The notes under the pieces are model-generated. The model saw nothing but the letters and a program-made list of their open reading frames with translations. It ran no database searches and had not been told where the DNA came from. A stretch of 61,499 bases of DNA from Brevibacillus sp. (GTDB taxonomy: Bacteria; Bacillota; Bacilli; Brevibacillales; Brevibacillaceae): the NCBI GenBank assembly GCA_017656235.1, contig JACDOF010000017.1, positions 1-61,499 on the forward strand. Reading direction: 5' to 3'. Each line of letters starts with the position of its first letter. Positions within the stretch are counted from its first letter, which is position 1. Positions 1 through 61,499 of the stretch are shown here, in pieces. The position numbers were made by a program, and so were the translations under genes.

Positions 1-109
1 AGAATTGGAAGTTGAGTCTAAGTTGACTGTTCGGAAAGAAGCTTAACTGTACAAATATGCCCTACTCCATCTTCTATACGAATACGGGTTCCAAAGAGAA
101 TTGCCCATT

Positions 110-133
110 CTCCTTCCCACTGCAGGGAAGGAG
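110..133. other. Perfect 9-bp hairpin at the left edge
   Basis: CTCCTTCCC and GGGAAGGAG pair around the 6-base loop ACTGCA. It lies about 70 bases past the stop of the last permease gene. Neither strand has a T-run after the stem, so it is not a normal Rho-independent terminator. It may be a processing or Rho-linked 3' end. Nothing else was recognised in bases 1-204. Confidence 0.35.
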
Positions 134-204
134 GAGAGCCATTCTAAGATTGCTCATAACGTGACGTCAGCTGAGCATACAAACAACTGCAAGAAAAACC
201 TTGG

Positions 205-1122
205 CTATCGTTTTGATTTGGGGTTAAACGCATCTTTCAATCCTTCGCCAACGAAGTTGATCGCCAGAATGGTCAGCGTGATCAGCGTCCCGGCAGGCGC
301 CCAGACCCACCACTGATTGCGGATCACTTCCGGCGAAATGGCGTCTGACATCATGTTGCCCCAGCTGGGTACATTGGCCTGCACCCCGAAGCCGAGGAAG
401 CTGAGCGAGGTCTCCACCGCGATCATCGTCGCCACCAGGTAAATGGCCTGCACGATAATCGTAGAGATCACGTTGGGCAAAAGATGCTTGACCATCACCT
501 TAAGCGGCGTGCAGCCGATGGAGATGGCGCTGAGAATGTATTCGTTTTCCTTTTCAGCCAGTACCTTGCTTCGCACCAGGCGGGCCGTAGAGCCCCAACT
601 GAGCAGACTGACGACGAAGATCAGCGTGAGTATGCCCGATCCCTGAAAAATGGCGCTGATCACGATCACAAACAGCAAAAAAGGAAAAGTAAGGATAAAG
701 TCGGTAAAGCGCATCAGGGCGTTATCCACCCTGCCGCCAAAGTAGCCCGCCGTCACTCCGATCACGGTTCCGGTCAGGACCACAAGCAGCGCTATCGAAA
801 AGCTGATGGTCAGGGTGACCCGCCCGCCGTAGAGCAGGCGGGTCAGCACGTCCCGTCCTCCCTTGTCCGTCCCCAGCCAGTGATCGGCGCTCGGCTCCTG
901 GTTAATCTGGCGAATATTCAGTCTGGTCGGGTCTTCCGCTGTCAGATAAGGGGCCAGAATGGAGAGAGCTGTGATGGTGACGATGAAAACCAACCCAAGC
1001 ATTGCCAGTCGATTGCGGACGAACTTTCTTCTGGCAATGGCCCAGGGAGACTGGCTCTTTGGCGGGATGGGGCGGCGCGGCAGGTCAAACTGTGGTTTGA
1101 CTGGCATCGGCTGCACGAACAT
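205..1122 (-). CDS. Peptide ABC transporter permease, OppC/DppC type
   Basis: Second membrane subunit of an oligopeptide or dipeptide importer; it pairs with the OppB-type permease to form the transmembrane channel. About 305 residues. It has a cytoplasmic N-terminus, a first membrane helix (AMLGLVFIVTITALSILAPYL), the OppC-typical LGTDKGGRDVLTRLLYG segment after it, and further helices. The coupling region for the ATPases is the EAA-like stretch around ENEYILSAISIGCTPLKV. The ATG at 1122 follows AAGGAGGGGG closely; a GTG six bases further in has better spacing, so the start may differ by two codons. It begins 10 bases after the stop of the OppB gene and is the last gene of the operon. Substrate is inferred only from family. 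No clear terminator follows. Confidence 0.9.
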   Translation of the reverse strand: MFVQPMPVKPQFDLPRRPIPPKSQSPWAIARRKFVRNRLAMLGLVFIVTITALSILAPYLTAEDPTRLNIRQINQEPSADHWLGTDKGGRDVLTRLLYGGRVTLTISFSIALLVVLTGTVIGVTAGYFGGRVDNALMRFTDFILTFPFLLFVIVISAIFQGSGILTLIFVVSLLSWGSTARLVRSKVLAEKENEYILSAISIGCTPLKVMVKHLLPNVISTIIVQAIYLVATMIAVETSLSFLGFGVQANVPSWGNMMSDAISPEVIRNQWWVWAPAGTLITLTILAINFVGEGLKDAFNPKSKR

Positions 1123-1132
1123 CCCCCTCCTT

Positions 1133-2098
1133 CTACTCCAACCTGATCCGCGGATCGACGATGCCATACAGCAGGTCGGCAATCAGGTTGCCAATCAGGG
1201 TCATCACCGACAGCATCATCGTAATCGTCATCACCACGGAGTAGTCGCGGTTGCTGACCGAATCGATAAACAGGGAACCAACCCCCGGGTAGACAAAGAT
1301 TTTTTCCGTAATCACCGCTCCACTCAGCAGCAAACCGATGTCAATCCCGAGGAAGGTGACAATCGGAATCAGCGAGTTGCGCAGGATGTGCCGATTGTAG
1401 ACCAGCGATTCGCTGGTGCCTTTGGCCCGCGCCGTACGGACGTACTCCTTGCGGCTGCTCTCGATTATATCGTTGCGCAGAAACTGGGTGTACTGGGCGG
1501 TCTGTACCAGGCCGAGGCAAAAAGCGGGCAGAATGGCGTGCTTCAGCCGATCGAGAAGCGAGGCCAGCCATCCCTCGCCGCCTCCTACGCTGATCGTGCC
1601 GCTGGCCGGAACCCAGCCCAGCGTTATCGCAAAGATGTATATCGCCACAATCGCGGCAAAAAAAGAGGGAATGGCATACGCAATGTAGTTGAGGGCCATC
1701 ACCAGATTGTCTCCCAGCGTATAGGGCCGACGTCCGGCGTAAATCCCGGCGGCAAAGGCAATCAGATACGTAATCAGCAGCGAAAGCAGGGCCAGAAAGA
1801 TCGTATTGGACAGCCGGTGCCCCATCAACTGCGAGACCGGCATCTTGTGAATGAACGAATCGCCGAAGTCCCCCTGTATCACGCCTGACAGCCAGCGGAC
1901 ATACTGGACGTACAGCGGATCGTTGTACCCCAGCTTTTCCCTCATTTCGGCGATGTACGCCGGATTGGTGTTGGTCGGATCGATTTTGCCCGACAGGGCG
2001 TCCCCTGGCATCAACTTGGCCAGGGTGAACACCACAATCGAGATCAGAAACAGGAGGGGAACCATGCCGACCAATCTTCTGAGCGTATACGTAAGCAG
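1133..2098 (-). CDS. Peptide ABC transporter permease, OppB/DppB type
   Basis: First membrane subunit of the peptide importer. Six hydrophobic segments are visible, with the family hallmark EYVRTARAKG (EAA loop contacting the ATPases) and a C-terminal DPRIRLE typical of OppB/DppB. The reading frame only offers TTG at 2074 as a common start, which would remove the N-terminal TYTLRR. The family normally begins ML.Y.LRRL directly before the first helix. An in-frame CTG at 2098 gives exactly that (LLTYTLRRLVGMVPLL) and sits about 5 bases after GGAGAGG, so CTG is preferred. Gap to the binding-protein gene is about 35 bases. Function is firm; the start codon is an inference. Confidence 0.85.
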   Translation of the reverse strand: MLTYTLRRLVGMVPLLFLISIVVFTLAKLMPGDALSGKIDPTNTNPAYIAEMREKLGYNDPLYVQYVRWLSGVIQGDFGDSFIHKMPVSQLMGHRLSNTIFLALLSLLITYLIAFAAGIYAGRRPYTLGDNLVMALNYIAYAIPSFFAAIVAIYIFAITLGWVPASGTISVGGGEGWLASLLDRLKHAILPAFCLGLVQTAQYTQFLRNDIIESSRKEYVRTARAKGTSESLVYNRHILRNSLIPIVTFLGIDIGLLLSGAVITEKIFVYPGVGSLFIDSVSNRDYSVVMTITMMLSVMTLIGNLIADLLYGIVDPRIRLE

Positions 2099-2132
2099 CG
2101 TCCTCTCCCCCTCTCCCGGATTACCTCATCCG

Positions 2133-3875
2133 TTAATCGGTTACGTACCATTTGTGCGAGTAAAGGTTGTTGGCGAACGAGTTGGTGTGGACGCCCTGCA
2201 GCCGCTTGTTGATGACGTTGATCTCTTTGCGCGAGTAGAGGAAGATCATCGGGACCTCTTCATTGACCAGTTTCTGCCACTGGATGTAGACGTTTTTCCG
2301 GTATTCGGGATCAAACGCCTTCTCACTGACCCCCTCCTCGATCAACCGGTCAGACTCTTCGTTGTACCAGCGCGGGAAGTTCCACATGTCGCTGCTCCGC
2401 CACAAGCCCGTCGGATCGGGGTCGCTATCTAACCCCCATGCGCCGGCGAACAGTTCGACAGAAGGGTCGTCGTTTTCAATCATGTCGTAAAACAGGTTAA
2501 ATTCTTTCAACGAACCGCCGTTCAAGCTGGCGTCTATGCCCACCTCGCGCAGGAACTGGATCACGGCCTGGGCGCGCGGCTCGGATACCTCGGTGCCGGA
2601 CATGGCGTGGTATGTTACGGTAAACTTTTGGCCTTGCGGGTCTTCGCGCATGCCGTCTCCATCGATGTCTTTGTATCCCGCCTCGTCAAGCAGCTGCTTC
2701 GCCTTTTCGGGATTGTACTCGTACGGAATCAGCTCCGAGTCAGGGGCTTTGGCCCAGCTCACCGTCGGCATCGGCGATTGGATCAAGGTGCCTTTGCCGT
2801 TTTCAAACGCGTCCAGCAATCCCTGCCTGTCTATTGCGTAGTAGAAGGCCTGGCGCAGCTTCTTGTTCTGGAACTTGGGATTGTCCATGACCACTCGTTC
2901 CTGTTCCTTGTCCCAATGGCCGAAGTCGAAGCCGATGTAGGCGTACCCCAGTTCATCTTCTTCCTTGATGTAGACATTGTCCAGCTTCTCCACCTCTTTG
3001 ACCTGGCTGCGCGGTATGTCCGTGATGTCGATTTCCCCGTTTTTGAGCAGACTGGTGGCCAGCGCTCCATCATACACCTTGTAGACGATGCCGTCCAGAT
3101 ACGGTTTGCCCTGCCAGTAGTCGTCAAACCGCTCCAGCTCGACAAACTCGCCCGGCTGGATATTCTTCACTTTGAACGGCCCCGTGCCGATCGGCTTCTG
3201 CCGGACCTGTGGCGAACTGGGCAGATCTTTGATTGGGATACCCTCGTAATACTTTTTGGGCATCGGATAGGACCAGAGATTGTCAATCGTATTGACGGCT
3301 GCCCGCTTCATTTTGAGTTCGATCGTGTAGGGATCAATCACCTTGATCCCGGAAATCTCGTTCGCCTTGCCTTCGTGGTACTCCTGCGCCCCTTCGATCA
3401 TCTCCACGTAGGAGTAGCGCGGACCGGTGTAGTCCGGGTGAGCGATCACTTCCAGCGCATACTTCCAGTCTTCCACGGTCAATTCCTCGCCGTTGTGCCA
3501 CTTGACTCCTTTTTTGAAGGTGAAGGTAAACGTCTTGTGGTCCTCAGACTCTGTCCACTCGGCAATGTAGGGGTATACGCGCAGGTCGTCCCCTACCTGA
3601 AACAGCGGGTCCATCATAAAATACAAGATTTTGTCGTCGTCCACCCCTTCGTAAAACCCCCGCTCCAGCAGCCCTTGAAACGGCGAGCTGAACCCGTAGG
3701 TAACCGTCCCGCCGTACTTCGGTTCTCCGCTCGGCTGTTCCGCAGTCCCGGTCGTGGTGGTCCCAGGCGACTCCCCCTGACCGCCTTCCGTTGTCGCAGG
3801 CTGACCGGAGCAGCCTGCAAGGGCTATGCTGAAGGCCAGCACAACAGACATCCCCAACGAACCTTTCTTTTTCAA
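2133..3875 (-). CDS. Peptide-binding lipoprotein of the ABC importer (SBP family 5)
   Basis: Extracellular solute-binding protein that captures peptides and delivers them to the permease pair. 580 residues, normal for family 5. A lipoprotein signal is clear: MKKKGSLG, a hydrophobic core, then LAGC with the lipidated cysteine at residue 22, followed by a Ser/Thr/Gly-rich linker. The family signature region (YTFTFKKGVKWHNGEELTVED, here read as FKKGVKWHNGEELT) is near residue 120. The start is TTG at 3875 with AAGGGGGTAA eight bases upstream; no better ATG exists. It lies between the ATPase pair and the permease pair, so the operon order is D-F-A-B-C. Confidence 0.93.
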   Translation of the reverse strand: MKKKGSLGMSVVLAFSIALAGCSGQPATTEGGQGESPGTTTTGTAEQPSGEPKYGGTVTYGFSSPFQGLLERGFYEGVDDDKILYFMMDPLFQVGDDLRVYPYIAEWTESEDHKTFTFTFKKGVKWHNGEELTVEDWKYALEVIAHPDYTGPRYSYVEMIEGAQEYHEGKANEISGIKVIDPYTIELKMKRAAVNTIDNLWSYPMPKKYYEGIPIKDLPSSPQVRQKPIGTGPFKVKNIQPGEFVELERFDDYWQGKPYLDGIVYKVYDGALATSLLKNGEIDITDIPRSQVKEVEKLDNVYIKEEDELGYAYIGFDFGHWDKEQERVVMDNPKFQNKKLRQAFYYAIDRQGLLDAFENGKGTLIQSPMPTVSWAKAPDSELIPYEYNPEKAKQLLDEAGYKDIDGDGMREDPQGQKFTVTYHAMSGTEVSEPRAQAVIQFLREVGIDASLNGGSLKEFNLFYDMIENDDPSVELFAGAWGLDSDPDPTGLWRSSDMWNFPRWYNEESDRLIEEGVSEKAFDPEYRKNVYIQWQKLVNEEVPMIFLYSRKEINVINKRLQGVHTNSFANNLYSHKWYVTD

Positions 3876-3915
3876 TCGGATTACCCCCTTGTCAATAGTG
3901 GTAGAGATGATCCAT

Positions 3916-4905
3916 CTAGTAGAGATGGCAGGCGACCTGGTGTCCGGGCTTCACCTCCTTCATCGCCGGGCGCACCTCGCGACACGTACCGTCAGCGTGG
4001 CGGCAGCGCGGGTGAAAGGCACACCCCTGCGGCGGCCGCTCCGGGCTGGGCACGTCTCCTTGCAGGACGATTCGCTCCTTCCTCTTGCGCGGATCGGGAA
4101 CCGGAATCGACGACAGCAGCGCCTGGGTGTACGGGTGAAGCGGGTCGGTATAAAGACTGTGCTTGTCGGCCAGCTCCACCAGCCTGCCCAGATACATCAC
4201 CCCGATCCGGTCGCTGACGTGCTTGACGACACTCAGGTTATGGGCGATGAACAGGTAGGTAAGCTGAAAGTCTTGCTGCAAATCCTGCAGCAGATTCAAC
4301 ACCTGTGACTGCACGGACACATCCAGGGCAGAGACCGGCTCGTCGGCGATAATCAGCTTTGGCTTTAAGGCCAGCGCCCGAGCAATTCCGATCCGCTGCC
4401 GCTGACCGCCGGAGAACTCATGCGGGTATTTGTAGTAGGCATCGTCCGGCAGCCCCACCTTGGCCAGCAGTTCCAACACTTCCTCTTTCAGTTCCCGCTC
4501 CGTCCTGCCGGTGTAGTTGCGAAGCGGTTCGGAGACGAGACTTCCTACCATCATCTTGGGGTTGAGCGAGGCGTAGGGATCTTGGAAGACCATCTGCATC
4601 TCTCGCCGCAGCGCGCGAAGTTGTGCGCCCTTGAGGCGGGTGATCTCTCTGCCCAAAAACGTAATCGAACCGTCTGTCGGCTCCAGCAGGCGCAGGATCG
4701 TACGCCCCGCGGTCGACTTGCCGCAGCCGCTCTCCCCCACCAATCCCAGCGTCTCACCGGCGTGAAGGGAAAAACTGATATCGTCGACCGCTTTCACTTC
4801 CCCCACCTTGCGGCGAAAGAAGCCGCCCAGAATGGGGTAGTACTTTTTCAGGTTTTTCACTTCCAGGAGAGGGTGCTGAGTCGCAGGATTGGTCGTCTGC
4901 GTCAT
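3916..4905 (-). CDS. Peptide ABC transporter ATPase, OppF/DppF type
   Basis: Second ATPase of the peptide importer. 329 residues with Walker [10 protein letters not shown] near residue 57, Q-loop ([11 protein letters not shown]), signature [15 protein letters not shown], Walker [13 protein letters not shown], and the H-loop in FIAHNL. The C-terminal oligopeptide extension carries conserved cysteines (CAFHPRC...C...C) typical of OppF/DppF. Its ATG at 4905 overlaps the stop of the upstream ATPase as ATGA, which implies translational coupling. Together with the neighbouring OppD-type ATPase it should form the nucleotide-binding heterodimer. Confidence 0.94.
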
Positions 4906-5921
4906 CTGTACACCCCCGCTTCCCTGCCCGGATAGCTCTCCTTGTACAGCAGACAGCGCACCAGGTGGTCTCTGTCCACTCGCGCCAACTGCGGGGCGAG
5001 TTGATGACAGTCGGCTTTCGCCTGCGGGCAGCGGCTGGCAAAGCGGCAGCTCGTTCTGGGCATGTGTACCAGCGAGGGGACGATGCCACCGATTGCATCA
5101 AGCCTTTGGCGATCCTCATCCAGGCGGGGAATCGCTTTCAGCAGCAGACGCAGATACGGGTGCCTGGGCTGATGGAAGATGGCGTCAACCGGTCCCTGTT
5201 CCACAATCTGCCCGGCGTACATCACCATCACTTCGTCGGCCATCTCCGCCACGATGCCCAAATCGTGGGTGATCAGCAGGACCGACATGCTGCCGCTTTG
5301 CTGAACGTGTTTGATCAGGTCCAGAATCTGGGCCTGAATGGTCACATCCAGTGCGGTCGTCGGTTCATCGGCAATCAGCAGCTGCGGATGACAGGCAATC
5401 GCCATCGCGATCATAATCCGCTGCCGCATGCCTCCGGAGAGTTGATGCGGATATTCATCAATCACCTTGTCTGCGCGGGGAATCCCCACCTGCTTCAGCA
5501 GGTCAATGCATGTCTTTTTCGCCTGTTTCTTGCCAATATTCTGATGATTCAACAGACACTCCTGTAATTGAAAACCAACGGTAAAGACGGGGTTTAAGGC
5601 GGTCATCGGCTCCTGAAAAATCATGCCGATGTCCTTGCCCCGTATCAAGTTCATCTCTTCCTGCGACAGTCGGGTCAGGTCCTGGCCTTTGAACAAGATC
5701 TGCCCTTTGGCCACACTGCCTGATTCACGGGGCAGCAGATTCATGATCGACAGAGCCAGTACGCTTTTGCCGCAGCCCGACTCTCCGACGATGCAGACGA
5801 TCTTGCCGGGATGGATCGTAAAGGACACATCGTCGACAGCGCTGTAGAAGCTGCCGTCAATCGTAAATCCGGCGTGCAGATTCCGTACTTCCAGCAAGGG
5901 GTCAACAGATGTGACGGTCAT
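4902..5921 (-). CDS. Peptide ABC transporter ATPase, OppD/DppD type
   Basis: First gene of the peptide importer operon. 339 residues with Walker [15 protein letters not shown]-loop [11 protein letters not shown], signature [14 protein letters not shown], Walker [15 protein letters not shown] and H-loop [12 protein letters not shown] cysteine-containing C-terminal oligopeptide domain follows ([14 protein letters not shown]). ATG at 5921 is preceded by GAGGTGAAAC, a good ribosome-binding site. The promoter at 6026-6054 lies about 100 bases upstream. Confidence 0.95.
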
Positions 5922-6025
5922 GTTTCACCTCTTCACCTCGTATCGTAATAGAAACCATCTTTCTTCATGAATTCATCTATTTCTCACTGGATAAAAATAT
6001 TGTATAAGATGGATATTTTATCTAA

Positions 6026-6054
6026 ATTATCGCAATGCCCCACTGCCGTGTCAA
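6026..6054 (-). promoter_or_regulatory. Sigma-A promoter of the peptide importer operon
   Basis: Reading the minus strand, TTGACA (6054-6049) is followed by exactly 17 bases and GATAAT (6031-6026). Predicted transcription start is near 6019, giving a leader of about 100 bases before the first ATPase gene. It lies just past the terminator of the SLH gene, so the operon is an independent unit. Confidence 0.75.
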
Positions 6055-6065
6055 TCACCAGCCCG

Positions 6066-6102
6066 AAAAAAAGCCACACCCGGCTTACGCCTCGGGTGTG
6101 GC
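6066..6102 (-). terminator. Rho-independent terminator of the SLH protein gene
   Basis: GCCACACCCG and CGGGTGTGGC form a perfect 10-bp stem with a 10-base loop. On the minus strand it is followed by seven T residues (A run 6066-6072). It lies 19 bases after the stop codon at 6121. Confidence 0.95.
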
Positions 6103-6120
6103 GATCGTGTTATATCGTTA

Positions 6121-9100
6121 TCATTTATTCTCCAACGTCCGGTACAAGGCAACGACGCAGACGGCGCGCGTGGTTGGTTTACCCGGTTCAAACCTGTCGT
6201 GGAGCGGATCCATCAGCCCCAACCCCACCACATTGCGGATCGACGCGGATGCCCACTGGGGCCAATGCTGTGAATCGGCCAGCGCCGGCGTTTGGGATGG
6301 TTTTTGGCCGAGCAGGCGATCCAGGATCACCGCCGCTTCCGCACGCGTAACAGGCTGATCAGGCCGGAATGTCTTATCCGGATATCCCATCACCAATCCT
6401 TTGGCGACAGCTGCCTGTACCGCCCCCTGGGCATAAGCCGGAATGGCATCCTTGAAGCCCGGATTGGGCTTTTCAGGCAGCTTCCAGCCGTACACTCTGG
6501 CCAGCAGGGTGACAAACTGGGCCCGCGTCAGCGCCGCCTCCGGCCCAAAGGCATCGGCAGTGAGTCCCTTGACGTAGCCTTTGTTGTACATGGCTGTAAT
6601 CTCGGCACGCGCCGGGTGGTGCACGATATCCATAAACGGCAGATCAGCAGGTATGTCCAGATAATACGGAATGTAGGTCCCGTACGCATTCAGCCTGTAC
6701 ACCCACTTGCCTTCCGGCGTCATCTCGCCAATCAGCGGATCAAGCGTGTTGGTCTGCCCGTTGACATACAAAAGGCCGACACCCTTCCGCTTCAACCACT
6801 CTTTTGGCGTCAGGGTCACCGTCACCGGACGGGTGCTGAGCTGATCGGTCTGCCCCTGTTTGTAGGTGACCGGACTGATGGTAAACGAGTAATCCGCCGG
6901 TACGTATCCCGGCATCTGCTGTTTGACCACCGACTGTACGTCAATCCTCGCCTTTTCCAGGAAAGAGGCCGTGTTTTGGAACGAGTAGCCCAGATCCAGT
7001 TCCTGGCCCAGCGCAAGCTGCCCAGGGGCGGAAGGGGCAACATCACGTCCCGTCACTTGCTGTTTGGCGTCGTACGGATACAGGAGGGACACTTCGTCAA
7101 AGTAGACGGTTCCCCGCTCTGGACGCGTAATGGTCTCTTCCGGTTTGTTGACCAGATAAATACTGCGCAGTTTCAGCGGATACGGCACACCGGGAGGGAA
7201 GTACCCTCTTACCTGCTTCCAACCGGTCCAATCCACCTTCTCCGCCAGGTTGACGTAATGCAGGTCGCCCTTGCCGTCAATCACTTCCGCGCGCAGCCAG
7301 TGATTGCTGCCGTCTCCGTATACCCACAGCCCCATTCCAAATGGTTCGCCAGGGATGGTCACTGCCTCCGGGCCAAGTCGGCCATATGCGATACGAACGT
7401 CATCAGCGGGTGCACCGGCAAAGTTGTACGACAGGCGGGCTGCTTTCCGCGTGCGGAACACCGGCTCTCCTTCGCCGCTTACCATCGTGAATGAACCGGC
7501 GTTGTTCAGCGATGCCGGGTAACCGCTGTGATACGGTTCGCTCAGGTTGTCAAAGGTAAGCCATGGTTTCTCCTGTTCACCGATATTGATCCGTACGCTG
7601 GTTGACACACCATCGTAGGAAACGGTTAGTGTGGCATGTCCCGGCGACGAACCGGCGGTAAGCTGCAGACGGTCATCGACAGCAGCGAGCGGGGAGTTGA
7701 CCACCGCCTTGACACTCTGCGGCGAGGCCGTGATCAACTGGCCGCGCTTGGTCTTCACTTTTACCTCCAGCGGAATCGTCTGGCCGACGGCAACGTTGAT
7801 TACCGACGGGGTGACAAGCAGTTCGGCCACATCTTTGCCCGTGATCACGTAGATGTCTTTCGTCTTGGTGATGCCTCCTGCTGTCGCCCGCAGCTGGACG
7901 CTGCCCGACTTTTTCGCTGTAAAGCGGCTGCCCTCAAACGTCCCCGCATCGGTGGACGGTACGTCCCAGGTAATTTCCGATGGTTTGATCGTATACGGCA
8001 AGTAGTGGTTGTCATACGCTTTGGTCGTATACTCCACCTGCTGGCCGACCAGCACTTCTGACGGTCCGTAAATCTGGAAGTTGGACAGCGTCCCCGGAGG
8101 AGCCGTGTTGTACACGGCCAGTCCGGTCGGCACTCGTCGCTGTGCTCCGCCCTTGGGATTGTTGATCAGTGTGGCCTGGGTGTCGAACAAGCGGCGGGCG
8201 GCCAGTGTCGTCGAGCCGCCTCCGTCAAAGTTGACAGCCCGCCAGACGCCCAGTTCCACCAGCAACTGGGCCAACTCCTGCAGGTTGACACCCCGACTGT
8301 TGGGGCCCTCCTCCACGACGACCATGTACAGCGTCTTGCCGTCCTGTGAGACCCCTACAGCCGTATGGGCATTGATGCCTTTGACGTAATCGTCGGCTCG
8401 AAAGCTGGTCAGCGCTTTCCCCTGATCAACCAGGAGCACGTGTCCCCCGACAGCCTGCAGCCACTCCCTGTCGGCTGGGGTGGTTTCATAGTCAATGGTT
8501 ACGCGCGAGCCGACCGGCACGTTTTGCAGCAGGTACTGCGCTGCTGCTCCCTGCCCCCAGAGTACGAAGCCATTCTGCGGAATGGGCGCGCCCGGCTGAT
8601 CCACCCGCACCTCCCTGGCCACCCCGTCCTGGAACACCACTTCCACCACGTTCTGGTAGTTCTCCACTTTTCCCAGGCTTGTCCGGCCAAACGATGGTGT
8701 GTACAAGTTGAGCTGGTCGAGATGGCTGTACCCTTCACTGGGGTTGTACTTTTCCTTGTTCACGCCGCGCAGCGGAAAGCTGGCTCCGTTGTCGGCCGTG
8801 ACTTTTCCGGTAAAGCCAAAGTGCTCAATCCGGGCTGTCTTCTCCCCGGTGATGCCGAGGCTGTACCAGTAGGAAATGTGCCCCATCGAGGAAATCAACT
8901 GCTTGTCTCTGATGACAATCCCAAACGGTGCGCCCCGCTTGGCCATGTCGAAAAAATCGGCGTTGATTGCCGCTATGGCTCCGGTCTCGTTGGCCATCTG
9001 TGTTACTGTTTGTTTATCTGTCAACAAACCACCTGTTCCGTAGACAGGCTTTACTTCCACGTACTTGTTGTTCAAATCCACTTTCGTGACGTAAATGATC

Positions 9101-9297
9101 GCCTGCTTCTCCCCATACGTCTTGACATATTTGTACAGGGTCGTCCCCTCGCCGATCGGGGTTTGCCACTGCTCGGTCAGCGCACCTGTCTTTTCCTCGG
9201 CCCCGGCAGCCGGGGAAGGTGACAGGGGTATCAGTGTTCCCCACGCCAGCAGCGAGGCAAGAAGCAGTGACAGCAGCTTCCGCGGTCGTTTGCTCAC
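6121..9297 (-). CDS. Secreted SLH-domain protein with phosphodiester-glycosidase (NAGPA-like) domain
   Basis: Large cell-surface protein, 1058 residues. The Sec signal peptide (residues 1 to about 33, ending PAAGA) is followed by a region of about residues 85-400 resembling bacterial phosphodiester glycosidase/NAGPA-like domains: AAINADFFDM, GITGEKTA, and the characteristic DGGGSTTLA segment. Next comes an Ig-like/Big-type stretch with strand repeats (about 400-575). A carbohydrate-binding-like segment (about 580-750) precedes three SLH motifs near the C-terminus (about 895-1055: FMDIVHHPARAEITAM, FKDAIPAYAQGAVQ, DSQHWPQWASASI). SLH repeats anchor proteins to secondary wall polymers, so it probably trims or modifies glycans at the surface; the substrate is unknown. 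It is monocistronic with its own terminator. Confidence 0.85.
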   Translation of the reverse strand: MSKRPRKLLSLLLASLLAWGTLIPLSPSPAAGAEEKTGALTEQWQTPIGEGTTLYKYVKTYGEKQAIIYVTKVDLNNKYVEVKPVYGTGGLLTDKQTVTQMANETGAIAAINADFFDMAKRGAPFGIVIRDKQLISSMGHISYWYSLGITGEKTARIEHFGFTGKVTADNGASFPLRGVNKEKYNPSEGYSHLDQLNLYTPSFGRTSLGKVENYQNVVEVVFQDGVAREVRVDQPGAPIPQNGFVLWGQGAAAQYLLQNVPVGSRVTIDYETTPADREWLQAVGGHVLLVDQGKALTSFRADDYVKGINAHTAVGVSQDGKTLYMVVVEEGPNSRGVNLQELAQLLVELGVWRAVNFDGGGSTTLAARRLFDTQATLINNPKGGAQRRVPTGLAVYNTAPPGTLSNFQIYGPSEVLVGQQVEYTTKAYDNHYLPYTIKPSEITWDVPSTDAGTFEGSRFTAKKSGSVQLRATAGGITKTKDIYVITGKDVAELLVTPSVINVAVGQTIPLEVKVKTKRGQLITASPQSVKAVVNSPLAAVDDRLQLTAGSSPGHATLTVSYDGVSTSVRINIGEQEKPWLTFDNLSEPYHSGYPASLNNAGSFTMVSGEGEPVFRTRKAARLSYNFAGAPADDVRIAYGRLGPEAVTIPGEPFGMGLWVYGDGSNHWLRAEVIDGKGDLHYVNLAEKVDWTGWKQVRGYFPPGVPYPLKLRSIYLVNKPEETITRPERGTVYFDEVSLLYPYDAKQQVTGRDVAPSAPGQLALGQELDLGYSFQNTASFLEKARIDVQSVVKQQMPGYVPADYSFTISPVTYKQGQTDQLSTRPVTVTLTPKEWLKRKGVGLLYVNGQTNTLDPLIGEMTPEGKWVYRLNAYGTYIPYYLDIPADLPFMDIVHHPARAEITAMYNKGYVKGLTADAFGPEAALTRAQFVTLLARVYGWKLPEKPNPGFKDAIPAYAQGAVQAAVAKGLVMGYPDKTFRPDQPVTRAEAAVILDRLLGQKPSQTPALADSQHWPQWASASIRNVVGLGLMDPLHDRFEPGKPTTRAVCVVALYRTLENK

Positions 9298-9744
9298 AGT
9301 TGTTCCCCTCCTGTGCCACTCTTTCTCTCTCTGCGTCTCTTTGATCCTCTGCGTCTCTTTGTTCGCCTCGAATCGGCACCCAGTTTAATAGACGAATGGA
9401 CCGGTCGGAATGTTTCGTTGGTTCATCAAATTTCACCAAGGAAAATGATGGGAACATTTGCAAACCTTGCTCACCCCCTGGCAGTCTGCTGCCGGATCAA
9501 CTGCGCCAAGCAGCGGATGCCCGCCTCCAGCCGCCAGCTCCTTTCAGCGGATAAAACTGAGGCGAAAGTTCCCCTGTACTAGGATTCCGGTCGATACACA
9601 TTACACCGGACCAACATCCAGACGTTCGGCTGTCGTGCGGCAGACCGAAAAGTGGTTGGGCCAGCCACATGCCAATTGGTTGGAGATTTCTTTTTTCTTT
9701 TCGAGTAGGATAGAGACATGTTGGTTAGAAAGGAGTTCATCCCC
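9298..9744. other. Intergenic region between divergent SLH and exporter genes
   Basis: 447 bases without a convincing gene. On the minus side there is a 15-bp direct repeat (9329-9343 and 9347-9361, CTCTGCGTCTCTTTG on the plus strand, 18-base period) in the SLH gene leader. A weak ECF-type promoter candidate lies at 9391-9416. On the plus side, the last 40 bases before the exporter are T-rich and no canonical sigma-A promoter stood out. Short ORFs here lack ribosome-binding sites and family resemblance. Confidence 0.5.
9391..9416 (-). promoter_or_regulatory. Candidate ECF-sigma (SigM/SigX-like) promoter of the SLH gene
   Basis: On the minus strand GAAAC (9416-9412) is followed by 17 bases and CGTC (9394-9391), the pattern of Bacillus cell-envelope-stress ECF promoters. 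No comparable sigma-A promoter was found upstream of this surface-protein gene. The motifs are short, so the call is tentative. Confidence 0.3.
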
Positions 9745-10359
9745 ATGATCTCTGCTTTTCTGCACGGTTTCCTTTTGGCCTTGGGACTGATTCTGCCTCT
9801 TGGCGCCCAAAACGTTTTTGTCTTTCAGCAAGGAGCGACCCAACCTGCCTTTGTTCGTGCGCTGCCGGTGATCCTCACCGCCTCTTTTTGCGATACGCTT
9901 TTGATTTTGCTGGCCGTATGGGGTGTCTCGCTGATCGTGCTGCAGGTGGTCTGGTTAAAGACCCTGCTCTTTTTGGGAGGAATGGTTTTTCTGTTGTACA
10001 TGGGTTATGCCACCTGGACCTCACCTGCCGGGAGCCCGGCAGAAGAACGGCCTGAACCTCTCTCCCCGCGTCAGCAGGTCGCCTTTGCCGCTTCTGTCTC
10101 GCTTTTGAATCCGCACGCGATCATGGACACGATCGGCGTCATCGGCACCAACTCCCTGCAGTACGACGCACCGGAGAAGTGGGTTTATACCGCTTCCTGC
10201 ATCCTGGTTTCCTTTGTCTGGTTCGTCGGACTGGCGGTATGCGGCCGACTGATTGGCCGCCTTGACCGCTCCGGCAAGTGGCTGAAGAGGATCAACCGTC
10301 TCTCTGCGCTGATCATCTGGGGTGTGGCCCTTTACATGGGGCGTCAGCTGCTGGGCTGA
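9745..10359 (+). CDS. LysE/ArgO-family amino acid exporter
   Basis: Small polytopic membrane protein, about 204 residues, with about six hydrophobic helices. It carries the LysE/RhtB hallmark LPLGAQNVFVFQQGA in the first helix region and SLLNPHAIMDTIGVIG in the middle, both typical of the LysE/YggA(ArgO) branch that exports basic amino acids. The ATG at 9745 is chosen because AAGGAG lies nine bases upstream; an earlier ATG at 9718 has no site. It is one of two clear plus-strand genes and converges on wecB. Substrate (lysine or arginine) is inferred from family only. A lysine aminomutase lies 35 kb away, but no link can be shown. Confidence 0.88.
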   Translation: MISAFLHGFLLALGLILPLGAQNVFVFQQGATQPAFVRALPVILTASFCDTLLILLAVWGVSLIVLQVVWLKTLLFLGGMVFLLYMGYATWTSPAGSPAEERPEPLSPRQQVAFAASVSLLNPHAIMDTIGVIGTNSLQYDAPEKWVYTASCILVSFVWFVGLAVCGRLIGRLDRSGKWLKRINRLSALIIWGVALYMGRQLLG

Positions 10360-10371
10360 AGGTTGTTACAG

Positions 10372-10398
10372 AAAACGAGGCGTCGTTCCAACGCCTCG
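10372..10398 (-). terminator. Terminator of wecB
   Basis: CGAGGCGT and ACGCCTCG form an 8-bp stem with a 7-base loop, followed on the minus strand by TTTT. It lies between the convergent exporter and wecB genes. The T-run sits on the wecB side; the plus side has none. Confidence 0.65.
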
Positions 10399-10420
10399 CC
10401 AGTTCCCCCAACAGGGAATA

Positions 10421-11596
10421 TCAGGATTTCGTCAAATGTATGTCCACAGACTGAAAAGGGGCAGGCGGATGCGGCCGTCTGCCGAAATGGTACAAAATCG
10501 CTTCGACAATGCGGCGGGATGCCTCTCCATCGCCGTAGGGGTTGACCGCACGAGCCATCGCTTCGTACGCGGCCGGGTCACGGAGCAGTTCGTCTGCCAT
10601 CCGGTAAACCTGATCTTCACTGGTGCCAGCCAGTTTCAAGGTGCCGGCGGCAATGCCTTCCGGCCGTTCGGTCGTATCCCTGAGCACCAGTACCGGGACA
10701 CCAAGCGAAGGAGCCTCTTCCTGTACGCCTCCCGAATCGGTCAGGATGATGTAGGCGCGACGGGCAAAGTTGTGGAAATCAAATGCGTCCAATGGCTCGA
10801 TCAAATGGATGCGGGAGTGGCCCCCAAGCACCTCCCGGGCCACTTCCTGCACGGCCGGATTGAGGTGTACGGGGTACACCACGGCAATCTCTTCCCGTTC
10901 TTCCACCAGGCGCCGCACCGCACGGAAAATGCGCCGCATCGGATCCCCCAGGTTTTCCCGCCTGTGGGCGGTCATCAGCACCATCTTTTTTCCCTCGATC
11001 TCAGACAGTACAGGATGGCGGTAGTCACTTTTCACCGTCGTCTTCAGTGCGTCAATCGCCGTGTTGCCGGTAATGTAAATGGAGGATTCCGGCTTGTTTT
11101 CCCTAAGCAGGTTCTTCGCTGCCCCGACCGTTGGCGCAAAATGCAAATCAGCCATGACTCCGGTCAGCTGCCGGTTCATCTCTTCCGGAAACGGCGAATA
11201 CTTGTCCCAGGTGCGGAGCCCTGCCTCGACGTGACCAATCGCCACCTGGTTGTAAAACGCGGCCAGGCTGGCCGCAAACGTCGTTGTCGTGTCGCCGTGG
11301 ACCAATACGATGTCCGGCTGGTGTTCCCCGATTGCCTTGTACAGGCTGTCCAAGGCGCGGATGGTCACATCAGCCAGCGACTGCCGCTCTTTCATGATGT
11401 TGAGATCAATATGCGGCTCAATGTGAAAGATGTTCAGCACCTGATCCAGCATTTGCCGGTGCTGTGCCGTGACACAGACCAGCGACTGGATCTCCTCTGG
11501 ATAACGGTTCAGCTCATGGACCAACGGCGCCATCTTGATCGCCTCCGGCCGGGTACCGAACACCGTCATCACTTTCAGCTTCTTCATCATCATCAC
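10421..11596 (-). CDS. wecB: UDP-N-acetylglucosamine 2-epimerase (non-hydrolysing)
   Basis: Interconverts UDP-GlcNAc and UDP-ManNAc for wall teichoic acid or secondary cell wall polymer synthesis (mnaA in Bacillus). About 390 residues. N-terminal KVMTVFGTRPEAIKMAPL is the family hallmark, followed by HGDTTTTFAASLAAFY, GHVEAGLRT, and later TAHRRENLG and LTDSGGVQEEAPSLGVPVLVLRDTTERPE (UDP-binding region). The start is in GTG ATG ATG ATG beginning at 11596; AGGTGAT overlaps the upstream upp stop and serves as ribosome-binding site, so the exact ATG (11593, 11590 or 11587) is uncertain. Directly downstream of upp with no gap, so translationally coupled. SLH proteins bind pyruvylated ManNAc-containing polymers, which fits the surface protein nearby. 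Confidence 0.95.
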   Translation of the reverse strand: MMMMKKLKVMTVFGTRPEAIKMAPLVHELNRYPEEIQSLVCVTAQHRQMLDQVLNIFHIEPHIDLNIMKERQSLADVTIRALDSLYKAIGEHQPDIVLVHGDTTTTFAASLAAFYNQVAIGHVEAGLRTWDKYSPFPEEMNRQLTGVMADLHFAPTVGAAKNLLRENKPESSIYITGNTAIDALKTTVKSDYRHPVLSEIEGKKMVLMTAHRRENLGDPMRRIFRAVRRLVEEREEIAVVYPVHLNPAVQEVAREVLGGHSRIHLIEPLDAFDFHNFARRAYIILTDSGGVQEEAPSLGVPVLVLRDTTERPEGIAAGTLKLAGTSEDQVYRMADELLRDPAAYEAMARAVNPYGDGEASRRIVEAILYHFGRRPHPPAPFQSVDIHLTKS

Positions 11597-12226
11597 CTAC
11601 TTCGTTCCGTACAGGCGATCACCGGCGTCGCCCAGACCAGGGACGATATAGCCGTGTTCATTGAGGCGGTCGTCGACGGCCGCTACGAAGATATCAACGT
11701 CCGGATGCTCTTCCTGGATCACTTTTATTCCTTCCGGCGCCGCAATCAGGCACATCAGCTTCAAGCTTTTCGCGCCGCGCTGTTTCAACGCGGTCAGAGC
11801 CGCGGAGGCCGATCCACCGGTTGCGAGCATCGGATCGATCACAATCAGCTCGCGCTCCTCGATGTCGGTTGGCAGCTTGACATAGTATTCGACCGGTTTT
11901 AACGTCTCCGGATCGCGGTACAGCCCAACATGCCCCACCTTGGCAGCCGGAATCAGCTTGAGGATGCCGTCCACCATGCCCAGACCGGCGCGCAGGATCG
12001 GAATCAGCCCTACTTTTTTGCCGGAGATCACCTGGGCCTTGCACTGGGAGACAGGCGTCTCGATGATTACTTCTTCCAGCGGCAGGTCTCGCGTGATTTC
12101 ATAGGCCATCAGCGTGGCCACTTCGTCCACCAGTTCGCGGAATTCTTTGGTCCCCGTATGTTTATCGCGGATAAACGTCAGTTTATGCTGGATCAATGGG
12201 TGGTCAAACACATAGACTCGACTCAT
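11597..12226 (-). CDS. upp: Uracil phosphoribosyltransferase
   Basis: Pyrimidine salvage: uracil plus PRPP gives UMP. 209 residues, the family length. It starts [20 protein letters not shown], has [11 protein letters not shown], and carries the PRPP loop [16 protein letters not shown] and the uracil-binding [17 protein letters not shown] end. The frame is open 83 codons further upstream, but that stretch has no resemblance to the family. ATG 12226 has GGGGGAG eight bases before it, so it is chosen. A sigma-A promoter lies about 115 bases upstream. The next gene, wecB, is coupled. Confidence 0.97.
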
Positions 12227-12340
12227 TCGTATAACTCCCCCGTTATTTCGCTTTCTAGCTTGCTCACCGCTTTGCCGCGCCCGCATGTTACATTTGACTG
12301 CCAGGTCGATAGGGTTGTATCGCACAGCGAAGCTTTTCTT

Positions 12341-12369
12341 ATGATACTGGAGCCGGCGGGCAACGTCAA
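12341..12369 (-). promoter_or_regulatory. Sigma-A promoter of upp-wecB
   Basis: Minus-strand TTGACG (12369-12364), 17-base spacer, TATCAT (12346-12341). It lies between the glyA terminator and upp and implies a leader of about 105-110 bases. No attenuator structure was recognised in that leader. Confidence 0.7.
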
Positions 12370-12438
12370 TTTTTTGCGGTCGGCGGAAACTAGCCAGCGA
12401 AACGACGCATCCGCAGGGTATCGGTGTCTTTAGGCATG

Positions 12439-12464
12439 AAAAACCGCCGGGCAGCGCCCGACGG
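12439..12464 (-). terminator. Terminator of glyA
   Basis: Nine-pair GC-rich stem (CCGCCGGGC with GCCCGACGG, one G-T pair on the RNA) and a 3-base loop, followed on the minus strand by five T residues. It lies 57 bases after the glyA stop. Confidence 0.9.
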
Positions 12465-12520
12465 CCTTTCACCATCTCGTTATCATCTCGTTATGCCGTT
12501 TCCGTTTGCGGTTTTCCCGG

Positions 12521-13771
12521 TTACACGTCCAGTCCGGGATACAGCGGAAAACGTGAGCAGAGTGCCGCGACGCGCTGACGTGCTTCCTCATGCTTTGCCT
12601 GATCTTCCGGGTTCTTTAACGTCAGTGCAATGATTGCAGCCACTTCCTTCATCGCTTCCTCGTCAAAACCGCGAGTGGTTACGGCCGGTGTCCCCATCCG
12701 GATTCCGCTGGTCACAAACGGGCTTTCCGGATCGTACGGGATCGTGTTTTTGTTGGTGGTGATGTTCACTTCATCCAGCAGATGTTCCGCCACTTTTCCT
12801 GTCAAACCGAGGTTGCGGACGTCAACCAGAACGAGGTGATTATCGGTACCGCCAGAAACCAACTGCAGACCTTCCGCCTTCAGCGCCTCGGCAAACGCGG
12901 CCGCGTTCTTCACAATCCGTCTGGCGTACTCTTTGAACTCCGGCTTCAGCGCTTCGCCAAAAGCCACCGCCTTGGCCGCAATAACATGCATGAGCGGACC
13001 TCCCTGCACGCCTGGAAAGACGGATTTGTCGATCGCTTTGGCAAACTCCTCCTTGCAGAGGATCAGACCTCCGCGTGGGCCGCGCAGCGTCTTGTGCGTG
13101 GTAGACGTAACAAAATGCGCGTACGGAACAGGATTTTGATGCAGTCCTGCCGCTACCAGTCCGGCAATATGAGCCATGTCAACCATCAGGTAGGCTCCCG
13201 CTTCATCGGCGATTTCGCGCAGCCGGGCAAAGTCAATCTCCCGCGGATATGCGCTTGCACCAGCGACGATCAACTTTGGTTTGTGTTCCAGCGCTTTTTG
13301 CCGGACTTCGTCGTAATCGAGCAGATGGGTTTCCCGGTCCACGCCGTATTCCACAAAGTTGTACAGCGAGCCGGAGAAGTTGACCGGACTGCCGTGGGTG
13401 AGGTGACCACCGTGAGCCAGGTTCATCCCCAGCACCGTATCGCCCGGTTTCAGAACAGACATGTACACAGCCATGTTGGCTTGGGCGCCGGAGTGCGGCT
13501 GGACGTTGGCATGTTCGGCACCAAACAGTTCTTTCAGGCGGTCACGAGCAATGTTTTCCACGATGTCAACATATTCGCATCCTCCGTAGTAGCGGCGGCC
13601 CGGATATCCCTCTGCATACTTGTTGGTCAGTACGGTGCCTGCCGCTTCCAGCACGGCCCGGCTGACGAAGTTCTCCGAGGCGATCAATTCGATCTTCTCC
13701 CGCTGCCTGCGCAGTTCCAGCCCAATCGCTTCGGCGACCTGCGGATCTTGCTCCTTCAGGAATTCCAACAT
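12521..13771 (-). CDS. glyA: Serine hydroxymethyltransferase
   Basis: PLP enzyme converting serine and tetrahydrofolate to glycine and methylene-THF; the main one-carbon source. 416 residues. It shows [42 protein letters not shown], and the PLP-lysine segment [18 protein letters not shown] 13771 has GGAGGAG eight bases upstream; 26 codons of open frame further up have no family match. It follows ywlG and is preceded by an unusual 52-base palindrome (13813-13864), a possible control element. Confidence 0.98.
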
Positions 13772-13812
13772 GTCTTTCTCCTCCTCTGTATGTAACTGAA
13801 CGCCCTTTGCAC

Positions 13813-13864
13813 ACAGCCGGTTGACTGCGATGGCCATGATAACAGCCATGGCGCAACCGGCTGT
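13813..13864 (-). repeat. Two-tier inverted repeat in the glyA leader
   Basis: A perfect 11-bp outer repeat (ACAGCCGGTTG at 13813-13823 with CAACCGGCTGT at 13854-13864) encloses an inner ATGGC/GCCAT stem. It sits 42-93 bases before the glyA start and just after the ywlG stop. There is no T-run on either side, so it is not a simple terminator. It could be an operator, an mRNA stabiliser or a processing site. Confidence 0.6.
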
Positions 13865-13875
13865 ACGGTCGCTGC

Positions 13876-14445
13876 TTACCGGCAGCTGGCATCAGGCGCC
13901 GTCCGTTCGTAGACTGCCCGGCTGCCGCCAATCAGTTTGGGGCGTGTGCCGGCTGCCGTCACATGTGCCTGCCCGATCTGACGAATACTCGGCCGGATCG
14001 GCACCGCAACGTGCTTCAAATGCATCCCGATCAGCGTATCGCCGATATCAATCCCGGCATGTGCCTTCACATGTTCCACTACCACGGGAGATTCCAGTGC
14101 CTGGTAGGCGCAGGCGGCCATCGATCCGCCCGCCGACGGCACAGGCACTACGGAAACTTCCTCCAGGCCGTAGGTCTCCATCGTGCTTCGTTCCACTACC
14201 AACGCCCGGTTAAGGTGTTCGCAGCACTGAAAAGCAAGGGCGAACCCGTGCAGCTGCTGCACGTGCCGAATCCCCCGGTACAGCGCCTCAGCCACATCCT
14301 TGCTGCCCGCCCTGCCGATCTTTTTGCCGAGCACTTCACTGGTACTGCATCCGATCACCAGGATCTGCCCAGGGCGAAGCCCGGCCAGCTGCTGCACTTC
14401 TGTCACCACGGTTCGCACCTGTTGTTCGATCAGCGACAGGTCCAC
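13876..14445 (-). CDS. ywlG: YwlG family protein (UPF0340, TIGR01440)
   Basis: Function not established. 189 residues, full family length, with [38 protein letters not shown] and [19 protein letters not shown] characteristic of the family. It is predicted soluble and cytoplasmic with no signal or helices. It starts one base after the rpiB stop, so it is coupled to it, and keeps the B. subtilis order rpiB(ywlF)-ywlG-glyA. Conserved co-location with glyA and rpiB suggests a central-metabolism role, but that is inference. Confidence 0.93.
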
Positions 14446-14446
14446 C

Positions 14447-14902
14447 TTACTTCACTCCCAAGTGCTTTGCTTCGATCTCCCTTACCTTTTCTACCCGACG
14501 GGCGTGACGTCCTCCCTGGAATTCCGTCTCCAGCCAGATCTTGACGACGTCAAGGGCAAGCCCGGGACCAATGACACGTTCTCCCAGCGCCAGGATGTTG
14601 GAGTCGTTGTGTTCGCGCGTCGCGCGGGCCGAAAATGTGTCGTGCGCGATCGCGCAGCGAATACCTGGTACTTTGTTGGCCGCAATCGACATCCCGATGC
14701 CTGTCCCACACACCAAAATGCCGCGGTCGAATTCTCCAGCCGCCACCTTTTCGGCCACCGGCAGCGCATAGTCCGGGTAATCGACCGATTCTTCACAGGT
14801 ACAGCCAAAATCCTCATAGGCAATGTCCATCGAGTCGAGCAGTTTTTTTATTTCTTCTTTCAATCGAAATCCGCCGTGATCGGCGCCCAAGGCCACTTTC
14901 AT
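14447..14902 (-). CDS. rpiB: Ribose 5-phosphate isomerase B
   Basis: Interconverts ribose 5-phosphate and ribulose 5-phosphate in the pentose phosphate pathway. 151 residues, normal. It starts MKVALGADHGGFRLKEEI, with catalytic Cys in RGILVCGTGIGMSIAANK and RCAIAHDTFSA following. ATG 14902 is preceded by GTGGAGGGTGG. It is the first gene of the rpiB-ywlG-glyA unit; a TATAAT lies about 50 bases upstream. Confidence 0.97.
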   Translation of the reverse strand: MKVALGADHGGFRLKEEIKKLLDSMDIAYEDFGCTCEESVDYPDYALPVAEKVAAGEFDRGILVCGTGIGMSIAANKVPGIRCAIAHDTFSARATREHNDSNILALGERVIGPGLALDVVKIWLETEFQGGRHARRVEKVREIEAKHLGVK

Positions 14903-14949
14903 TTGCCACCCTCCACACTTTGGTCATGACACGCTGTCTGGATGATTGT

Positions 14950-14978
14950 ATTATACCTCATTCCCGTGCTCTTTCCCA
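14950..14978 (-). promoter_or_regulatory. Probable promoter of rpiB-ywlG-glyA
   Basis: Perfect TATAAT on the minus strand (14955-14950). The -35 position at 17 bases is only TGGGAA, so it is weak. The region between ywlE and rpiB is AT-rich (166 bases) and otherwise empty; AACATT and AATGTT arms at 14988-14993 and 15012-15017 flank an A/T-rich centre upstream. Confidence 0.45.
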
Positions 14979-15068
14979 CAAAAACTAAACATTCTTCACC
15001 AAAAACAATAAAATGTTCGTTTTTTCTACAACAGATGATTGCTTCGCTGAAATCCCTCTCCAACCATC

Positions 15069-15524
15069 TTATTCCTTGTGCTCTGAAGCGGTGAGTTTCT
15101 CGCTCAGACGATCCAGCAGTTGGTCCAGTTGCTCCAGGCACTTGGTGTAGATGTCGAGACTCCCCCCAAAGGGGTCGGCAACGTCCTCATCCTCTGTAAA
15201 ACCGACGTACTCTTTCAGGGTGTATACCTTGTCCACCTGGTCGGGAAACAAGTCACAAACAACTCCTTTGTGCCCCTTGGTCATGGTCAGCACCAGATCC
15301 GCCCACGTTATCAACTCGTCTGTCAACCGCCGGGCGGAGTGCTCCAGCCGAACGCCCCGCTGTTCCAGCGCAAGCAGCGCATTTTCCGAAGCCTTTTCTC
15401 CATCCAAAGCAGCTACGCCCGCCGACTTGATTTCCACCCCTGTTCCCTTTACCTTTTCCCGCAGCAGCGCTTCTGCCATCGGACTGCGACACGTGTTTCC
15501 CGTACAGACAAACAGAATGTGCAT
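15069..15524 (-). CDS. ywlE: Protein-arginine phosphatase / LMW phosphatase YwlE
   Basis: Low-molecular-weight phosphatase fold. The P-loop is VCTGNTCRSPMAEAL at the extreme N-terminus, where the Thr after the catalytic Cys matches the arginine-phosphatase YwlE type rather than tyrosine-specific relatives. The general-acid Asp lies in VADPFGG. 151 residues. ATG 15524 is chosen with GAGGGTGA upstream; open frame up to 15590 is not part of the family. YwlE counteracts McsB protein-arginine phosphorylation in B. subtilis. It is the last gene of the tsaC-mntP-ywlE unit. Confidence 0.93.
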   Translation of the reverse strand: MHILFVCTGNTCRSPMAEALLREKVKGTGVEIKSAGVAALDGEKASENALLALEQRGVRLEHSARRLTDELITWADLVLTMTKGHKGVVCDLFPDQVDKVYTLKEYVGFTEDEDVADPFGGSLDIYTKCLEQLDQLLDRLSEKLTASEHKE

Positions 15525-15567
15525 CCCGTCTTCACCCTCTCTCGCGGTTTTGTCCCATCGTCTTGCA

Positions 15568-16128
15568 TCACAGCATAAACTTGATCCCAAACACGATCAG
15601 GATCAGCCCGCCCATCAGCTCGCTGTAACCTCCCATCCAACCGCTGACATGGCGCCCCAACAATAGACCGCAACCAGCCATCATTCCCCCGATCAAACCG
15701 AACAGACTGACCGCCAGCAGACGGTTGACGTTCATCAGGCCAAACGAGAATCCGACCGAAAGCGCATCGAGACTGACGCTAAAAGCAAACAATAACAATC
15801 CCAAGCCGTTCGTTTTCAGCAGACTTGGCTGCTCGCTCTGAAAAATGCCTCCCCACAGCATATGCAGTCCCAAGAGCGTGAGAACCGCTCCTCCCAGCAT
15901 GACGGCGACATCGCCAATCACTTCCGATAAGGATATGCCGATCAAGATGCCAATTAAAGGCATAGCCACATGAAAAAGGCCGATCGTCGCGCTGACGCGG
16001 AATACCTCACGCACCCTCATGCCGATCATGCCGACGCCTATGCCTAACGAGAAAGCGTCCATTCCCAGGGCAACGGCAATCATCAGCAGGGTGAGAAATT
16101 GTCCCCACTGGAACAAGGAGATGTCCAC
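15568..16128 (-). CDS. mntP: Manganese efflux pump MntP
   Basis: Exports Mn(II). 186 residues and about six hydrophobic helices, with the DUF204/MntP motifs ALGMDAFSLGIGVGM in helix 1 and FSVSLDALSVGFSFGL in the second half; the paired Asp residues are thought to coordinate the metal. B. subtilis ywlD is the orthologue in the same position. No yybP-ykoY-type Mn riboswitch was recognised; the gene lies about 55 bases downstream of tsaC and is probably co-transcribed with it. Confidence 0.93.
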   Translation of the reverse strand: MDISLFQWGQFLTLLMIAVALGMDAFSLGIGVGMIGMRVREVFRVSATIGLFHVAMPLIGILIGISLSEVIGDVAVMLGGAVLTLLGLHMLWGGIFQSEQPSLLKTNGLGLLLFAFSVSLDALSVGFSFGLMNVNRLLAVSLFGLIGGMMAGCGLLLGRHVSGWMGGYSELMGGLILIVFGIKFML

Positions 16129-16184
16129 GCTGCTTCCCCTCCTGTCCTTTCACCATATGCGGACAAAAGGGGAAACATGTCCGG

Positions 16185-17261
16185 TCAGACGCAGATGATC
16201 CGACCGCCTGCCGCTTTTTCCAAACGGTTCATAATCGCGGCCCCCAGCCCTGTCCGCGGAAAGGCCTGGGCCACAATATACGCCACCTGTTCCTCATCGA
16301 AGCGGCGCAGACAGGCGTACAGCTCACGGGCGGCAGCGGACAGATCGCTGTTGGCACCGCAGCGGAGAACAAGGTCAGCACAATGCTGCTGCTGCCACCA
16401 ATGGACGGTTTCTGCAGGTGCCAGCACACCTGTTTTCAGTCCGGCCCGAGATGCGCTGTTCAAAAGCTCCAGCATCCGCTCGCGGACTGCCTCCGGCTCC
16501 CCGTCCACCACCCACAATTCCCCTTGCGGAGCGTAGTGAGTGTACTTCATCCCGGGTGAACGGGGCTGTTCCGCTTCCCGCGCGAGCGCCGGATCAACTG
16601 CCACTTCTCCCAGAACCTCAGCCAGCTGCTCCCGGGTGATCCCGCCAGGGCGCAGGATCATCGCCGGCTGAGCAGTCACATCCAGAACAGTTGATTCCAC
16701 GCCGACACCTGCACTGCCGCCATCAAGCACACCGGCAATCCGTCCGTCCAGATCGGCCAGAACATGCTTGGCGGTCGTCGGACTGGGCCGTCCGGAACGG
16801 TTTGCACTGGGGGCGGCGATTGGTACACCCGCTTCCCGGATCAGGGCCCGAGCCAGTTGATGGTCCGGCATCCGCACGCCCACCGCATCCAGTCCAGCCG
16901 TCACCCGCTCCGCTACCAGTGCCTGTTTGGGCAGAATCAGTGTCAGGGGTCCAGGCCAGAAGCGCTCCATCAACCGTTCTGCCTGTTTCGGCACGTCACG
17001 GGCAACCATGCTCAACTGCTCCCTGTCGCTAATGTGGACAATGAGCGGATTGTCACTGGGCCTGCCTTTTGCTCTGAATATTTTTTCCACAGCCTGGTCG
17101 GACAATGCATTGGCTCCCAGTCCGTACACCGTCTCGGTCGGAAACGCGACAACTTCTCCCTGCCGTATCAACCGTGCTGCATCCACAATCTGTGCATAAT
17201 TTTTTTCGTCGTCCACATCGTTTTCCACATGCCAAACTTTTGTTTGCTTCTGATCATCCAT
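16185..17261 (-). CDS. ywlC: Threonylcarbamoyl-AMP synthase (Sua5/YwlC type)
   Basis: Makes threonylcarbamoyl-AMP from threonine, bicarbonate and ATP for t6A37 tRNA modification. About 358 residues: an N-terminal YrdC domain (GEVVAFPTETVYGLGANAL, KGRPSDNPLIVHI, VGVRMPDHQLARALI, PSANRSGRPSPTTAKHV) plus the C-terminal Sua5 domain (SPGMKYTHYAP linker onward), so it is the long Sua5 form and not short TsaC. ATG 17261 is preferred over the TTG at 17285 because AAAGGA lies upstream and the preceding residues are not family-like. It has its own sigma-A promoter with DnaA-box-like sites just upstream. Confidence 0.94.
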   Translation of the reverse strand: MDDQKQTKVWHVENDVDDEKNYAQIVDAARLIRQGEVVAFPTETVYGLGANALSDQAVEKIFRAKGRPSDNPLIVHISDREQLSMVARDVPKQAERLMERFWPGPLTLILPKQALVAERVTAGLDAVGVRMPDHQLARALIREAGVPIAAPSANRSGRPSPTTAKHVLADLDGRIAGVLDGGSAGVGVESTVLDVTAQPAMILRPGGITREQLAEVLGEVAVDPALAREAEQPRSPGMKYTHYAPQGELWVVDGEPEAVRERMLELLNSASRAGLKTGVLAPAETVHWWQQQHCADLVLRCGANSDLSAAARELYACLRRFDEEQVAYIVAQAFPRTGLGAAIMNRLEKAAGGRIICV

Positions 17262-17311
17262 TGCCGAGAATTCCTTTCCTGTCAAAGCGAGATGAGCCGT
17301 TTGCTTCCCCC

Positions 17312-17340
17312 AGTATAGAGGCTCCGTGAAAAGTTTTCAA
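17312..17340 (-). promoter_or_regulatory. Sigma-A promoter of tsaC(ywlC)-mntP-ywlE
   Basis: Minus strand TTGAAA (17340-17335), 17-base spacer, TATACT (17317-17312). Leader of about 45 bases to the ATG at 17261. Confidence 0.75.
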
Positions 17341-17345
17341 CAGCC

Positions 17346-17365
17346 TGTGGGTAACTTGTGAATAA
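17346..17365 (-). promoter_or_regulatory. Pair of DnaA-box-like 9-mers
   Basis: On the minus strand TTATTCACA (17365-17357) and TTACCCACA (17354-17346) each differ from the DnaA box TTATCCACA at one position. They are in the same orientation with 11-base periodicity, immediately upstream of the -35 element of the tsaC promoter. Confidence 0.45.
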
Positions 17366-17379
17366 CTTGGGTATAAGGG

Positions 17380-17414
17380 CAATACAAACCCCCTACCTCA
17401 ATGAGATAGGGGGT
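17380..17414 (-). terminator. Terminator of spoIIR
   Basis: A 12-pair stem (ACCCCCTACCTC with GAGATAGGGGGT, one G-T pair on the RNA) with a 3-base loop, followed on the minus strand by TTTGTATT. It lies 12 bases after the spoIIR stop. The U-run is imperfect. Confidence 0.7.
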
Positions 17415-17425
17415 GGGAGAGGCGA

Positions 17426-18082
17426 TTATGAAAAGAGAGAAACGAGTTTTTCCCAGAAGAAGAATCGCACTTCCACTTGCGATGCGGTCTCTTCTGCAGG
17501 AGAATCCGCTGCCGCATCCGGACCCGCAGCCGGATCGGCGTTCTCCCGGCTTACAGTCTGTTCGTCGGGGGATTGGCTGCTTCGCTGCACCGCTTCCCCA
17601 TTGGACATGTCGATAAAGCAGAGTGGTGGAAAGAGCACACACCACCAGTTTTGTCCTTCGGCCCGCCCAATTTTGACCAGCAAGGCTTCATATTCCCCGG
17701 CGGGATATACGTATCGACCATACAGCTTGGTGGGAAACGCCACTTGGCCGAACTGTACGTCCGCTCCGTAGGAGTAACCCCGCTCGCGAATGGTCCGGAT
17801 GACAAGCGCTTGCAGTTCAGGCAGCCGCTCGACAAGCTGAGAGCGAGCATCCTCAATGGATCCAACCTCGCTTATCCAGCCGTTCACCTGATCCACAATC
17901 GCATCCCGCACCTCTCGCTTGAGCCACTGATCGTAAAATGAATCACTGTTGGCGATGATGCGCAGCCGAATCGACTGCTGCGGAATCGGTCCCGGATCGT
18001 TGACACTGGCCGCATCCAATTGGTTTTCCCAGCTCATCATCCCTGTCAACAAGGCAAATACCAGAAAAAAGAACCGCTTCAT
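17426..18082 (-). CDS. spoIIR: Stage II sporulation protein R
   Basis: Secreted forespore signal that triggers SpoIIGA-dependent processing of pro-sigma-E in the mother cell. 218 residues with an N-terminal signal peptide (KRFFFLVFALLTGMMSW...), then the SpoIIR core: IRLRIIANSDSFYDQWLKREVRD, and FPTKLYGRYVYPAGEYEALL followed by GQNWWCVLFPPLCFID. A Pro/Ala/Asp-rich low-complexity linker precedes a short EVRFFFWEKL tail. ATG 18082 has GAGAGGG five bases upstream. It sits between prmC and ywlC as in B. subtilis. A sigma-F promoter would be expected, but none matching the consensus was found in the 160 bases upstream. Confidence 0.94.
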   Translation of the reverse strand: MKRFFFLVFALLTGMMSWENQLDAASVNDPGPIPQQSIRLRIIANSDSFYDQWLKREVRDAIVDQVNGWISEVGSIEDARSQLVERLPELQALVIRTIRERGYSYGADVQFGQVAFPTKLYGRYVYPAGEYEALLVKIGRAEGQNWWCVLFPPLCFIDMSNGEAVQRSSQSPDEQTVSRENADPAAGPDAAADSPAEETASQVEVRFFFWEKLVSLFS

Positions 18083-18245
18083 TGTTACCCTCTCCCCGTC
18101 ATCCATCGTTTCATGGATCCTGCTTTCTCTTTTGGTAGCAGTATGGACGAGAAATCTGGCAACCATACGCGGTTCTGAAAAATCTGTTCGAGATGAGCAG
18201 GGATCGACTGGTCGACAAGCGGAAAGCACTTAAAGCACTTCCCCG

Positions 18246-19160
18246 TCACGTAGGGCGCCCGCCCGACCTGCCCCGCCAACCGATGACGACGCGTTCGATT
18301 CCGGCCAGGTCGGTAACCGCCGCCACGCCTTCAATCACGCCGCTGTCGATCAGCAGCTGCCGCACCGCCTGTGCCTGGTGTATGCCCACTTCAAAGGCGA
18401 CCAGCGCCTTCTGCTTCAACAAGCGGGGCAGCGAGGCAGCAAGACGGCGATAACAGTCGAGACCATCTTCTCCACCATCAAGCGCGAGACGCGGTTCATA
18501 CCGGCTCACTTCCGGATCCAGCCGGTCCACCTCGTCGCTTGGAATATACGGTGGATTGGAGATCAGCAGATCTACCCGTTCTTCCGCGGCCATAAGAGGT
18601 TCGGCCAGGTTCCCCCGCAGGAATCTGACGCGCGACAATACCTTCAGACGCTCCGCATTCCGCCGCGCAACCGCGAGAGCCTGCTCCGACAAGTCAATCG
18701 TCGTGACCCGCCACTGTGGACGTTCGGCCGCCAGCGTCAGCGCAATCGCTCCGCTGCCTGTGCCGATATCGACCACAGCCAGTGAGGAGGCGTCCGACCA
18801 CAGCCAATCGGCATAGCGCAGTGTCTCCTCTACCAGAATCTCCGTCTCCGGCCGGGGAATGAGTACGCCGGGCTGAACCGAAAACCAGCGGCCGAAAAAC
18901 TCCTGCCCGCCGACAATATACTGCAGCGGCTCCCGCTGGGCCCGGCGCTGGCAGAGCTGCTTTATCTTCTCCAGGTCTGACGACGCAATCGGCTCCGGCA
19001 GGGCCATAATGAAACGGGTACGGTCCAGGTTGAGCAGGTAACGCAGCAGCAGTTCCGCCTCAAACTTCGGGTCCTTGCTGCCTGCCTGTCTTAAAAACGA
19101 AGAAGCCCAGACAAGGGCTTCCCGGACTGTCACCGCTTCAGGCGTTTCATGCGCTGGCAC
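18246..19160 (-). CDS. prmC: Release factor glutamine methyltransferase PrmC
   Basis: Methylates the Gln of the GGQ motif of release factors. 304 residues with an N-terminal helical domain, then a SAM domain: [22 protein letters not shown] loop [16 protein letters not shown], and substrate-binding [16 protein letters not shown] 19160 overlaps the end of prfA by 14 bases with GGAG ten bases upstream, so the two are co-translated; the substrate RF1 is encoded right before it. Confidence 0.95.
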
Positions 19161-20217
19161 TTTTCAAAAGCTCCGTTTGCTCATGCAGAATCAACTGGTC
19201 GATCACTTCATCCAGTTCGCCCTGCAGGATCGCATCCAGCCGATGCAGCGTCAACCCGATCCGGTGGTCCGTAACCCGGCTCTGCGGGAAGTTGTAGGTG
19301 CGAATCCGCTCGCTTCGATCCCCTGTGCCGACCAGGCTTCTGCGGGTCGCATCCTGCTCGGCCATGGCCTGCTGCTGGTAGTAGTCGTAGAGGCGGGCCC
19401 TGAGCACGCGCAGTGCTTTTTCCTTGTTGGAGTTCTGCGACTTCTCGTCCTGACAGGAGACGACAATCCCGGTCGGAATATGCGTCACGCGCACCGCCGA
19501 TTTGGTCGTGTTGACGCTCTGCCCGCCAGCACCGCTGGAACAGAAGGTATCAATGCGGATATCTTTTTCGTTCAACTCCACTTCCAACTCTTCCACTTCG
19601 GGCAGCACGATCACCGTGGAGGTGGAGGTGTGAATGCGTCCACCCGACTCCGTCGCCGGAATCCGCTGTACACGGTGCGCCCCCGATTCAAACTTCAGCT
19701 TGCTGTACGCACCGTGACCGCTGACGGAGAAGATGATCTCCTTGTACCCGCCGATGTCGGTCGGGTTGGCTTCCAGCACCTCCACCTTGAAGTTGTGCCG
19801 CTCTGCAAAACGGCAGTACATCCGAAACAGATCTGCGGCAAACAGGGCTGCTTCATCGCCGCCCGCCGCTCCGCGAATCTCGACGATTACGTTTTTCTCG
19901 TCGTTGGGGTCTTTGGGCAGAAGCAGAATTTTCAAACGGTGCTCCAGCTTTTCCTTGCGCTGGGTCAGTTCGGCGATCTCCTGCTTTACCATTTCGCGCA
20001 TCTCGTCATCCAGTTTTTCCTCAAACATTGCTTTGGCATCATCAAGCTGCCGAACCACAGATTTATATTCACGATAAGCCGTCACCGTCTCTTCAAGGGC
20101 TGCCTGTTCCTTGGAGAGTTCGCGCAGCTTTTTGGTATCACTGATCACATCGGGATCACACAAGAGGTTGGTAACTTCCTCATAGCGCTCTTCCACTGCA
20201 GCCAAGCGATCAAACAC
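19147..20217 (-). CDS. prfA: Peptide chain release factor 1
   Basis: Terminates translation at UAA and UAG. 356 residues. The N-terminal coiled helical domain is followed by the codon-recognition region ([21 protein letters not shown]) in which the P-A-T tripeptide of RF1 is visible (RF2 would have SPF). The catalytic [16 protein letters not shown] loop carries the GGQ that PrmC methylates. The start is GTG at 20217 with GGGGTGA seven bases upstream. Confidence 0.97.
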
Positions 20218-20304
20218 TGCTTTTCACCCCATATGATACAGAATGAAATGAAATATACTACCTTTAACAGTAAAAGTATAGGAGAATAGCAGCCAAAAGT
20301 CAAA

Positions 20305-20327
20305 GTCAAAGCCCGGCAGAACCGGGC
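20305..20327 (-). terminator. Weak terminator after the spore lipoprotein gene
   Basis: GCCCGG and CCGGGC pair around a 5-base loop; the minus strand then reads TTTGACTTTGACTTTT, an interrupted T-rich stretch. It begins 13 bases after the stop at 20340. Read-through into prfA is possible. Confidence 0.5.
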
Positions 20328-20339
20328 CAACGTTTTCCA

Positions 20340-20828
20340 TCAGCGGTGATAACCGTCGTTGGAGGTCACGTAAAAGTCGTATCGGGGTACTTTTTGCTTC
20401 AAAGCCGCAATCACCTGCCGCTCAATCGCACGCGCCTGATCGGCCGTAACATTGGGAATCAGGTCAAGTGTGATATAAGCCCTGCCGCCATTCAGGGTGA
20501 TGCGCGCATTTTCTACTCCGTCAACCCGTTCTGCCATCATCCGCATGTTGCGAATATCAGCGCCCTTGTTGACGACATCGGGATGTTCAATGACCAGATT
20601 GGGGTTCTGGTTGCGTCCCATCAAATCGTCCCTGTCTTCCAGCGGGGATGCTCCGCGATCAATGACGTCGTCGTTGCGGTCAGGCACAACCTCTGCATGA
20701 TTCACCGGGTCGAGACTGCGCTTGCCGGCACTTTGCTCCTGCGGCGTCGTGGGCGAGTTGCAGGCGGAGAGAAGAGACAGCACCATTACACTGCTTGCGA
20801 GCAACAGCCACGTTCTGCTTGCTTGCAC
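20340..20828 (-). CDS. YhcN/YlaJ-family sporulation lipoprotein
   Basis: Spore-membrane lipoprotein family, probably forespore-expressed; exact role unknown. The start is GTG at 20828: AGGAGGTG lies eight bases upstream, whereas the ATG at 20864 has no site and would place that site inside the gene. From the GTG, a hydrophobic signal ends in LLSAC with the lipidated Cys at residue 23. The mature part has an Asp/Arg/Asn-rich linker and a C-terminal YhcN-type domain (about 95-160: IRNMRMMAERVDGVENARITLNG; ADQARAIERQVIAALKQKVP). Located between tdk and prfA. No sigma-G consensus was found upstream, so forespore expression is inferred from family only. Confidence 0.82.
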   Translation of the reverse strand: MQASRTWLLLASSVMVLSLLSACNSPTTPQEQSAGKRSLDPVNHAEVVPDRNDDVIDRGASPLEDRDDLMGRNQNPNLVIEHPDVVNKGADIRNMRMMAERVDGVENARITLNGGRAYITLDLIPNVTADQARAIERQVIAALKQKVPRYDFYVTSNDGYHR

Positions 20829-20936
20829 GGGAAAGCCACCTCCTGTTTTGCCTAGTTTGCGCATCCCGCCGGGTACGCATACGAAGCAAAGAGGTGGCTC
20901 TCTTTTCCTGGTGTGATGATTCGCTGACGCTTCCCC

Positions 20937-21560
20937 TTACGCCTGGGACGGATCACCGCAAGCTTCTTCCGTCAGCGGACGGGGTTTGCCCGGTACTTCA
21001 TGACAGTGACGGCAGCGAGCTTCGTAACTCTCCGCTGTGCCGACCAGAATAACCGGATCATGGTAATGAGCTGGTTTGCCTTCGATCAGGCGCTGTGTGC
21101 GTGTCGCCGGACTGCCGCAGACGACACAGATCGCGTGCAGTTTGGTCGTAAACTCGGCCTTGGCCAGCAGAGTGGGGGTCGCACCAAACGGCTCGCCGCG
21201 AAAGTCGAGGTCAAGCCCGGCACAGATCACGCGAACCCCTCGGTTGGCCAGAGCTTCTGCCACATCGACGATGCCGTCATCAAAAAACTGCACCTCGTCG
21301 ATGGCGACAACGTCCGTATCCGGCCGAACCGCCTTCCAGACATCGCACGAATGAGCCACCGCAACCGCGTCTTCCGTCGTGCCGTTGTGTGAGACAACGG
21401 CCATCGCGTGGTATCGGTCGTCAAGCAGCGGTTTAAACACCTGGGTCCGCAGCTTCCCGTATTTGGCCCGACGTACACGCCGGATCAGCTCTTCACTCTT
21501 GCCGGAAAACATGCATCCGCACACCACTTCCAGCCAACCTTTGCGATTCATAAACAGCAT
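20937..21560 (-). CDS. tdk: Thymidine kinase
   Basis: Phosphorylates thymidine to TMP (salvage). About 207 residues: [21 protein letters not shown] (P-loop), the DEVQFFDD Walker-B-like segment, the lid region, and zinc ligands CVVCGSP and CRHCH. Type II bacterial enzyme. Starts available are GTG 21575 and ATGs at 21569, 21560 and 21551. ATG 21560 gives the best spacing from the GGGGA upstream, but this is not decisive. It lies downstream of rpmE after a terminator. Confidence 0.95.
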
Positions 21561-21671
21561 TCCAGACATCCCCACTTGTGTAGTCTCGATTCCCGGCCAT
21601 ATGGAAGGGGAACCTTTCCATCATACCATCCATGCTTACAAAGAACCAAGAAAGACCGTCGAGCCTTTTGC

Positions 21672-21703
21672 AAAACAAAGCCAGGCAGTCGGGCCGCCTG
21701 GCT
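21672..21703 (-). terminator. Terminator of rpmE (possibly bidirectional)
   Basis: AGCCAGGC and GCCTGGCT form a perfect 8-bp stem with a 9-base loop, followed by TTGTTTTG on the minus strand. T-rich sequence also follows on the plus side. It lies 32 bases past the rpmE stop. Confidence 0.85.
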
Positions 21704-21734
21704 TCTTTTCGAGAGATTGTTACGACGCTCTTGC

Positions 21735-21935
21735 TTACGAAAGGTTGTATTTGCGTTTGAAACGATCCACACGACCACCGGAATCAACGAACTTTTGCTT
21801 GCCGGTGAAGAACGGGTGGCAGTTGGAGCAAATCTCCACGCGCAAAGCCTGTTTCGTGGAACCAGATTCAAACTCGTTGCCGCACGCACACGTTACCTTG
21901 ACCGTGTGGTAGGCAGGATGGATTCCTTGCTTCAT
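21735..21935 (-). CDS. rpmE: 50S ribosomal protein L31 (zinc-binding type)
   Basis: 66 residues: [20 protein letters not shown]... with Cys at residues 16, 18, 37 and 40 (CAC...EICSNC), the zinc-ribbon ligands of the C+ form of L31. The ribosome-binding site is AAAGAGGTG eight bases before the ATG. It has its own promoter and terminator, so it is monocistronic, in the rho-rpmE-tdk order conserved in Bacillales. Confidence 0.98.
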
Positions 21936-22000
21936 GTTTTACACCTCTTTCCGCCCTGATTCGTTTGCCGAAACAGAGTTATCTCAACACACATAAAGTT

Positions 22001-22029
22001 ATACTAACACGTCCCCTCCACAATTGCAA
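22001..22029 (-). promoter_or_regulatory. Sigma-A promoter of rpmE
   Basis: Minus strand TTGCAA (22029-22024), 17-base spacer, TAGTAT (22006-22001). Leader of about 60 bases. Confidence 0.6.
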
Positions 22030-22066
22030 CAGGTAAATCTCTGTCCTTTTGGATGACGCTTGACCC

Positions 22067-23344
22067 TCACAGCGGACGGCTGCCTGAAGCCCTTCTGCGG
22101 CGCTGTCCCTCCGGCGGTACGTGGGTAAAGGAACCAATCACCACATCCGGCAGTTCCTGCTGATAGATCTCGATCGCCTGCTTCATCCCGAACACTTCCC
22201 CCCGCGCCGGTGGAATCATCTCCAGATAGCTGTCCGGGTCAATGTTGAGGTTGCGCAGTTGAATCAGCTTGATCCCGGTGCGCCGGATAAAAGAGATCAT
22301 GGCTTCCATCTCTTCTTCGCGGTCAAAGACTCCCGGAAAGCAGAGGTAGTTGATCGAGGTATATACGCCGTTAGCCGCAGCATATTCGGCCGAACGGGCC
22401 ACGTTCTCCAACGTGTAGCCGCGCGGTCGGTAGTAGGCATTGTAATGCTCGTCGATCGCGCTGATGATGCTGATCCTCATCAAATCAAGACCGGCATCGA
22501 CAATTCCCTTGATATGGTCGGTCAAACCGGCATTGGTGTTGATGTTGATATAGCCCATGTCCGTCTGTTGGCGGACGCGGCGCATCGCCGGAATAATCAG
22601 CGAAGCCATCGTCGAAGGCTCCCCTTCGCACCCCTGTCCGAAGCTGATGATGCTCTCCGGTGTTTGCAGGTGGTGCAGCATTACTTCAACCAGTTCGTCT
22701 TCGGTTGGCCGAAAGTTCATTCGTGTTTGCGGCGCCGGAAACCCGCTGTCCTCCGGCTGTTCCGAGATGCAGCCGTAGCATCCGGCATTACAGGCAAACG
22801 AGACCGGCAAACTGCCTTCCCATCGGTGAAAAAAGTTGTTGGACGCCGTCAAACATTCGTACTCCAATGCACAGTGCGACAAGTGCTGAAAGATGCGGTT
22901 GTCAGGAAACATGGCCAGTGTCTTTTCTACCCGGCGGCTTAGCTCGTCCATCGGAAAATGAAGGGGGTTCCACTTGTGGGGTTCATCTGATTTCCTCGCC
23001 GCAACCCAGAACTGGTCGTCCTTCCAGACCACGGCCGTGTACCCGAACAAGGGAAATTTTTTCTGTTTGTCCACCTTGATGTAACCAGGCAGCAGCAGAC
23101 GCGTGAATCCCTGCGGCAGCAGAGCGCCGACCGCTGTACAGCCGTCCGCTCTGATCATCTCTCCCGTATCGGGGTCCATTCCGACCGCCACCGTATCGGG
23201 CAGGCTGACCAGTTGAGCCCCCTCCGGCAGCGGAAGCAACTCTTCTTCCAGGATCTCGGTCAGCATGTCACCGTTGCGGGCCACGGCAAACAGCTCCGGA
23301 TGATCGTACACCCGCCCTTTCGTATCAGCATATACCAGTTGCAC
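22067..23344 (-). CDS. Radical SAM protein of unknown function
   Basis: 425 residues. The radical-SAM cluster motif is CNAGCYGC at Cys185, Cys189 and Cys192, unusually late because about 180 residues of a separate N-terminal domain precede it. After the motif come ISFGQGCEGEPSTMASLI (the SAM/GGE-like GEP), TNAGLTDHIKGIVDAGLD, RISIISAIDEHYNAYYRP and NYLCFPGVFDREEE, all typical of radical-SAM barrels. A lysine/arginine-rich tail ends the protein. The start is GTG 23344 with GAGAGG upstream. It is monocistronic, with its own promoter, in the middle of housekeeping genes. No substrate gene or peptide precursor is adjacent, so its function cannot be named. Confidence 0.85.
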   Translation of the reverse strand: MQLVYADTKGRVYDHPELFAVARNGDMLTEILEEELLPLPEGAQLVSLPDTVAVGMDPDTGEMIRADGCTAVGALLPQGFTRLLLPGYIKVDKQKKFPLFGYTAVVWKDDQFWVAARKSDEPHKWNPLHFPMDELSRRVEKTLAMFPDNRIFQHLSHCALEYECLTASNNFFHRWEGSLPVSFACNAGCYGCISEQPEDSGFPAPQTRMNFRPTEDELVEVMLHHLQTPESIISFGQGCEGEPSTMASLIIPAMRRVRQQTDMGYININTNAGLTDHIKGIVDAGLDLMRISIISAIDEHYNAYYRPRGYTLENVARSAEYAAANGVYTSINYLCFPGVFDREEEMEAMISFIRRTGIKLIQLRNLNIDPDSYLEMIPPARGEVFGMKQAIEIYQQELPDVVIGSFTHVPPEGQRRRRASGSRPL

Positions 23345-23382
23345 GGTATGGATCGCCTCTCTTTACAGCTTCTGCTCATTGT

Positions 23383-23411
23383 ATCGTACCGTATTGAAGA
23401 GGCGTTGTAAA
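23383..23411 (-). promoter_or_regulatory. Sigma-A promoter of the radical SAM gene
   Basis: Minus strand TTTACA (23411-23406), 17-base spacer, TACGAT (23388-23383). About 35-40 bases from the start to the GTG codon. Confidence 0.55.
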
Positions 23412-23496
23412 CGCAGGGTCGCTGGAAGCGTACCGTTCCGTCAAGGAGATGCAGCCGGCAGCCCCTTTTCCACTTTTTGCTTCCGCCGTGGCCGCT

Positions 23497-24402
23497 TTAG
23501 CGCAAATAACTGAGCGGATTAATCGGGACATTGTCCTGCCTCACTTCAAAATGCAGATGGTATCCGGTTGAATCACCCGTGTTCCCCATGTAACCGAGCA
23601 GTTGGCCCCGCTCCACCTGCTGTCCGACATGAACGGAGATCTTGCGCATGTGGGCATAGTAGGTCTGCAGCCCGCCTCCGTGATCGACAATGACCATGTA
23701 CCCGTAGCCGCCATGCGTCGCCCCGGCTTCTGCGACAACCCCCTCTTTGGCTGCGAGAATCGGCGTTTTCGCTTCCCGTTCGTTCCAGAGATCCAGTCCT
23801 TTATGCAGTTTGCCCCAACGCATACCAAAGCCGCTCGTTATCGTCGCTCCTTGCACCGGCCAATCCATCGTGCGCGAGCGGACGGCGCTGCGGCTGGCCG
23901 CCTGGGCCATCTGTCGGCGGAGCTGCACATTGCCGGCCAGCATGGGTTCTGCCTGCGGCAGCGGCACATACAAAACCTGTCCCGCGTAGAGGTAGTCGGG
24001 CAAGATCCGAAGCAGAGGATTGCGGGCGATAATCGCCTTCTTCTCCACCTTGTAGCGGGCGGCAATCTCCTCCAGCGTCTCGTCACGGGCAACGGTATGC
24101 GGCACTTCATTGCGGCGAATGATAATCTTCATGCCAATGGACAGGAAATGGGGATTCCTGATCTTGTTTTCTTCCACCAGCTGCTTTAGACTCACGCCGT
24201 ATTGATAAGCAATTTCTGACAGGGTATCACCTTCCTTGACGGTGTAGGCAATAACCTTTTTGTGTTCAGCAATCGGCTGTTTGTCCTCTTTCAGGGACGA
24301 AAATGGATTGAACGCCTGAAACAGCGTCTCCTCGATCACAGACTGTTTGGCATCCTCCGGTGTGGCCCACTCGGGCGAAAGTGCCGTTTCCTGCAGATCC
24401 AT
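23497..24402 (-). CDS. LysM/M23 peptidoglycan endopeptidase
   Basis: 301 residues. Two LysM modules (about residues 50-95: YTVKEGDTLSEIAYQYGVSLKQL, and about 98-145: HTVARDETLEEIAARYKV) bind peptidoglycan. The C-terminal M23 lytic domain has zinc-site motifs HKGLDLW and YHLHFEVR and the active-site HMRK region. No normal N-terminal signal peptide is seen: the first 45 residues are polar, so export may be non-classical or the protein may act inside the spore/mother-cell system. ATG 24402 has GAGGGGGA upstream. It lies after the rho terminator and is probably a separate unit. Confidence 0.88.
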   Translation of the reverse strand: MDLQETALSPEWATPEDAKQSVIEETLFQAFNPFSSLKEDKQPIAEHKKVIAYTVKEGDTLSEIAYQYGVSLKQLVEENKIRNPHFLSIGMKIIIRRNEVPHTVARDETLEEIAARYKVEKKAIIARNPLLRILPDYLYAGQVLYVPLPQAEPMLAGNVQLRRQMAQAASRSAVRSRTMDWPVQGATITSGFGMRWGKLHKGLDLWNEREAKTPILAAKEGVVAEAGATHGGYGYMVIVDHGGGLQTYYAHMRKISVHVGQQVERGQLLGYMGNTGDSTGYHLHFEVRQDNVPINPLSYLR

Positions 24403-24445
24403 GTCAAGTCCCCCTCTCCCTTCCCTACTGTTATGCGGCAGGGAC

Positions 24446-24479
24446 AAAAAAAATGACGGGAGTTTTACCTCGCCGTCAT
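24446..24479 (-). terminator. Terminator of rho
   Basis: The stem ATGACGG/CCGTCAT plus GAG/CTC, which includes the last rho codons and stop, is followed on the minus strand by eight T residues (24446-24453). Confidence 0.85.
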
Positions 24480-25790
24480 GGATGACTGTCTGGCCGCTCG
24501 ACTTTGCCTGGTCTCTGTCGATCCTTCCGCTTTGGACTCTTTCACTTCGATTGTTTGCAAAAATTCCTCATTGGTTTTGGTCTCTGCCAGCTTTTTCAGG
24601 AACGACTCGACAAACTCGTGGCTCTCGTTCATCGACTTGCGAATCGCCCACAGCTTTTCCAGCTCTTCCTTGCTCAACAGCAGTTCTTCGCGGCGGGTTC
24701 CGGAGCGGCGGATATCGATCGCCGGGAAAATACGGCGTTCCGACAGCTTCCGATCCAGGTGCAGCTCCATGTTGCCGGTTCCTTTAAACTCCTCGTAAAT
24801 GACGTCATCCATCCGCGAACCCGTCTCTACCAATGCAGTGGCCAGGATCGTCAAACTGCCGCCCTCCTCGATGTTGCGGGCAGAGCCGAAGAAGCGCTTC
24901 GGACGGTGAAAAGCAGCCGGATCAATCCCTCCGGACAAGGTGCGCCCGCTTGGCGGAATGACCAGGTTGTAGGCCCGGGCCAAACGGGTAATGGAGTCCA
25001 GCAGAATGACCACATCTTTCTTGTGCTCTACCAACCGCTTGGCCCGCTCCAGTACCAATTCAGCCACTTTGATGTGATTCTCTGGCAGCTCGTCAAACGT
25101 CGAGGCGATGACCTCCCCTTTGACCGACCGCTGCATGTCCGTCACTTCTTCCGGCCGCTCGTCGATCAGCAGCACAAACAAGTGGATATCCGGATGATTC
25201 TCCGTGATGCTGTTGGCAATCTCTTTGAGCAGCACGGTTTTACCTGCCTTGGGCGGGGCCACAACCAGTCCGCGCTGACCAAGGCCAACCGGAGTGAATA
25301 AATCCATCAAACGTACGGAAAGCTTGGAAGGTGAAGTCTCCAATACGAGTTTTTTCTGAGGATAGAGCGGTGTAAGAGCGGGGAAGTGCAGGCGTTCCGA
25401 CGCCAATTCCGGGTCTTCTCCGTTGACAGCTTCCACTTGCAGCAGACCGAAATATCGCTCATTTTCCTTGGGGGGGCGTACCTTGCCGGAGACGAGGTCG
25501 CCCATCCGCAGGTCAAAGCGGCGGATTTGCGACTGGGAAATATAAATGTCTTCCGAACTGGGCAGGTAATTAATCGGTCGAAGAAACCCATACCCTTCCG
25601 GCAGAATCTCCAGCACGCCTTCCATGAACATCAAACCGTCTCGTTCCGCCTGTGCTCGCAGGATGGCAAAAATCAGTTCTTTTTTTTTCATTTGCGAGTA
25701 ATGGGGAATCTGAAACTCTTTGGCCAACTTGTATAACTCGGTCAACTTCATTTCTTCTAGTTCTGATAAAAGCACGTACGATTCCACCAC
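24465..25790 (-). CDS. rho: Transcription termination factor Rho
   Basis: Hexameric RNA helicase. 441 residues: N-terminal Rho-N helix bundle ([27 protein letters not shown]), cold-shock-like RNA domain ([16 protein letters not shown]), then the ATPase with P-loop [15 protein letters not shown], Walker [18 protein letters not shown]-loop and R-loop ([14 protein letters not shown]). It begins with GTG GTG at 25790/25787, matching the B. subtilis N-terminal length; no strong ribosome-binding site precedes it. It starts 38 bases after glpX, so murA-glpX-rho are probably co-transcribed. Confidence 0.97.
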
Positions 25791-25828
25791 ACTTTACGTC
25801 TTCTCTTCATGTCACCTGTTCCTTTCTA

Positions 25829-26791
25829 TTACAAGACTAACCGCGGTTTGCGCTCCAGACGATGATTTCCGGTAATGAAGCGAACAGTGCCGGTTTTGGC
25901 GCGCATCACCACGGAATGCGTGGTTGCCCGCGTGCCCTGGAAGCGAACGCCTCGCAGCAGTTCGCCGTCCGTCACACCGGTAGCGGCAAAAATGGCATCA
26001 TCACCTTTGACCAGATCGTCCATGTACAGCACCTGATGCGGATTGGCAAGGCCCATTCGCTTGCAGCGTTCCAGCTCTTCTTCACTTTGCGGCAGCAGTT
26101 TGCCCTGGATTTCGCCGCCCAGACATTTGAGCGCCACCGCAGCCAGCACTCCTTCCGGTGCTCCGCCGGTTCCGAACAAGATGTCGACACCTGTGTCGGG
26201 AAACGCCGTATTGATGGCAGCCGCCACATCTCCGTCGGGAATCAGCTTGATGCGCGCTCCCGCTTGACGGATTTCGTGGATGAGCTGCTGGTGCCGCTCC
26301 CTGTCCAGTACGACAGCGACCAGATCGCTCATGTCTTTGCCAACAGCTTGTGCCACTGCTTTAAGATTATCGGCAACCGGTGCGTTAATGTCAATCTTGC
26401 CGACTGCTTTGGGTCCGACCGCGATTTTCTGCATGTACATGTCCGGCGCATGCAGCAAGTTCCCGCGATCGGCAATGGCGATAACCGAGATGGCATTCCA
26501 CGTTCCTTTCGCCACGATGTTGGTCCCTTCCAACGGATCCACCGCCACGTCTACATACGGCGGGACCCCTTGGCCGAGCCGTTCCCCGATATAGAGCATG
26601 GGCGCCTCGTCCATCTCTCCTTCTCCTATGACGACTACTCCGTCCATCGGAATGTTTTCAAACTCTTTGCGCATCGCCGTGGTTGCCGCTTCATCCGCTT
26701 GGTCTTTCTGGCCCAATCCCATCCAGCGGGCGGAACTGAGTGCCGCTGCTTCCGTCACACGTACCAGCTCAAGCGTCAAACTGCGTTCCAT
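25829..26791 (-). CDS. glpX: Fructose-1,6-bisphosphatase class II
   Basis: Gluconeogenic phosphatase. 320 residues with the GlpX signatures [26 protein letters not shown] (metal site), PDGDVAAAI and [20 protein letters not shown] 26791 lies 20 bases inside the end of murA, so the two are translationally coupled. Confidence 0.96.
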
Positions 26792-28076
26792 CTGAGTTAT
26801 CCCCCTTCATGGCGTTGCTTGGCGTTGTTGTCTCTCTCCAGGCACTGGCGCCCAGTTTGCGCAGCTTACCGACCAGATTCTCATAGCCGCGATCAATGTG
26901 GGACAGCCCGTCAATCTCGGTTATCCCGTCGGTAGTCAATCCGGCCACCACCAGAGCGATACCGGCCCGCAGGTCGGATGCCACCACCTTGGTGCCAACC
27001 AGCTTCGTGCCGCCCTCGATCAAAGCGGAACGACCCTCCACTTTGATCGATGCACCCATCCGCCGAAGTTCGTCAACATGTCGGAACCGATTGGCATAAA
27101 TGTTGTCGGTGATGATGCTGGAGCCTTTTACCTGGGTGAGCAGAGTGGTCATGGGCTGCTGCAAATCAGTCGGAAACCCTGGATACGGCGCGGTCTTGAC
27201 GTCTACTGGTGAGTAGCGCTCCCGACCGATCACGCGGATGCTGTCGTCGTCCTCTACAACCGTTGCCCCGATCTCGCGCAGTTTGGCTGAAACGGATTCA
27301 AGATGTTTGGGAATGACGTTTTCCACCGTCACGTCCCCGCGGACGGCTGCGGCGAGAATCATGTAGCTTCCCGCTTCAATACGGTCAGGGATAATCGTGT
27401 GGCGGCAGCCGCGCAGGCGATCCGTACCCTCGATCCGAATCACGTCGGTGCCTGCTCCTTTGATGTTGGCCCCCATGTTGTTCAGGAGTGTTGCCACATC
27501 GACGATCTCCGGTTCACGGGCAGCGTTTTCGATCACGGTCAGACCTTCTGCCCGGGAAGCGGCAAGCATGATATTGATTGTCGCACCGACACTGACCAGA
27601 TCGAGGTAGATGCGCGCCCCTCGCAGTCTATCCGCTTTCATGCTCATGACGCCGTTTTTGTTTTCCACGCGGGCACCCAATGCCTGGAACCCTTTGATAT
27701 GTAAATCAACCGGCCGCGGTCCCAGATCACAGCCCCCCGGCAGACCGACGCTCACTTCGCCGTATTTGCCGAGCAGAGCTCCCCATAAATAATATGAGGC
27801 TCTCAGTTTTTTTACGCGTCCGTTGGGCATCGTCATCGGCCTCAGTGAGCGGCCGTCAATCTCAATCCAGTCACCCTCCAGAAGGACATCCGCTCCCATA
27901 TCGCGCAGGATCTCCGTGTAGATCTCCACGTCCTGAATGCGCGGCAGGTTTTCGATTACTACAGGACCATCCGCCAGCAGAGCAGCCGGAATCAGTGCGA
28001 CCGCACTGTTTTTCGCTCCGCTGATTTCCACTTTTCCGGCGAGCGGCTTTCCTCCTTCAATGAACAGCTTTCCCAT
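26769..28076 (-). CDS. murA: UDP-N-acetylglucosamine 1-carboxyvinyltransferase
   Basis: First committed step of peptidoglycan synthesis. 435 residues. N-terminal [20 protein letters not shown]; the catalytic-loop Cys is present in [14 protein letters not shown], so fosfomycin sensitivity is expected in principle. Position next to tal and fba marks it as the murZ/murAB paralogue of Bacillales. It overlaps glpX by 23 bases. Confidence 0.95.
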
Positions 28077-28124
28077 TATTCGCTCTCCTCAGGCATATCT
28101 TTCGGCATTTGTCCCGGCGTCTTG

Positions 28125-28159
28125 AAAGGAGCACCTTCTCCCCCGGAAAAGGTGCTCCT
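28125..28159 (-). terminator. Terminator-like hairpin after tal
   Basis: Perfect 11-bp stem AGGAGCACCTT/AAGGTGCTCCT, 11-base loop, then TTTC on the minus strand. The short U-run suggests partial termination before murA. Confidence 0.6.
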
Positions 28160-28171
28160 GATTGACCGTCA

Positions 28172-28819
28172 TCATTCCTTTTGCATCTTGGCCCAGTCAT
28201 CCAAAAACTTCTGCAGTCCGCTGTCCGTCAGCGGGTGCTTGATGATTTGCTTGAACACTTTATAAGGGATGGTAGCAATATGGGCACCTTGACGTGCCGC
28301 CTCCGTCACGTGCAGCGGATGGCGAATGCTGGCCGCGATGATTTCCGTGTCGATGTCGTGGATGTCAAAAATCTCGGCCACCTGGCTGATCAACTGCATC
28401 CCGTCATAGCCGATGTCGTCAAGGCGTCCGAGAAACGGAGAGACGTACGTCGCCCCGGCACGGGCCGCCAGAAGCGCCTGGTTGGCGTTAAAAATCAGCG
28501 TCACGTTGGTTTTGATCTTGCGCTTGGCAAAAACCTTGACGGCCTTCAGACCTTCATCGGTCATCGGCACTTTAATGACGATGTTTTTGGAAAGGGACGC
28601 CAGTTTTTCCCCTTCTTCAATCATTCCTTTGGCGTCCGTGCTGATCACTTCCGCACTGATCGGCCCGTCTACAATGTCGATGATTTCCTTGAGGGCCTCG
28701 AAGAAATCACGCCCTTCTTTGGCGACCAGCGACGGGTTGGTCGTCACGCCAGCCAATACGCCCCATTCGTGAATCTCCCGAATCTCTGCAACGTTCGCCG
28801 TATCAATGAAAAATCGCAT
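28172..28819 (-). CDS. tal: Transaldolase (TalC/FSA type)
   Basis: Pentose phosphate pathway; transfers a dihydroxyacetone unit. 215 residues, the short class, with [30 protein letters not shown], and the Schiff-base lysine in NIVIKVPMT, followed by [26 protein letters not shown]. Fructose-6-phosphate aldolase activity cannot be excluded from sequence. It starts 13 bases after the fba stop and forms an operon with it. Confidence 0.95.
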
Positions 28820-28832
28820 GCGTTACCTCCCG

Positions 28833-29687
28833 TTACACCCTGTTGCTGCTTCCAAACAAGCGCATTTTTCCTTTTACGACCTCTTTAATCGCTTCGCGGG
28901 CAGGTCCCAGGTATTTGCGGGGATCGATTTCATTCGGCTTTTCCGCCAGGATTTTGCGGATGGTTTCCGTGCATGCCACCTGGTTTTCCGTGTTGACGTT
29001 AATCTTGCCCACACCCAGGCTGATCGCTTTCCTGATCGATTCATCCGGTACGCCGGAACCGCCGTGCAGCACGATCGGCGCTCCTATGCTGCTGGCCACT
29101 TTTTCGATGATGTCGAAGCGGATTTTCGGTTCCCCCTTGTACATGCCGTGCGCCGTTCCGACGGCAATAGCCAAGTAGTCTACCTTGGTCTCTTCCCAGA
29201 AACGGATCGCTTCTTCCGGCTTGGCCAAGGTTGCGTCTTCTTCGTCCACCGAGAGGTCATCCTCTACGCCGCCAATCGTACCAAGCTCACCTTCAACGGA
29301 AACTCCCACCGCATGTGCCGCTTCCACCACCTGTTTGGTCAGGCGGATGTTCTCTTCCAACGGATAATGGGATCCGTCAAACATCACCGACGAGAAGCCG
29401 GCACGAATGCACTTCATCACCACTTCAAAGCTGCTGCCGTGGTCCAGGTGAAGGGCAACCGGAACTCCCGCGCGCTCTGCGGCCGCTTTGGCCATGGCAA
29501 CGGTATAGTCCAGGCCCATATAACGCATTGCCCCTTCGGACACACCGAAGATCACAGGCGATTTTTCCTCCATCGCCGCTTCCGTGATCGCCTGTGTAAA
29601 CTCCAGGTTGTTCAGGTTGAACTGGCCGACAGCATATTTATTCTTTTTGCTATCTTCAATAAACGCGGTCATCGGTACCAATGGCAT
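28833..29687 (-). CDS. fba: Fructose-bisphosphate aldolase class II
   Basis: Zinc aldolase of glycolysis. 284 residues starting at MPLVPMTAF. The zinc ligands are in VALHLDHGSSFEVV and GVSVEGELGTIGG, then GTAHGMYKGEPKI and VLHGGSGVPDE with SLGVGKINVNTEN. ATG 29687 is preferred; GGAGGAGG is 12 bases upstream, slightly long. First gene of fba-tal. Confidence 0.97.
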   Translation of the reverse strand: MPLVPMTAFIEDSKKNKYAVGQFNLNNLEFTQAITEAAMEEKSPVIFGVSEGAMRYMGLDYTVAMAKAAAERAGVPVALHLDHGSSFEVVMKCIRAGFSSVMFDGSHYPLEENIRLTKQVVEAAHAVGVSVEGELGTIGGVEDDLSVDEEDATLAKPEEAIRFWEETKVDYLAIAVGTAHGMYKGEPKIRFDIIEKVASSIGAPIVLHGGSGVPDESIRKAISLGVGKINVNTENQVACTETIRKILAEKPNEIDPRKYLGPAREAIKEVVKGKMRLFGSSNRV

Positions 29688-29728
29688 GACAGTATGATTC
29701 CTCCTCCGGGTGATCATGAACTCGGTTT

Positions 29729-29757
29729 ATTATACCACATGTATGTAGTTCTTAACA
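29729..29757 (-). promoter_or_regulatory. Extended -10 promoter of fba
   Basis: TGGTATAAT on the minus strand (29737-29729) is a perfect extended -10. The -35 position is poor (TGTTAA at 17 bases), as often seen with extended -10 promoters. It lies 42 bases before the fba ATG. Confidence 0.6.
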
Positions 29758-29767
29758 GTGCCGTACA

Positions 29768-30136
29768 TCAACATGCCAGCTGTTGATTGACGGCGTGGCG
29801 CAGCTCGTCAATATCAAACGGTTTGGTAAAATGGGTCAGCGCGCCAAGCTGGGTGGCTTCCTTGATCATGTCCAGTTCTCCATAGGCCGTCATCATGATG
29901 ACCTTGATGTTCTTGTCAATACTTTTGATGTGTTTGAGGATCTCAATGCCGTCCATGCCGGGTATCTTCATGTCAAGAATGACGAGATGCGGAGATTCCT
30001 TTTGCACAATCTCCAAGGCCTGTTTGCCGTTTGCAGCTTGAAACGTGGCGTACCCTTCCTTGCCCAGAACTTCATACAACAGAATGCGGATTCCATACTG
30101 ATCGTCCACTACCAATATTTTTTTCTGCTGCTGCAT
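29768..30136 (-). CDS. spo0F: Sporulation phosphorelay response regulator Spo0F
   Basis: Single receiver domain, 122 residues. Acid pocket VVDDQYGIR near residue 10, phospho-acceptor Asp in [13 protein letters not shown] (residue about 54), switch Thr in MMTAYGE, Lys in THFTKPFD. No output domain. It carries phosphate from sensor kinases to Spo0B. A sigma-H promoter is visible 50 bases upstream, and the pyrG-spo0F-fba order is the conserved one. Confidence 0.96.
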
Positions 30137-30186
30137 CTGCCTTTTCCCCCTCTCGACTCTACATCCTCAAAATAACCTTTCTCAAA

Positions 30187-30213
30187 ATTCGCTAGTAATC
30201 TGGAAAATCCTGC
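30187..30213 (-). promoter_or_regulatory. Sigma-H promoter of spo0F
   Basis: Minus strand GCAGGATTT (30213-30205) fits RnAGGAwww; after 11 bases AGCGAAT (30193-30187) fits RnnGAAT. Transcription would start near 30180, about 45 bases before the ATG. No confident Spo0A box was found near it. Confidence 0.8.
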
Positions 30214-30328
30214 TGAATCAGCGCGGTCATTTTCACAAAAGTTGCGGGTAAGGGGATTGGGCTGATAAAGAGGAGGGCTGTGGAACAGAAAGGCGATAAA
30301 CAAACAGCTTTTTCCGGCCAAACAGAAT

Positions 30329-30353
30329 GGTGGATGCCCACGAGGCATCCACC
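30329..30353 (-). terminator. Hairpin after pyrG
   Basis: Perfect 10-bp stem GGTGGATGCC/GGCATCCACC with a 5-base loop, 57 bases after the pyrG stop. Only ATTCTGTTT follows, so termination may be weak or the hairpin may protect the 3' end. The rest of the 273-base pyrG-spo0F gap holds only the sigma-H promoter. Confidence 0.5.
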
Positions 30354-30409
30354 GGCAAGGTATGTCATCAGTTGCAGAGAAAGGGACGAGAGCAGCTGGT
30401 CCGCCCCAT

Positions 30410-32062
<1,653 letters not shown>

Positions 32063-32104
32063 TCAAAAGCAGCCGATAAGCGGAATCCGGTGAGGATGGC
32101 TCCC

Positions 32105-32162
32105 AAAAAAAGAAAAAAACAAAAGCGTTGCCTATCCCGCCAAGCAGGTAGGGGCACTTTTG
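32105..32162 (-). terminator. Leader terminator (attenuator) upstream of pyrG
   Basis: The stem starts and ends CAAAAGTG.../...CGCTTTTG with a C-rich 5' arm (GCCCCTACC), and is followed on the minus strand by seven T, C, seven T (32119-32105). It lies 76 bases before the pyrG GTG and 43 bases after a predicted transcript start at GGGC. In B. subtilis, CTP shortage leads to reiterative G addition at such a start, and the poly-G pairs with the C/U-rich arm to prevent termination. Confidence 0.85.
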
Positions 32163-32201
32163 TTTTATAGCGTTCCCATATATGGTATCCCTTCATGTGA
32201 A

Positions 32202-32242
32202 GCCCAAGGAGTATTTTATACTGTTTTAAATATGGAAGTCAA
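32202..32242 (-). promoter_or_regulatory. pyrG promoter and GGGC initiation site
   Basis: Minus strand TTGACT (32242-32237), TATAAAAT (32220-32213), then seven bases to GGGC (32205-32202). Taking TAAAAT as -10 puts the start exactly at the first G; the spacer is then 18. The initial GGGC is the motif needed for reiterative transcription at pyrG in Gram-positive bacteria. The promoter begins right after the rpoE stop. Confidence 0.8.
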
Positions 32243-32246
32243 CCCG

Positions 32247-32789
32247 CTAAAAGTCGTCATTTTCCTCGTCTATCTCTTCTATCGCCTCGTCGTTTATCTC
32301 TTCGTCTTCGTCGAAGATGTCGTCCTCTTCTTCAAGGATCTCTTCATCATCAAGTGCTTCATCATCCAGATCGTCATCGTCGAATTCGTCGTCATCGTCC
32401 AGCAGCTCGATCTCATCTTCATCGTCGAACTCTTCCACCAGATCATCTTCGACTTCTTCATCGTAGTCGAAGTCGTCATCCAGCGGAACTTTTTTCTTCT
32501 TGCCGCTTTCATGGGTCTCTTCGACCGTCTCCATCGGATACCAGCGCTTCAAGCCCCAGATATTGTCCCCCAGGCAGACAAATCGGCCGTCGATGTTCAC
32601 TTCGGTATAAACCTGGGCAATCATCTTCATCATTTCTTCTTCTGACATGTTCCGCAGCGCGGCTATCTGGTTCATCAAATCGCGAAAGTTTTGCGGTTGA
32701 TTGGTCTCTTTCAAAATCTCAAATGCAATGTCGACCATTGCCATCTCGTTCAGTTTTTCCGGTGGAATATGTTGAAGTAGTTGACTCAA
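32247..32789 (-). CDS. rpoE: RNA polymerase delta subunit
   Basis: Delta promotes RNA polymerase recycling. About 180 residues: an N-terminal globular HARE-HTH domain (EKLNEMAMVDIAFEILKE ... YTEVNIDGRFVCLGDNIWGLKRWYP) followed by an almost purely acidic Asp/Glu tail from about residue 95. The start is TTG 32789 with AAAGGA nine bases upstream; the frame is open to 32810 but the site would then be inside the gene. Between icmF and pyrG; in B. subtilis the neighbour is acdA/fadF, so the acyl-CoA cluster next door is consistent. Confidence 0.93.
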   Translation of the reverse strand: MSQLLQHIPPEKLNEMAMVDIAFEILKETNQPQNFRDLMNQIAALRNMSEEEMMKMIAQVYTEVNIDGRFVCLGDNIWGLKRWYPMETVEETHESGKKKKVPLDDDFDYDEEVEDDLVEEFDDEDEIELLDDDDEFDDDDLDDEALDDEEILEEEDDIFDEDEEINDEAIEEIDEENDDF

Positions 32790-32840
32790 CCCGGGCACGT
32801 CCTTTCCCAACGATAACTTGGCTAGTTTACAGTATTCCTT

Positions 32841-32868
32841 ATTTTACTGGAAAATGCAAGCGATGCAA
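32841..32868 (-). promoter_or_regulatory. Sigma-A promoter of rpoE
   Basis: Minus strand TTGCAT (32868-32863), 16-base spacer, TAAAAT (32846-32841). It overlaps the end of the icmF terminator region and gives a leader of about 45 bases. Confidence 0.55.
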
Positions 32869-32874
32869 GAGGGG

Positions 32875-32916
32875 AAAAGAAAAACGGCCGCACCCTCCTG
32901 ACGCGGCACGACCGTT
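32875..32916 (-). terminator. Terminator of icmF
   Basis: AACGG/CCGTT and CCGC/GCGG stems separated by a short bulge, then TTTTTCTTTT on the minus strand. It begins nine bases after the icmF stop. Confidence 0.75.
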
Positions 32917-32924
32917 GTTGTCCG

Positions 32925-35900
32925 CTACATGTTGCGGCGATACTGTCCGCCCACTTCGTACAGCGCTCTGCTGATCTGGCCGAGCGAGGCCACTTTTACC
33001 GTCTCCATCAGCTCGGCAAAGATGTTGCCGCCGGAGACGGCCACCTCCTGCAGCCGCTTAAGGGCCCGCGGTGCCTCCTCACGATGCCGCTCCTGAAAGG
33101 CGCGCAGGTTTTGGATTTGCTGTTCTTTCTCCTCTTCGGTGGCACGGGCCAGTTCGATGTCGTAATCTTCCTCCGACGCGTTGGGGTTGAGAAACGTGTT
33201 GACCCCGATGATCGGCAAGTCGCCGGAGTGTTTTTTCAATTCGTAATACATGGATTCGTCCTGAATCTTGCCGCGCTGATACTGGGTCTCCATTGCTCCC
33301 AACACGCCGCCGCGGGCGTTGAGCCGTTCAAACTCCATGAGAACCGCTTCCTCCACCAGATCGGTCAGTTCTTCGATGATAAACGAACCTTGCAGCGGAT
33401 TTTCGTTTTTGGCCAAGCCAAACTCCTTGTTGATGATCATCTGAATGGCCATTGCCCGCCGCACCGAGTTTTCCGTTGGAGTCGTGATGGCTTCGTCATA
33501 CGCATTGGTATGCAGCGAGTTGCAGTTGTCGTAGATGGCGATCAGCGCCTGCAGAGTCGTGCGGATGTCGTTAAAGTCCATCTCCTGCGCGTGCAGGGAG
33601 CGCCCCGATGTCTGGATGTGATACTTCAGCTTCTGGCTGCGCTCGTTGGCACCATAACGGTACTTCATTGCCGTCGCCCAGATGCGCCGCGCTACCCTGC
33701 CAATCACCGTGTATTCTGGATCGAGACCGTTGGAGAAGAAAAAGGACAGATTGGGCGCAAAATCATCCACGTGCATCCCGCGGCTCAGGTAATACTCCAC
33801 GTACGTGAAGCCATTGGCCAGCGTAAACGCCAGTTGGGTAATCGGGTTGGCCCCCGCTTCGGCGATATGGTAGCCGGAAATGGAGACCGAATAGTAGTTT
33901 CGTACATTGTGATCGATGAAGTACTGCTGGATGTCGCCCATCATCCGCAGGGCAAACTCGGTTGAAAAGATGCAGGTGTTTTGCCCTTGGTCTTCTTTTA
34001 AAATGTCGGCCTGCACCGTTCCGCGGACGGTGGATAACGTGAACGCCTTGATCTGCTGGTACTCCTCCGCGGTGGGCTGCCGCCCTTCCCGCTCGACAAA
34101 TTTCTCCACCTGCTGGTCGATCGCTGTGTTCATAAACATCGCCAAAATCATCGGAGCCGGTCCGTTGATCGTCATCGAGACCGACGTGCTGGGGGCGCAC
34201 AGGTCAAAACCGGCGTACAGCTTCTTCATGTCGTCCAGCGTACAGACGCTGACGCCGCTATTCCCGATCTTGCCGTAGATGTCCGGTCGGTAGTCGGGAT
34301 CTTCCCCGTAGAGAGTAACACTGTCAAAAGCTGTACTAAGCCGCTTCGCTTCATCATTTTTCGACAGAAAGTGAAAACGGCGGTTGGTCCGCTCCGGCGT
34401 TCCTTCTCCGGCAAACTGGCGGCGCGGTTCTTCTCCTTCGCGCTTGAAAGGGAAGACGCCCGCCGTAAACGGGAATTGACCAGGCACATTTTCTTTCAGC
34501 GACCACTTCAGAATCTCGCCCCAATCGGCGAAATCGGGCAGACAAACCTTGGGAATCCGCGTTCCGGAGAGCGATTCGGAATACAGGTTGGTCACAATCT
34601 CTTTGTCGCGGATTTTAGTGACAAATTGATCTTGTCTGTATGCCTCCTTCAGCCTGGGCCAATTGTCAAGGATCTTCCGGCATTCCGGATGGAGCTGCGC
34701 TTCAAAATGAGCCACTTGCCGTTCCAGTACAGCGACCACCTCTTCTGCCGCCGGTTCGCCGGAAGCGAGCACCGCTTCCTTGGCGCCTTGCAGTTGGAAC
34801 AGCTTGCGGGCGATTGCCGCCTGTTCCGCGGTAAACGTCCGATACCAGCGGACAGTGTTGGCGATCTCCTGCAAGTAGTTGATTCTTTCCGCCGGGATCA
34901 GCGACGGTTTGTGGATGGAGATCGGGGTTGGATCCAGATGCTCGACAGGCCAGTCGACACCCGTTTTCTGAACGAGCGCTCGCATGACAGCCGCAAAAAG
35001 GACATTGGTGCCGGGATCGTTAAACTGGCTGGCGATGGTCCCATAAACCGGGATTTGTTCGTCCGGCAGATCAAAGGCGTTATGGTTGCGGCGATACTGC
35101 TTGCGCACTTCGCGCAGCGCGTCTTCCGAGCCTTTACGGTCAAACTTGTTGATCGCCACAATGTCGGCGAAGTCGAGCATGTCGATCTTCTCCAACTGGG
35201 TCGGTGCGCCATACTCGCTGGTCATCACGTACATCGCCACGTCGCAAACCTCCGCAACCTGGGCATCCCCCTGGCCGATGCCGCTCGTTTCCACGATGAC
35301 CAGGTCAAACCCGGCTGCTTTCACCACTTTGAGGGCATCATGGATGGCAGCAGACAGCTCCGAGCCAGATTTGCGCGTGGCCAGACTGCGCATGTATACG
35401 CGCGGCGTTTGGTTGGAATTCATCCGGATGCGGTCGCCCAACAGTGCTCCGCCCGTTTTTTGCTTGGAAGGATCAATGGAGAGAATGGCAACGGTTTTTT
35501 CGGAATAGGTGTTGAGAAAACGGCGAACCAGTTCGTCGGTCAACGAGCTCTTTCCTGCTCCGCCTGTACCGGTAATCCCCAAAACCGGAATCACCCGCTC
35601 CGGCTTCGGCAGTTTTTCCGAAACAGGAGCAAACAGATCCGGCTGCTGTACGGCGTACTCGGCCAGCGAGATCAGCCTGGCCACGGCCTTGTGATTCTGC
35701 CGGATCAGTTCATCCAGCTCGTTTTCCAACTGCTTGACGGTTGGAAAATCGGTTTCCCGCAGCATCAGATTAATCATGCCCTGCAGGCCAAGATTGCGTC
35801 CGTCATCAGGCGAGAAAATCTTGCTGACGCCGTAGGCTTCCAGTTCCCGGATCTCCCGCGGCACGATCACACCTCCGCCGCCGCCAAACACCCGGATATG

Positions 35901-36176
35901 ACCTGCTCCGCGCTCCCGCAGCAGGTCGATCATGTACTTGAAGTATTCCATGTGACCGCCTTGGTAGGAGCTGACAGCGATGCCCTGGACATCCTCCTGA
36001 ATGGCGGCCGTAACCACTTCCTCCACGGAGCGGTTGTGACCAAGGTGGATCACTTCCGCGCCCGACGCCTGCAGGATACGGCGCATGATGTTAATGGAAG
36101 CGTCGTGTCCATCGTAGAGACTGGCCGCGGTTACAAAACGAATCTTGTTGACCGGTCGGTACGCTACCGTTTCCAA
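32925..36176 (-). CDS. icmF: Fused isobutyryl-CoA mutase IcmF
   Basis: Adenosylcobalamin enzyme interconverting isobutyryl-CoA and n-butyryl-CoA. About 1083 residues in the IcmF order: B12-binding domain (residues 10-140; base-off motif DGHDASINI with His24), central MeaB-like G-domain (P-loop GTGGAGKSS near 203, NKFDRKG), then the mutase TIM barrel (about 530-1083; [37 protein letters not shown]). The start is TTG 36176 with GAGGAGG eight bases upstream; 27 codons above it are not family-like. It is the last gene of the cluster and ends in a terminator. Related fused mutases using pivalyl- or isovaleryl-CoA cannot be excluded without active-site alignment. Confidence 0.94.
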
Positions 36177-36288
36177 ACTTGCTCCCTCCTCAAACAGGCG
36201 GCCCTTTCGCTGGTACCGCCTGTGTTTTCTCACACCATCAGCAAAATCTTGCAGCATGGATCTGATTGTTCCGGCTCTCCTCTTCCGC

Positions 36289-36927
36289 CTACCGGGTCGA
36301 TTGAACGCTGATGTCGCGCAGCAGCAGGGCCGTTTGTTTTTCTGTGTACTCTTCCAGGGTGTAGTCTTTCTTGAGCGTCCAGCGGCGAAACACCCACATC
36401 TCCCCCAGGACCATGATGTTATGAGCCATCAGCTTGACGTGTTTCTCGTCAATCGAGATGGAGCCGTCGGCAATGCCTTTGCGCAAAATCTCTTCAAATA
36501 TCTCGGCGATTTCTTCCTCCCGGCGCAGCACATAACGCATCGTGTCTCCCGGCAGCGATTTGGTTTCCTGGTAGATCAGCAGTACGCGGTCGCTCATCTG
36601 ATCCATCACGCGGAAAAAACTGCGCAGGGCCATCTTCAGGATCTTGAGACCGGTTCCCTGGTAGGTAATCGCTTCTCTGAGCCGATTCTCCACCTCGGCG
36701 TGAATTGCGTCACAGACGAGGTACAGGACATCTTCCTTGGACTCGATGTATTCGTACAAGGTGCCGATGCTAAAACCGGAAGCGCGGGCGATTTCACGCG
36801 TTGTCGTCTTGTGAAAGCCTTTGTGAATAAACAGATCAACCGCCGCCTCGATGATCTGTTCGCGCCGCTTTTCAATCAGTTTGGGATCTTTGACCAAAGA
36901 CGGGATTGCTTTCTTTCGTTCAGACAC
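36289..36927 (-). CDS. TetR-family regulator of the acyl-CoA cluster (FadR-like)
   Basis: About 212 residues. N-terminal TetR helix-turn-helix at about residues 18-65 ([41 protein letters not shown]), followed by an all-helical ligand domain. GTG 36927 is chosen because GAGGTG is eight bases upstream; a GTG at 36936 overlaps that site. It lies inside the cluster between meaB and icmF, with its own promoter (37005-37033) and an inverted repeat between promoter and gene, which suggests autorepression. A FadR-type box and related palindromes occur at other promoters of this cluster. Acyl-CoA ligand is inferred by context. Confidence 0.85.
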
Positions 36928-36946
36928 TGGATACACACCTCGCGAA

Positions 36947-36970
36947 CTGACTGAGCGTTTAGTCGGTCAG
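36947..36970 (-). promoter_or_regulatory. Inverted-repeat operator of the TetR gene
   Basis: Arms CTGACtGA and TCgGTCAG (7 of 8 paired) flank an 8-base centre. It lies 20 bases before the GTG start and downstream of the promoter, the place for an autorepression site. It contains the half-site TGAGCG seen in the palindromes at 42668 and 45073. Confidence 0.55.
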
Positions 36971-37004
36971 GATGACCAGATAAGAATTGGCTTGCTTTGC
37001 TCTC

Positions 37005-37033
37005 ATTATACGACGAGAACCCTGCAGCCACAA
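37005..37033 (-). promoter_or_regulatory. Sigma-A promoter of tetR-icmF
   Basis: Minus strand TTGTGG (37033-37028), 17-base spacer, perfect TATAAT (37010-37005). The -35 is weak. It lets tetR and icmF be expressed apart from the upstream oxidation genes. Confidence 0.6.
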
Positions 37034-37036
37034 TCC

Positions 37037-37996
37037 TTATTTTGCGCGGAACTCGGCAAGGTCAAACCAGCTATGGACGATCTCTGCCGCCGCAGAATAA
37101 GGATCTTCCCGTCTGGCCGCCACCGCTTCCAGCCTCTCGGCATAAGAGCCGGACACAAGCCTCTGCTGGATTGCCTGCGCTACCTGATAGCTTACGATGT
37201 CCAGCACCTCCTCCCGCAAATGGCGGGAGCGCCGTTCCTCCCACAGGCCGCTTTCCTTCAGAAAGGAATGGTGCTTTTCCACCTGCTGCCAGAGTTCATC
37301 GATCCCCTGCTTTTGGGTGGAAATCGTTTTGACCACCGGCGGTCGCCAGGCGGCGTCGTGTTTTACCAAATCCAGCATCTGTTCTACTTCCGTCTCCAGT
37401 TTGCCTACACCGGGCAGGTCCGCCTTGTTGATCACAAACAGGTCAGCGATTTCCATAATTCCTGCCTTGAACGCCTGCACGGAATCCCCGCCGCCGGGCG
37501 TAAGCACCACGATCGTCGTATCGGCGATGTTCATCACGTCCAACTCCGATTGCCCCACGCCAACGGTCTCGATCAGCACCACATCGCAGCCGTAGGCGTC
37601 CATCACCCGTACCGCATCCTTGGTGTTGCGGGAGAGGCCGCCGAGACTGCCGCGTGTGCCCATGCTGCGAATAAAGACGCCGCTGTCCACCGCGTGGTGC
37701 TGCATGCGCACCCTGTCCCCCAGCAGTGCGCCTCCCGTAAAGGGACTGGTCGGATCGACCGCCGCCACGCCTACAGTCAAGCCCTGCGCACGCAGGAAGC
37801 CGATCAGGACGTCCACCAGCGAGCTTTTCCCCGCACCCGGTGAGCCGGTGATGCCAATCAACCTGGCCCGACCCGTGTGGGGAAAAATCTCCCGCAATAT
37901 TTGCGCCCTCTCCGGATAGTCGTTTTCGATACAGGTGATGGCGCGGGCTGCTCCCCGTACATCACCGGCGAGGATTCGTTTGGAAATATCGTGCAT
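37037..37996 (-). CDS. meaB: Methylmalonyl-CoA mutase-associated GTPase MeaB
   Basis: G3E-type GTPase that loads and protects acyl-CoA mutases. 319 residues: P-loop [47 protein letters not shown] (switch), VINKADLPG. IcmF already carries its own MeaB-like domain, and no separate methylmalonyl-CoA mutase lies in this window, so its partner is either IcmF or a mutase elsewhere. ATG 37996 with GGAGGG upstream. Confidence 0.94.
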   Translation of the reverse strand: MHDISKRILAGDVRGAARAITCIENDYPERAQILREIFPHTGRARLIGITGSPGAGKSSLVDVLIGFLRAQGLTVGVAAVDPTSPFTGGALLGDRVRMQHHAVDSGVFIRSMGTRGSLGGLSRNTKDAVRVMDAYGCDVVLIETVGVGQSELDVMNIADTTIVVLTPGGGDSVQAFKAGIMEIADLFVINKADLPGVGKLETEVEQMLDLVKHDAAWRPPVVKTISTQKQGIDELWQQVEKHHSFLKESGLWEERRSRHLREEVLDIVSYQVAQAIQQRLVSGSYAERLEAVAARREDPYSAAAEIVHSWFDLAEFRAK

Positions 37997-38085
37997 GTCG
38001 AGACTGCCCTCCGTCTGTTGAAAGCGGCTTTTTGGGGCCGTCCGCCCTGTTGTCCAACGATGTCCGGACGGCCCATGCGCTCCGG

Positions 38086-39228
38086 TTATTTCTTGAGCAG
38101 GTAATTGCTGATGACCAAGCGCTGGATTTCGTTGGTCCCTTCGTAAATCTGCGTGATCTTGGCGTCACGCATGAAGCGTTCGACCGGATACTCGCGGGTG
38201 TAGCCGTATCCGCCAAACACCTGTACAGCTTCCGTGGCAACCTCCATGGCAATGTCGCCGGCAAACAGCTTGGACATCGCTGATGCCTGACCATAGGGAA
38301 GCCCCTGATCCTCCAGCCATGCCGCCTGGTAGGTGAGCAGGCGGGCTGCCTCTATTTTCGTGGCCATGTCGGCCAGTTTAAACGCAATGGCCTGCTGCTT
38401 GGCGATTGGCTTGCCAAACTGATGCCGCTCTTTGGCGTAGGCCAGTGCGTGATCCAATGCTCCCTGGGCGATCCCCAGCGCCTGTGCGGCAATCCCGTTG
38501 CGTCCGCCATCCAGCGTCATCATGGCAATGGTGAACCCTTGACCCTCTTCTCCCAGCAGATTGGCTGCCGGAACGCGTGCGTTTTCGAAAATCACTTCCA
38601 GCGTCGGCGACGAACGGATGCCCAGTTTCTTCTCTTTTTTGCCCATCGAAAAACCTGGCGTTCCTTTCTCGACGATAAACGCGCTGATTCCTTTGTGCTT
38701 TAAAGCGGGATCGGTGACCGCAAAGACGATGTAAATGTCAGCCACTCCGCCGTTGGTAATGAAGATCTTGCTGCCGTTCAACACGTAGTGATCCCCGTCT
38801 TTGACCGCTGTCGTGCGCATTCCGGCTGCATCAGAGCCGGAGCCCGGCTCGGTCAGGCAGTACGCCCCGATTTTTTTCCCCTCGGCGAGCGGCCTGAGAA
38901 ACGTTTGTTTCTGTTCTTCCGTTCCAAACTTGTATATCGGCCAACTGGCCAGAGACACGTGGGCAGAAAGCGTCACGCCGACGGAGGCATCGACACGGGA
39001 CAGCTCTTCCACAGCCAGCACGTAGCTCAGGTAATCGGCTCCTGCACCACCGTACTTTTCCGGCCAGGGAATCCCGGTCAGCCCCAGTTCCGCCATCTGG
39101 TCAAAGATCTCCCGGTCAAACCGCTCCTCCTCGTCACGCTCGGCCGCCGTCGGTGCCACCTGCGTCTCAGCGAAGTCGCGGACCATCTTGCGAATCATCT
39201 CTTGCTCTTCTGTCAGACGGAAGTCCAT
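38086..39228 (-). CDS. Acyl-CoA dehydrogenase (first copy)
   Basis: FAD enzyme of beta-oxidation. 380 residues. [17 protein letters not shown] at the start; [19 protein letters not shown] and KIFITNGG (FAD/substrate loop); catalytic-base region [35 protein letters not shown]. About 60 percent identical by eye to the neighbouring copy. It resembles short-chain or butyryl-CoA dehydrogenases; chain length is not decided. ATG 39228 with TAGGAG upstream; GTG 39240 is less likely. Confidence 0.93.
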
Positions 39229-39270
39229 CTCGTTCCACACTCCTAACCGCTTTCCGCGTATGGTTTATCA

Positions 39271-40416
39271 TCATTGCTCACCAAGCAAATGTTTGGCCAC
39301 GACGATTTGCTGAATCTGGTTGGTGCCCTCGTAAATCTGCGTCACTTTGGCGTCGCGGAACAGCCGTTCTACCGGATATTCGCGGGTGTAGCCGTATCCG
39401 CCAAATACCTGGATCGCTTCCGTCGTGATCTTCATGGCCGCGTCTGAGGCAAAGCGCTTGGCCATCGCCGCTTCCTTGCCGCAGGAAAGACCGCTCTCTT
39501 TCAGCCAGGCCGCCCGGTAGACCAACAGACGCGCCGCTTCCACCAGCGCAGCCATGTCAGCAAGCTTAAACGCAATGGCCTGCTGCCTGGCAATCGGCTG
39601 ACCAAACTGTTTTCGTTCCCTGGCGTAATCGACAGCGTAAGCCAGTGCCGCTTCAGCGATACCCAGTGCCTGTGCGGCGATCCCAATCCGTCCGACGTCC
39701 AGGTTGGCCATCGCGATGGTAAACCCGTCACCTTCACGTCCCAGCAGGTTTTCCGCCGGTACCCGGGCCTGATCAAAGATCAGTTCCGTCGTGCTGGAGC
39801 CGTTCAGCCCCATCTTCTTCTCTTTTTTGCCGATCAAGAATCCTGGTGTATCTTTTTCGACGATAAAGGCGGAGATTCCTTTCTTGCCCTTGGTCGGATC
39901 GGTGACGGCAAAGGTGATGTACGTGTCTGCCTCACCGCCGTTGGTGATGAACACCTTGCTCCCGGACAGCACGTACTCATCCCCCTGACGGACAGCAGTT
40001 GTGCGAATGCTTCCCGCATCCGAACCGGCGCAGGGCTCGGTTAGCGCGAACGCTCCCAGGTATTGTCCGCTTGCCAGTTTGGGAAGGTAGCGCCGCTTCT
40101 GCTCCTCGGTGCCAAAATAAAGGATCGGATTCGTGCCGACAGAGGTGTGTACGGACAAGATCACTCCAACCGTCGCGCTTACCCTGGAGATTTCGTTGAT
40201 CGTCAGGATGTATGAGATAAAATCGGCTCCGGCCCCGCCCCACTCTTCGGCGATGGGAATACCAAGCAGCCCCATCTCGCCCATCTTGCTGACGATCTCA
40301 CGGGGAAACCGATCCTGTTCTTCCATCACCGGTACAAAGGGAGCAATCTCCTTTTGTGCGAAATCGCGCACCATTTTACGCATCATCTCTTGTTCTTCCG
40401 TAAACCGAAGATCCAT
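39271..40416 (-). CDS. Acyl-CoA dehydrogenase (second copy)
   Basis: 381 residues. [57 protein letters not shown], and catalytic region [38 protein letters not shown] 40416 with GAGAGG upstream. Tandem with the first copy, spaced 42 bases; the pair may divide short straight and branched chains (isobutyryl versus butyryl), which would fit IcmF downstream. Confidence 0.93.
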
Positions 40417-40540
40417 GGTGATCGTTCCTCTCCTTAAGCGGAAAATGGCTTGGGTTCCGGTCATAATGGGATAAACCGCCACAACGTCTGCGTTCGTCAT
40501 GGCGAATCACATGGGGCAGTTGTGCTTGCTGCGCGTGGGC

Positions 40541-41392
40541 CTACGTATAGACGTAAAACCCGCGTCCGCTCTTTTTCCCCAGCCATCCCGCCTTTACGTA
40601 TTTGCGCAGCAGCGGGCAGGGACGGTATTTGGAATCACCAAACCCTTCGTACAGCACCTCCATGATGTACAAGCAGGTATCCAGACCGATAAAATCAGCC
40701 AGCGCAAGCGGTCCCATCGGGTGGTTCATGCCCAGCTTCATCACTTCATCAATCGCCTCTGGCGCGGCCACTCCCTCGTACACGCAGTAAATCGCCTCAT
40801 TGATCATCGGCATCAGCACCCGGTTGGAGACGAATCCGGGAAAGTCGTTCACGCTGACCGGCACTTTGCCCATCTGTCTGGCCAGGTCCTCCACCAGTTG
40901 GTACACTTCATCGGCGGTCTGCAGCCCGCGGATAATCTCGACCAACTTCATGACCGGCACCGGATTCATGAAGTGCATGCCGATAATCTTTTCCGGCCGT
41001 CTGGTTACAGCGGCCAGTTCGGTGATGGGCAGGGACGATGTGTTGCTCGCCAAAACCGCATGCGGTGGGCAGATTTCATCCAACTGGCGAAAAATATCCG
41101 TTTTGATCTGCATGTTTTCTGTCACCGCTTCCACGATGAAGTCGACGTCGTTGGCATCTGCCAGGTCGGTGCTTGGCGATATCCGCGAAAGGATCGTCTG
41201 CTTGTCGTCTTCGGTTATCCTGTTTTTCTCCACACTGCGGGTGAGGTTGCGGGCGATCGTCTGCAGTCCCCGCTCCACAAATTCCTGCTTGATGTCGTGC
41301 AGCAGTACCTGCAGCCCGGCCTGTGCCGCCACTTGTGCGATACCGCTGCCCATCTGCCCGGAACCGACAACCAACAGTTTCTGTACTTTCAT
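40541..41392 (-). CDS. 3-hydroxybutyryl-CoA dehydrogenase
   Basis: Oxidises 3-hydroxyacyl-CoA with NAD. 283 residues. Rossmann start [21 protein letters not shown], then [39 protein letters not shown] (catalytic His and Asn region) and C-terminal helical domain [19 protein letters not shown]. Equivalent to B. subtilis mmgB. ATG 41392 lies just past the thiolase stop with GGAGG ten bases upstream, so the two are coupled. Confidence 0.94.
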
Positions 41393-41397
41393 CCCTG

Positions 41398-42597
41398 TCA
41401 CGCCTCCTCTTTCCTCGCTCCTTCTACTTGCAGCAGAATCGCATCTCCTTGTGCCGCTCCACTGCAGATGGCGGCGATCCCCAAACCGCCACCGCGCCGA
41501 CGCAGTTCATGGATCAAGGTGATGATGATTCGCGCGCCGCTGGCGCCGATCGGGTGACCAAGCGCGATCGCCCCGCCATTGACGTTTACCTTCTCCTCGT
41601 CCCAACCGACGATTTTGCCGCTGGTTAACAGAACGGCGGCAAAGGCTTCGTTCACTTCAAACAAGTCGATTTCATGGAGCTGCACACCGGTTTTCTCCAA
41701 CAATTTGTTGATCGCCAGCCCGGGCGTTGTGGCGATATACGGCGCTTCCGCCGCCACCTGTGCGTGGCCGAGTATGGTGGCCAGCGGGCGAATTCCCAAC
41801 GAGTGGGCCTTCGCTTCCGACATTAATACCATCGCGGCGGCACCGTCATTGATCCCTGGCGCATTGCCGGCGGTAATCGTCCCGTCCTGCTTGTAAACGG
41901 GAGGCAGCTTGGCCAGCACCTCCAGAGTGGTGTCGGGACGCGGCGCCTCGTCGCGGTCAATCGTATACGGTTCTCCTTTTTTTCGGGGTACGGTAACGGG
42001 TACAATCTCCTCGGCAAAGCGGCCGCCCGCCACTGCTTCCGCCGCCCGGCGCTGACTGCGGTACGCCCATTTATCCTGCATCTGTCGGGTGATCCCGTAC
42101 TCTTCCGCCACATTGCTGCCGTGCACGGCCATCGGCACCTGGTCAAACGGGCAGGTGAGGCCGTCGTACATCATCAAGTCTTTTACTTCCACGTCGCCCA
42201 TACGGAAACCGTAGCGGGCCCGCGGAAGAGCGTAGGGGGCGTTGCTCATGCTTTCCATGCCGCCCGCCACGATAATCTCGCCGTCCCCCACACGGATGAT
42301 CTGATCAGCCAGCGTCACCGCCCGCATGCCGGAAGCGCAGACCTTGTTGATTGTCTGACTGGCCACATGCCAGGGAATCCCCGCCTTGCAGGCCGCTTGC
42401 CGGGAAGGCACCTGTCCGGCACCGGCCTGGATCACCATGCCCATGATCACCTCGTCTACCTGGTCACCACTGATGCCTGCACGCGCCAGTGCTTCCTTGA
42501 TGGAAACAGCCCCCAGCTCGACGGCCGACAACTCTTTCAGAGAGCCGCCAAACTTGCCAATCGGTGTGCGGGCAGCTCCGGCAATCACTGTCTTCAT
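41398..42597 (-). CDS. Acetyl-CoA acetyltransferase (thiolase)
   Basis: About 399 residues. N-terminal catalytic Cys in [15 protein letters not shown], His in [20 protein letters not shown], and C-terminal catalytic Cys in [17 protein letters not shown]. Equivalent to mmgA/thlA. ATG 42597 with AAAGGAG eight bases upstream. First gene of the thl-hbd-acd-acd-meaB unit; promoter and palindrome upstream. Confidence 0.95.
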
Positions 42598-42667
42598 CCG
42601 CGTCACTCCTTTTTAAAAAGTCGACATTGTCAAAAAACAGCTTGGACTTACAGATTCACCCAAACGA

Positions 42668-42683
42668 ACGAGCGGTCGCTCAC
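42668..42683 (-). promoter_or_regulatory. Palindromic operator at the thiolase promoter
   Basis: GTGAGCGACCGCTCGT on the minus strand, with arms GAGCG and CGCTC, lies about 10-25 bases after the predicted -10. It is closely similar to the perfect palindrome upstream of fadF (45073-45088); both fit TGAGCGNNCGCTC. Confidence 0.6.
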
Positions 42684-42693
42684 TTTTCTTTTC

Positions 42694-42722
42694 ATTTTCG
42701 CTGTTTCCGACGCTTTCGTCAA
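42694..42722 (-). promoter_or_regulatory. Promoter of the thl-hbd-acd operon
   Basis: Minus strand TTGACG (42722-42717), 17-base spacer, GAAAAT (42699-42694). The -10 is moderate. The operator lies just downstream of the start point. Confidence 0.5.
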
Positions 42723-42739
42723 TTGTCTTTCCGCAAAAG

Positions 42740-42775
42740 GAAAAAGGCAGGAAGCCGTACCGATTGTACGGCTTC
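42740..42775 (-). terminator. Terminator of fadF
   Basis: Perfect 10-bp stem GAAGCCGTAC/GTACGGCTTC with a 5-base loop, then CTGCCTTTTT on the minus strand. 54 bases after the fadF stop. Confidence 0.85.
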
Positions 42776-42828
42776 GCCCTTCCCGCATGGACATGACCGA
42801 GGTTCAATCTCCCGTTCTCCCGCTTCAG

Positions 42829-44949
42829 TCAGATCGCCTCCGCCAAGATTTCGGCGATATCCCTGGTCTTCACCCGATCCTCCACTTCTTTCATTTTGAC
42901 GCCATCACTCATCATCGTCAGGCAGTACGGACACGCGCTGGCAATTGCCGTCGGATTTACCTCCAGTGCCTGCTCGGTACGGGCCACGTTGATGCGGGTT
43001 CCCTCATGTTCTTCCATCCACATCAGACCGCCGCCGGCACCGCAGCACATGCTGTCACATCCGCTGCGCTTCATCTCCACAATTTCCATGCCTGGGATGC
43101 TCTTGAGAATGTCGCGCGGCTTGTCGTAGATCTCGTTGTAGCGCCCAAGGTAGCAGGAGTCATGGTAGGTGACGCGCTCCTTCACTTCTTTCGTCGGTTT
43201 GAGCCGCCCTTCTTTTATCCACTGTGCCAGCAGTTCGGAGTGATGGTACACCTCTGCCTGCAGACCAAACTCGGGATACTCGTTTTTAAAGGTATTGTAT
43301 GCGTGCGGGTCGCAGGTGACGATTTTCTTCACACCGTACGCTTCAAACAGGGCGATGTTTTCTTGCGCGAGCTGCTGGAACAGAAACTCATTGCCGATAC
43401 GACGCGCCGTATCGCCGGAGTTTTTCTCTTCGTTGCCGAGGATGGCAAATGTAACGCCTGCATGGTGCATCAGCTTGACAAACGCTTGCGTAATCTTGAT
43501 GCTGCGGTTGTCGAAAGAGCCCATCGCCCCAACCCAGAACAAGTATTCAAAGTCGTCTGTTTCCTGTACCGTCGGCACCTCGTACTCGCCGTTCAGCCCT
43601 TCTATCCACTTGGTTCGATCTTTACGGTTGATGCCCCAGGGGTTGCCTTGGCGCTCGATGTTGTTGAGCGCGCGCTGCGCCTCCTGCGGCATGCTGCCCT
43701 CGGTCATCACCAGGTAGCGACGCATGTCGATAATCTTGTCCACATGCTCGTTCATCACCGGGCACTGGTCTTCGCAGTTGCGGCAGGTTGTACAGGCCCA
43801 CAGCTCCTGTTCGGTAATCACGTCGCCAATCAGGTTGACATTGTAGATTCCAGCTTGTGCCAAAGTACTGCCGGCTGCCGACTCTGCTTCCGCCGCTGCC
43901 GCCGCCTGGCCGGCCTGTACGGCCAACTGGTTGGCGGTCGTTCCGGCAAAGGCGAAGCTGGGCATCCACGGCGTGCGGGAGGTGATCGCGGCTCCCTTTT
44001 CGGTCAGGTGGTCGCGCATCTTAACGATCAGATCCATTGGGCTCAACATTTTGCCGGTGCCGGAAGCGGGGCACATGCTGGTGCAGCGCCCACACTCCAC
44101 ACAGGCATACAAATCGATCAATTGTGTCTGCGTAAAGTCTTCAATCTTGCCGACCCCGAACTCTTCCTGCGTCTCATCCTCGAAATCGATTGACGAAAGC
44201 TTGCCCGGCGGATCAAGCTTCTTGAACCAGACATTAATCGGGGCAAAGATCAAGTGAGCGTGCTTGGACTGCGGAACATAGACGGCAAACGCCAGCAGAA
44301 TCAAGAGGTGCGCCCACCAAAACAGGTAGAACAGCGCCGCTGCCGCCGTTTCGCTGATTCCGGCAAAAGGTACGGCAATCAGTGAAGAGATCGGCGCATA
44401 CAGAGACGGTTCGTGCCCCAGCCAAAGTTGTTCAAAGGCCAGCGACAACAACACGGATGCCATCAACGTGGAGATAAAAATCAGCACGAGTCCGGCCTTC
44501 CAGCCCCGTTTCAGCCGGGCCAGCTTCTCGATGTAGCGCCGGTAATAGGCATAGCTAACCGCAAGAAGAATCAGAAACGTGGTTATCTCCTGCATCAAAC
44601 TGAAGTACGGATGGGCACTGCCAAAGGGAAGCTCAAATCCCTTGATCAGCCCCTTCAAGATCAGTTCGATGGCGCCAAATTGAAGGATAATGAAGCCGTA
44701 AAACATGATCACGTGCATAACGCCGCTTTTCCTGTCTTTCAGCAGCTTTTTTTGCAGGAAAACGTTTTCAATCACCAGGTTAAGGCGCGTGCGAAAATCT
44801 TCTTTCACGTCCCCCTTCCTGCCCAGTTTGATAAAGAGGTAACGGCTGTAGAGGACGTGCGCAACCAGGTACAATCCGTACGCCAGAACCAGAAAGAAAG
44901 CAAGCAGATTAACCAACGGCAACCAATCCACGACTCTCAACTCCTTCAT
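42829..44949 (-). CDS. fadF: FadF-type ETF:menaquinone oxidoreductase (Fe-S/CCG protein)
   Basis: Passes electrons from acyl-CoA dehydrogenases via ETF into the quinone pool. 706 residues: a membrane part (about residues 10-30, 75-100, 120-140, 155-175, 185-228 hydrophobic), two 4Fe-4S motifs (CVECGRCTSMCP with Cys283, 286, 289, 293, and CTTCRNCEDQCP), an Ala-rich linker between them, and two C-terminal CCG domains (YHDSCYLGRYN, CDSMCCGAGGG, SACPYCLTMMSDG). Matches B. subtilis FadF (ywjF), which lies in an operon with acdA next to rpoE. No etfAB in the window. A FadR-type box and a palindrome lie upstream. Confidence 0.92.
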   Translation of the reverse strand: MKELRVVDWLPLVNLLAFFLVLAYGLYLVAHVLYSRYLFIKLGRKGDVKEDFRTRLNLVIENVFLQKKLLKDRKSGVMHVIMFYGFIILQFGAIELILKGLIKGFELPFGSAHPYFSLMQEITTFLILLAVSYAYYRRYIEKLARLKRGWKAGLVLIFISTLMASVLLSLAFEQLWLGHEPSLYAPISSLIAVPFAGISETAAAALFYLFWWAHLLILLAFAVYVPQSKHAHLIFAPINVWFKKLDPPGKLSSIDFEDETQEEFGVGKIEDFTQTQLIDLYACVECGRCTSMCPASGTGKMLSPMDLIVKMRDHLTEKGAAITSRTPWMPSFAFAGTTANQLAVQAGQAAAAAEAESAAGSTLAQAGIYNVNLIGDVITEQELWACTTCRNCEDQCPVMNEHVDKIIDMRRYLVMTEGSMPQEAQRALNNIERQGNPWGINRKDRTKWIEGLNGEYEVPTVQETDDFEYLFWVGAMGSFDNRSIKITQAFVKLMHHAGVTFAILGNEEKNSGDTARRIGNEFLFQQLAQENIALFEAYGVKKIVTCDPHAYNTFKNEYPEFGLQAEVYHHSELLAQWIKEGRLKPTKEVKERVTYHDSCYLGRYNEIYDKPRDILKSIPGMEIVEMKRSGCDSMCCGAGGGLMWMEEHEGTRINVARTEQALEVNPTAIASACPYCLTMMSDGVKMKEVEDRVKTRDIAEILAEAI

Positions 44950-45004
44950 TATCTCTATGAAAAAGATATGCGTACCCCCATCTTAGCAGAATTCTCCGAA
45001 AAAA

Positions 45005-45022
45005 TGAATGACTATTCATTCA
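45005..45022 (-). promoter_or_regulatory. FadR-type operator box
   Basis: TGAATGACTATTCATTCA is a perfect inverted repeat (7-bp arms) and matches the B. subtilis FadR consensus TGAATGAMTANTCATTCA at every position. It lies 56-73 bases before the fadF ATG. Confidence 0.8.
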
Positions 45023-45072
45023 AAAATGGAGGAATGGCCGAAAAACGTAATGTTACGGATTGGCAGACTTCC

Positions 45073-45088
45073 CTGAGCGTACGCTCAG
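45073..45088 (-). promoter_or_regulatory. Perfect 16-bp palindrome upstream of fadF
   Basis: CTGAGCGTACGCTCAG is fully self-complementary, the size of a TetR-family operator. It shares TGAGCGNNCGCTC with the site at 42668-42683. Probably a second operator besides the FadR-type box. Confidence 0.6.
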
Positions 45089-45277
45089 ATCAAGCAAAAA
45101 AGAGAAAAGCGATACAACGCTGTTACTTTGACTATAACACAGCCCGGACATGGCTGCTATGGTACATTTCGCCTTGGTGCCTCGGGATTGCTCCGCTTGG
45201 ATGGTTGGCAAAGTCATTCGTGCGGAAAATGGCCGCTCTCCCGTTACTCACTTTGTATTCAAGCAGCTTGGGGCATC

Positions 45278-45307
45278 AAAAAAGGCGATCCCACTTCTGA
45301 GATCGCC
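45278..45307 (-). terminator. Terminator of kamA
   Basis: GGCGATC/GATCGCC stem, 10-base loop, six T residues on the minus strand. 11 bases after the kamA stop. Confidence 0.92.
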
Positions 45308-45317
45308 CTGATCCTGC

Positions 45318-46667
45318 TTACTCTCCCGCCGCACCCTGTGCGCCTTGTCGTTCGCGCTTCTCTTTTTGCTCCCGGCGGATATCGGCAAGCGACTTTACCT
45401 TGGTCGCCTTGATCCGCTCGTTTCGCGTCAAGGCGACCGGCTCCAGGTTGTCCCGCTCATCCCGCATCAGGGAGGCGATGCCGACACTTTTCCCTTTTGC
45501 CGCCTGGCAGTATTCGCAGTTTTCTTCGTCGTGCTGTTTGTAATTCTTCGGTTCCGGATAAGAGGTGATGACCCCTTCAAAGTTGCGCAGCACCACTTTA
45601 TCCGCCGACTGCGAAATGATGTAGTTGGGACTAACCGGAATCTTGCCCCCGCCGTGCGGCGCGTCGACCACAAAAGTCGGCACTGCATAGCCGGAGGTAT
45701 GGCCGCGCAGATGCTCAATGATTTCGATTCCTTTGCTGACCGGCGCGCGGAAGTGTCCGATCCCCTCAGACAAGTCGCACTGGTAGATATAGTACGGACG
45801 GACGCGGATTTTCACCAGTTCGTGCATCAGTTTCTTCATCGTATGCGGACAGTCGTTTATTCCTGCCAGAATGACCGCCTGATTGCCCAGCGGTACGCCG
45901 GCATCCGCCAGCATTTCGCACGCTTTCCTGGCTTCCGGCGTAATCTCCTTGGGATGGTTAAAGTGTGTATTTAACCAGATCGGATGGTATTTTCTCAGGA
46001 TGCTGCACAGGTTTTCCGTAATTCGCTGCGGAAACACCACGGGGGCGCGGGTGCCGATGCGGATGATTTCCACGTGCGGAATTTCGCGCAGGTTGCTCAG
46101 GATGTATTCCAGAATGCGGTCGTTGATCAACAGGCCGTCCCCGCCGGAGAGCAGCACGTCGCGCACTTCCGGTGTATTGCGGATGTAGTCGATACAGGCA
46201 TCCAACTGCTTCTTCGGAACGCCCATCCCGATCTGGCCGGAAAAACGGCGGCGGGTACAGTAGCGGCAGTACATCGAACACTGGTTGGTGACGAGAAACA
46301 ACACCCGGTCCGGGTAGCGATGGGTCAGTCCAGGCACAGGAGAGTCCTCGTCTTCATGCAGCGGATCCTCCATATCGTACTTGGTGCGAACCATCTCCTG
46401 CGACAACGGAACCGACTGCATGCGCACCGGATCGGTCGGGTCGTCCGGATCCATCAGCATCGCATAGTATGGCGTTATGTTGAGCGGAATCGTCTGACTG
46501 GCAATGCCGACCCCCTTCTCCTCCTCTTCGGTGAGGTTGATCACCTTCTTTAAATCGTCCAGCGAGCGAATGGTATGGGTCAACTGCCACATCCAGTCGT
46601 TCCACTGTTCTTCCGTCACGTCTTTCCACAATTCAATGTCGCGCCAGTGGCGTGTTTTTACGGTCAC
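45318..46667 (-). CDS. kamA: L-lysine 2,3-aminomutase
   Basis: Radical-SAM/PLP enzyme making beta-lysine. About 449 residues. Radical-SAM Cys130, Cys134, Cys137 (CSMYCRYCTRRRFSG); PLP lysine region GGGKIPVSPNYI; a C-terminal Cys pair in EENCEYCQAAKG. The first ATG (46712) would be at the very 5' end of a sigma-54 transcript and has no ribosome-binding site. GTG 46667 has GGGGGAG six bases upstream and gives the N-terminus (TVKTRHWRDIELW) seen in B. subtilis KamA, so it is chosen. Followed by a terminator and preceded by a sigma-54 promoter and the regulator gene. Confidence 0.94.
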   Translation of the reverse strand: MTVKTRHWRDIELWKDVTEEQWNDWMWQLTHTIRSLDDLKKVINLTEEEEKGVGIASQTIPLNITPYYAMLMDPDDPTDPVRMQSVPLSQEMVRTKYDMEDPLHEDEDSPVPGLTHRYPDRVLFLVTNQCSMYCRYCTRRRFSGQIGMGVPKKQLDACIDYIRNTPEVRDVLLSGGDGLLINDRILEYILSNLREIPHVEIIRIGTRAPVVFPQRITENLCSILRKYHPIWLNTHFNHPKEITPEARKACEMLADAGVPLGNQAVILAGINDCPHTMKKLMHELVKIRVRPYYIYQCDLSEGIGHFRAPVSKGIEIIEHLRGHTSGYAVPTFVVDAPHGGGKIPVSPNYIISQSADKVVLRNFEGVITSYPEPKNYKQHDEENCEYCQAAKGKSVGIASLMRDERDNLEPVALTRNERIKATKVKSLADIRREQKEKRERQGAQGAAGE

Positions 46668-46722
46668 TGCCAACTCCCCCTTCATCTTGTGGTACTGATC
46701 ATGTGCGTTCATGATGAAGGAG

Positions 46723-46740
46723 TTGCAATCCGCGTGCCAA
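46723..46740 (-). promoter_or_regulatory. Sigma-54 promoter of kamA
   Basis: Minus strand TTGGCACGCGGATTGCAA contains the -24 GG and -12 GC with 10 bases between them, a full match to TGGCAC-N5-TTGCA. Transcription should start near 46713, about 45 bases before the GTG start. Confidence 0.92.
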
Positions 46741-46784
46741 CGTCAGTATCTTTCGCTCATTTCAACAAAAAAGAGCGGTAAACA

Positions 46785-46865
46785 GCCGGAAAAACGGCAT
46801 GGCGCGAAACGACCCCAAGGCCATTCCCGCCTTGTTTTGCCCCTCCTTGGTGCCAACTTTTCGGC
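46785..46865 (-). promoter_or_regulatory. Candidate upstream activator sites for the sigma-54 regulator
   Basis: Two dyads of equal geometry, GCC-N8-GGC, at 46785-46798 and 46852-46865. Read in opposite orientation, both have a GAAAA core in the spacer. They are 67 bases apart and about 60-140 bases upstream of the -12 element, a normal distance for enhancer sites of NtrC-family activators. Confidence 0.45.
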
Positions 46866-46954
46866 ATCCCCGTTTCAAGGGGGGACTTGGCGATCGTTCA
46901 TGCTTATCCACCTGCTCCCCCATTTTACAGCCGGGACGGGCACGTATTCGCCGC

Positions 46955-48406
46955 CTACGAGCGCTGGCTTAACTTGTACTGCAAGGTTTGCCTGGGAACA
47001 CCCAACAGTTTGGCTGCCTGCAGGATATTCCCCTCGGTCCGGGCCAACGCGGCCTGAATCATCGCTTCCTCCGTCTCGTACAGCACATCGCGCAGGTTGC
47101 GCCTCCCCACCATCTGCTCTGCGGCAGCCGGAAGCAGAGCCTCGCTGGACGAATCGGCTCGCTGTACCCTTTCCGTTTTAACCGTATGAGAACGCTCGCT
47201 GAGATAGGACGGCAGATGCTCAAGGCGAATCTGCGGACCCTCCACCACATTGAGTGCCGCTTCGATTACATGCTCCAGTTCGCGGACATTCCCCGGCCAG
47301 TGATAGCTCTGAAACAAGCTGCTGACTGCTTCATCAAACCCGTCTACCTGGATCTCGAAGAGGCGGCTGTACTTGTTGAGAAAATGCTGGCAGAGCAGCG
47401 GTATGTCCTCTCTGCGGGCACGCAGTGGCGGGATTTCGAATGAGACGACGTTAATCCGGTAATACAGGTCGGCCCGAAGTGCCCCCCGCTCCAGCAGCTG
47501 CTGCGGCGGTTCGTTGGTCGCCGCCATGATCCGCACGTCCACCTGTTTCGCCTTCATGCCGCCGATGCGCCTTACCTGTCCATCCTGAAGGACGCGCAGC
47601 AGCTTCGCCTGCAAATCAAGCGGCATGCTGTTCAGTTCGTCCAGAAACAAACTGCCCCCATTCGCCAGCTCAAACAAGCCGGGTCGATCATCCGCACCGG
47701 TGAAACTGCCTTTGGTTGTGCCGAACAAGATACTTTCCAAAAGGGAAGGAGGCAAGGCCGCGCAGTTCTGGGCGATAAAGGGACGCCCACTGCGGCGGGA
47801 GGCGTGGTGGATGGATTGGACGAACAGTTCTTTTCCTGTCCCCGTCTCCCCGTAAATCAGAACAGGCGAGCTGGTACGGGCGGCACGCCGCGCCCGCTGG
47901 ATGATTTGCTGCATCGCCCCATCCCGGGTGATAATGTCCTCAAACCGGTAGACGGCCCCGTCTGTCTCCTGCCGTTTTGCCCGCATCGGCTTGTTCACCT
48001 TGGCCTGCAGTTCCAGCAGCCGCTCGGACAGTTCACGCAATTTCCGGATATCCTTGGCTACTTCCACAGCCCCTACCAGCCGTGAGCCAACGCGCACCGG
48101 CAGCGTGGTGTTGACAGTCTCCACGCGCACGCCGCGCCAGTTGGTATACGTCTGCGGCTGGTCGTAGATTGGTTCCCCGCTTTCGATCACGCGCAGCAGC
48201 GTACTGGACTGCTTGTCAAGCGAGGGAAACACCTCCAAAAGCGGCTTGCCCAGCACTTCTTCCGGAGTTAACCCATCCAGTCTGGCCGCTACATGATTGT
48301 AAAAAATCGTGATGCCATTGGCATCGACGACGTGTATCCCTTCGTCAATCGTCCCCAGAATCGCCTGCAGCATCTCTACGGTATCTGACATGGGCCGGTT
48401 CTCCAT
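46955..48406 (-). CDS. Sigma-54-dependent activator (PAS-AAA-Fis), probable KamR
   Basis: About 483 residues. N-terminal PAS sensor (residues about 8-125: ILGTIDEGIHVVDANGITIFYNHVAARLDG), central AAA+ domain (about 155-380: GETGTGKELFVQSIHHAS Walker A, GSFTGADDRPGLFE as the GAFTGA loop with Ser in place of Ala, GSLFLDELN Walker B, RADLYYRINV), and C-terminal Fis-type HTH (GNILQAAKLLGVPRQTLQYKL). ATG 48406 has AGGGGGA six bases upstream; ATG 48412 abuts it. It sits right upstream of the kamA sigma-54 promoter in the same orientation, so kamA is the obvious target. No terminator was found in the 200 bases after it. Confidence 0.9.
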   Translation of the reverse strand: MENRPMSDTVEMLQAILGTIDEGIHVVDANGITIFYNHVAARLDGLTPEEVLGKPLLEVFPSLDKQSSTLLRVIESGEPIYDQPQTYTNWRGVRVETVNTTLPVRVGSRLVGAVEVAKDIRKLRELSERLLELQAKVNKPMRAKRQETDGAVYRFEDIITRDGAMQQIIQRARRAARTSSPVLIYGETGTGKELFVQSIHHASRRSGRPFIAQNCAALPPSLLESILFGTTKGSFTGADDRPGLFELANGGSLFLDELNSMPLDLQAKLLRVLQDGQVRRIGGMKAKQVDVRIMAATNEPPQQLLERGALRADLYYRINVVSFEIPPLRARREDIPLLCQHFLNKYSRLFEIQVDGFDEAVSSLFQSYHWPGNVRELEHVIEAALNVVEGPQIRLEHLPSYLSERSHTVKTERVQRADSSSEALLPAAAEQMVGRRNLRDVLYETEEAMIQAALARTEGNILQAAKLLGVPRQTLQYKLSQRS

Positions 48407-48443
48407 GTTCATTCCCCCTTGCCAAACTGCCGAAATTCCGTCA

Positions 48444-48629
48444 TTAGTGCCAATTTTCCGGCATTAATGCTGCCGCTTCCAGCTGCACGGCCAGATAAGC
48501 CGTGTAGACAACATGGCCGCTCACCCAGATCAACACTGAGGCAAACGACAACGGCTGGCCGCTCAGCAAAGAAAGCGGCAGGTACAGCAGCGAATAGGCG
48601 AGCAGCCAGCCAAGAAGGTACTTGACCAT
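48444..48629 (-). CDS. Small two-helix membrane protein, function unknown
   Basis: 61 residues from ATG 48629: two hydrophobic stretches (about 5-23 and 28-48) with a short polar tail. No family was recognised. The frame is open to 48695, but that extension is arginine-rich and unlike a membrane N-terminus. Just upstream, in another frame, an 11-codon ORF with GGTGGAG before it (reading MRRVLGVMAGG) ends in TGATG exactly at this ATG. Lies between ywiB and the sigma-54 regulator, probably co-transcribed. Confidence 0.55.
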   Translation of the reverse strand: MVKYLLGWLLAYSLLYLPLSLLSGQPLSFASVLIWVSGHVVYTAYLAVQLEAAALMPENWH

Positions 48630-48691
48630 CAGCCACCCGCCATAACGCCCAGAACCCGTCTCATCGCGTCTCCACCTTTTCCCTGCCGTTC

Positions 48692-49108
48692 TCACTGCCA
48701 GTCAAAGCGAAAATGGAGCTCGAACTCACCGGCGTACGCATCGTCAAGCCACAACTGATAGTAGATATCCAGCCGCACAGGACGCTGATGCTCCCGCTCA
48801 AGCCGCAATTTTCGCGTATGCACGGCCATCCGAAAACGGCCATACGGGCTGTGATACGTACACTCCGTACTGGTTCCCGCTTGAAACCGCTGCTTCATCG
48901 CAAGCGGCCCCTGGCGCAGGATGGTTACCTCGTCATCTCCTATCTTGACCACCGTTTGCACCTCGCCAACTTCCGCAATCGGTTCCGTATAGGAAAAGTA
49001 CCAGCCCGCCTGCTTGGACACGCCGCGGGTGCGGTATTGTTGTTTTACTTCTTCCTCCTGGCCGTTGAACATCTGTTTGATCGACAAGGTCAACACTACG
49101 TCCTGCAT
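48692..49108 (-). CDS. ywiB: YwiB family protein (DUF1934, beta-barrel)
   Basis: 138 residues of mostly beta structure; lipocalin-like fold known for the family, function unknown. Start MQDVVLTLSIKQMFNGQEEEVKQQ at ATG 49108, with GAGGAA upstream; the extra open frame to 49204 is a Ser/Leu-rich translation of a polypurine tract. In B. subtilis ywiB precedes argS; here argS is missing at that place and an AT-rich accessory island begins instead. Confidence 0.85.
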   Translation of the reverse strand: MQDVVLTLSIKQMFNGQEEEVKQQYRTRGVSKQAGWYFSYTEPIAEVGEVQTVVKIGDDEVTILRQGPLAMKQRFQAGTSTECTYHSPYGRFRMAVHTRKLRLEREHQRPVRLDIYYQLWLDDAYAGEFELHFRFDWQ

Positions 49109-49502
49109 TCCCGTTTCCTCGCTTTCATTCCCTACTATTCTACTGCAAGAAGAGGGAAGAAGGGAAGGTGAGGAGAGTGAGGAGAGTGAAGAAGGTGTAA
49201 GCATTTCATAATGAAAGAGACTAGCTATTTGTTCTCGTTCGCTCTCTGTTTATGGAAATCTAAAAATCAGCTCGCATAGTGAATTGAGACTTGATGGGAA
49301 ACCCTTTTTCTGTGGGTGAACTGCATCCGGGAGAGACCGTGTTATTATTAAATCCGTTGGAAGCAGGTAGATGTGCTAAACAGCAAGTACCGATGTCACC
49401 GCCTGTATATTATTGACCCAGGTTCGCCGGAGTGAAAATGGCCCACCCTTTCGAATATATCCCCTTCGAGGTTACGACCAAATAAACGTCGGAGGGAAAA
49501 AC
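49109..49502. other. Intergenic region at the left edge of the accessory island
   Basis: 394 bases without a confident gene. Near ywiB is a polypurine stretch (plus strand about 49146-49195) with a 9-base tandem repeat GTGAGGAGA (49168-49176, 49177-49185) and a degenerate third copy. The rest is AT-rich and leads into the broken transposase. No terminal inverted repeat could be assigned. Confidence 0.5.
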
Positions 49503-49900
49503 ATGCTAAGGCGTGGAATAGTGATATCGTTACATACCATGAGGGCAGAAGGCAAGAGTATTCGTGAGATTGCCCGTGAAACCAGGCATTCCCGAAATAC
49601 AATTCGCCGATATCTCCTGGGTGACATTGTTATATTCGAGTTATTACGAGAGAAAGGGTACACCGGGGGACGTACCATCCTGAAAGACTATGTAAAGGAC
49701 TTCCATCCTCCCAAACAAGTTCCTGCTGTTCTTCGTTACGAGACGAAACCTGGTGAATACGCCTAGGTCGACTGGGGACTGTGTGGTTATGTAGATCAGG
49801 ATGGTACAGTGAACATGAGTTCCGGGCGACTGTTTTTTGTGAAACCAGTATCAGGTCTTACGACCGCTCAAGGGTATGCCTATCCACGTCCGCAAGCCCG
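49503..49900 (+). pseudogene. Broken IS21-type istA transposase
   Basis: ATG 49503 with GGAGG seven bases upstream. MLRRGIVISLHTMRAEGKSI then an HTH (REIARETRHSRNTIRRYLL) typical of IstA. The frame jumps from RRYL directly to LLREKGYTGGRTILKDYV, which implies an internal deletion. The RYETKPGEYA segment ends at TAG (49765-49767) where relatives read Gln (YAQVDWG), and the next codons still read VDWGLCGYVDQDG. After about 49830 the resemblance decays. No istB partner is present. A relic, not active. Confidence 0.7.
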
Positions 49901-49926
49901 ACAGAAACAAATGGACCATTTGCCAA

Positions 49927-50373
49927 TCACTTAATGGGGTAGGTTTTCCATCGCAACTCACCATAAGCATTTACAAGCCATATGTTGTTTTGTTTTACAA
50001 GCTGAATTTTATACACCCTCCCAACATCAGTGGTTACCAAAAGCCAACGGGATTCATCAGTATGTTTAAGGGTTTGGAATGTATCAACTTCTTGCTTTAG
50101 TTCATTCTGTACATATTTTTTTACGACAATGCCGTAATCTTTATAACTTTCATCATTTTCCCGGTTTTTTATTTGTTCTGTAGTATAATCAACTGCTATA
50201 AAATTATCCATCTGTTCAACAACATCAATTAATGAATCTCTATCTATGAGAAGTTCTGGGTGGACTAAAGGAGAAGTACTATCCGAGTTTTGTATATTAT
50301 TTACCGAGCAAGATAAAGTCAACACAGATAAGCCGATTAACAGTAAAAAAACAAATCTACTGTTTATCATCAT
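49927..50373 (-). CDS. Putative lipoprotein, function unknown
   Basis: About 148 residues. Lipoprotein signal MMINSRFVFLLLIGLSVLTLSC with the lipidated Cys near residue 22, then a polar mature domain with mixed charge (EQIKNRENDESYKDYGIVVKK) and an aromatic C-terminal strand set. ATG 50373/50370 follows GGGAGGG. Markedly AT-rich compared with the core genes. No family recognised. Confidence 0.65.
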   Translation of the reverse strand: MMINSRFVFLLLIGLSVLTLSCSVNNIQNSDSTSPLVHPELLIDRDSLIDVVEQMDNFIAVDYTTEQIKNRENDESYKDYGIVVKKYVQNELKQEVDTFQTLKHTDESRWLLVTTDVGRVYKIQLVKQNNIWLVNAYGELRWKTYPIK

Positions 50374-50442
50374 ATCCCTCCCAAATAAGAACCCGTATTG
50401 CACTCACTACCGTTGTTCATAGAAAACATAGTTATACAATAG

Positions 50443-50622
50443 CTACTCGCTATCCGCCAACAAGGCGATCCACTTCGTGGCCCCCTTCAATTCGTTTGCC
50501 GATAATTTTGCACTAGTCCCATGCTTCCCAACTAATCGTACCTCGTACATCGATGTTTTTCGAGTATTACCATAACCACAAACCTCCAACCGTTCTGTTG
50601 CAGCATTTACATATAAATCCAT
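50443..50622 (-). CDS. Small ORF of 59 codons, possible remnant
   Basis: MDLYVNAATERLEVCGYGN at the start, later VRLVGKHGTSAKLSANELKG and KWIALLADSE; a plausible soluble domain with a closed stop. The codon before the ATG is TAG and no ribosome-binding site is evident, so it may be the N-terminally truncated tail of a lost gene. It fills the gap between the lipoprotein and the 50657-50702 hairpin. Confidence 0.4.
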   Translation of the reverse strand: MDLYVNAATERLEVCGYGNTRKTSMYEVRLVGKHGTSAKLSANELKGATKWIALLADSE

Positions 50623-50656
50623 CTATTCTATTTTGGTTCATGCCTTCTACCTCAAT

Positions 50657-50702
50657 AATTTAAATGGAAGAGCCGGTATAAACCTGCTCTTCCATTTAAA
50701 TT
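50657..50702. terminator. 17-bp perfect hairpin terminator
   Basis: AATTTAAATGGAAGAGC and GCTCTTCCATTTAAATT pair perfectly around a 12-base loop. The A/T-rich ends give U-rich sequence on either strand. It starts just after the stop of the secreted partner gene (50705), for which it is the likely terminator. Confidence 0.75.
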
Positions 50703-50704
50703 TG

Positions 50705-51349
50705 TTACCTCTCTCTATTTTCTGGAAGATTACTATCATCTACCTTTTTCGGACCGTCCAAACCAAGTGCTTCAGAAAGTGCTTGTTCAAGAATGTTTTT
50801 ATTTTTAAATTCAGTTAATGACAAGTAAACACCCGTCGTTACTTCTCTGCAAACATCTTCTTGGCATAATATTTCCTCAGGAGAAATACGAGAAGTTGAA
50901 CTTTTGAAATGTTTTTCAATAGTTTTATTAGGTACAACAAATACCGTTAGCATAGAAGAACTGGCTTGGCTGACAATGCGACCAGAGTCTGGCGTACCTG
51001 AGAGTACAGGGTGAGAGGTGCCTTCTTCCATTAAATACGGTTGTACTTCACACCCGGTTTTCACAGTTATATCTAGATCATGAAATAGCTTGTTCCATTT
51101 ATTGTTGGTCATTAAATCATCCTTAATTAAACTTTCGACTTTTTCTTTTGCCTTGATATTTAATTCATCTGGAACAAAAGATTGAACGCACACTTCAATA
51201 CCATCTCGATTTTCTGCTAAAAGAGTTGAAGTGTGGTGGTCGTCCCCCTCATGAGCAACTACCTGGGTATTTGATTGATTCCAAATACCAAGTAATAGTG
51301 TTATTGCTACACCTAAAACAGATATTGATAACTTACTTCTTTTAAACAT
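50705..51349 (-). CDS. Secreted protein paired with the metalloprotease, function unknown
   Basis: 214 residues. Signal peptide or membrane anchor at residues 7-23 (LSISVLGVAITLLLGIW), then a His/Asp patch (HEGDDHHTS), four cysteines (54, 100, 162, 167) that could form two disulfides, and a charged C-terminus. Its start lies 21 bases after the protease stop, so the two are in one operon. It could be an inhibitor, chaperone or substrate of the protease; no family recognised, so this is only context. Confidence 0.65.
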   Translation of the reverse strand: MFKRSKLSISVLGVAITLLLGIWNQSNTQVVAHEGDDHHTSTLLAENRDGIEVCVQSFVPDELNIKAKEKVESLIKDDLMTNNKWNKLFHDLDITVKTGCEVQPYLMEEGTSHPVLSGTPDSGRIVSQASSSMLTVFVVPNKTIEKHFKSSTSRISPEEILCQEDVCREVTTGVYLSLTEFKNKNILEQALSEALGLDGPKKVDDSNLPENRER

Positions 51350-51370
51350 TGTTTATGCATCCCCTTTCCT

Positions 51371-52021
51371 TTAAGGAGTTGAGTTGGCCAAATCTTCGAC
51401 GCTCTCTTGATCTTTTTGTGTAGGTCCCTCTGGATAACCGCTACAATAATAGTCTCCAGAATGCATAATGCTATCCGGGCAAGTTCCATCGCCATCCGCA
51501 AGTCCTAGTGTGTGACCAAACTCATGATTTACAATGTAATTTTGAACATTTGTTAGGTCTTTTGAGCGAATGTATACTTTTTCGTAACCATAGTCATTAT
51601 ACCCATCATGGGATCCTTGGTGACTGTAATGAAACACACAGGAGTACGGTCCGTCACAATAATCAGATGTGTCATCCATTACGTAGACTCTCATTTCAAC
51701 ATTCGCAAGTTCTTCACTCGATAGTTCGCCGCACGGGTCCCATTCAAAAGTGAAATATATTTTGTCATCAGCAAGACCATCATATTGACCATTATCTTCA
51801 TTGTAAATCAGAGAGTCTCTTATATGATCAAGAGCATCGTCGAAACTCCAAGTGGAAGAGTCCTCTGTTTCGACACAAATCCGTTCATGATCCTCACTAC
51901 TATGAATTGTTTCGTTGTGGAAGCCACTAGGATGATTGGCTAAAGTGGCTGGAGAATAGATAACGATCCCCATTAACAAAAAGGCAAAAGCAATCAAAAC
52001 ATACGTTCTCTTGACAAACAC
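51371..52021 (-). CDS. Secreted matrixin-like zinc metalloprotease
   Basis: 216 residues. Signal peptide to about residue 29 (ending TLANHP), then a compact catalytic domain. Zinc motif HEFGHTLGLAD: His166, Glu167, His170 and Asp176 as third ligand (HExxHxxGxxD), with the Met-turn SIMHSG (Met186) 10 residues later, as in metzincins. Six cysteines in the mature part (49, 97, 122, 128, 181, 193). No propeptide cysteine switch is obvious. GTG 52021 is chosen because AGGAGG is seven bases upstream. First gene of a two-gene operon with a strong promoter; AT-rich, in the accessory island. Confidence 0.8.
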   Translation of the reverse strand: MFVKRTYVLIAFAFLLMGIVIYSPATLANHPSGFHNETIHSSEDHERICVETEDSSTWSFDDALDHIRDSLIYNEDNGQYDGLADDKIYFTFEWDPCGELSSEELANVEMRVYVMDDTSDYCDGPYSCVFHYSHQGSHDGYNDYGYEKVYIRSKDLTNVQNYIVNHEFGHTLGLADGDGTCPDSIMHSGDYYCSGYPEGPTQKDQESVEDLANSTP

Positions 52022-52114
52022 AAATATACCTCCTATTTCCAAATTTCAGTTACCTGAGATGCTAAACTATCTCTGGTTGAAAAAGGGATCCCTATATGTT
52101 ACAGCTCTAATACA

Positions 52115-52143
52115 ATTATTCTATATTTATCCATTTATGTCAA
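52115..52143 (-). promoter_or_regulatory. Sigma-A promoter of the metalloprotease operon
   Basis: Minus strand TTGACA (52143-52138), 17-base spacer, AATAAT (52120-52115). Consensus -35 and near-consensus -10; leader about 90 bases. Confidence 0.8.
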
Positions 52144-52505
52144 TTATTTTTTTTGACTCTAAACGCGTTTGTGGAAATAGGCTTTCTTTATTCTTCCATC
52201 CGCTTGCTCAGATCGTACGTATGCCTATAACTCTTTGGATTAGTTCTTAGGTTGAAATCCTAGCTTAATAACAAAAGATTTGCCCGGAAAAAGTAATGGT
52301 CGAGTAGTCTGTACCATCCCGTATTTCTCCAACGTGAACGATGATCTAATTGACAATTGATCCATCGTTGGAGTCGGTAGGAATGTTACTAAATGGGTTG
52401 AAATCTCCCCTAACAATTGCAGTATCTTTCAGTGTCTCTATGCCTTATAAAGTCTCTACCGACCCAATATTTCTACGGGGCTTTCCTCTAGTTTTGAAGA
52501 CACTC

Positions 52506-52535
52506 AAAAAAACGACCAACGATTGGGTTATCGTT
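52506..52535 (-). terminator. Terminator of the MFS gene
   Basis: AACGAT/ATCGTT stem with a 6-base loop, then GGTCG and seven T residues on the minus strand. 16 bases after the stop at 52551. Confidence 0.6.
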
Positions 52536-52550
52536 CCTCAGATCGGCACT

Positions 52551-53864
52551 TTACCGCTGGCGCAGACCGCGCAGCCAAAGGAATCGGCCCTTTCTTCCCG
52601 GCTGCCGCTGTGACGGAACCGTTCCAAGCGCTGCTGCAGAAGCCGGTGACCCTGCTGTTGGATGGAGTAGAATGCGCATCGACACATATACGCCAAGTGC
52701 GGCCATCAGCAGCAGTCCGGCCAGGACCAGGTATCCCGCCCCGGCACCTGTCCCATCGACCATCAGGGTAAAAATCCCCAGCAAGACGAGCCGCATCATC
52801 ATCCCGAGCGCCTGGAAGAAACTGAGCAGGCGCCCCATAAACTGCATCGGGACAATGACCATCAACAGGGTTTGGCGAATCAGCCGGACAGAGGCGTTGC
52901 ACCAGCCCATCAGCGAGGACAGGGCGACGAACACCCACCCGTTGGGTACGGCAACAATCACAATCAGCACCAACGCAAAGAGAAGAATATTGCCCACCAA
53001 TGCGGCTGTATCGCCCCACCTGCGGCTGACGCCGGAGATGAGGAAGCCGGCCGCTACCGCGCCGATCGCATAGGTCATCTCGTGCATGGAGAAGAACTTT
53101 ACATCTACCGCAAGATCCTGATTGACAAACACCGGGGCCAACAGATTGCCGGCCATCACCGCGATGAACGGCATCAGGGCCGAAATGCCGAACAGAAACA
53201 GTCCTCTTCGCTCCCTGACATAGGTCAGGCTCTGCCCAAGCTGTCCGATCCACCCTGTACGGGGAGTGGCTTCCGCCAGATTCTCCAGTTTAAAGGTATA
53301 CTCGATGCGAGAGAGCAGCAGGATCGCCAACAGGTACGAAAGGGCATCGTACAAGAGAACCACGTGCAGACCGAACGTCTGCAGGGCGATCCCGGCCACG
53401 GCCCCCGCCATCACGCTTGCTGTCTGGCCTTCTATCTCCAACAGACTGTTGATATCCTTGTAGTGCTTTTGGTCAAAACTTTCCTGCACCAGTGCCGCTT
53501 GCGTCGGGTAGTGGATTTGAAAGACTAGTGTCGTCGCAAAGAAAATGGCAATCAGCATGACCTCGTTGTAGGCCGCATAAAAGCCCCAGGCCGAAAGCAA
53601 ACCGATGACCAGAAACGCGCCTCCATTCATCAGCAATAAAATCTTCTTGCGGGAGAAGCGGTCGATCAGCGTTCCAACATACGGTCCCACAAAAAACATC
53701 AGGATCGCGGAGAAGAACATCGTCGAACCAAGCAATTGCGCGGAGCCGACTGTGTCTACCAAATACCAGGAAATGCCAATCATGCTCATTCCCTGACCGA
53801 ACCCTGAAAACAGATTGGAATAAAACAGCTTGAGAAAGTTGCGGTTGAAAAAAACCTCTTTCAC
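52551..53864 (-). CDS. MFS transporter
   Basis: About 437 residues with twelve hydrophobic helices in two halves. The MFS loop 2-3 motif is GTLIDRFSRKKILLLMNGG. The class resembles multidrug or macrolide-type exporters of Bacillales (MFS_3), but the substrate is unknown. GTG 53864 is chosen with GAGGGG nine bases upstream; the ATG at 53906 touches its putative site. A basic, Ser/Ala-rich cytoplasmic tail ends the protein. GC-rich like the core genome. Confidence 0.85.
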   Translation of the reverse strand: MKEVFFNRNFLKLFYSNLFSGFGQGMSMIGISWYLVDTVGSAQLLGSTMFFSAILMFFVGPYVGTLIDRFSRKKILLLMNGGAFLVIGLLSAWGFYAAYNEVMLIAIFFATTLVFQIHYPTQAALVQESFDQKHYKDINSLLEIEGQTASVMAGAVAGIALQTFGLHVVLLYDALSYLLAILLLSRIEYTFKLENLAEATPRTGWIGQLGQSLTYVRERRGLFLFGISALMPFIAVMAGNLLAPVFVNQDLAVDVKFFSMHEMTYAIGAVAAGFLISGVSRRWGDTAALVGNILLFALVLIVIVAVPNGWVFVALSSLMGWCNASVRLIRQTLLMVIVPMQFMGRLLSFFQALGMMMRLVLLGIFTLMVDGTGAGAGYLVLAGLLLMAALGVYVSMRILLHPTAGSPASAAALGTVPSQRQPGRKGRFLWLRGLRQR

Positions 53865-53992
53865 CAGTACCGACCCCTCTTCGTTTCCTTTGACAGTATT
53901 TAGCATACCTCACTTTTAAAACTTTGTAAATATATTTGTTTAATATATTTTTGAAATGGAGCGAACCCGGGGTCAAGGCTGCCTGTACCAAT

Positions 53993-54036
53993 AAAAAAAC
54001 CATCCCGTATCACATTGCACATGATACAGGATGGTT
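53993..54036 (-). terminator. Terminator of speB
   Basis: 15-pair stem (AACCATCCCGTATCA with TGATACAGGATGGTT, one G-T pair on the RNA) and a 9-base loop, then seven T residues on the minus strand. 30 bases after the speB stop. Confidence 0.95.
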
Positions 54037-54066
54037 GACGGTGACCTCTAGCCGACAGACGGCTTC

Positions 54067-54942
54067 CTATGCCTTTACAAAACCCAGCAGCAGCTCGCGT
54101 ACGATTTTGGATGCAACAATCTGCGTCATTTCGCTGTGGTCATAGACCGGTGCCACTTCCACTACGTCGCAGCCAATCACATTGGCCCCGTTTCGGGCCA
54201 TGTAATGAATCGTCTCCAGCAGCTCGCGGGAGGTGATCCCGCCTGCTTCCGTCGTACCGGTTCCCGGGGCGGCAGAGGGGTCCAGGACATCGATGTCAAT
54301 GGTCAGGTAGATCGGGCGGTTCCCGACGGTCGGCAGCACCTGTTTAACCGGTTCCAGCACATCGTACTTGTAGAGATGCATGTTTTCCTTGGCCCACTCG
54401 AATTCTTCCTTCGTTCCGCTGCGGATCCCAAAGGAGTATACATTCCTGCCCCCGATCAGCTCGCACGCCTTTTTAATCGGGGTGGAATGGGAGTACGGAT
54501 ACCCCTCGTAGTGATCGCGCAGATCGGCATGGGCGTCAAAATGGAAAATGACCAGATCCTGCTTGTATTTTTCATAGACAGCCTGAATCACCGGCCAGGT
54601 TACGAGATGTTCTCCGCCCAGGCCGATCGGCATTTTGTCATCGGCCAGCACTTTTTGCACAAACGAGCGAATGGCTTCCAGGCTGCCTTCTACATTGCCA
54701 AACGGCAGCGGGATGTCGCCTGCGTCAAAGTACTTGATTTCGTCAAGCTGACGATCCAGGTAAGGACTGTATTCTTCCAGTCCGATCGACACTTCCCGAA
54801 TGCGGGCCGGGCCAAAGCGGGAACCGGGACGGAAGCTGACCGTCCAGTCCATCGGCATCCCGAAAATGACCGCCTGGCTTTCTTCGTAATGATGGTGACT
54901 GCGGATAAACACGTTGCCAGAGTATGCCTCGTCAAATCGCAT
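54067..54942 (-). CDS. speB: Agmatinase
   Basis: Hydrolyses agmatine to putrescine and urea. 291 residues of the ureohydrolase family with the Mn ligands in GLGGEHLVTWP, HFDAHADLRD and TIDIDVLDPSAAPGTGTTEAGG. It starts 15 bases after the speE stop; speE-speB operon as in B. subtilis, supplying putrescine for spermidine. Confidence 0.97.
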   Translation of the reverse strand: MRFDEAYSGNVFIRSHHHYEESQAVIFGMPMDWTVSFRPGSRFGPARIREVSIGLEEYSPYLDRQLDEIKYFDAGDIPLPFGNVEGSLEAIRSFVQKVLADDKMPIGLGGEHLVTWPVIQAVYEKYKQDLVIFHFDAHADLRDHYEGYPYSHSTPIKKACELIGGRNVYSFGIRSGTKEEFEWAKENMHLYKYDVLEPVKQVLPTVGNRPIYLTIDIDVLDPSAAPGTGTTEAGGITSRELLETIHYMARNGANVIGCDVVEVAPVYDHSEMTQIVASKIVRELLLGFVKA

Positions 54943-54957
54943 AGCAGCCTGATCCTC

Positions 54958-55797
54958 CTAATCGCGAGTCAGTTCTTCCACAAACTTCGGCAGTTTGAAC
55001 ACAGCATGATGCAGCTCCGGCGAGTAGTACTTGGTATCCAGATCCTTGATGCGGCTGGCGTCTACTTCCAACGGATCATACTGCTTGGAGGCTATCGTAA
55101 AGCTCCACAGACCGGACGGATAGGTAGGGATGCTGACGGTATACAGGCGGGTGATCGGAAAGATCGACTTCAAATCCCGAAAAACGCGCTTGATCAGGTC
55201 CCGATTAAACCAGGGCGACTCGGTCTGGGCCACCAGAATGCCATCCGGCTTCAATGCTTCGTAGATCCCCTGATAGAAGCTCTTCTCAAACAGGCCGACA
55301 GCAGGTCCGACCGGTTCAGTGGAATCAACCAGGATCACGTCGTATTCCCCTTTGCTTTCGTGAATATGCTTCACGCCGTCGATCACCTTTACCTCGACGC
55401 GCGGATTTCCGCTCAATTCGCTGGCGATCTGGGGAAAGTATTTTTTGCACGCTTCGATAACGCCGCCGTCGATTTCAGCCAGGACGGCTTTCTCAACGGA
55501 ATCGTGCTTCACGATTTCGCGGATTGCGCCGCCGTCGCCCCCGCCAACCACCAGCACCTTTTTCGGGTTGGGGTGCGTGTTGAGCGCCACGTGCGAAATC
55601 ATCTCATGGTAGACAAACTCATCCACGTCCGTGGTCATCACCATACCATCCAAGACCAGCATGCGTCCGAACTGCTTTGTATGGATGACGTCAATCTGCT
55701 GAAACTCCGTTTTTTCACTATGTAGGGTTTCGGTGATTTTCGACGTAATCCCGTGGTTTTCCGTCTGTTTCTCTGTGTACCACAACTCCATCTCCAT
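54958..55797 (-). CDS. speE: Spermidine synthase
   Basis: Transfers an aminopropyl group from decarboxylated SAM to putrescine. 279 residues: [54 protein letters not shown] (dcSAM loop), and catalytic Asp in [15 protein letters not shown] 55797 with GAGGAGG ten bases upstream; a second in-frame ATG lies six bases later. The frame continues to 55920 but without family match. Confidence 0.97.
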
Positions 55798-55922
55798 CTG
55801 TTCCCATCCTCCTCTTACATTCGCCCGGCAACAGGAACCCCGTCGTCCGGTACGTGTCCGATCCGTTGTTGGCCGCAGTGCGTTGGCCTTGTCCATCGAT
55901 CGTTTTTTGCACGTCAACATGA

Positions 55923-55950
55923 ATTATAGTAGCTGCCTCTCAAAATGCAA
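55923..55950 (-). promoter_or_regulatory. Sigma-A promoter of speE-speB
   Basis: Minus strand TTGCAT (55950-55945), 16-base spacer, perfect TATAAT (55928-55923). Confidence 0.65.
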
Positions 55951-55976
55951 GCAATTTTTCCACTGCTTTCAGACGA

Positions 55977-56006
55977 GTATAGCGCCTGGCAGATGATCCC
56001 ATACTG
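55977..56006 (+). promoter_or_regulatory. Candidate sigma-G (forespore) promoter of the PBP gene
   Basis: GTATA (55977-55981) fits GHATR; after exactly 18 bases CATACTG (56000-56006) differs from CATNHTA only at the last base. No good sigma-A promoter was found. B. subtilis pbpG is forespore-expressed, which supports it. Confidence 0.5.
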
Positions 56007-56171
56007 ATACTAGCATCCGACTGCGTTTCGGCCTGTTCTGTCGGCTCTGGCTGGTCATAGGCAGGGGGGATACCAACCGAATCAGATCTCCTGACTGGTT
56101 CTCCTTACAGTATGGCCGATTATGATGCGAAGCTTCCCTCCCGATTTCGGTTGGAAAGGACGTGATAAGCG

Positions 56172-58220
56172 GTGGAAGTGGTTCGCGAAGCACCTTTGAT
56201 TCGCTGGCTGCGCTGGATAAAGCGGCTGGTCAAGTTTGCCATTTTCAGTGTGCTCATAGGGTCTTTTCTGATTTTGTTGGGTGTCCTTTATCTGCGCTCC
56301 CAGCCACTGCCGGAAGCAAACATCAAGCAAACGACGACGATTTACGCGAGCAGCGGCCACGTCCTGGATACGCTGCACCGCGGTGAAAACCGGATCCTCG
56401 TACCGCTCAGGGACATCTCTCCCTATCTGGTTCAGGCAACCATCGCCATTGAGGACCGTTATTTCTGGCAGCACTACGGGTTCGACTTCAAGCGTATCCT
56501 GATGGCCGTTTACGTCAACCTGAAAAATATGCAAAAGAACCAGGGAGCCAGCACGATTACGGCCCAACTTGCCCGCAATCTGTACCTGACCCTGGACAAG
56601 ACATGGGAACGAAAGATTAAGGAAGCGCTGCTGACCGCCCAGTTGGAGTTAAACTACAGCAAGGAAGAAATTCTTGAAATGTATCTGAACGAAATCTATT
56701 ACGGCCATTCCGCATACGGTGTCCAGGCAGCGGCCCAAACCTACTTCGGCAAAGATGCCGGGGAACTGACACTGGCAGAGAGTGCGCTTTTGGCCGGCGT
56801 CCCCAAAGGCCCGGCCTACTATTCTCCGTTAACCAACTTTGAGCGGGCCAAGGAACGGCAGAAGCTCGTGCTGCAGGCCATGGTTCGCGATGGCTATATC
56901 ACCGAGGAACAAATGCAGGAAGCTGTCAGCGAAGAACTGGTGTTTACCACCAAAGAGGAACGGCAGCACCCCGTCGTTGCCCCCTACTTCCGGGATTATA
57001 TCGCCCGGCTGGTACAGGAGAAATACGGAATTGACGAGGAGAAGTTTATCCACGGCGGTCTCAAGATCTACACCACGTTGGACGCTGAGATGCAGAAAAA
57101 AGCGGAGCAGGCCATTGCCAGGCACCTGCAAAATGCAAACCCGGAGCTGCAGGTCGCGTTGATGGCCATGGACCCGAAAACCGGCCACATCAAAGCGTTT
57201 GTCGGCGGCCGCGATTACAGCCAAAGCCAATACAACCGCGTATTCAGCCAGCGTCAGCCCGGCTCATCGTTTAAGCCGTTTCTCTATCTGGCTGCTCTGC
57301 AAAGAGGTTTTACTCCGCTTACCCTGATGAAAAGCGAGCCAACCGTCTTTACCTATGACAACGGAAAGCAGTACATTCCCAAAAACTTCGGGGACAAGTA
57401 CGCGCACGACTTCATCACGCTGACACAGGCCATTGCGACGTCCGACAACATCTATGCTGTCAAGACGATTGAGCATCTGTCGCCGCAGGTGCTGGTTGAA
57501 CAGGCCAAAGCGCTGGGAATTACCAGCCCGCTTGAGGCAGTTCCCTCGCTCGCTCTGGGGAGCTCTCCCGTCTCTCCGTTTGAGATGACGGCTGCCTACG
57601 CAGCGATCGCCAATCTCGGCGAACGAGTGAAGCCGATCGCCATAACCAAAATCGAAGACAGCGAAGGAAACGTCCTGGTCGAAGAAAAGCCGGAAAAAGT
57701 GCAGGTGGCTGATCCGGCAGCCTCCTTCCTGTTGACAGACATGATGCAAAGCGTCTTTGAACCCAGGGGAACCGCGTACCGGGTGGCCCATCTGTTAAAT
57801 CGACCGGTTGCAGGGAAAACCGGTTCGACCGATTACGACTCCTGGCTGGTCGGTTTTACGCCGCAGTTGGTCACCACGGTATGGTTGGGATACGACGAGG
57901 GGCGCAAGATCGACCCGGTCCGGGATGCTCCGCTGGCAGCACCGATCTGGGCCGAATTCACGGAGCAGGCGTTGGCCGATCAACCGCCGACACTGTTTGA
58001 AATGCCGCCAGGTGTCATCTCCGTCTACATCGATCCGCACAACAACAAACTGGCAACCGAACACTGTCCCAATCCGCAGCTGGTTTCCTTTGCCCAAGGG
58101 ACGGAACCAACCGAATACTGCACGGAACACCTGCCCCATCCCGACGAACCGCCCAAACCGATCAAGCCGCCTGATAAACAATCGTTCTGGCAGCGCTTCG
58201 GCGGATGGTGGGGCCAATAA
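56172..58220 (+). CDS. pbpG: Class A penicillin-binding protein (PbpG/YwhE type)
   Basis: Bifunctional peptidoglycan polymerase. 682 residues: cytoplasmic N-terminus, membrane anchor at about residues 22-42, GT51 glycosyltransferase (about 75-245; catalytic Glu in AIEDRYFWQHYGFD, GASTITAQLARNLYL, EMYLNEIYYGHSAYGVQAAA), then transpeptidase (about 325-600; active-site Ser in QPGSSFKPF near residue 364, SDN in ATSDNIYA, KTG in VAGKTGSTDYDSW). A Pro/Lys-rich tail ends it. GTG 56172 with AAAGGA about 12 bases upstream. Divergent from speE as in B. subtilis (ywhE). Role in spore cortex or germ-cell-wall synthesis is inferred from the orthologue and promoter. Confidence 0.93.
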   Translation: MEVVREAPLIRWLRWIKRLVKFAIFSVLIGSFLILLGVLYLRSQPLPEANIKQTTTIYASSGHVLDTLHRGENRILVPLRDISPYLVQATIAIEDRYFWQHYGFDFKRILMAVYVNLKNMQKNQGASTITAQLARNLYLTLDKTWERKIKEALLTAQLELNYSKEEILEMYLNEIYYGHSAYGVQAAAQTYFGKDAGELTLAESALLAGVPKGPAYYSPLTNFERAKERQKLVLQAMVRDGYITEEQMQEAVSEELVFTTKEERQHPVVAPYFRDYIARLVQEKYGIDEEKFIHGGLKIYTTLDAEMQKKAEQAIARHLQNANPELQVALMAMDPKTGHIKAFVGGRDYSQSQYNRVFSQRQPGSSFKPFLYLAALQRGFTPLTLMKSEPTVFTYDNGKQYIPKNFGDKYAHDFITLTQAIATSDNIYAVKTIEHLSPQVLVEQAKALGITSPLEAVPSLALGSSPVSPFEMTAAYAAIANLGERVKPIAITKIEDSEGNVLVEEKPEKVQVADPAASFLLTDMMQSVFEPRGTAYRVAHLLNRPVAGKTGSTDYDSWLVGFTPQLVTTVWLGYDEGRKIDPVRDAPLAAPIWAEFTEQALADQPPTLFEMPPGVISVYIDPHNNKLATEHCPNPQLVSFAQGTEPTEYCTEHLPHPDEPPKPIKPPDKQSFWQRFGGWWGQ

Positions 58221-58248
58221 AGGGGGGAGCATGCCGCTCCCCCTTTTT
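58221..58248 (+). terminator. Terminator of pbpG (bidirectional)
   Basis: GGGGGAGC/GCTCCCCC stem extended by A-T pairs, 5-base loop, five T residues on the plus strand. The minus side also has CTTTATT, so it may serve the convergent small gene. Confidence 0.9.
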
Positions 58249-58265
58249 AATGGCCGGACCGGCAG

Positions 58266-58580
58266 CTAGACGCCGCCGCGCTCTTGTTCCGCCTCTTCTC
58301 CACCGCCGATGACACCATTTCCATCTGCAAGGAGATGATCGTTGAGAACCGTTATATATCCTGCCTTTTCCAACTGCTGCATGACGTCAAACATGCTTTT
58401 CCGCTTTCCGGCCGACAGCCGGGCTACAAAATGGTTAATCTCCTCAGCCGGCACGTGGGTTTGGATGTGGACTCCTCCATGCCGGACGAACATCTCATTT
58501 ACAAAATCTGACTGTTCCACCGGTTTGTTTGTCAAATCCAACGTCAGCACCCCGCTTGCTTGAGATGTTAGATGGTCCAT
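58266..58580 (-). CDS. Small hypothetical protein
   Basis: 104 residues from ATG 58580 (MDHLTSQASGVLTLDLTNKP). Predicted soluble, alpha/beta, with an acidic C-terminus rich in Gly and Glu. No ribosome-binding site is seen at the ATG or at the TTG 58631. It lies 50 bases beyond the ywhD terminator hairpin, convergent with pbpG. No family recognised. Confidence 0.5.
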   Translation of the reverse strand: MDHLTSQASGVLTLDLTNKPVEQSDFVNEMFVRHGGVHIQTHVPAEEINHFVARLSAGKRKSMFDVMQQLEKAGYITVLNDHLLADGNGVIGGGEEAEQERGGV

Positions 58581-58619
58581 ACCGCTAGTGTGCCGCAGGA
58601 AGAGAGCAAAATAAGCTGG

Positions 58620-58663
58620 AAAATAAGACAAACAGGGAAAGATTACAGCATCTTTCCCTGTTT
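58620..58663 (-). terminator. Terminator of ywhD
   Basis: Perfect 14-bp inverted repeat AAACAGGGAAAGAT/ATCTTTCCCTGTTT with a 6-base loop, then GTCTTATTTT on the minus strand. About 107 bases after the ywhD stop. Confidence 0.75.
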
Positions 58664-58770
58664 GCTGACCTAGTGTAAGACGTATGCAGTTGTACCGTTA
58701 GTTTACCTGAGTTGAAATCCGCGTACAATTGATTTCACATTTTGTTCACAGACCGTTCATTTTTCGGTTC

Positions 58771-59274
58771 TTACGCCAGCGCCTGCTTCAGTTCATCAGA
58801 AGAGTTTTCCCACATGGACGGGTTGTGGGTCATCAGCAGTTTTTTCAGCGCTTGCTTCTCCGTCTCGCCCAATTCATCGACCATAATTCGTCGTTTCATG
58901 GAATAGTCCATTCGATTCACGTGTTCATGCAGCAGTTTATAGCCCCGTCTGGCTTCCCGGTCAATCTCCATGTAGCAAGCAGTTACGCCCGCATAGTACG
59001 GTCCTTTCTCATTGCGGTCAACCGTCACCCACACGACCCAATACGGCTTTCCGTTGGGCACCTCTTCTTTATTGGTCGTCCATTTGACCCCTTTTTCCAC
59101 TGCGCTTTTGGCGTGAAGAGCCCCCATGTCAATGTACGCCTCATCTCCGTCAATAATAACCGACGACACGCTGCTGAGGTCGAGCATTCCCTGCCCAAAA
59201 CCGCCGTGCACGTCAGTCTTGGAGCTAACAATCGTAAATCCGCTGTTTTTACTGTTATTCTTAAACAGGTCCAT
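58771..59274 (-). CDS. ywhD: YwhD family protein
   Basis: 167 residues, family of unknown function found in Bacillales next to the spe/pbpG genes. N-terminal NNSKNSGFTIVSSKTDVHGGFG, then VSSVIIDGDEAYIDMGALHAKS and a C-terminal helical part (SMKRRIMVDELGETEKQALKKLL). No signal peptide. ATG 59274 with GGGGGATG upstream and a promoter 40 bases above. Confidence 0.9.
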   Translation of the reverse strand: MDLFKNNSKNSGFTIVSSKTDVHGGFGQGMLDLSSVSSVIIDGDEAYIDMGALHAKSAVEKGVKWTTNKEEVPNGKPYWVVWVTVDRNEKGPYYAGVTACYMEIDREARRGYKLLHEHVNRMDYSMKRRIMVDELGETEKQALKKLLMTHNPSMWENSSDELKQALA

Positions 59275-59312
59275 TGCTTTACATCCCCCAAACCACTTTC
59301 ATTCTTCCTTTT

Positions 59313-59342
59313 ATTGTACCCTGAACGTTTCAGCGTGTGCAA
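59313..59342 (-). promoter_or_regulatory. Sigma-A promoter of ywhD
   Basis: Minus strand TTGCAC (59342-59337), 18-base spacer, TACAAT (59318-59313). Confidence 0.65.
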
Positions 59343-59415
59343 TTTTTCCACCCACCGGTGAGAAGAATGGCTGCGGATAAAAACGCAGGAGTTATCAGAA
59401 AGGAAATCGGCATCC

Positions 59416-61499
59416 CTATCTGGCCGAACCGGAATGGACTTTTTCCACCATGATCCCACCCTCCTCTGACGCACGGACTCCCTTCTCCGGCGTTACCCTG
59501 ATTGCGGGAGGATCACCTCCTGCCTTTGGCAGCAGAACGATTACATTTCCGTGGAATTCGATCTCAAACTCGCCGCTTACCTGCTGCTGGTTGTTGCGAA
59601 TCTCTCTCGTTTTCCACACCTTGTTCCCCGTTTGGATGGCGGCGTCAGGAAACGCTCCGTCCCGACGATACAGGAGGTAGTAGTCGAACGCTGCCTTTTT
59701 CACAGGTACAGCACTCATCCCTTTCTGGATCTGCTCACTCCCGGACAAGAGAAGGGCAACCTGTTGGATAACGTCAGGATTGCTTGGCAGCGCGGCATGT
59801 TTTTCCCTCACATAATACGTTCTGCGGATACCGGCGAGCGCATGGTTGGCACTGATAAACGGAACGGTGCCATCCCCGTTTAGATCGTAGAACGGGACAT
59901 GCTGGTTGTTGAGCGACATGATCTCGTAGCCAGACAAGGTGATCTGCCCCTGGCCAACAATGGAGTACTGAGATACGGAAAGGGGCGTCCGGTTCCACTT
60001 TTGCTGCAGCTTGTCGCCGAATTGGACCAACGGAATATACGGCAAACGGGCGGCAGGGTGGTCGTATATCCGTTCGTACTCAAGGGGCTGCCGCTTGCTC
60101 GTATCGGGCGTGTACAAGTCTGGCAGCATGTACAAATAGGTCTGCTTCCTGACGTACTCCCGGGAAGGAAGCAATTCATAGACAGCAGGCGAGTACTCGG
60201 CGATCTGTCGGCCTGTCTCCTGACTAAAGATGACGGGTATCCCGAAGTTGTAGCCAAACTTGATCGCCTGATATGCGCGGGGAGCTCCCAAAAAGGGAGT
60301 GCCCAGGTAGACAATCCTTCTGATTTTGGATTGGTAGGCCGGATAGGCGAGCAAGGTCTCCCTGGCCAAAAGTCCCCCCATGCTGTGAGCAACCAACTGC
60401 ACCTGTTGTGATCGGGAGCGTGCCAATACTTCATCGATTTGCCGCTTTAGCTTTCCTGCGTTTTCGGTGCTGCTCTTTCTCCAGTCATAAGGAAAGGCAA
60501 AAAGGGAAACCCCTTTGATGTATCCCATCTTCTCCAGGTATTCGGCCATACTGTGATACTGTTCGGCGTGTTTTTGGACCAGCGGGTTGTACGACAGGAA
60601 AGCAGTCGCGCGGAACCCGGCGTCTCCCGCTTCCGGCGTGATCGTCACTTCCGGTGCGCGCTGGACCATCTCCACACTGCCCGCTCTGACAGGAACCAGG
60701 GGAAGTACCCGGCGGTGAACGCCTTGAATGTAATCCAGCGGCATGTCTTCGATGTCCAGCCACGCTTCCGTAACCTGTCCCGCCTCTGTCGCCATTAACC
60801 TGGAGCCGCCGATACCGGGAATCAGGATCACGGGTATGGTGGCAGTCCTGCCGGTTAATCTGTATGACTGAGCGGAAAAAGGAGAGTGCTGCCTGGGGGC
60901 CACTTTCAGATAGTATGTGCCAGGATCGCCATGAAAACGAAGCGTCGGGGATTTGTCTTTCCTGGTGTCGATTTGAGCCAGCAGCCTGCCTCTTTCATCG
61001 AGCAAAGTCAGCTCCAGAGCCGTTTTACCCGATTGGTCAACAGCCAATGTCGCGCAGATCATCGAAGCAAGCTTTACATCGAACATGTAGTAATCCGTGT
61101 CATCCTGATGATGAATCGTCGCGGCCAGCGAACCTCCGCCTGTGATCGGGCTGACCTCGCCCAATCCGTTGTTCGGTTCAAAACGGTCCGGCTGCACATT
61201 CGGCTTGGCTGGGACAGCACACACCCGCAGCCGGTAGTAGCCCGTTTTATCGTGAGCATCTCCAGCTCCCGCTACCGCAATGTAGTACCATCGGTCCTTC
61301 TCCACCTGCACCGATACCGGCCGCCTGCTCCGCTTTTCGTCCTCTGCCGCCTGACCGACCAATCTCTGGTGGTCGTCGAATAACGAGAGCGTGTAGGATT
61401 GTCCCGACGGAATATCATCCAGCGCAATCGTGAGAAGCTGATCCTGTGTCAACGCCGACTTTATTTTGACCCACCATCGCCGGTTTAGAACTGACCCAC
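59416..61499 (-). CDS. LCAT/lipase-like alpha/beta hydrolase, 5' end outside the window
   Basis: At least 694 residues; the frame is open through the right edge (reading RRWWVKIKSALTQDQLL), so the N-terminus, probably a signal peptide, is missing. The N-terminal part has two PPC-like beta domains (RWYYIAVAGAGDAHDKTGYYRLRV; DDTDYYMFDVKLAS and DPGTYYLKVAP). The hydrolase begins PVILIPGIGGSRLM (oxyanion region), with a YDWRKSS motif as in LCAT-type acyltransferases, nucleophile Ser in LVAHSMGGLLARETLL, and a probable acid and His later (DLNGDGTVPFISANHAL). Predicted secreted lipase, phospholipase or acyltransferase; substrate unknown. Confidence 0.8.
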   Translation of the reverse strand, partial: GSVLNRRWWVKIKSALTQDQLLTIALDDIPSGQSYTLSLFDDHQRLVGQAAEDEKRSRRPVSVQVEKDRWYYIAVAGAGDAHDKTGYYRLRVCAVPAKPNVQPDRFEPNNGLGEVSPITGGGSLAATIHHQDDTDYYMFDVKLASMICATLAVDQSGKTALELTLLDERGRLLAQIDTRKDKSPTLRFHGDPGTYYLKVAPRQHSPFSAQSYRLTGRTATIPVILIPGIGGSRLMATEAGQVTEAWLDIEDMPLDYIQGVHRRVLPLVPVRAGSVEMVQRAPEVTITPEAGDAGFRATAFLSYNPLVQKHAEQYHSMAEYLEKMGYIKGVSLFAFPYDWRKSSTENAGKLKRQIDEVLARSRSQQVQLVAHSMGGLLARETLLAYPAYQSKIRRIVYLGTPFLGAPRAYQAIKFGYNFGIPVIFSQETGRQIAEYSPAVYELLPSREYVRKQTYLYMLPDLYTPDTSKRQPLEYERIYDHPAARLPYIPLVQFGDKLQQKWNRTPLSVSQYSIVGQGQITLSGYEIMSLNNQHVPFYDLNGDGTVPFISANHALAGIRRTYYVREKHAALPSNPDVIQQVALLLSGSEQIQKGMSAVPVKKAAFDYYLLYRRDGAFPDAAIQTGNKVWKTREIRNNQQQVSGEFEIEFHGNVIVLLPKAGGDPPAIRVTPEKGVRASEEGGIMVEKVHSGSAR

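Follow-up and report, generated by a model that had tools for sequence, protein, structure and literature searches.

In Bacillus subtilis, CTP limitation reportedly makes RNA polymerase stall before the C at position 4 of the pyrG transcript, whereupon slippage adds G residues and the resulting poly-G end acts as an antiterminator. In that organism the transcript is said to start with GGGC downstream of the -10 element, and the terminator that precedes pyrG to have a 5' arm rich in C and U. The slippage mechanism is restated in part in a later article (PMC4448216). According to RNA-seq studies, G residues are added at the start of the pyrG transcript in Streptococcus agalactiae and S. pyogenes, and for S. 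agalactiae a terminator ahead of the gene is also reported (PMC4448216, PMC6431027). Counting against the attenuator reading proposed below, work on pneumococcus treats pyrG as a control for which no response to uridine is expected (PMC6212727). A survey from 2024 includes a structured element named the 'pyrG motif', which may be the same kind of leader; its main text names neither Brevibacillus nor Paenibacillus (PMC11109978).

We analyzed a window of 61,499 nt from Brevibacillus sp., in which pyrG (30410-32029) and all other features given below with window coordinates lie on the minus strand. The pyrG gene has a GTG start and encodes CTP synthase (NF003792, 893.7 bits; TIGR00337, 877.4 bits; both above cut-off), and its product is closest among named relatives to that of Brevibacillus migulae (87%), on which basis the family compared below is taken to be Brevibacillaceae. 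The upstream neighbour is rpoE (32247-32810), encoding the RNA polymerase delta subunit (TIGR04567, 114.7 bits), and rpoE is adjoined in turn by an ORF of 1110 aa (32925-36257), which we take to resemble the fused isobutyryl-CoA mutase IcmF. We propose that the pyrG leader is very probably a CTP-sensing transcription attenuator that starts at GGGC, undergoes G slippage and is antiterminated by poly-G; the start site, the slippage and the CTP dependence would follow the scheme reported for B. subtilis. The original prediction had read the leader in the same way, and the features shared with the B. subtilis attenuator support that interpretation, since the GGGC start, the C/U-rich terminator arm and the position before pyrG are all there and conserved.

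The putative pyrG promoter is of the sigma-A type (32213-32242), with TTGACT (32242-32237) and TAAAAT (32218-32213) separated by an 18-nt spacer. As predicted, GGGC (32205-32202), the likely transcript start and G reiteration site, follows the -10 element by 7 nt. Directly after GGG, the sequence CUUC-ACAU-GAAG (32191-32202) can form a small 5' hairpin, and a 24-nt linker leads to a long intrinsic terminator hairpin (32116-32166). In the fold of this leader, the lower stem pairs 32166-32155 with 32127-32116 (AAAACAAAAGUG/CGCUUUUGUUUU) and is followed by an internal loop (CC versus CAA), an upper stem pairing 32152-32144 with 32140-32131 (CCUACCUGC/GCGGG-A-UAGG, with a bulged A at 32135) and a UUG apical loop. 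The 5' side of the terminator contains the C-rich arm GCCCCTACC (32147-32155), the proposed poly-G partner; two of its C's (32153-32154) are unpaired in the internal loop and could serve as a poly-G toehold. The arm is interrupted by an A, which counts against the proposal. The hairpin is followed by the T tract TTTTGTTTTTTTCTTTTTTT (32105-32124), whose last two runs of seven account for the fourteen T residues noted earlier. A distance of 43 bases from the start had also been given, which is about right for the hairpin, whose first paired base in the fold comes after 39 nt, while the C-rich arm itself begins 50 nt past the first G. No Rfam family reaches its gathering score within the leader; both sub-threshold hits lie on the other strand, and Rfam was set aside as a source of identity. 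Elsewhere in the window, Rfam matches an L31-Firmicutes ribosomal protein leader (RF03156, 41.9 bits) at 21945-21978.

The start region is strongly conserved in the Brevibacillaceae. With one mismatch allowed, each of the 39 family genomes contains a single copy of the 17-mer TTGGGCTTCACATGAAG from the predicted 5' end; the copy is identical in 38 of them and is followed by pyrG in all 39. In 16 of these genomes, the pyrG start lies 163-363 nt past GGGC. Together with B. migulae, the 39 genomes yield 30 distinct leader sequences. GGGC is invariant in the 24 family leaders that were aligned, in which the promoter spacer is 17 or 18 nt and TAAAAT precedes GGGC by 7 nt. The loop C's are present in all 30 distinct leaders.

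This conservation bears on the reading that the hairpin is only the rpoE terminator, pyrG being transcribed from a promoter elsewhere and free of CTP control. The rpoE gene does end at 32247, just ahead of the promoter, and a simple scan of the region separating it from pyrG lists no further terminator; the attenuator hairpin (32116-32166) thus probably ends rpoE transcripts too. The same scan misses the pyrG hairpin itself, probably because of its internal loop. However, the sole promoter-like site that a simple scan of both strands finds in 32030-32260 is the pyrG promoter, which precedes the hairpin, and thus none was found downstream of it. The start region is also conserved beyond what a mere terminator needs, and the loop C's are invariant although mostly unpaired in the terminator. 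We therefore regard this reading as very unlikely. Any rpoE transcripts that stop at the pyrG attenuator would have 5' ends without a G tract.

The combination of a promoter and GGGC is not in itself beyond chance, because the reversed pattern is as frequent: there are 4 sites in this genome versus 5 for the reversed control, and about 120 versus about 133 over the 39 genomes (summed from the table). A search for promoter plus GGGC was thus rejected as proof on its own. Among the 4 sites of this genome, inspection by eye of 170 nt finds a downstream terminator at pyrG only, and the same design was not seen by eye at other family genes in 30 loci drawn from the roughly 120 sites.

A second conserved GGGC-start promoter of the family lies outside the window (L144, 1501-1600; G000:C24:3513-3552 and downstream), before an atpI-like ORF with a weak TIGR02230 hit below cut-off. 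The site TAATATGNATGAGGGC is found in 35 of the 39 genomes. In 20 of 22 distinct sequences (25 loci), its 5' GAGGGC, a motif that the search pattern itself imposes, is matched by a downstream GCCCUC; the latter overlaps a UCUCC that could pair with the purine-rich Shine-Dalgarno region. No terminator is found at this conserved site in the copies examined, and the element may control translation of the atp operon as a switch.

We also compared 110 pyrG loci, comprising a set of 30 that includes the locus of the window and 80 from named organisms. GGGC with a plausible promoter was found within 520 nt ahead of pyrG in 91 of them, and three (L026, L084, and L100) were dropped by eye for a weak -35 element. 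The GGGC start and the hairpin before pyrG are thus kept in 88 of the 110 loci, which are not independent observations because many leaders come from close relatives. The distance from the -10 element to GGGC is 7 nt in 78 of the 88 loci by a scripted count. The named loci without a GGGC start are mostly from what we take, from the organism names, to be Clostridia, Negativicutes and Alicyclobacillaceae, plus a Lysinibacillus. Three Alicyclobacillaceae pyrG loci (L084, L092, and L097), viewed by eye, carry a different, GTTCTGG...CCAGAAC-like hairpin upstream of position 1501 without the standard GGGC promoter layout.

The RNAalifold consensus of the 24-leader alignment contains the terminator with its internal loop as well as the 5' hairpin, which pairs columns 4-7 with columns 12-15. 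Among the 21 distinct rows, 98.9% of the cells in the terminator helix are paired, versus 40-66% when the partners are slid by 1 to 3 columns, and both sides have changed in 7 cells versus a mean of 1.8 in shuffled alignments, with all 7 cells falling within two upper-stem pairs. Two of the five covariation measures, namely the pairs with change on both sides and the further pair types, are not above the shuffles. Variation is almost absent from the lower stem and the 5' hairpin, which thus add nothing to the covariation evidence.

Folding with 0-8 extra G residues had been suggested together with the original prediction, and its outcome depends on how much RNA is exposed. With the whole hairpin exposed, the terminator of this leader wins at every extra-G count up to 10; full-length folding with 0-10 extra G's thus gave no switch and was set aside in favor of limited exposed lengths, at which a switch appears. 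With 82 nt exposed, the probability that the C run pairs in the terminator falls from 0.86 without extra G to 0.05 with four, and extra A's cause no change, while its pairing with the 5' G's rises from 0.01 to 0.40 with two extra G's and 0.94 with four. The terminator is half-formed at 74 nt without extra G, at 85 nt with four and at 87 nt with eight, so that eight G's delay it by 13 nt and eight A's by 0. The switch in this leader is confined to exposed lengths of about 74-87 nt in equilibrium folding, so the mechanism would have to be kinetic; given the footprint of the polymerase, such lengths would place it within the T tract. These limits count against the proposal, as does the partial pairing of the unslipped GGGC with the arm (0.39-0.67) before the 3' arm is complete.

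The effect of G is widespread among the leaders. We tested eight extra bases on 84 of the 88 leaders, excluding two without a C run (L068 and L096) and two in which the terminator never reached half (L012 and L072). The terminator is delayed by G in 80 of the 84, by A in 11 and by U in 9, and delays of at least 5 nt are seen in 61, 2 and 2 leaders, respectively. Some family leaders show a weak effect: L020, L023 and L121 are delayed by 1 nt in the measure applied to the 30 family leaders, although L020 and L023 are delayed by 9 nt in the 84-leader measure. In 83 of the 88 loci, a 10-mer of G is bound more strongly by the 5' arm than by the 3' arm; this count retains four loci in which the hairpin finder was judged wrong (L068, L072, L080, and L096; two for and two against the 83). 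In L020-L022, poly-G affinity is slightly higher for the 3' arm. The C-rich pyrG arm is able to pair with poly-G, and its affinity ranks 11th when terminator-like hairpins are collected from 451 kb of the genome (256 in total, pooled irrespective of lying inside or outside genes); arms with four or more C's in a row occur in 8 of the 256. As a control, we joined other strong hairpins to the pyrG 5' end. Of the 256 hairpins, 114 are at -15 kcal/mol or better, and 103 remain after removal of pyrG and of those never half-formed; 15 of these 103 are delayed by at least the 13 nt of pyrG, with a median of 1 nt. The modeled poly-G effect is consistent with slippage attenuation and would not identify it on its own.

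The CUUC-ACAU-GAAG sequence of the 5' hairpin, loop included, is almost invariant in the family, lying within the 17-mer, which is conservation beyond the need of a plain hairpin. Altering its 3' arm in silico changes the delay only from 13 to 12 nt, and shuffles support the hairpin only weakly (p below 0.05 in 3 of 24 family leaders and 10 of 64 others); it was rejected as a part of the switch. RNA stability or early elongation are guesses at the cause of its conservation. By eye, small hairpins of other sequence follow GGG in many Bacillaceae and in the enterococci examined, and several lineages have none.

These properties are the ones that would favor an attenuator run by something other than G slippage, for example by a protein or ligand recognizing the conserved GGGCUUCACAUGAAG end. 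The loop and stem of the 5' hairpin, identical in 38 of 39 genomes, are conserved beyond what slippage needs, the altered 3' arm barely affects the poly-G switch, and the survey cites the 'pyrG motif' as an element for which predicting the mechanism is not trivial (PMC11109978). On the other hand, no Rfam family reaches gathering level in the leader, and in other lineages the 5' hairpin differs in sequence or strength or is missing, while GGGC and the C-rich arm stay. We consider such control highly improbable here, and the preferred reading remains attenuation by G slippage.

The feature that sets the family apart within this kind of attenuator is the geometry of its terminator. The arm here reads AAAAGUGCCCCUACC, unlike the GCUCCC type of B. 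subtilis. To compare arm types, we used 84 leaders (24 family and 60 outside; the 88 minus L068, L072, L080, and L096), of which 38 have a GCUCCC-like arm and 46 a AAAGUGCCCC-like arm. The latter arm is found in all 24 family leaders and in 22 outside ones, most of them from Paenibacillus, so the arm type is not peculiar to the family. The open loop, in contrast, is: every one of the 24 family leaders leaves one or more C's of the run unpaired, versus 9 of 60 outside leaders, and 22 of 24 versus 0 of 60 leave two or more unpaired. Among the 30 distinct family leaders, the two C's adjoining the lower stem are both free in 26, and at least one is free in all 30, while the strand facing them across the internal loop is variable in both length and sequence. 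The arm is fully paired in the leader of B. safensis (L044), the closest stand-in for B. subtilis, whereas the C run here lies partly in the internal loop. G additions at the start are reported from RNA-seq for the S. agalactiae and S. pyogenes leaders (PMC4448216, PMC6431027); the one streptococcal leader in our set, from another species (L108), has a short hairpin with all the C's of the arm paired, unlike the open C's of the family. Among the literature matches listed, no title or abstract opening describes open loop C's.

Replacing the loop CC with AA in silico reduces the median delay of the family leaders from 15.5 to 3 nt, with the native delay being longer in 28 of 30 leaders and equal in 2, and closing the internal loop of this leader reduces its delay from 13 to 3 nt. 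In the folding model, the loop C's carry most of the poly-G effect. Poly-G pairing would be weakened by deleting any two C's of the run, and the calculation thus speaks for the importance of the C's and not for selection on their openness. The simplest reading of the model is that the open C's of the Brevibacillaceae are probably a landing site, or toehold, for poly-G. A constitutive leader, with a fixed read-through fraction and a C run kept for terminator strength, would fit the terminator being the stable end state of this leader whatever its 5' end, but has a negligible probability, given that the invariant loop C's are mostly unpaired in the terminator and that their change to A destabilizes none of the 30 terminators (median -2.0 kcal/mol).

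For attenuation by G slippage, we propose the following course of events. RNA polymerase would initiate at GGGC. When CTP is ample, C would be added at position 4, the 5' end would stay GGGC, and the hairpin (32166-32116) would stop most transcription. When CTP is scarce, the polymerase would stall before C4, and the short GGG transcript would slip on the template CCC, adding extra G's. After escape, the poly-G end would pair with the C-rich arm GCCCCUACC while the 3' arm is still to be transcribed; terminator formation would then come too late, and pyrG would be read. In the family leaders, the C's of the run freed by the internal loop would provide the place where poly-G lands. We tentatively suggest, as a possibility that we hold with less than even confidence, that the Brevibacillaceae pyrG attenuator works as a toehold strand-exchange switch, in which about 2-4 extra G's seize the arm and hold it longer than they would a paired arm of the B. 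subtilis type, giving a sharper or more sensitive response to CTP.

At the level of sequence, the leader displays every feature tested of the pyrG reiterative-transcription attenuator; it is a known kind of attenuator with a family-specific terminator geometry. A textbook case of regulation without a regulator, in which CTP is sensed by the polymerase itself, is extended here to an entire family of bacilli, and the 30 distinct natural leaders can be used to ask how the geometry of the arm sets the response. If the open C's do act as a toehold, the leader would be a natural strand-displacement switch and would hold a simple lesson for nucleotide-responsive expression in harmless Brevibacillus production strains.
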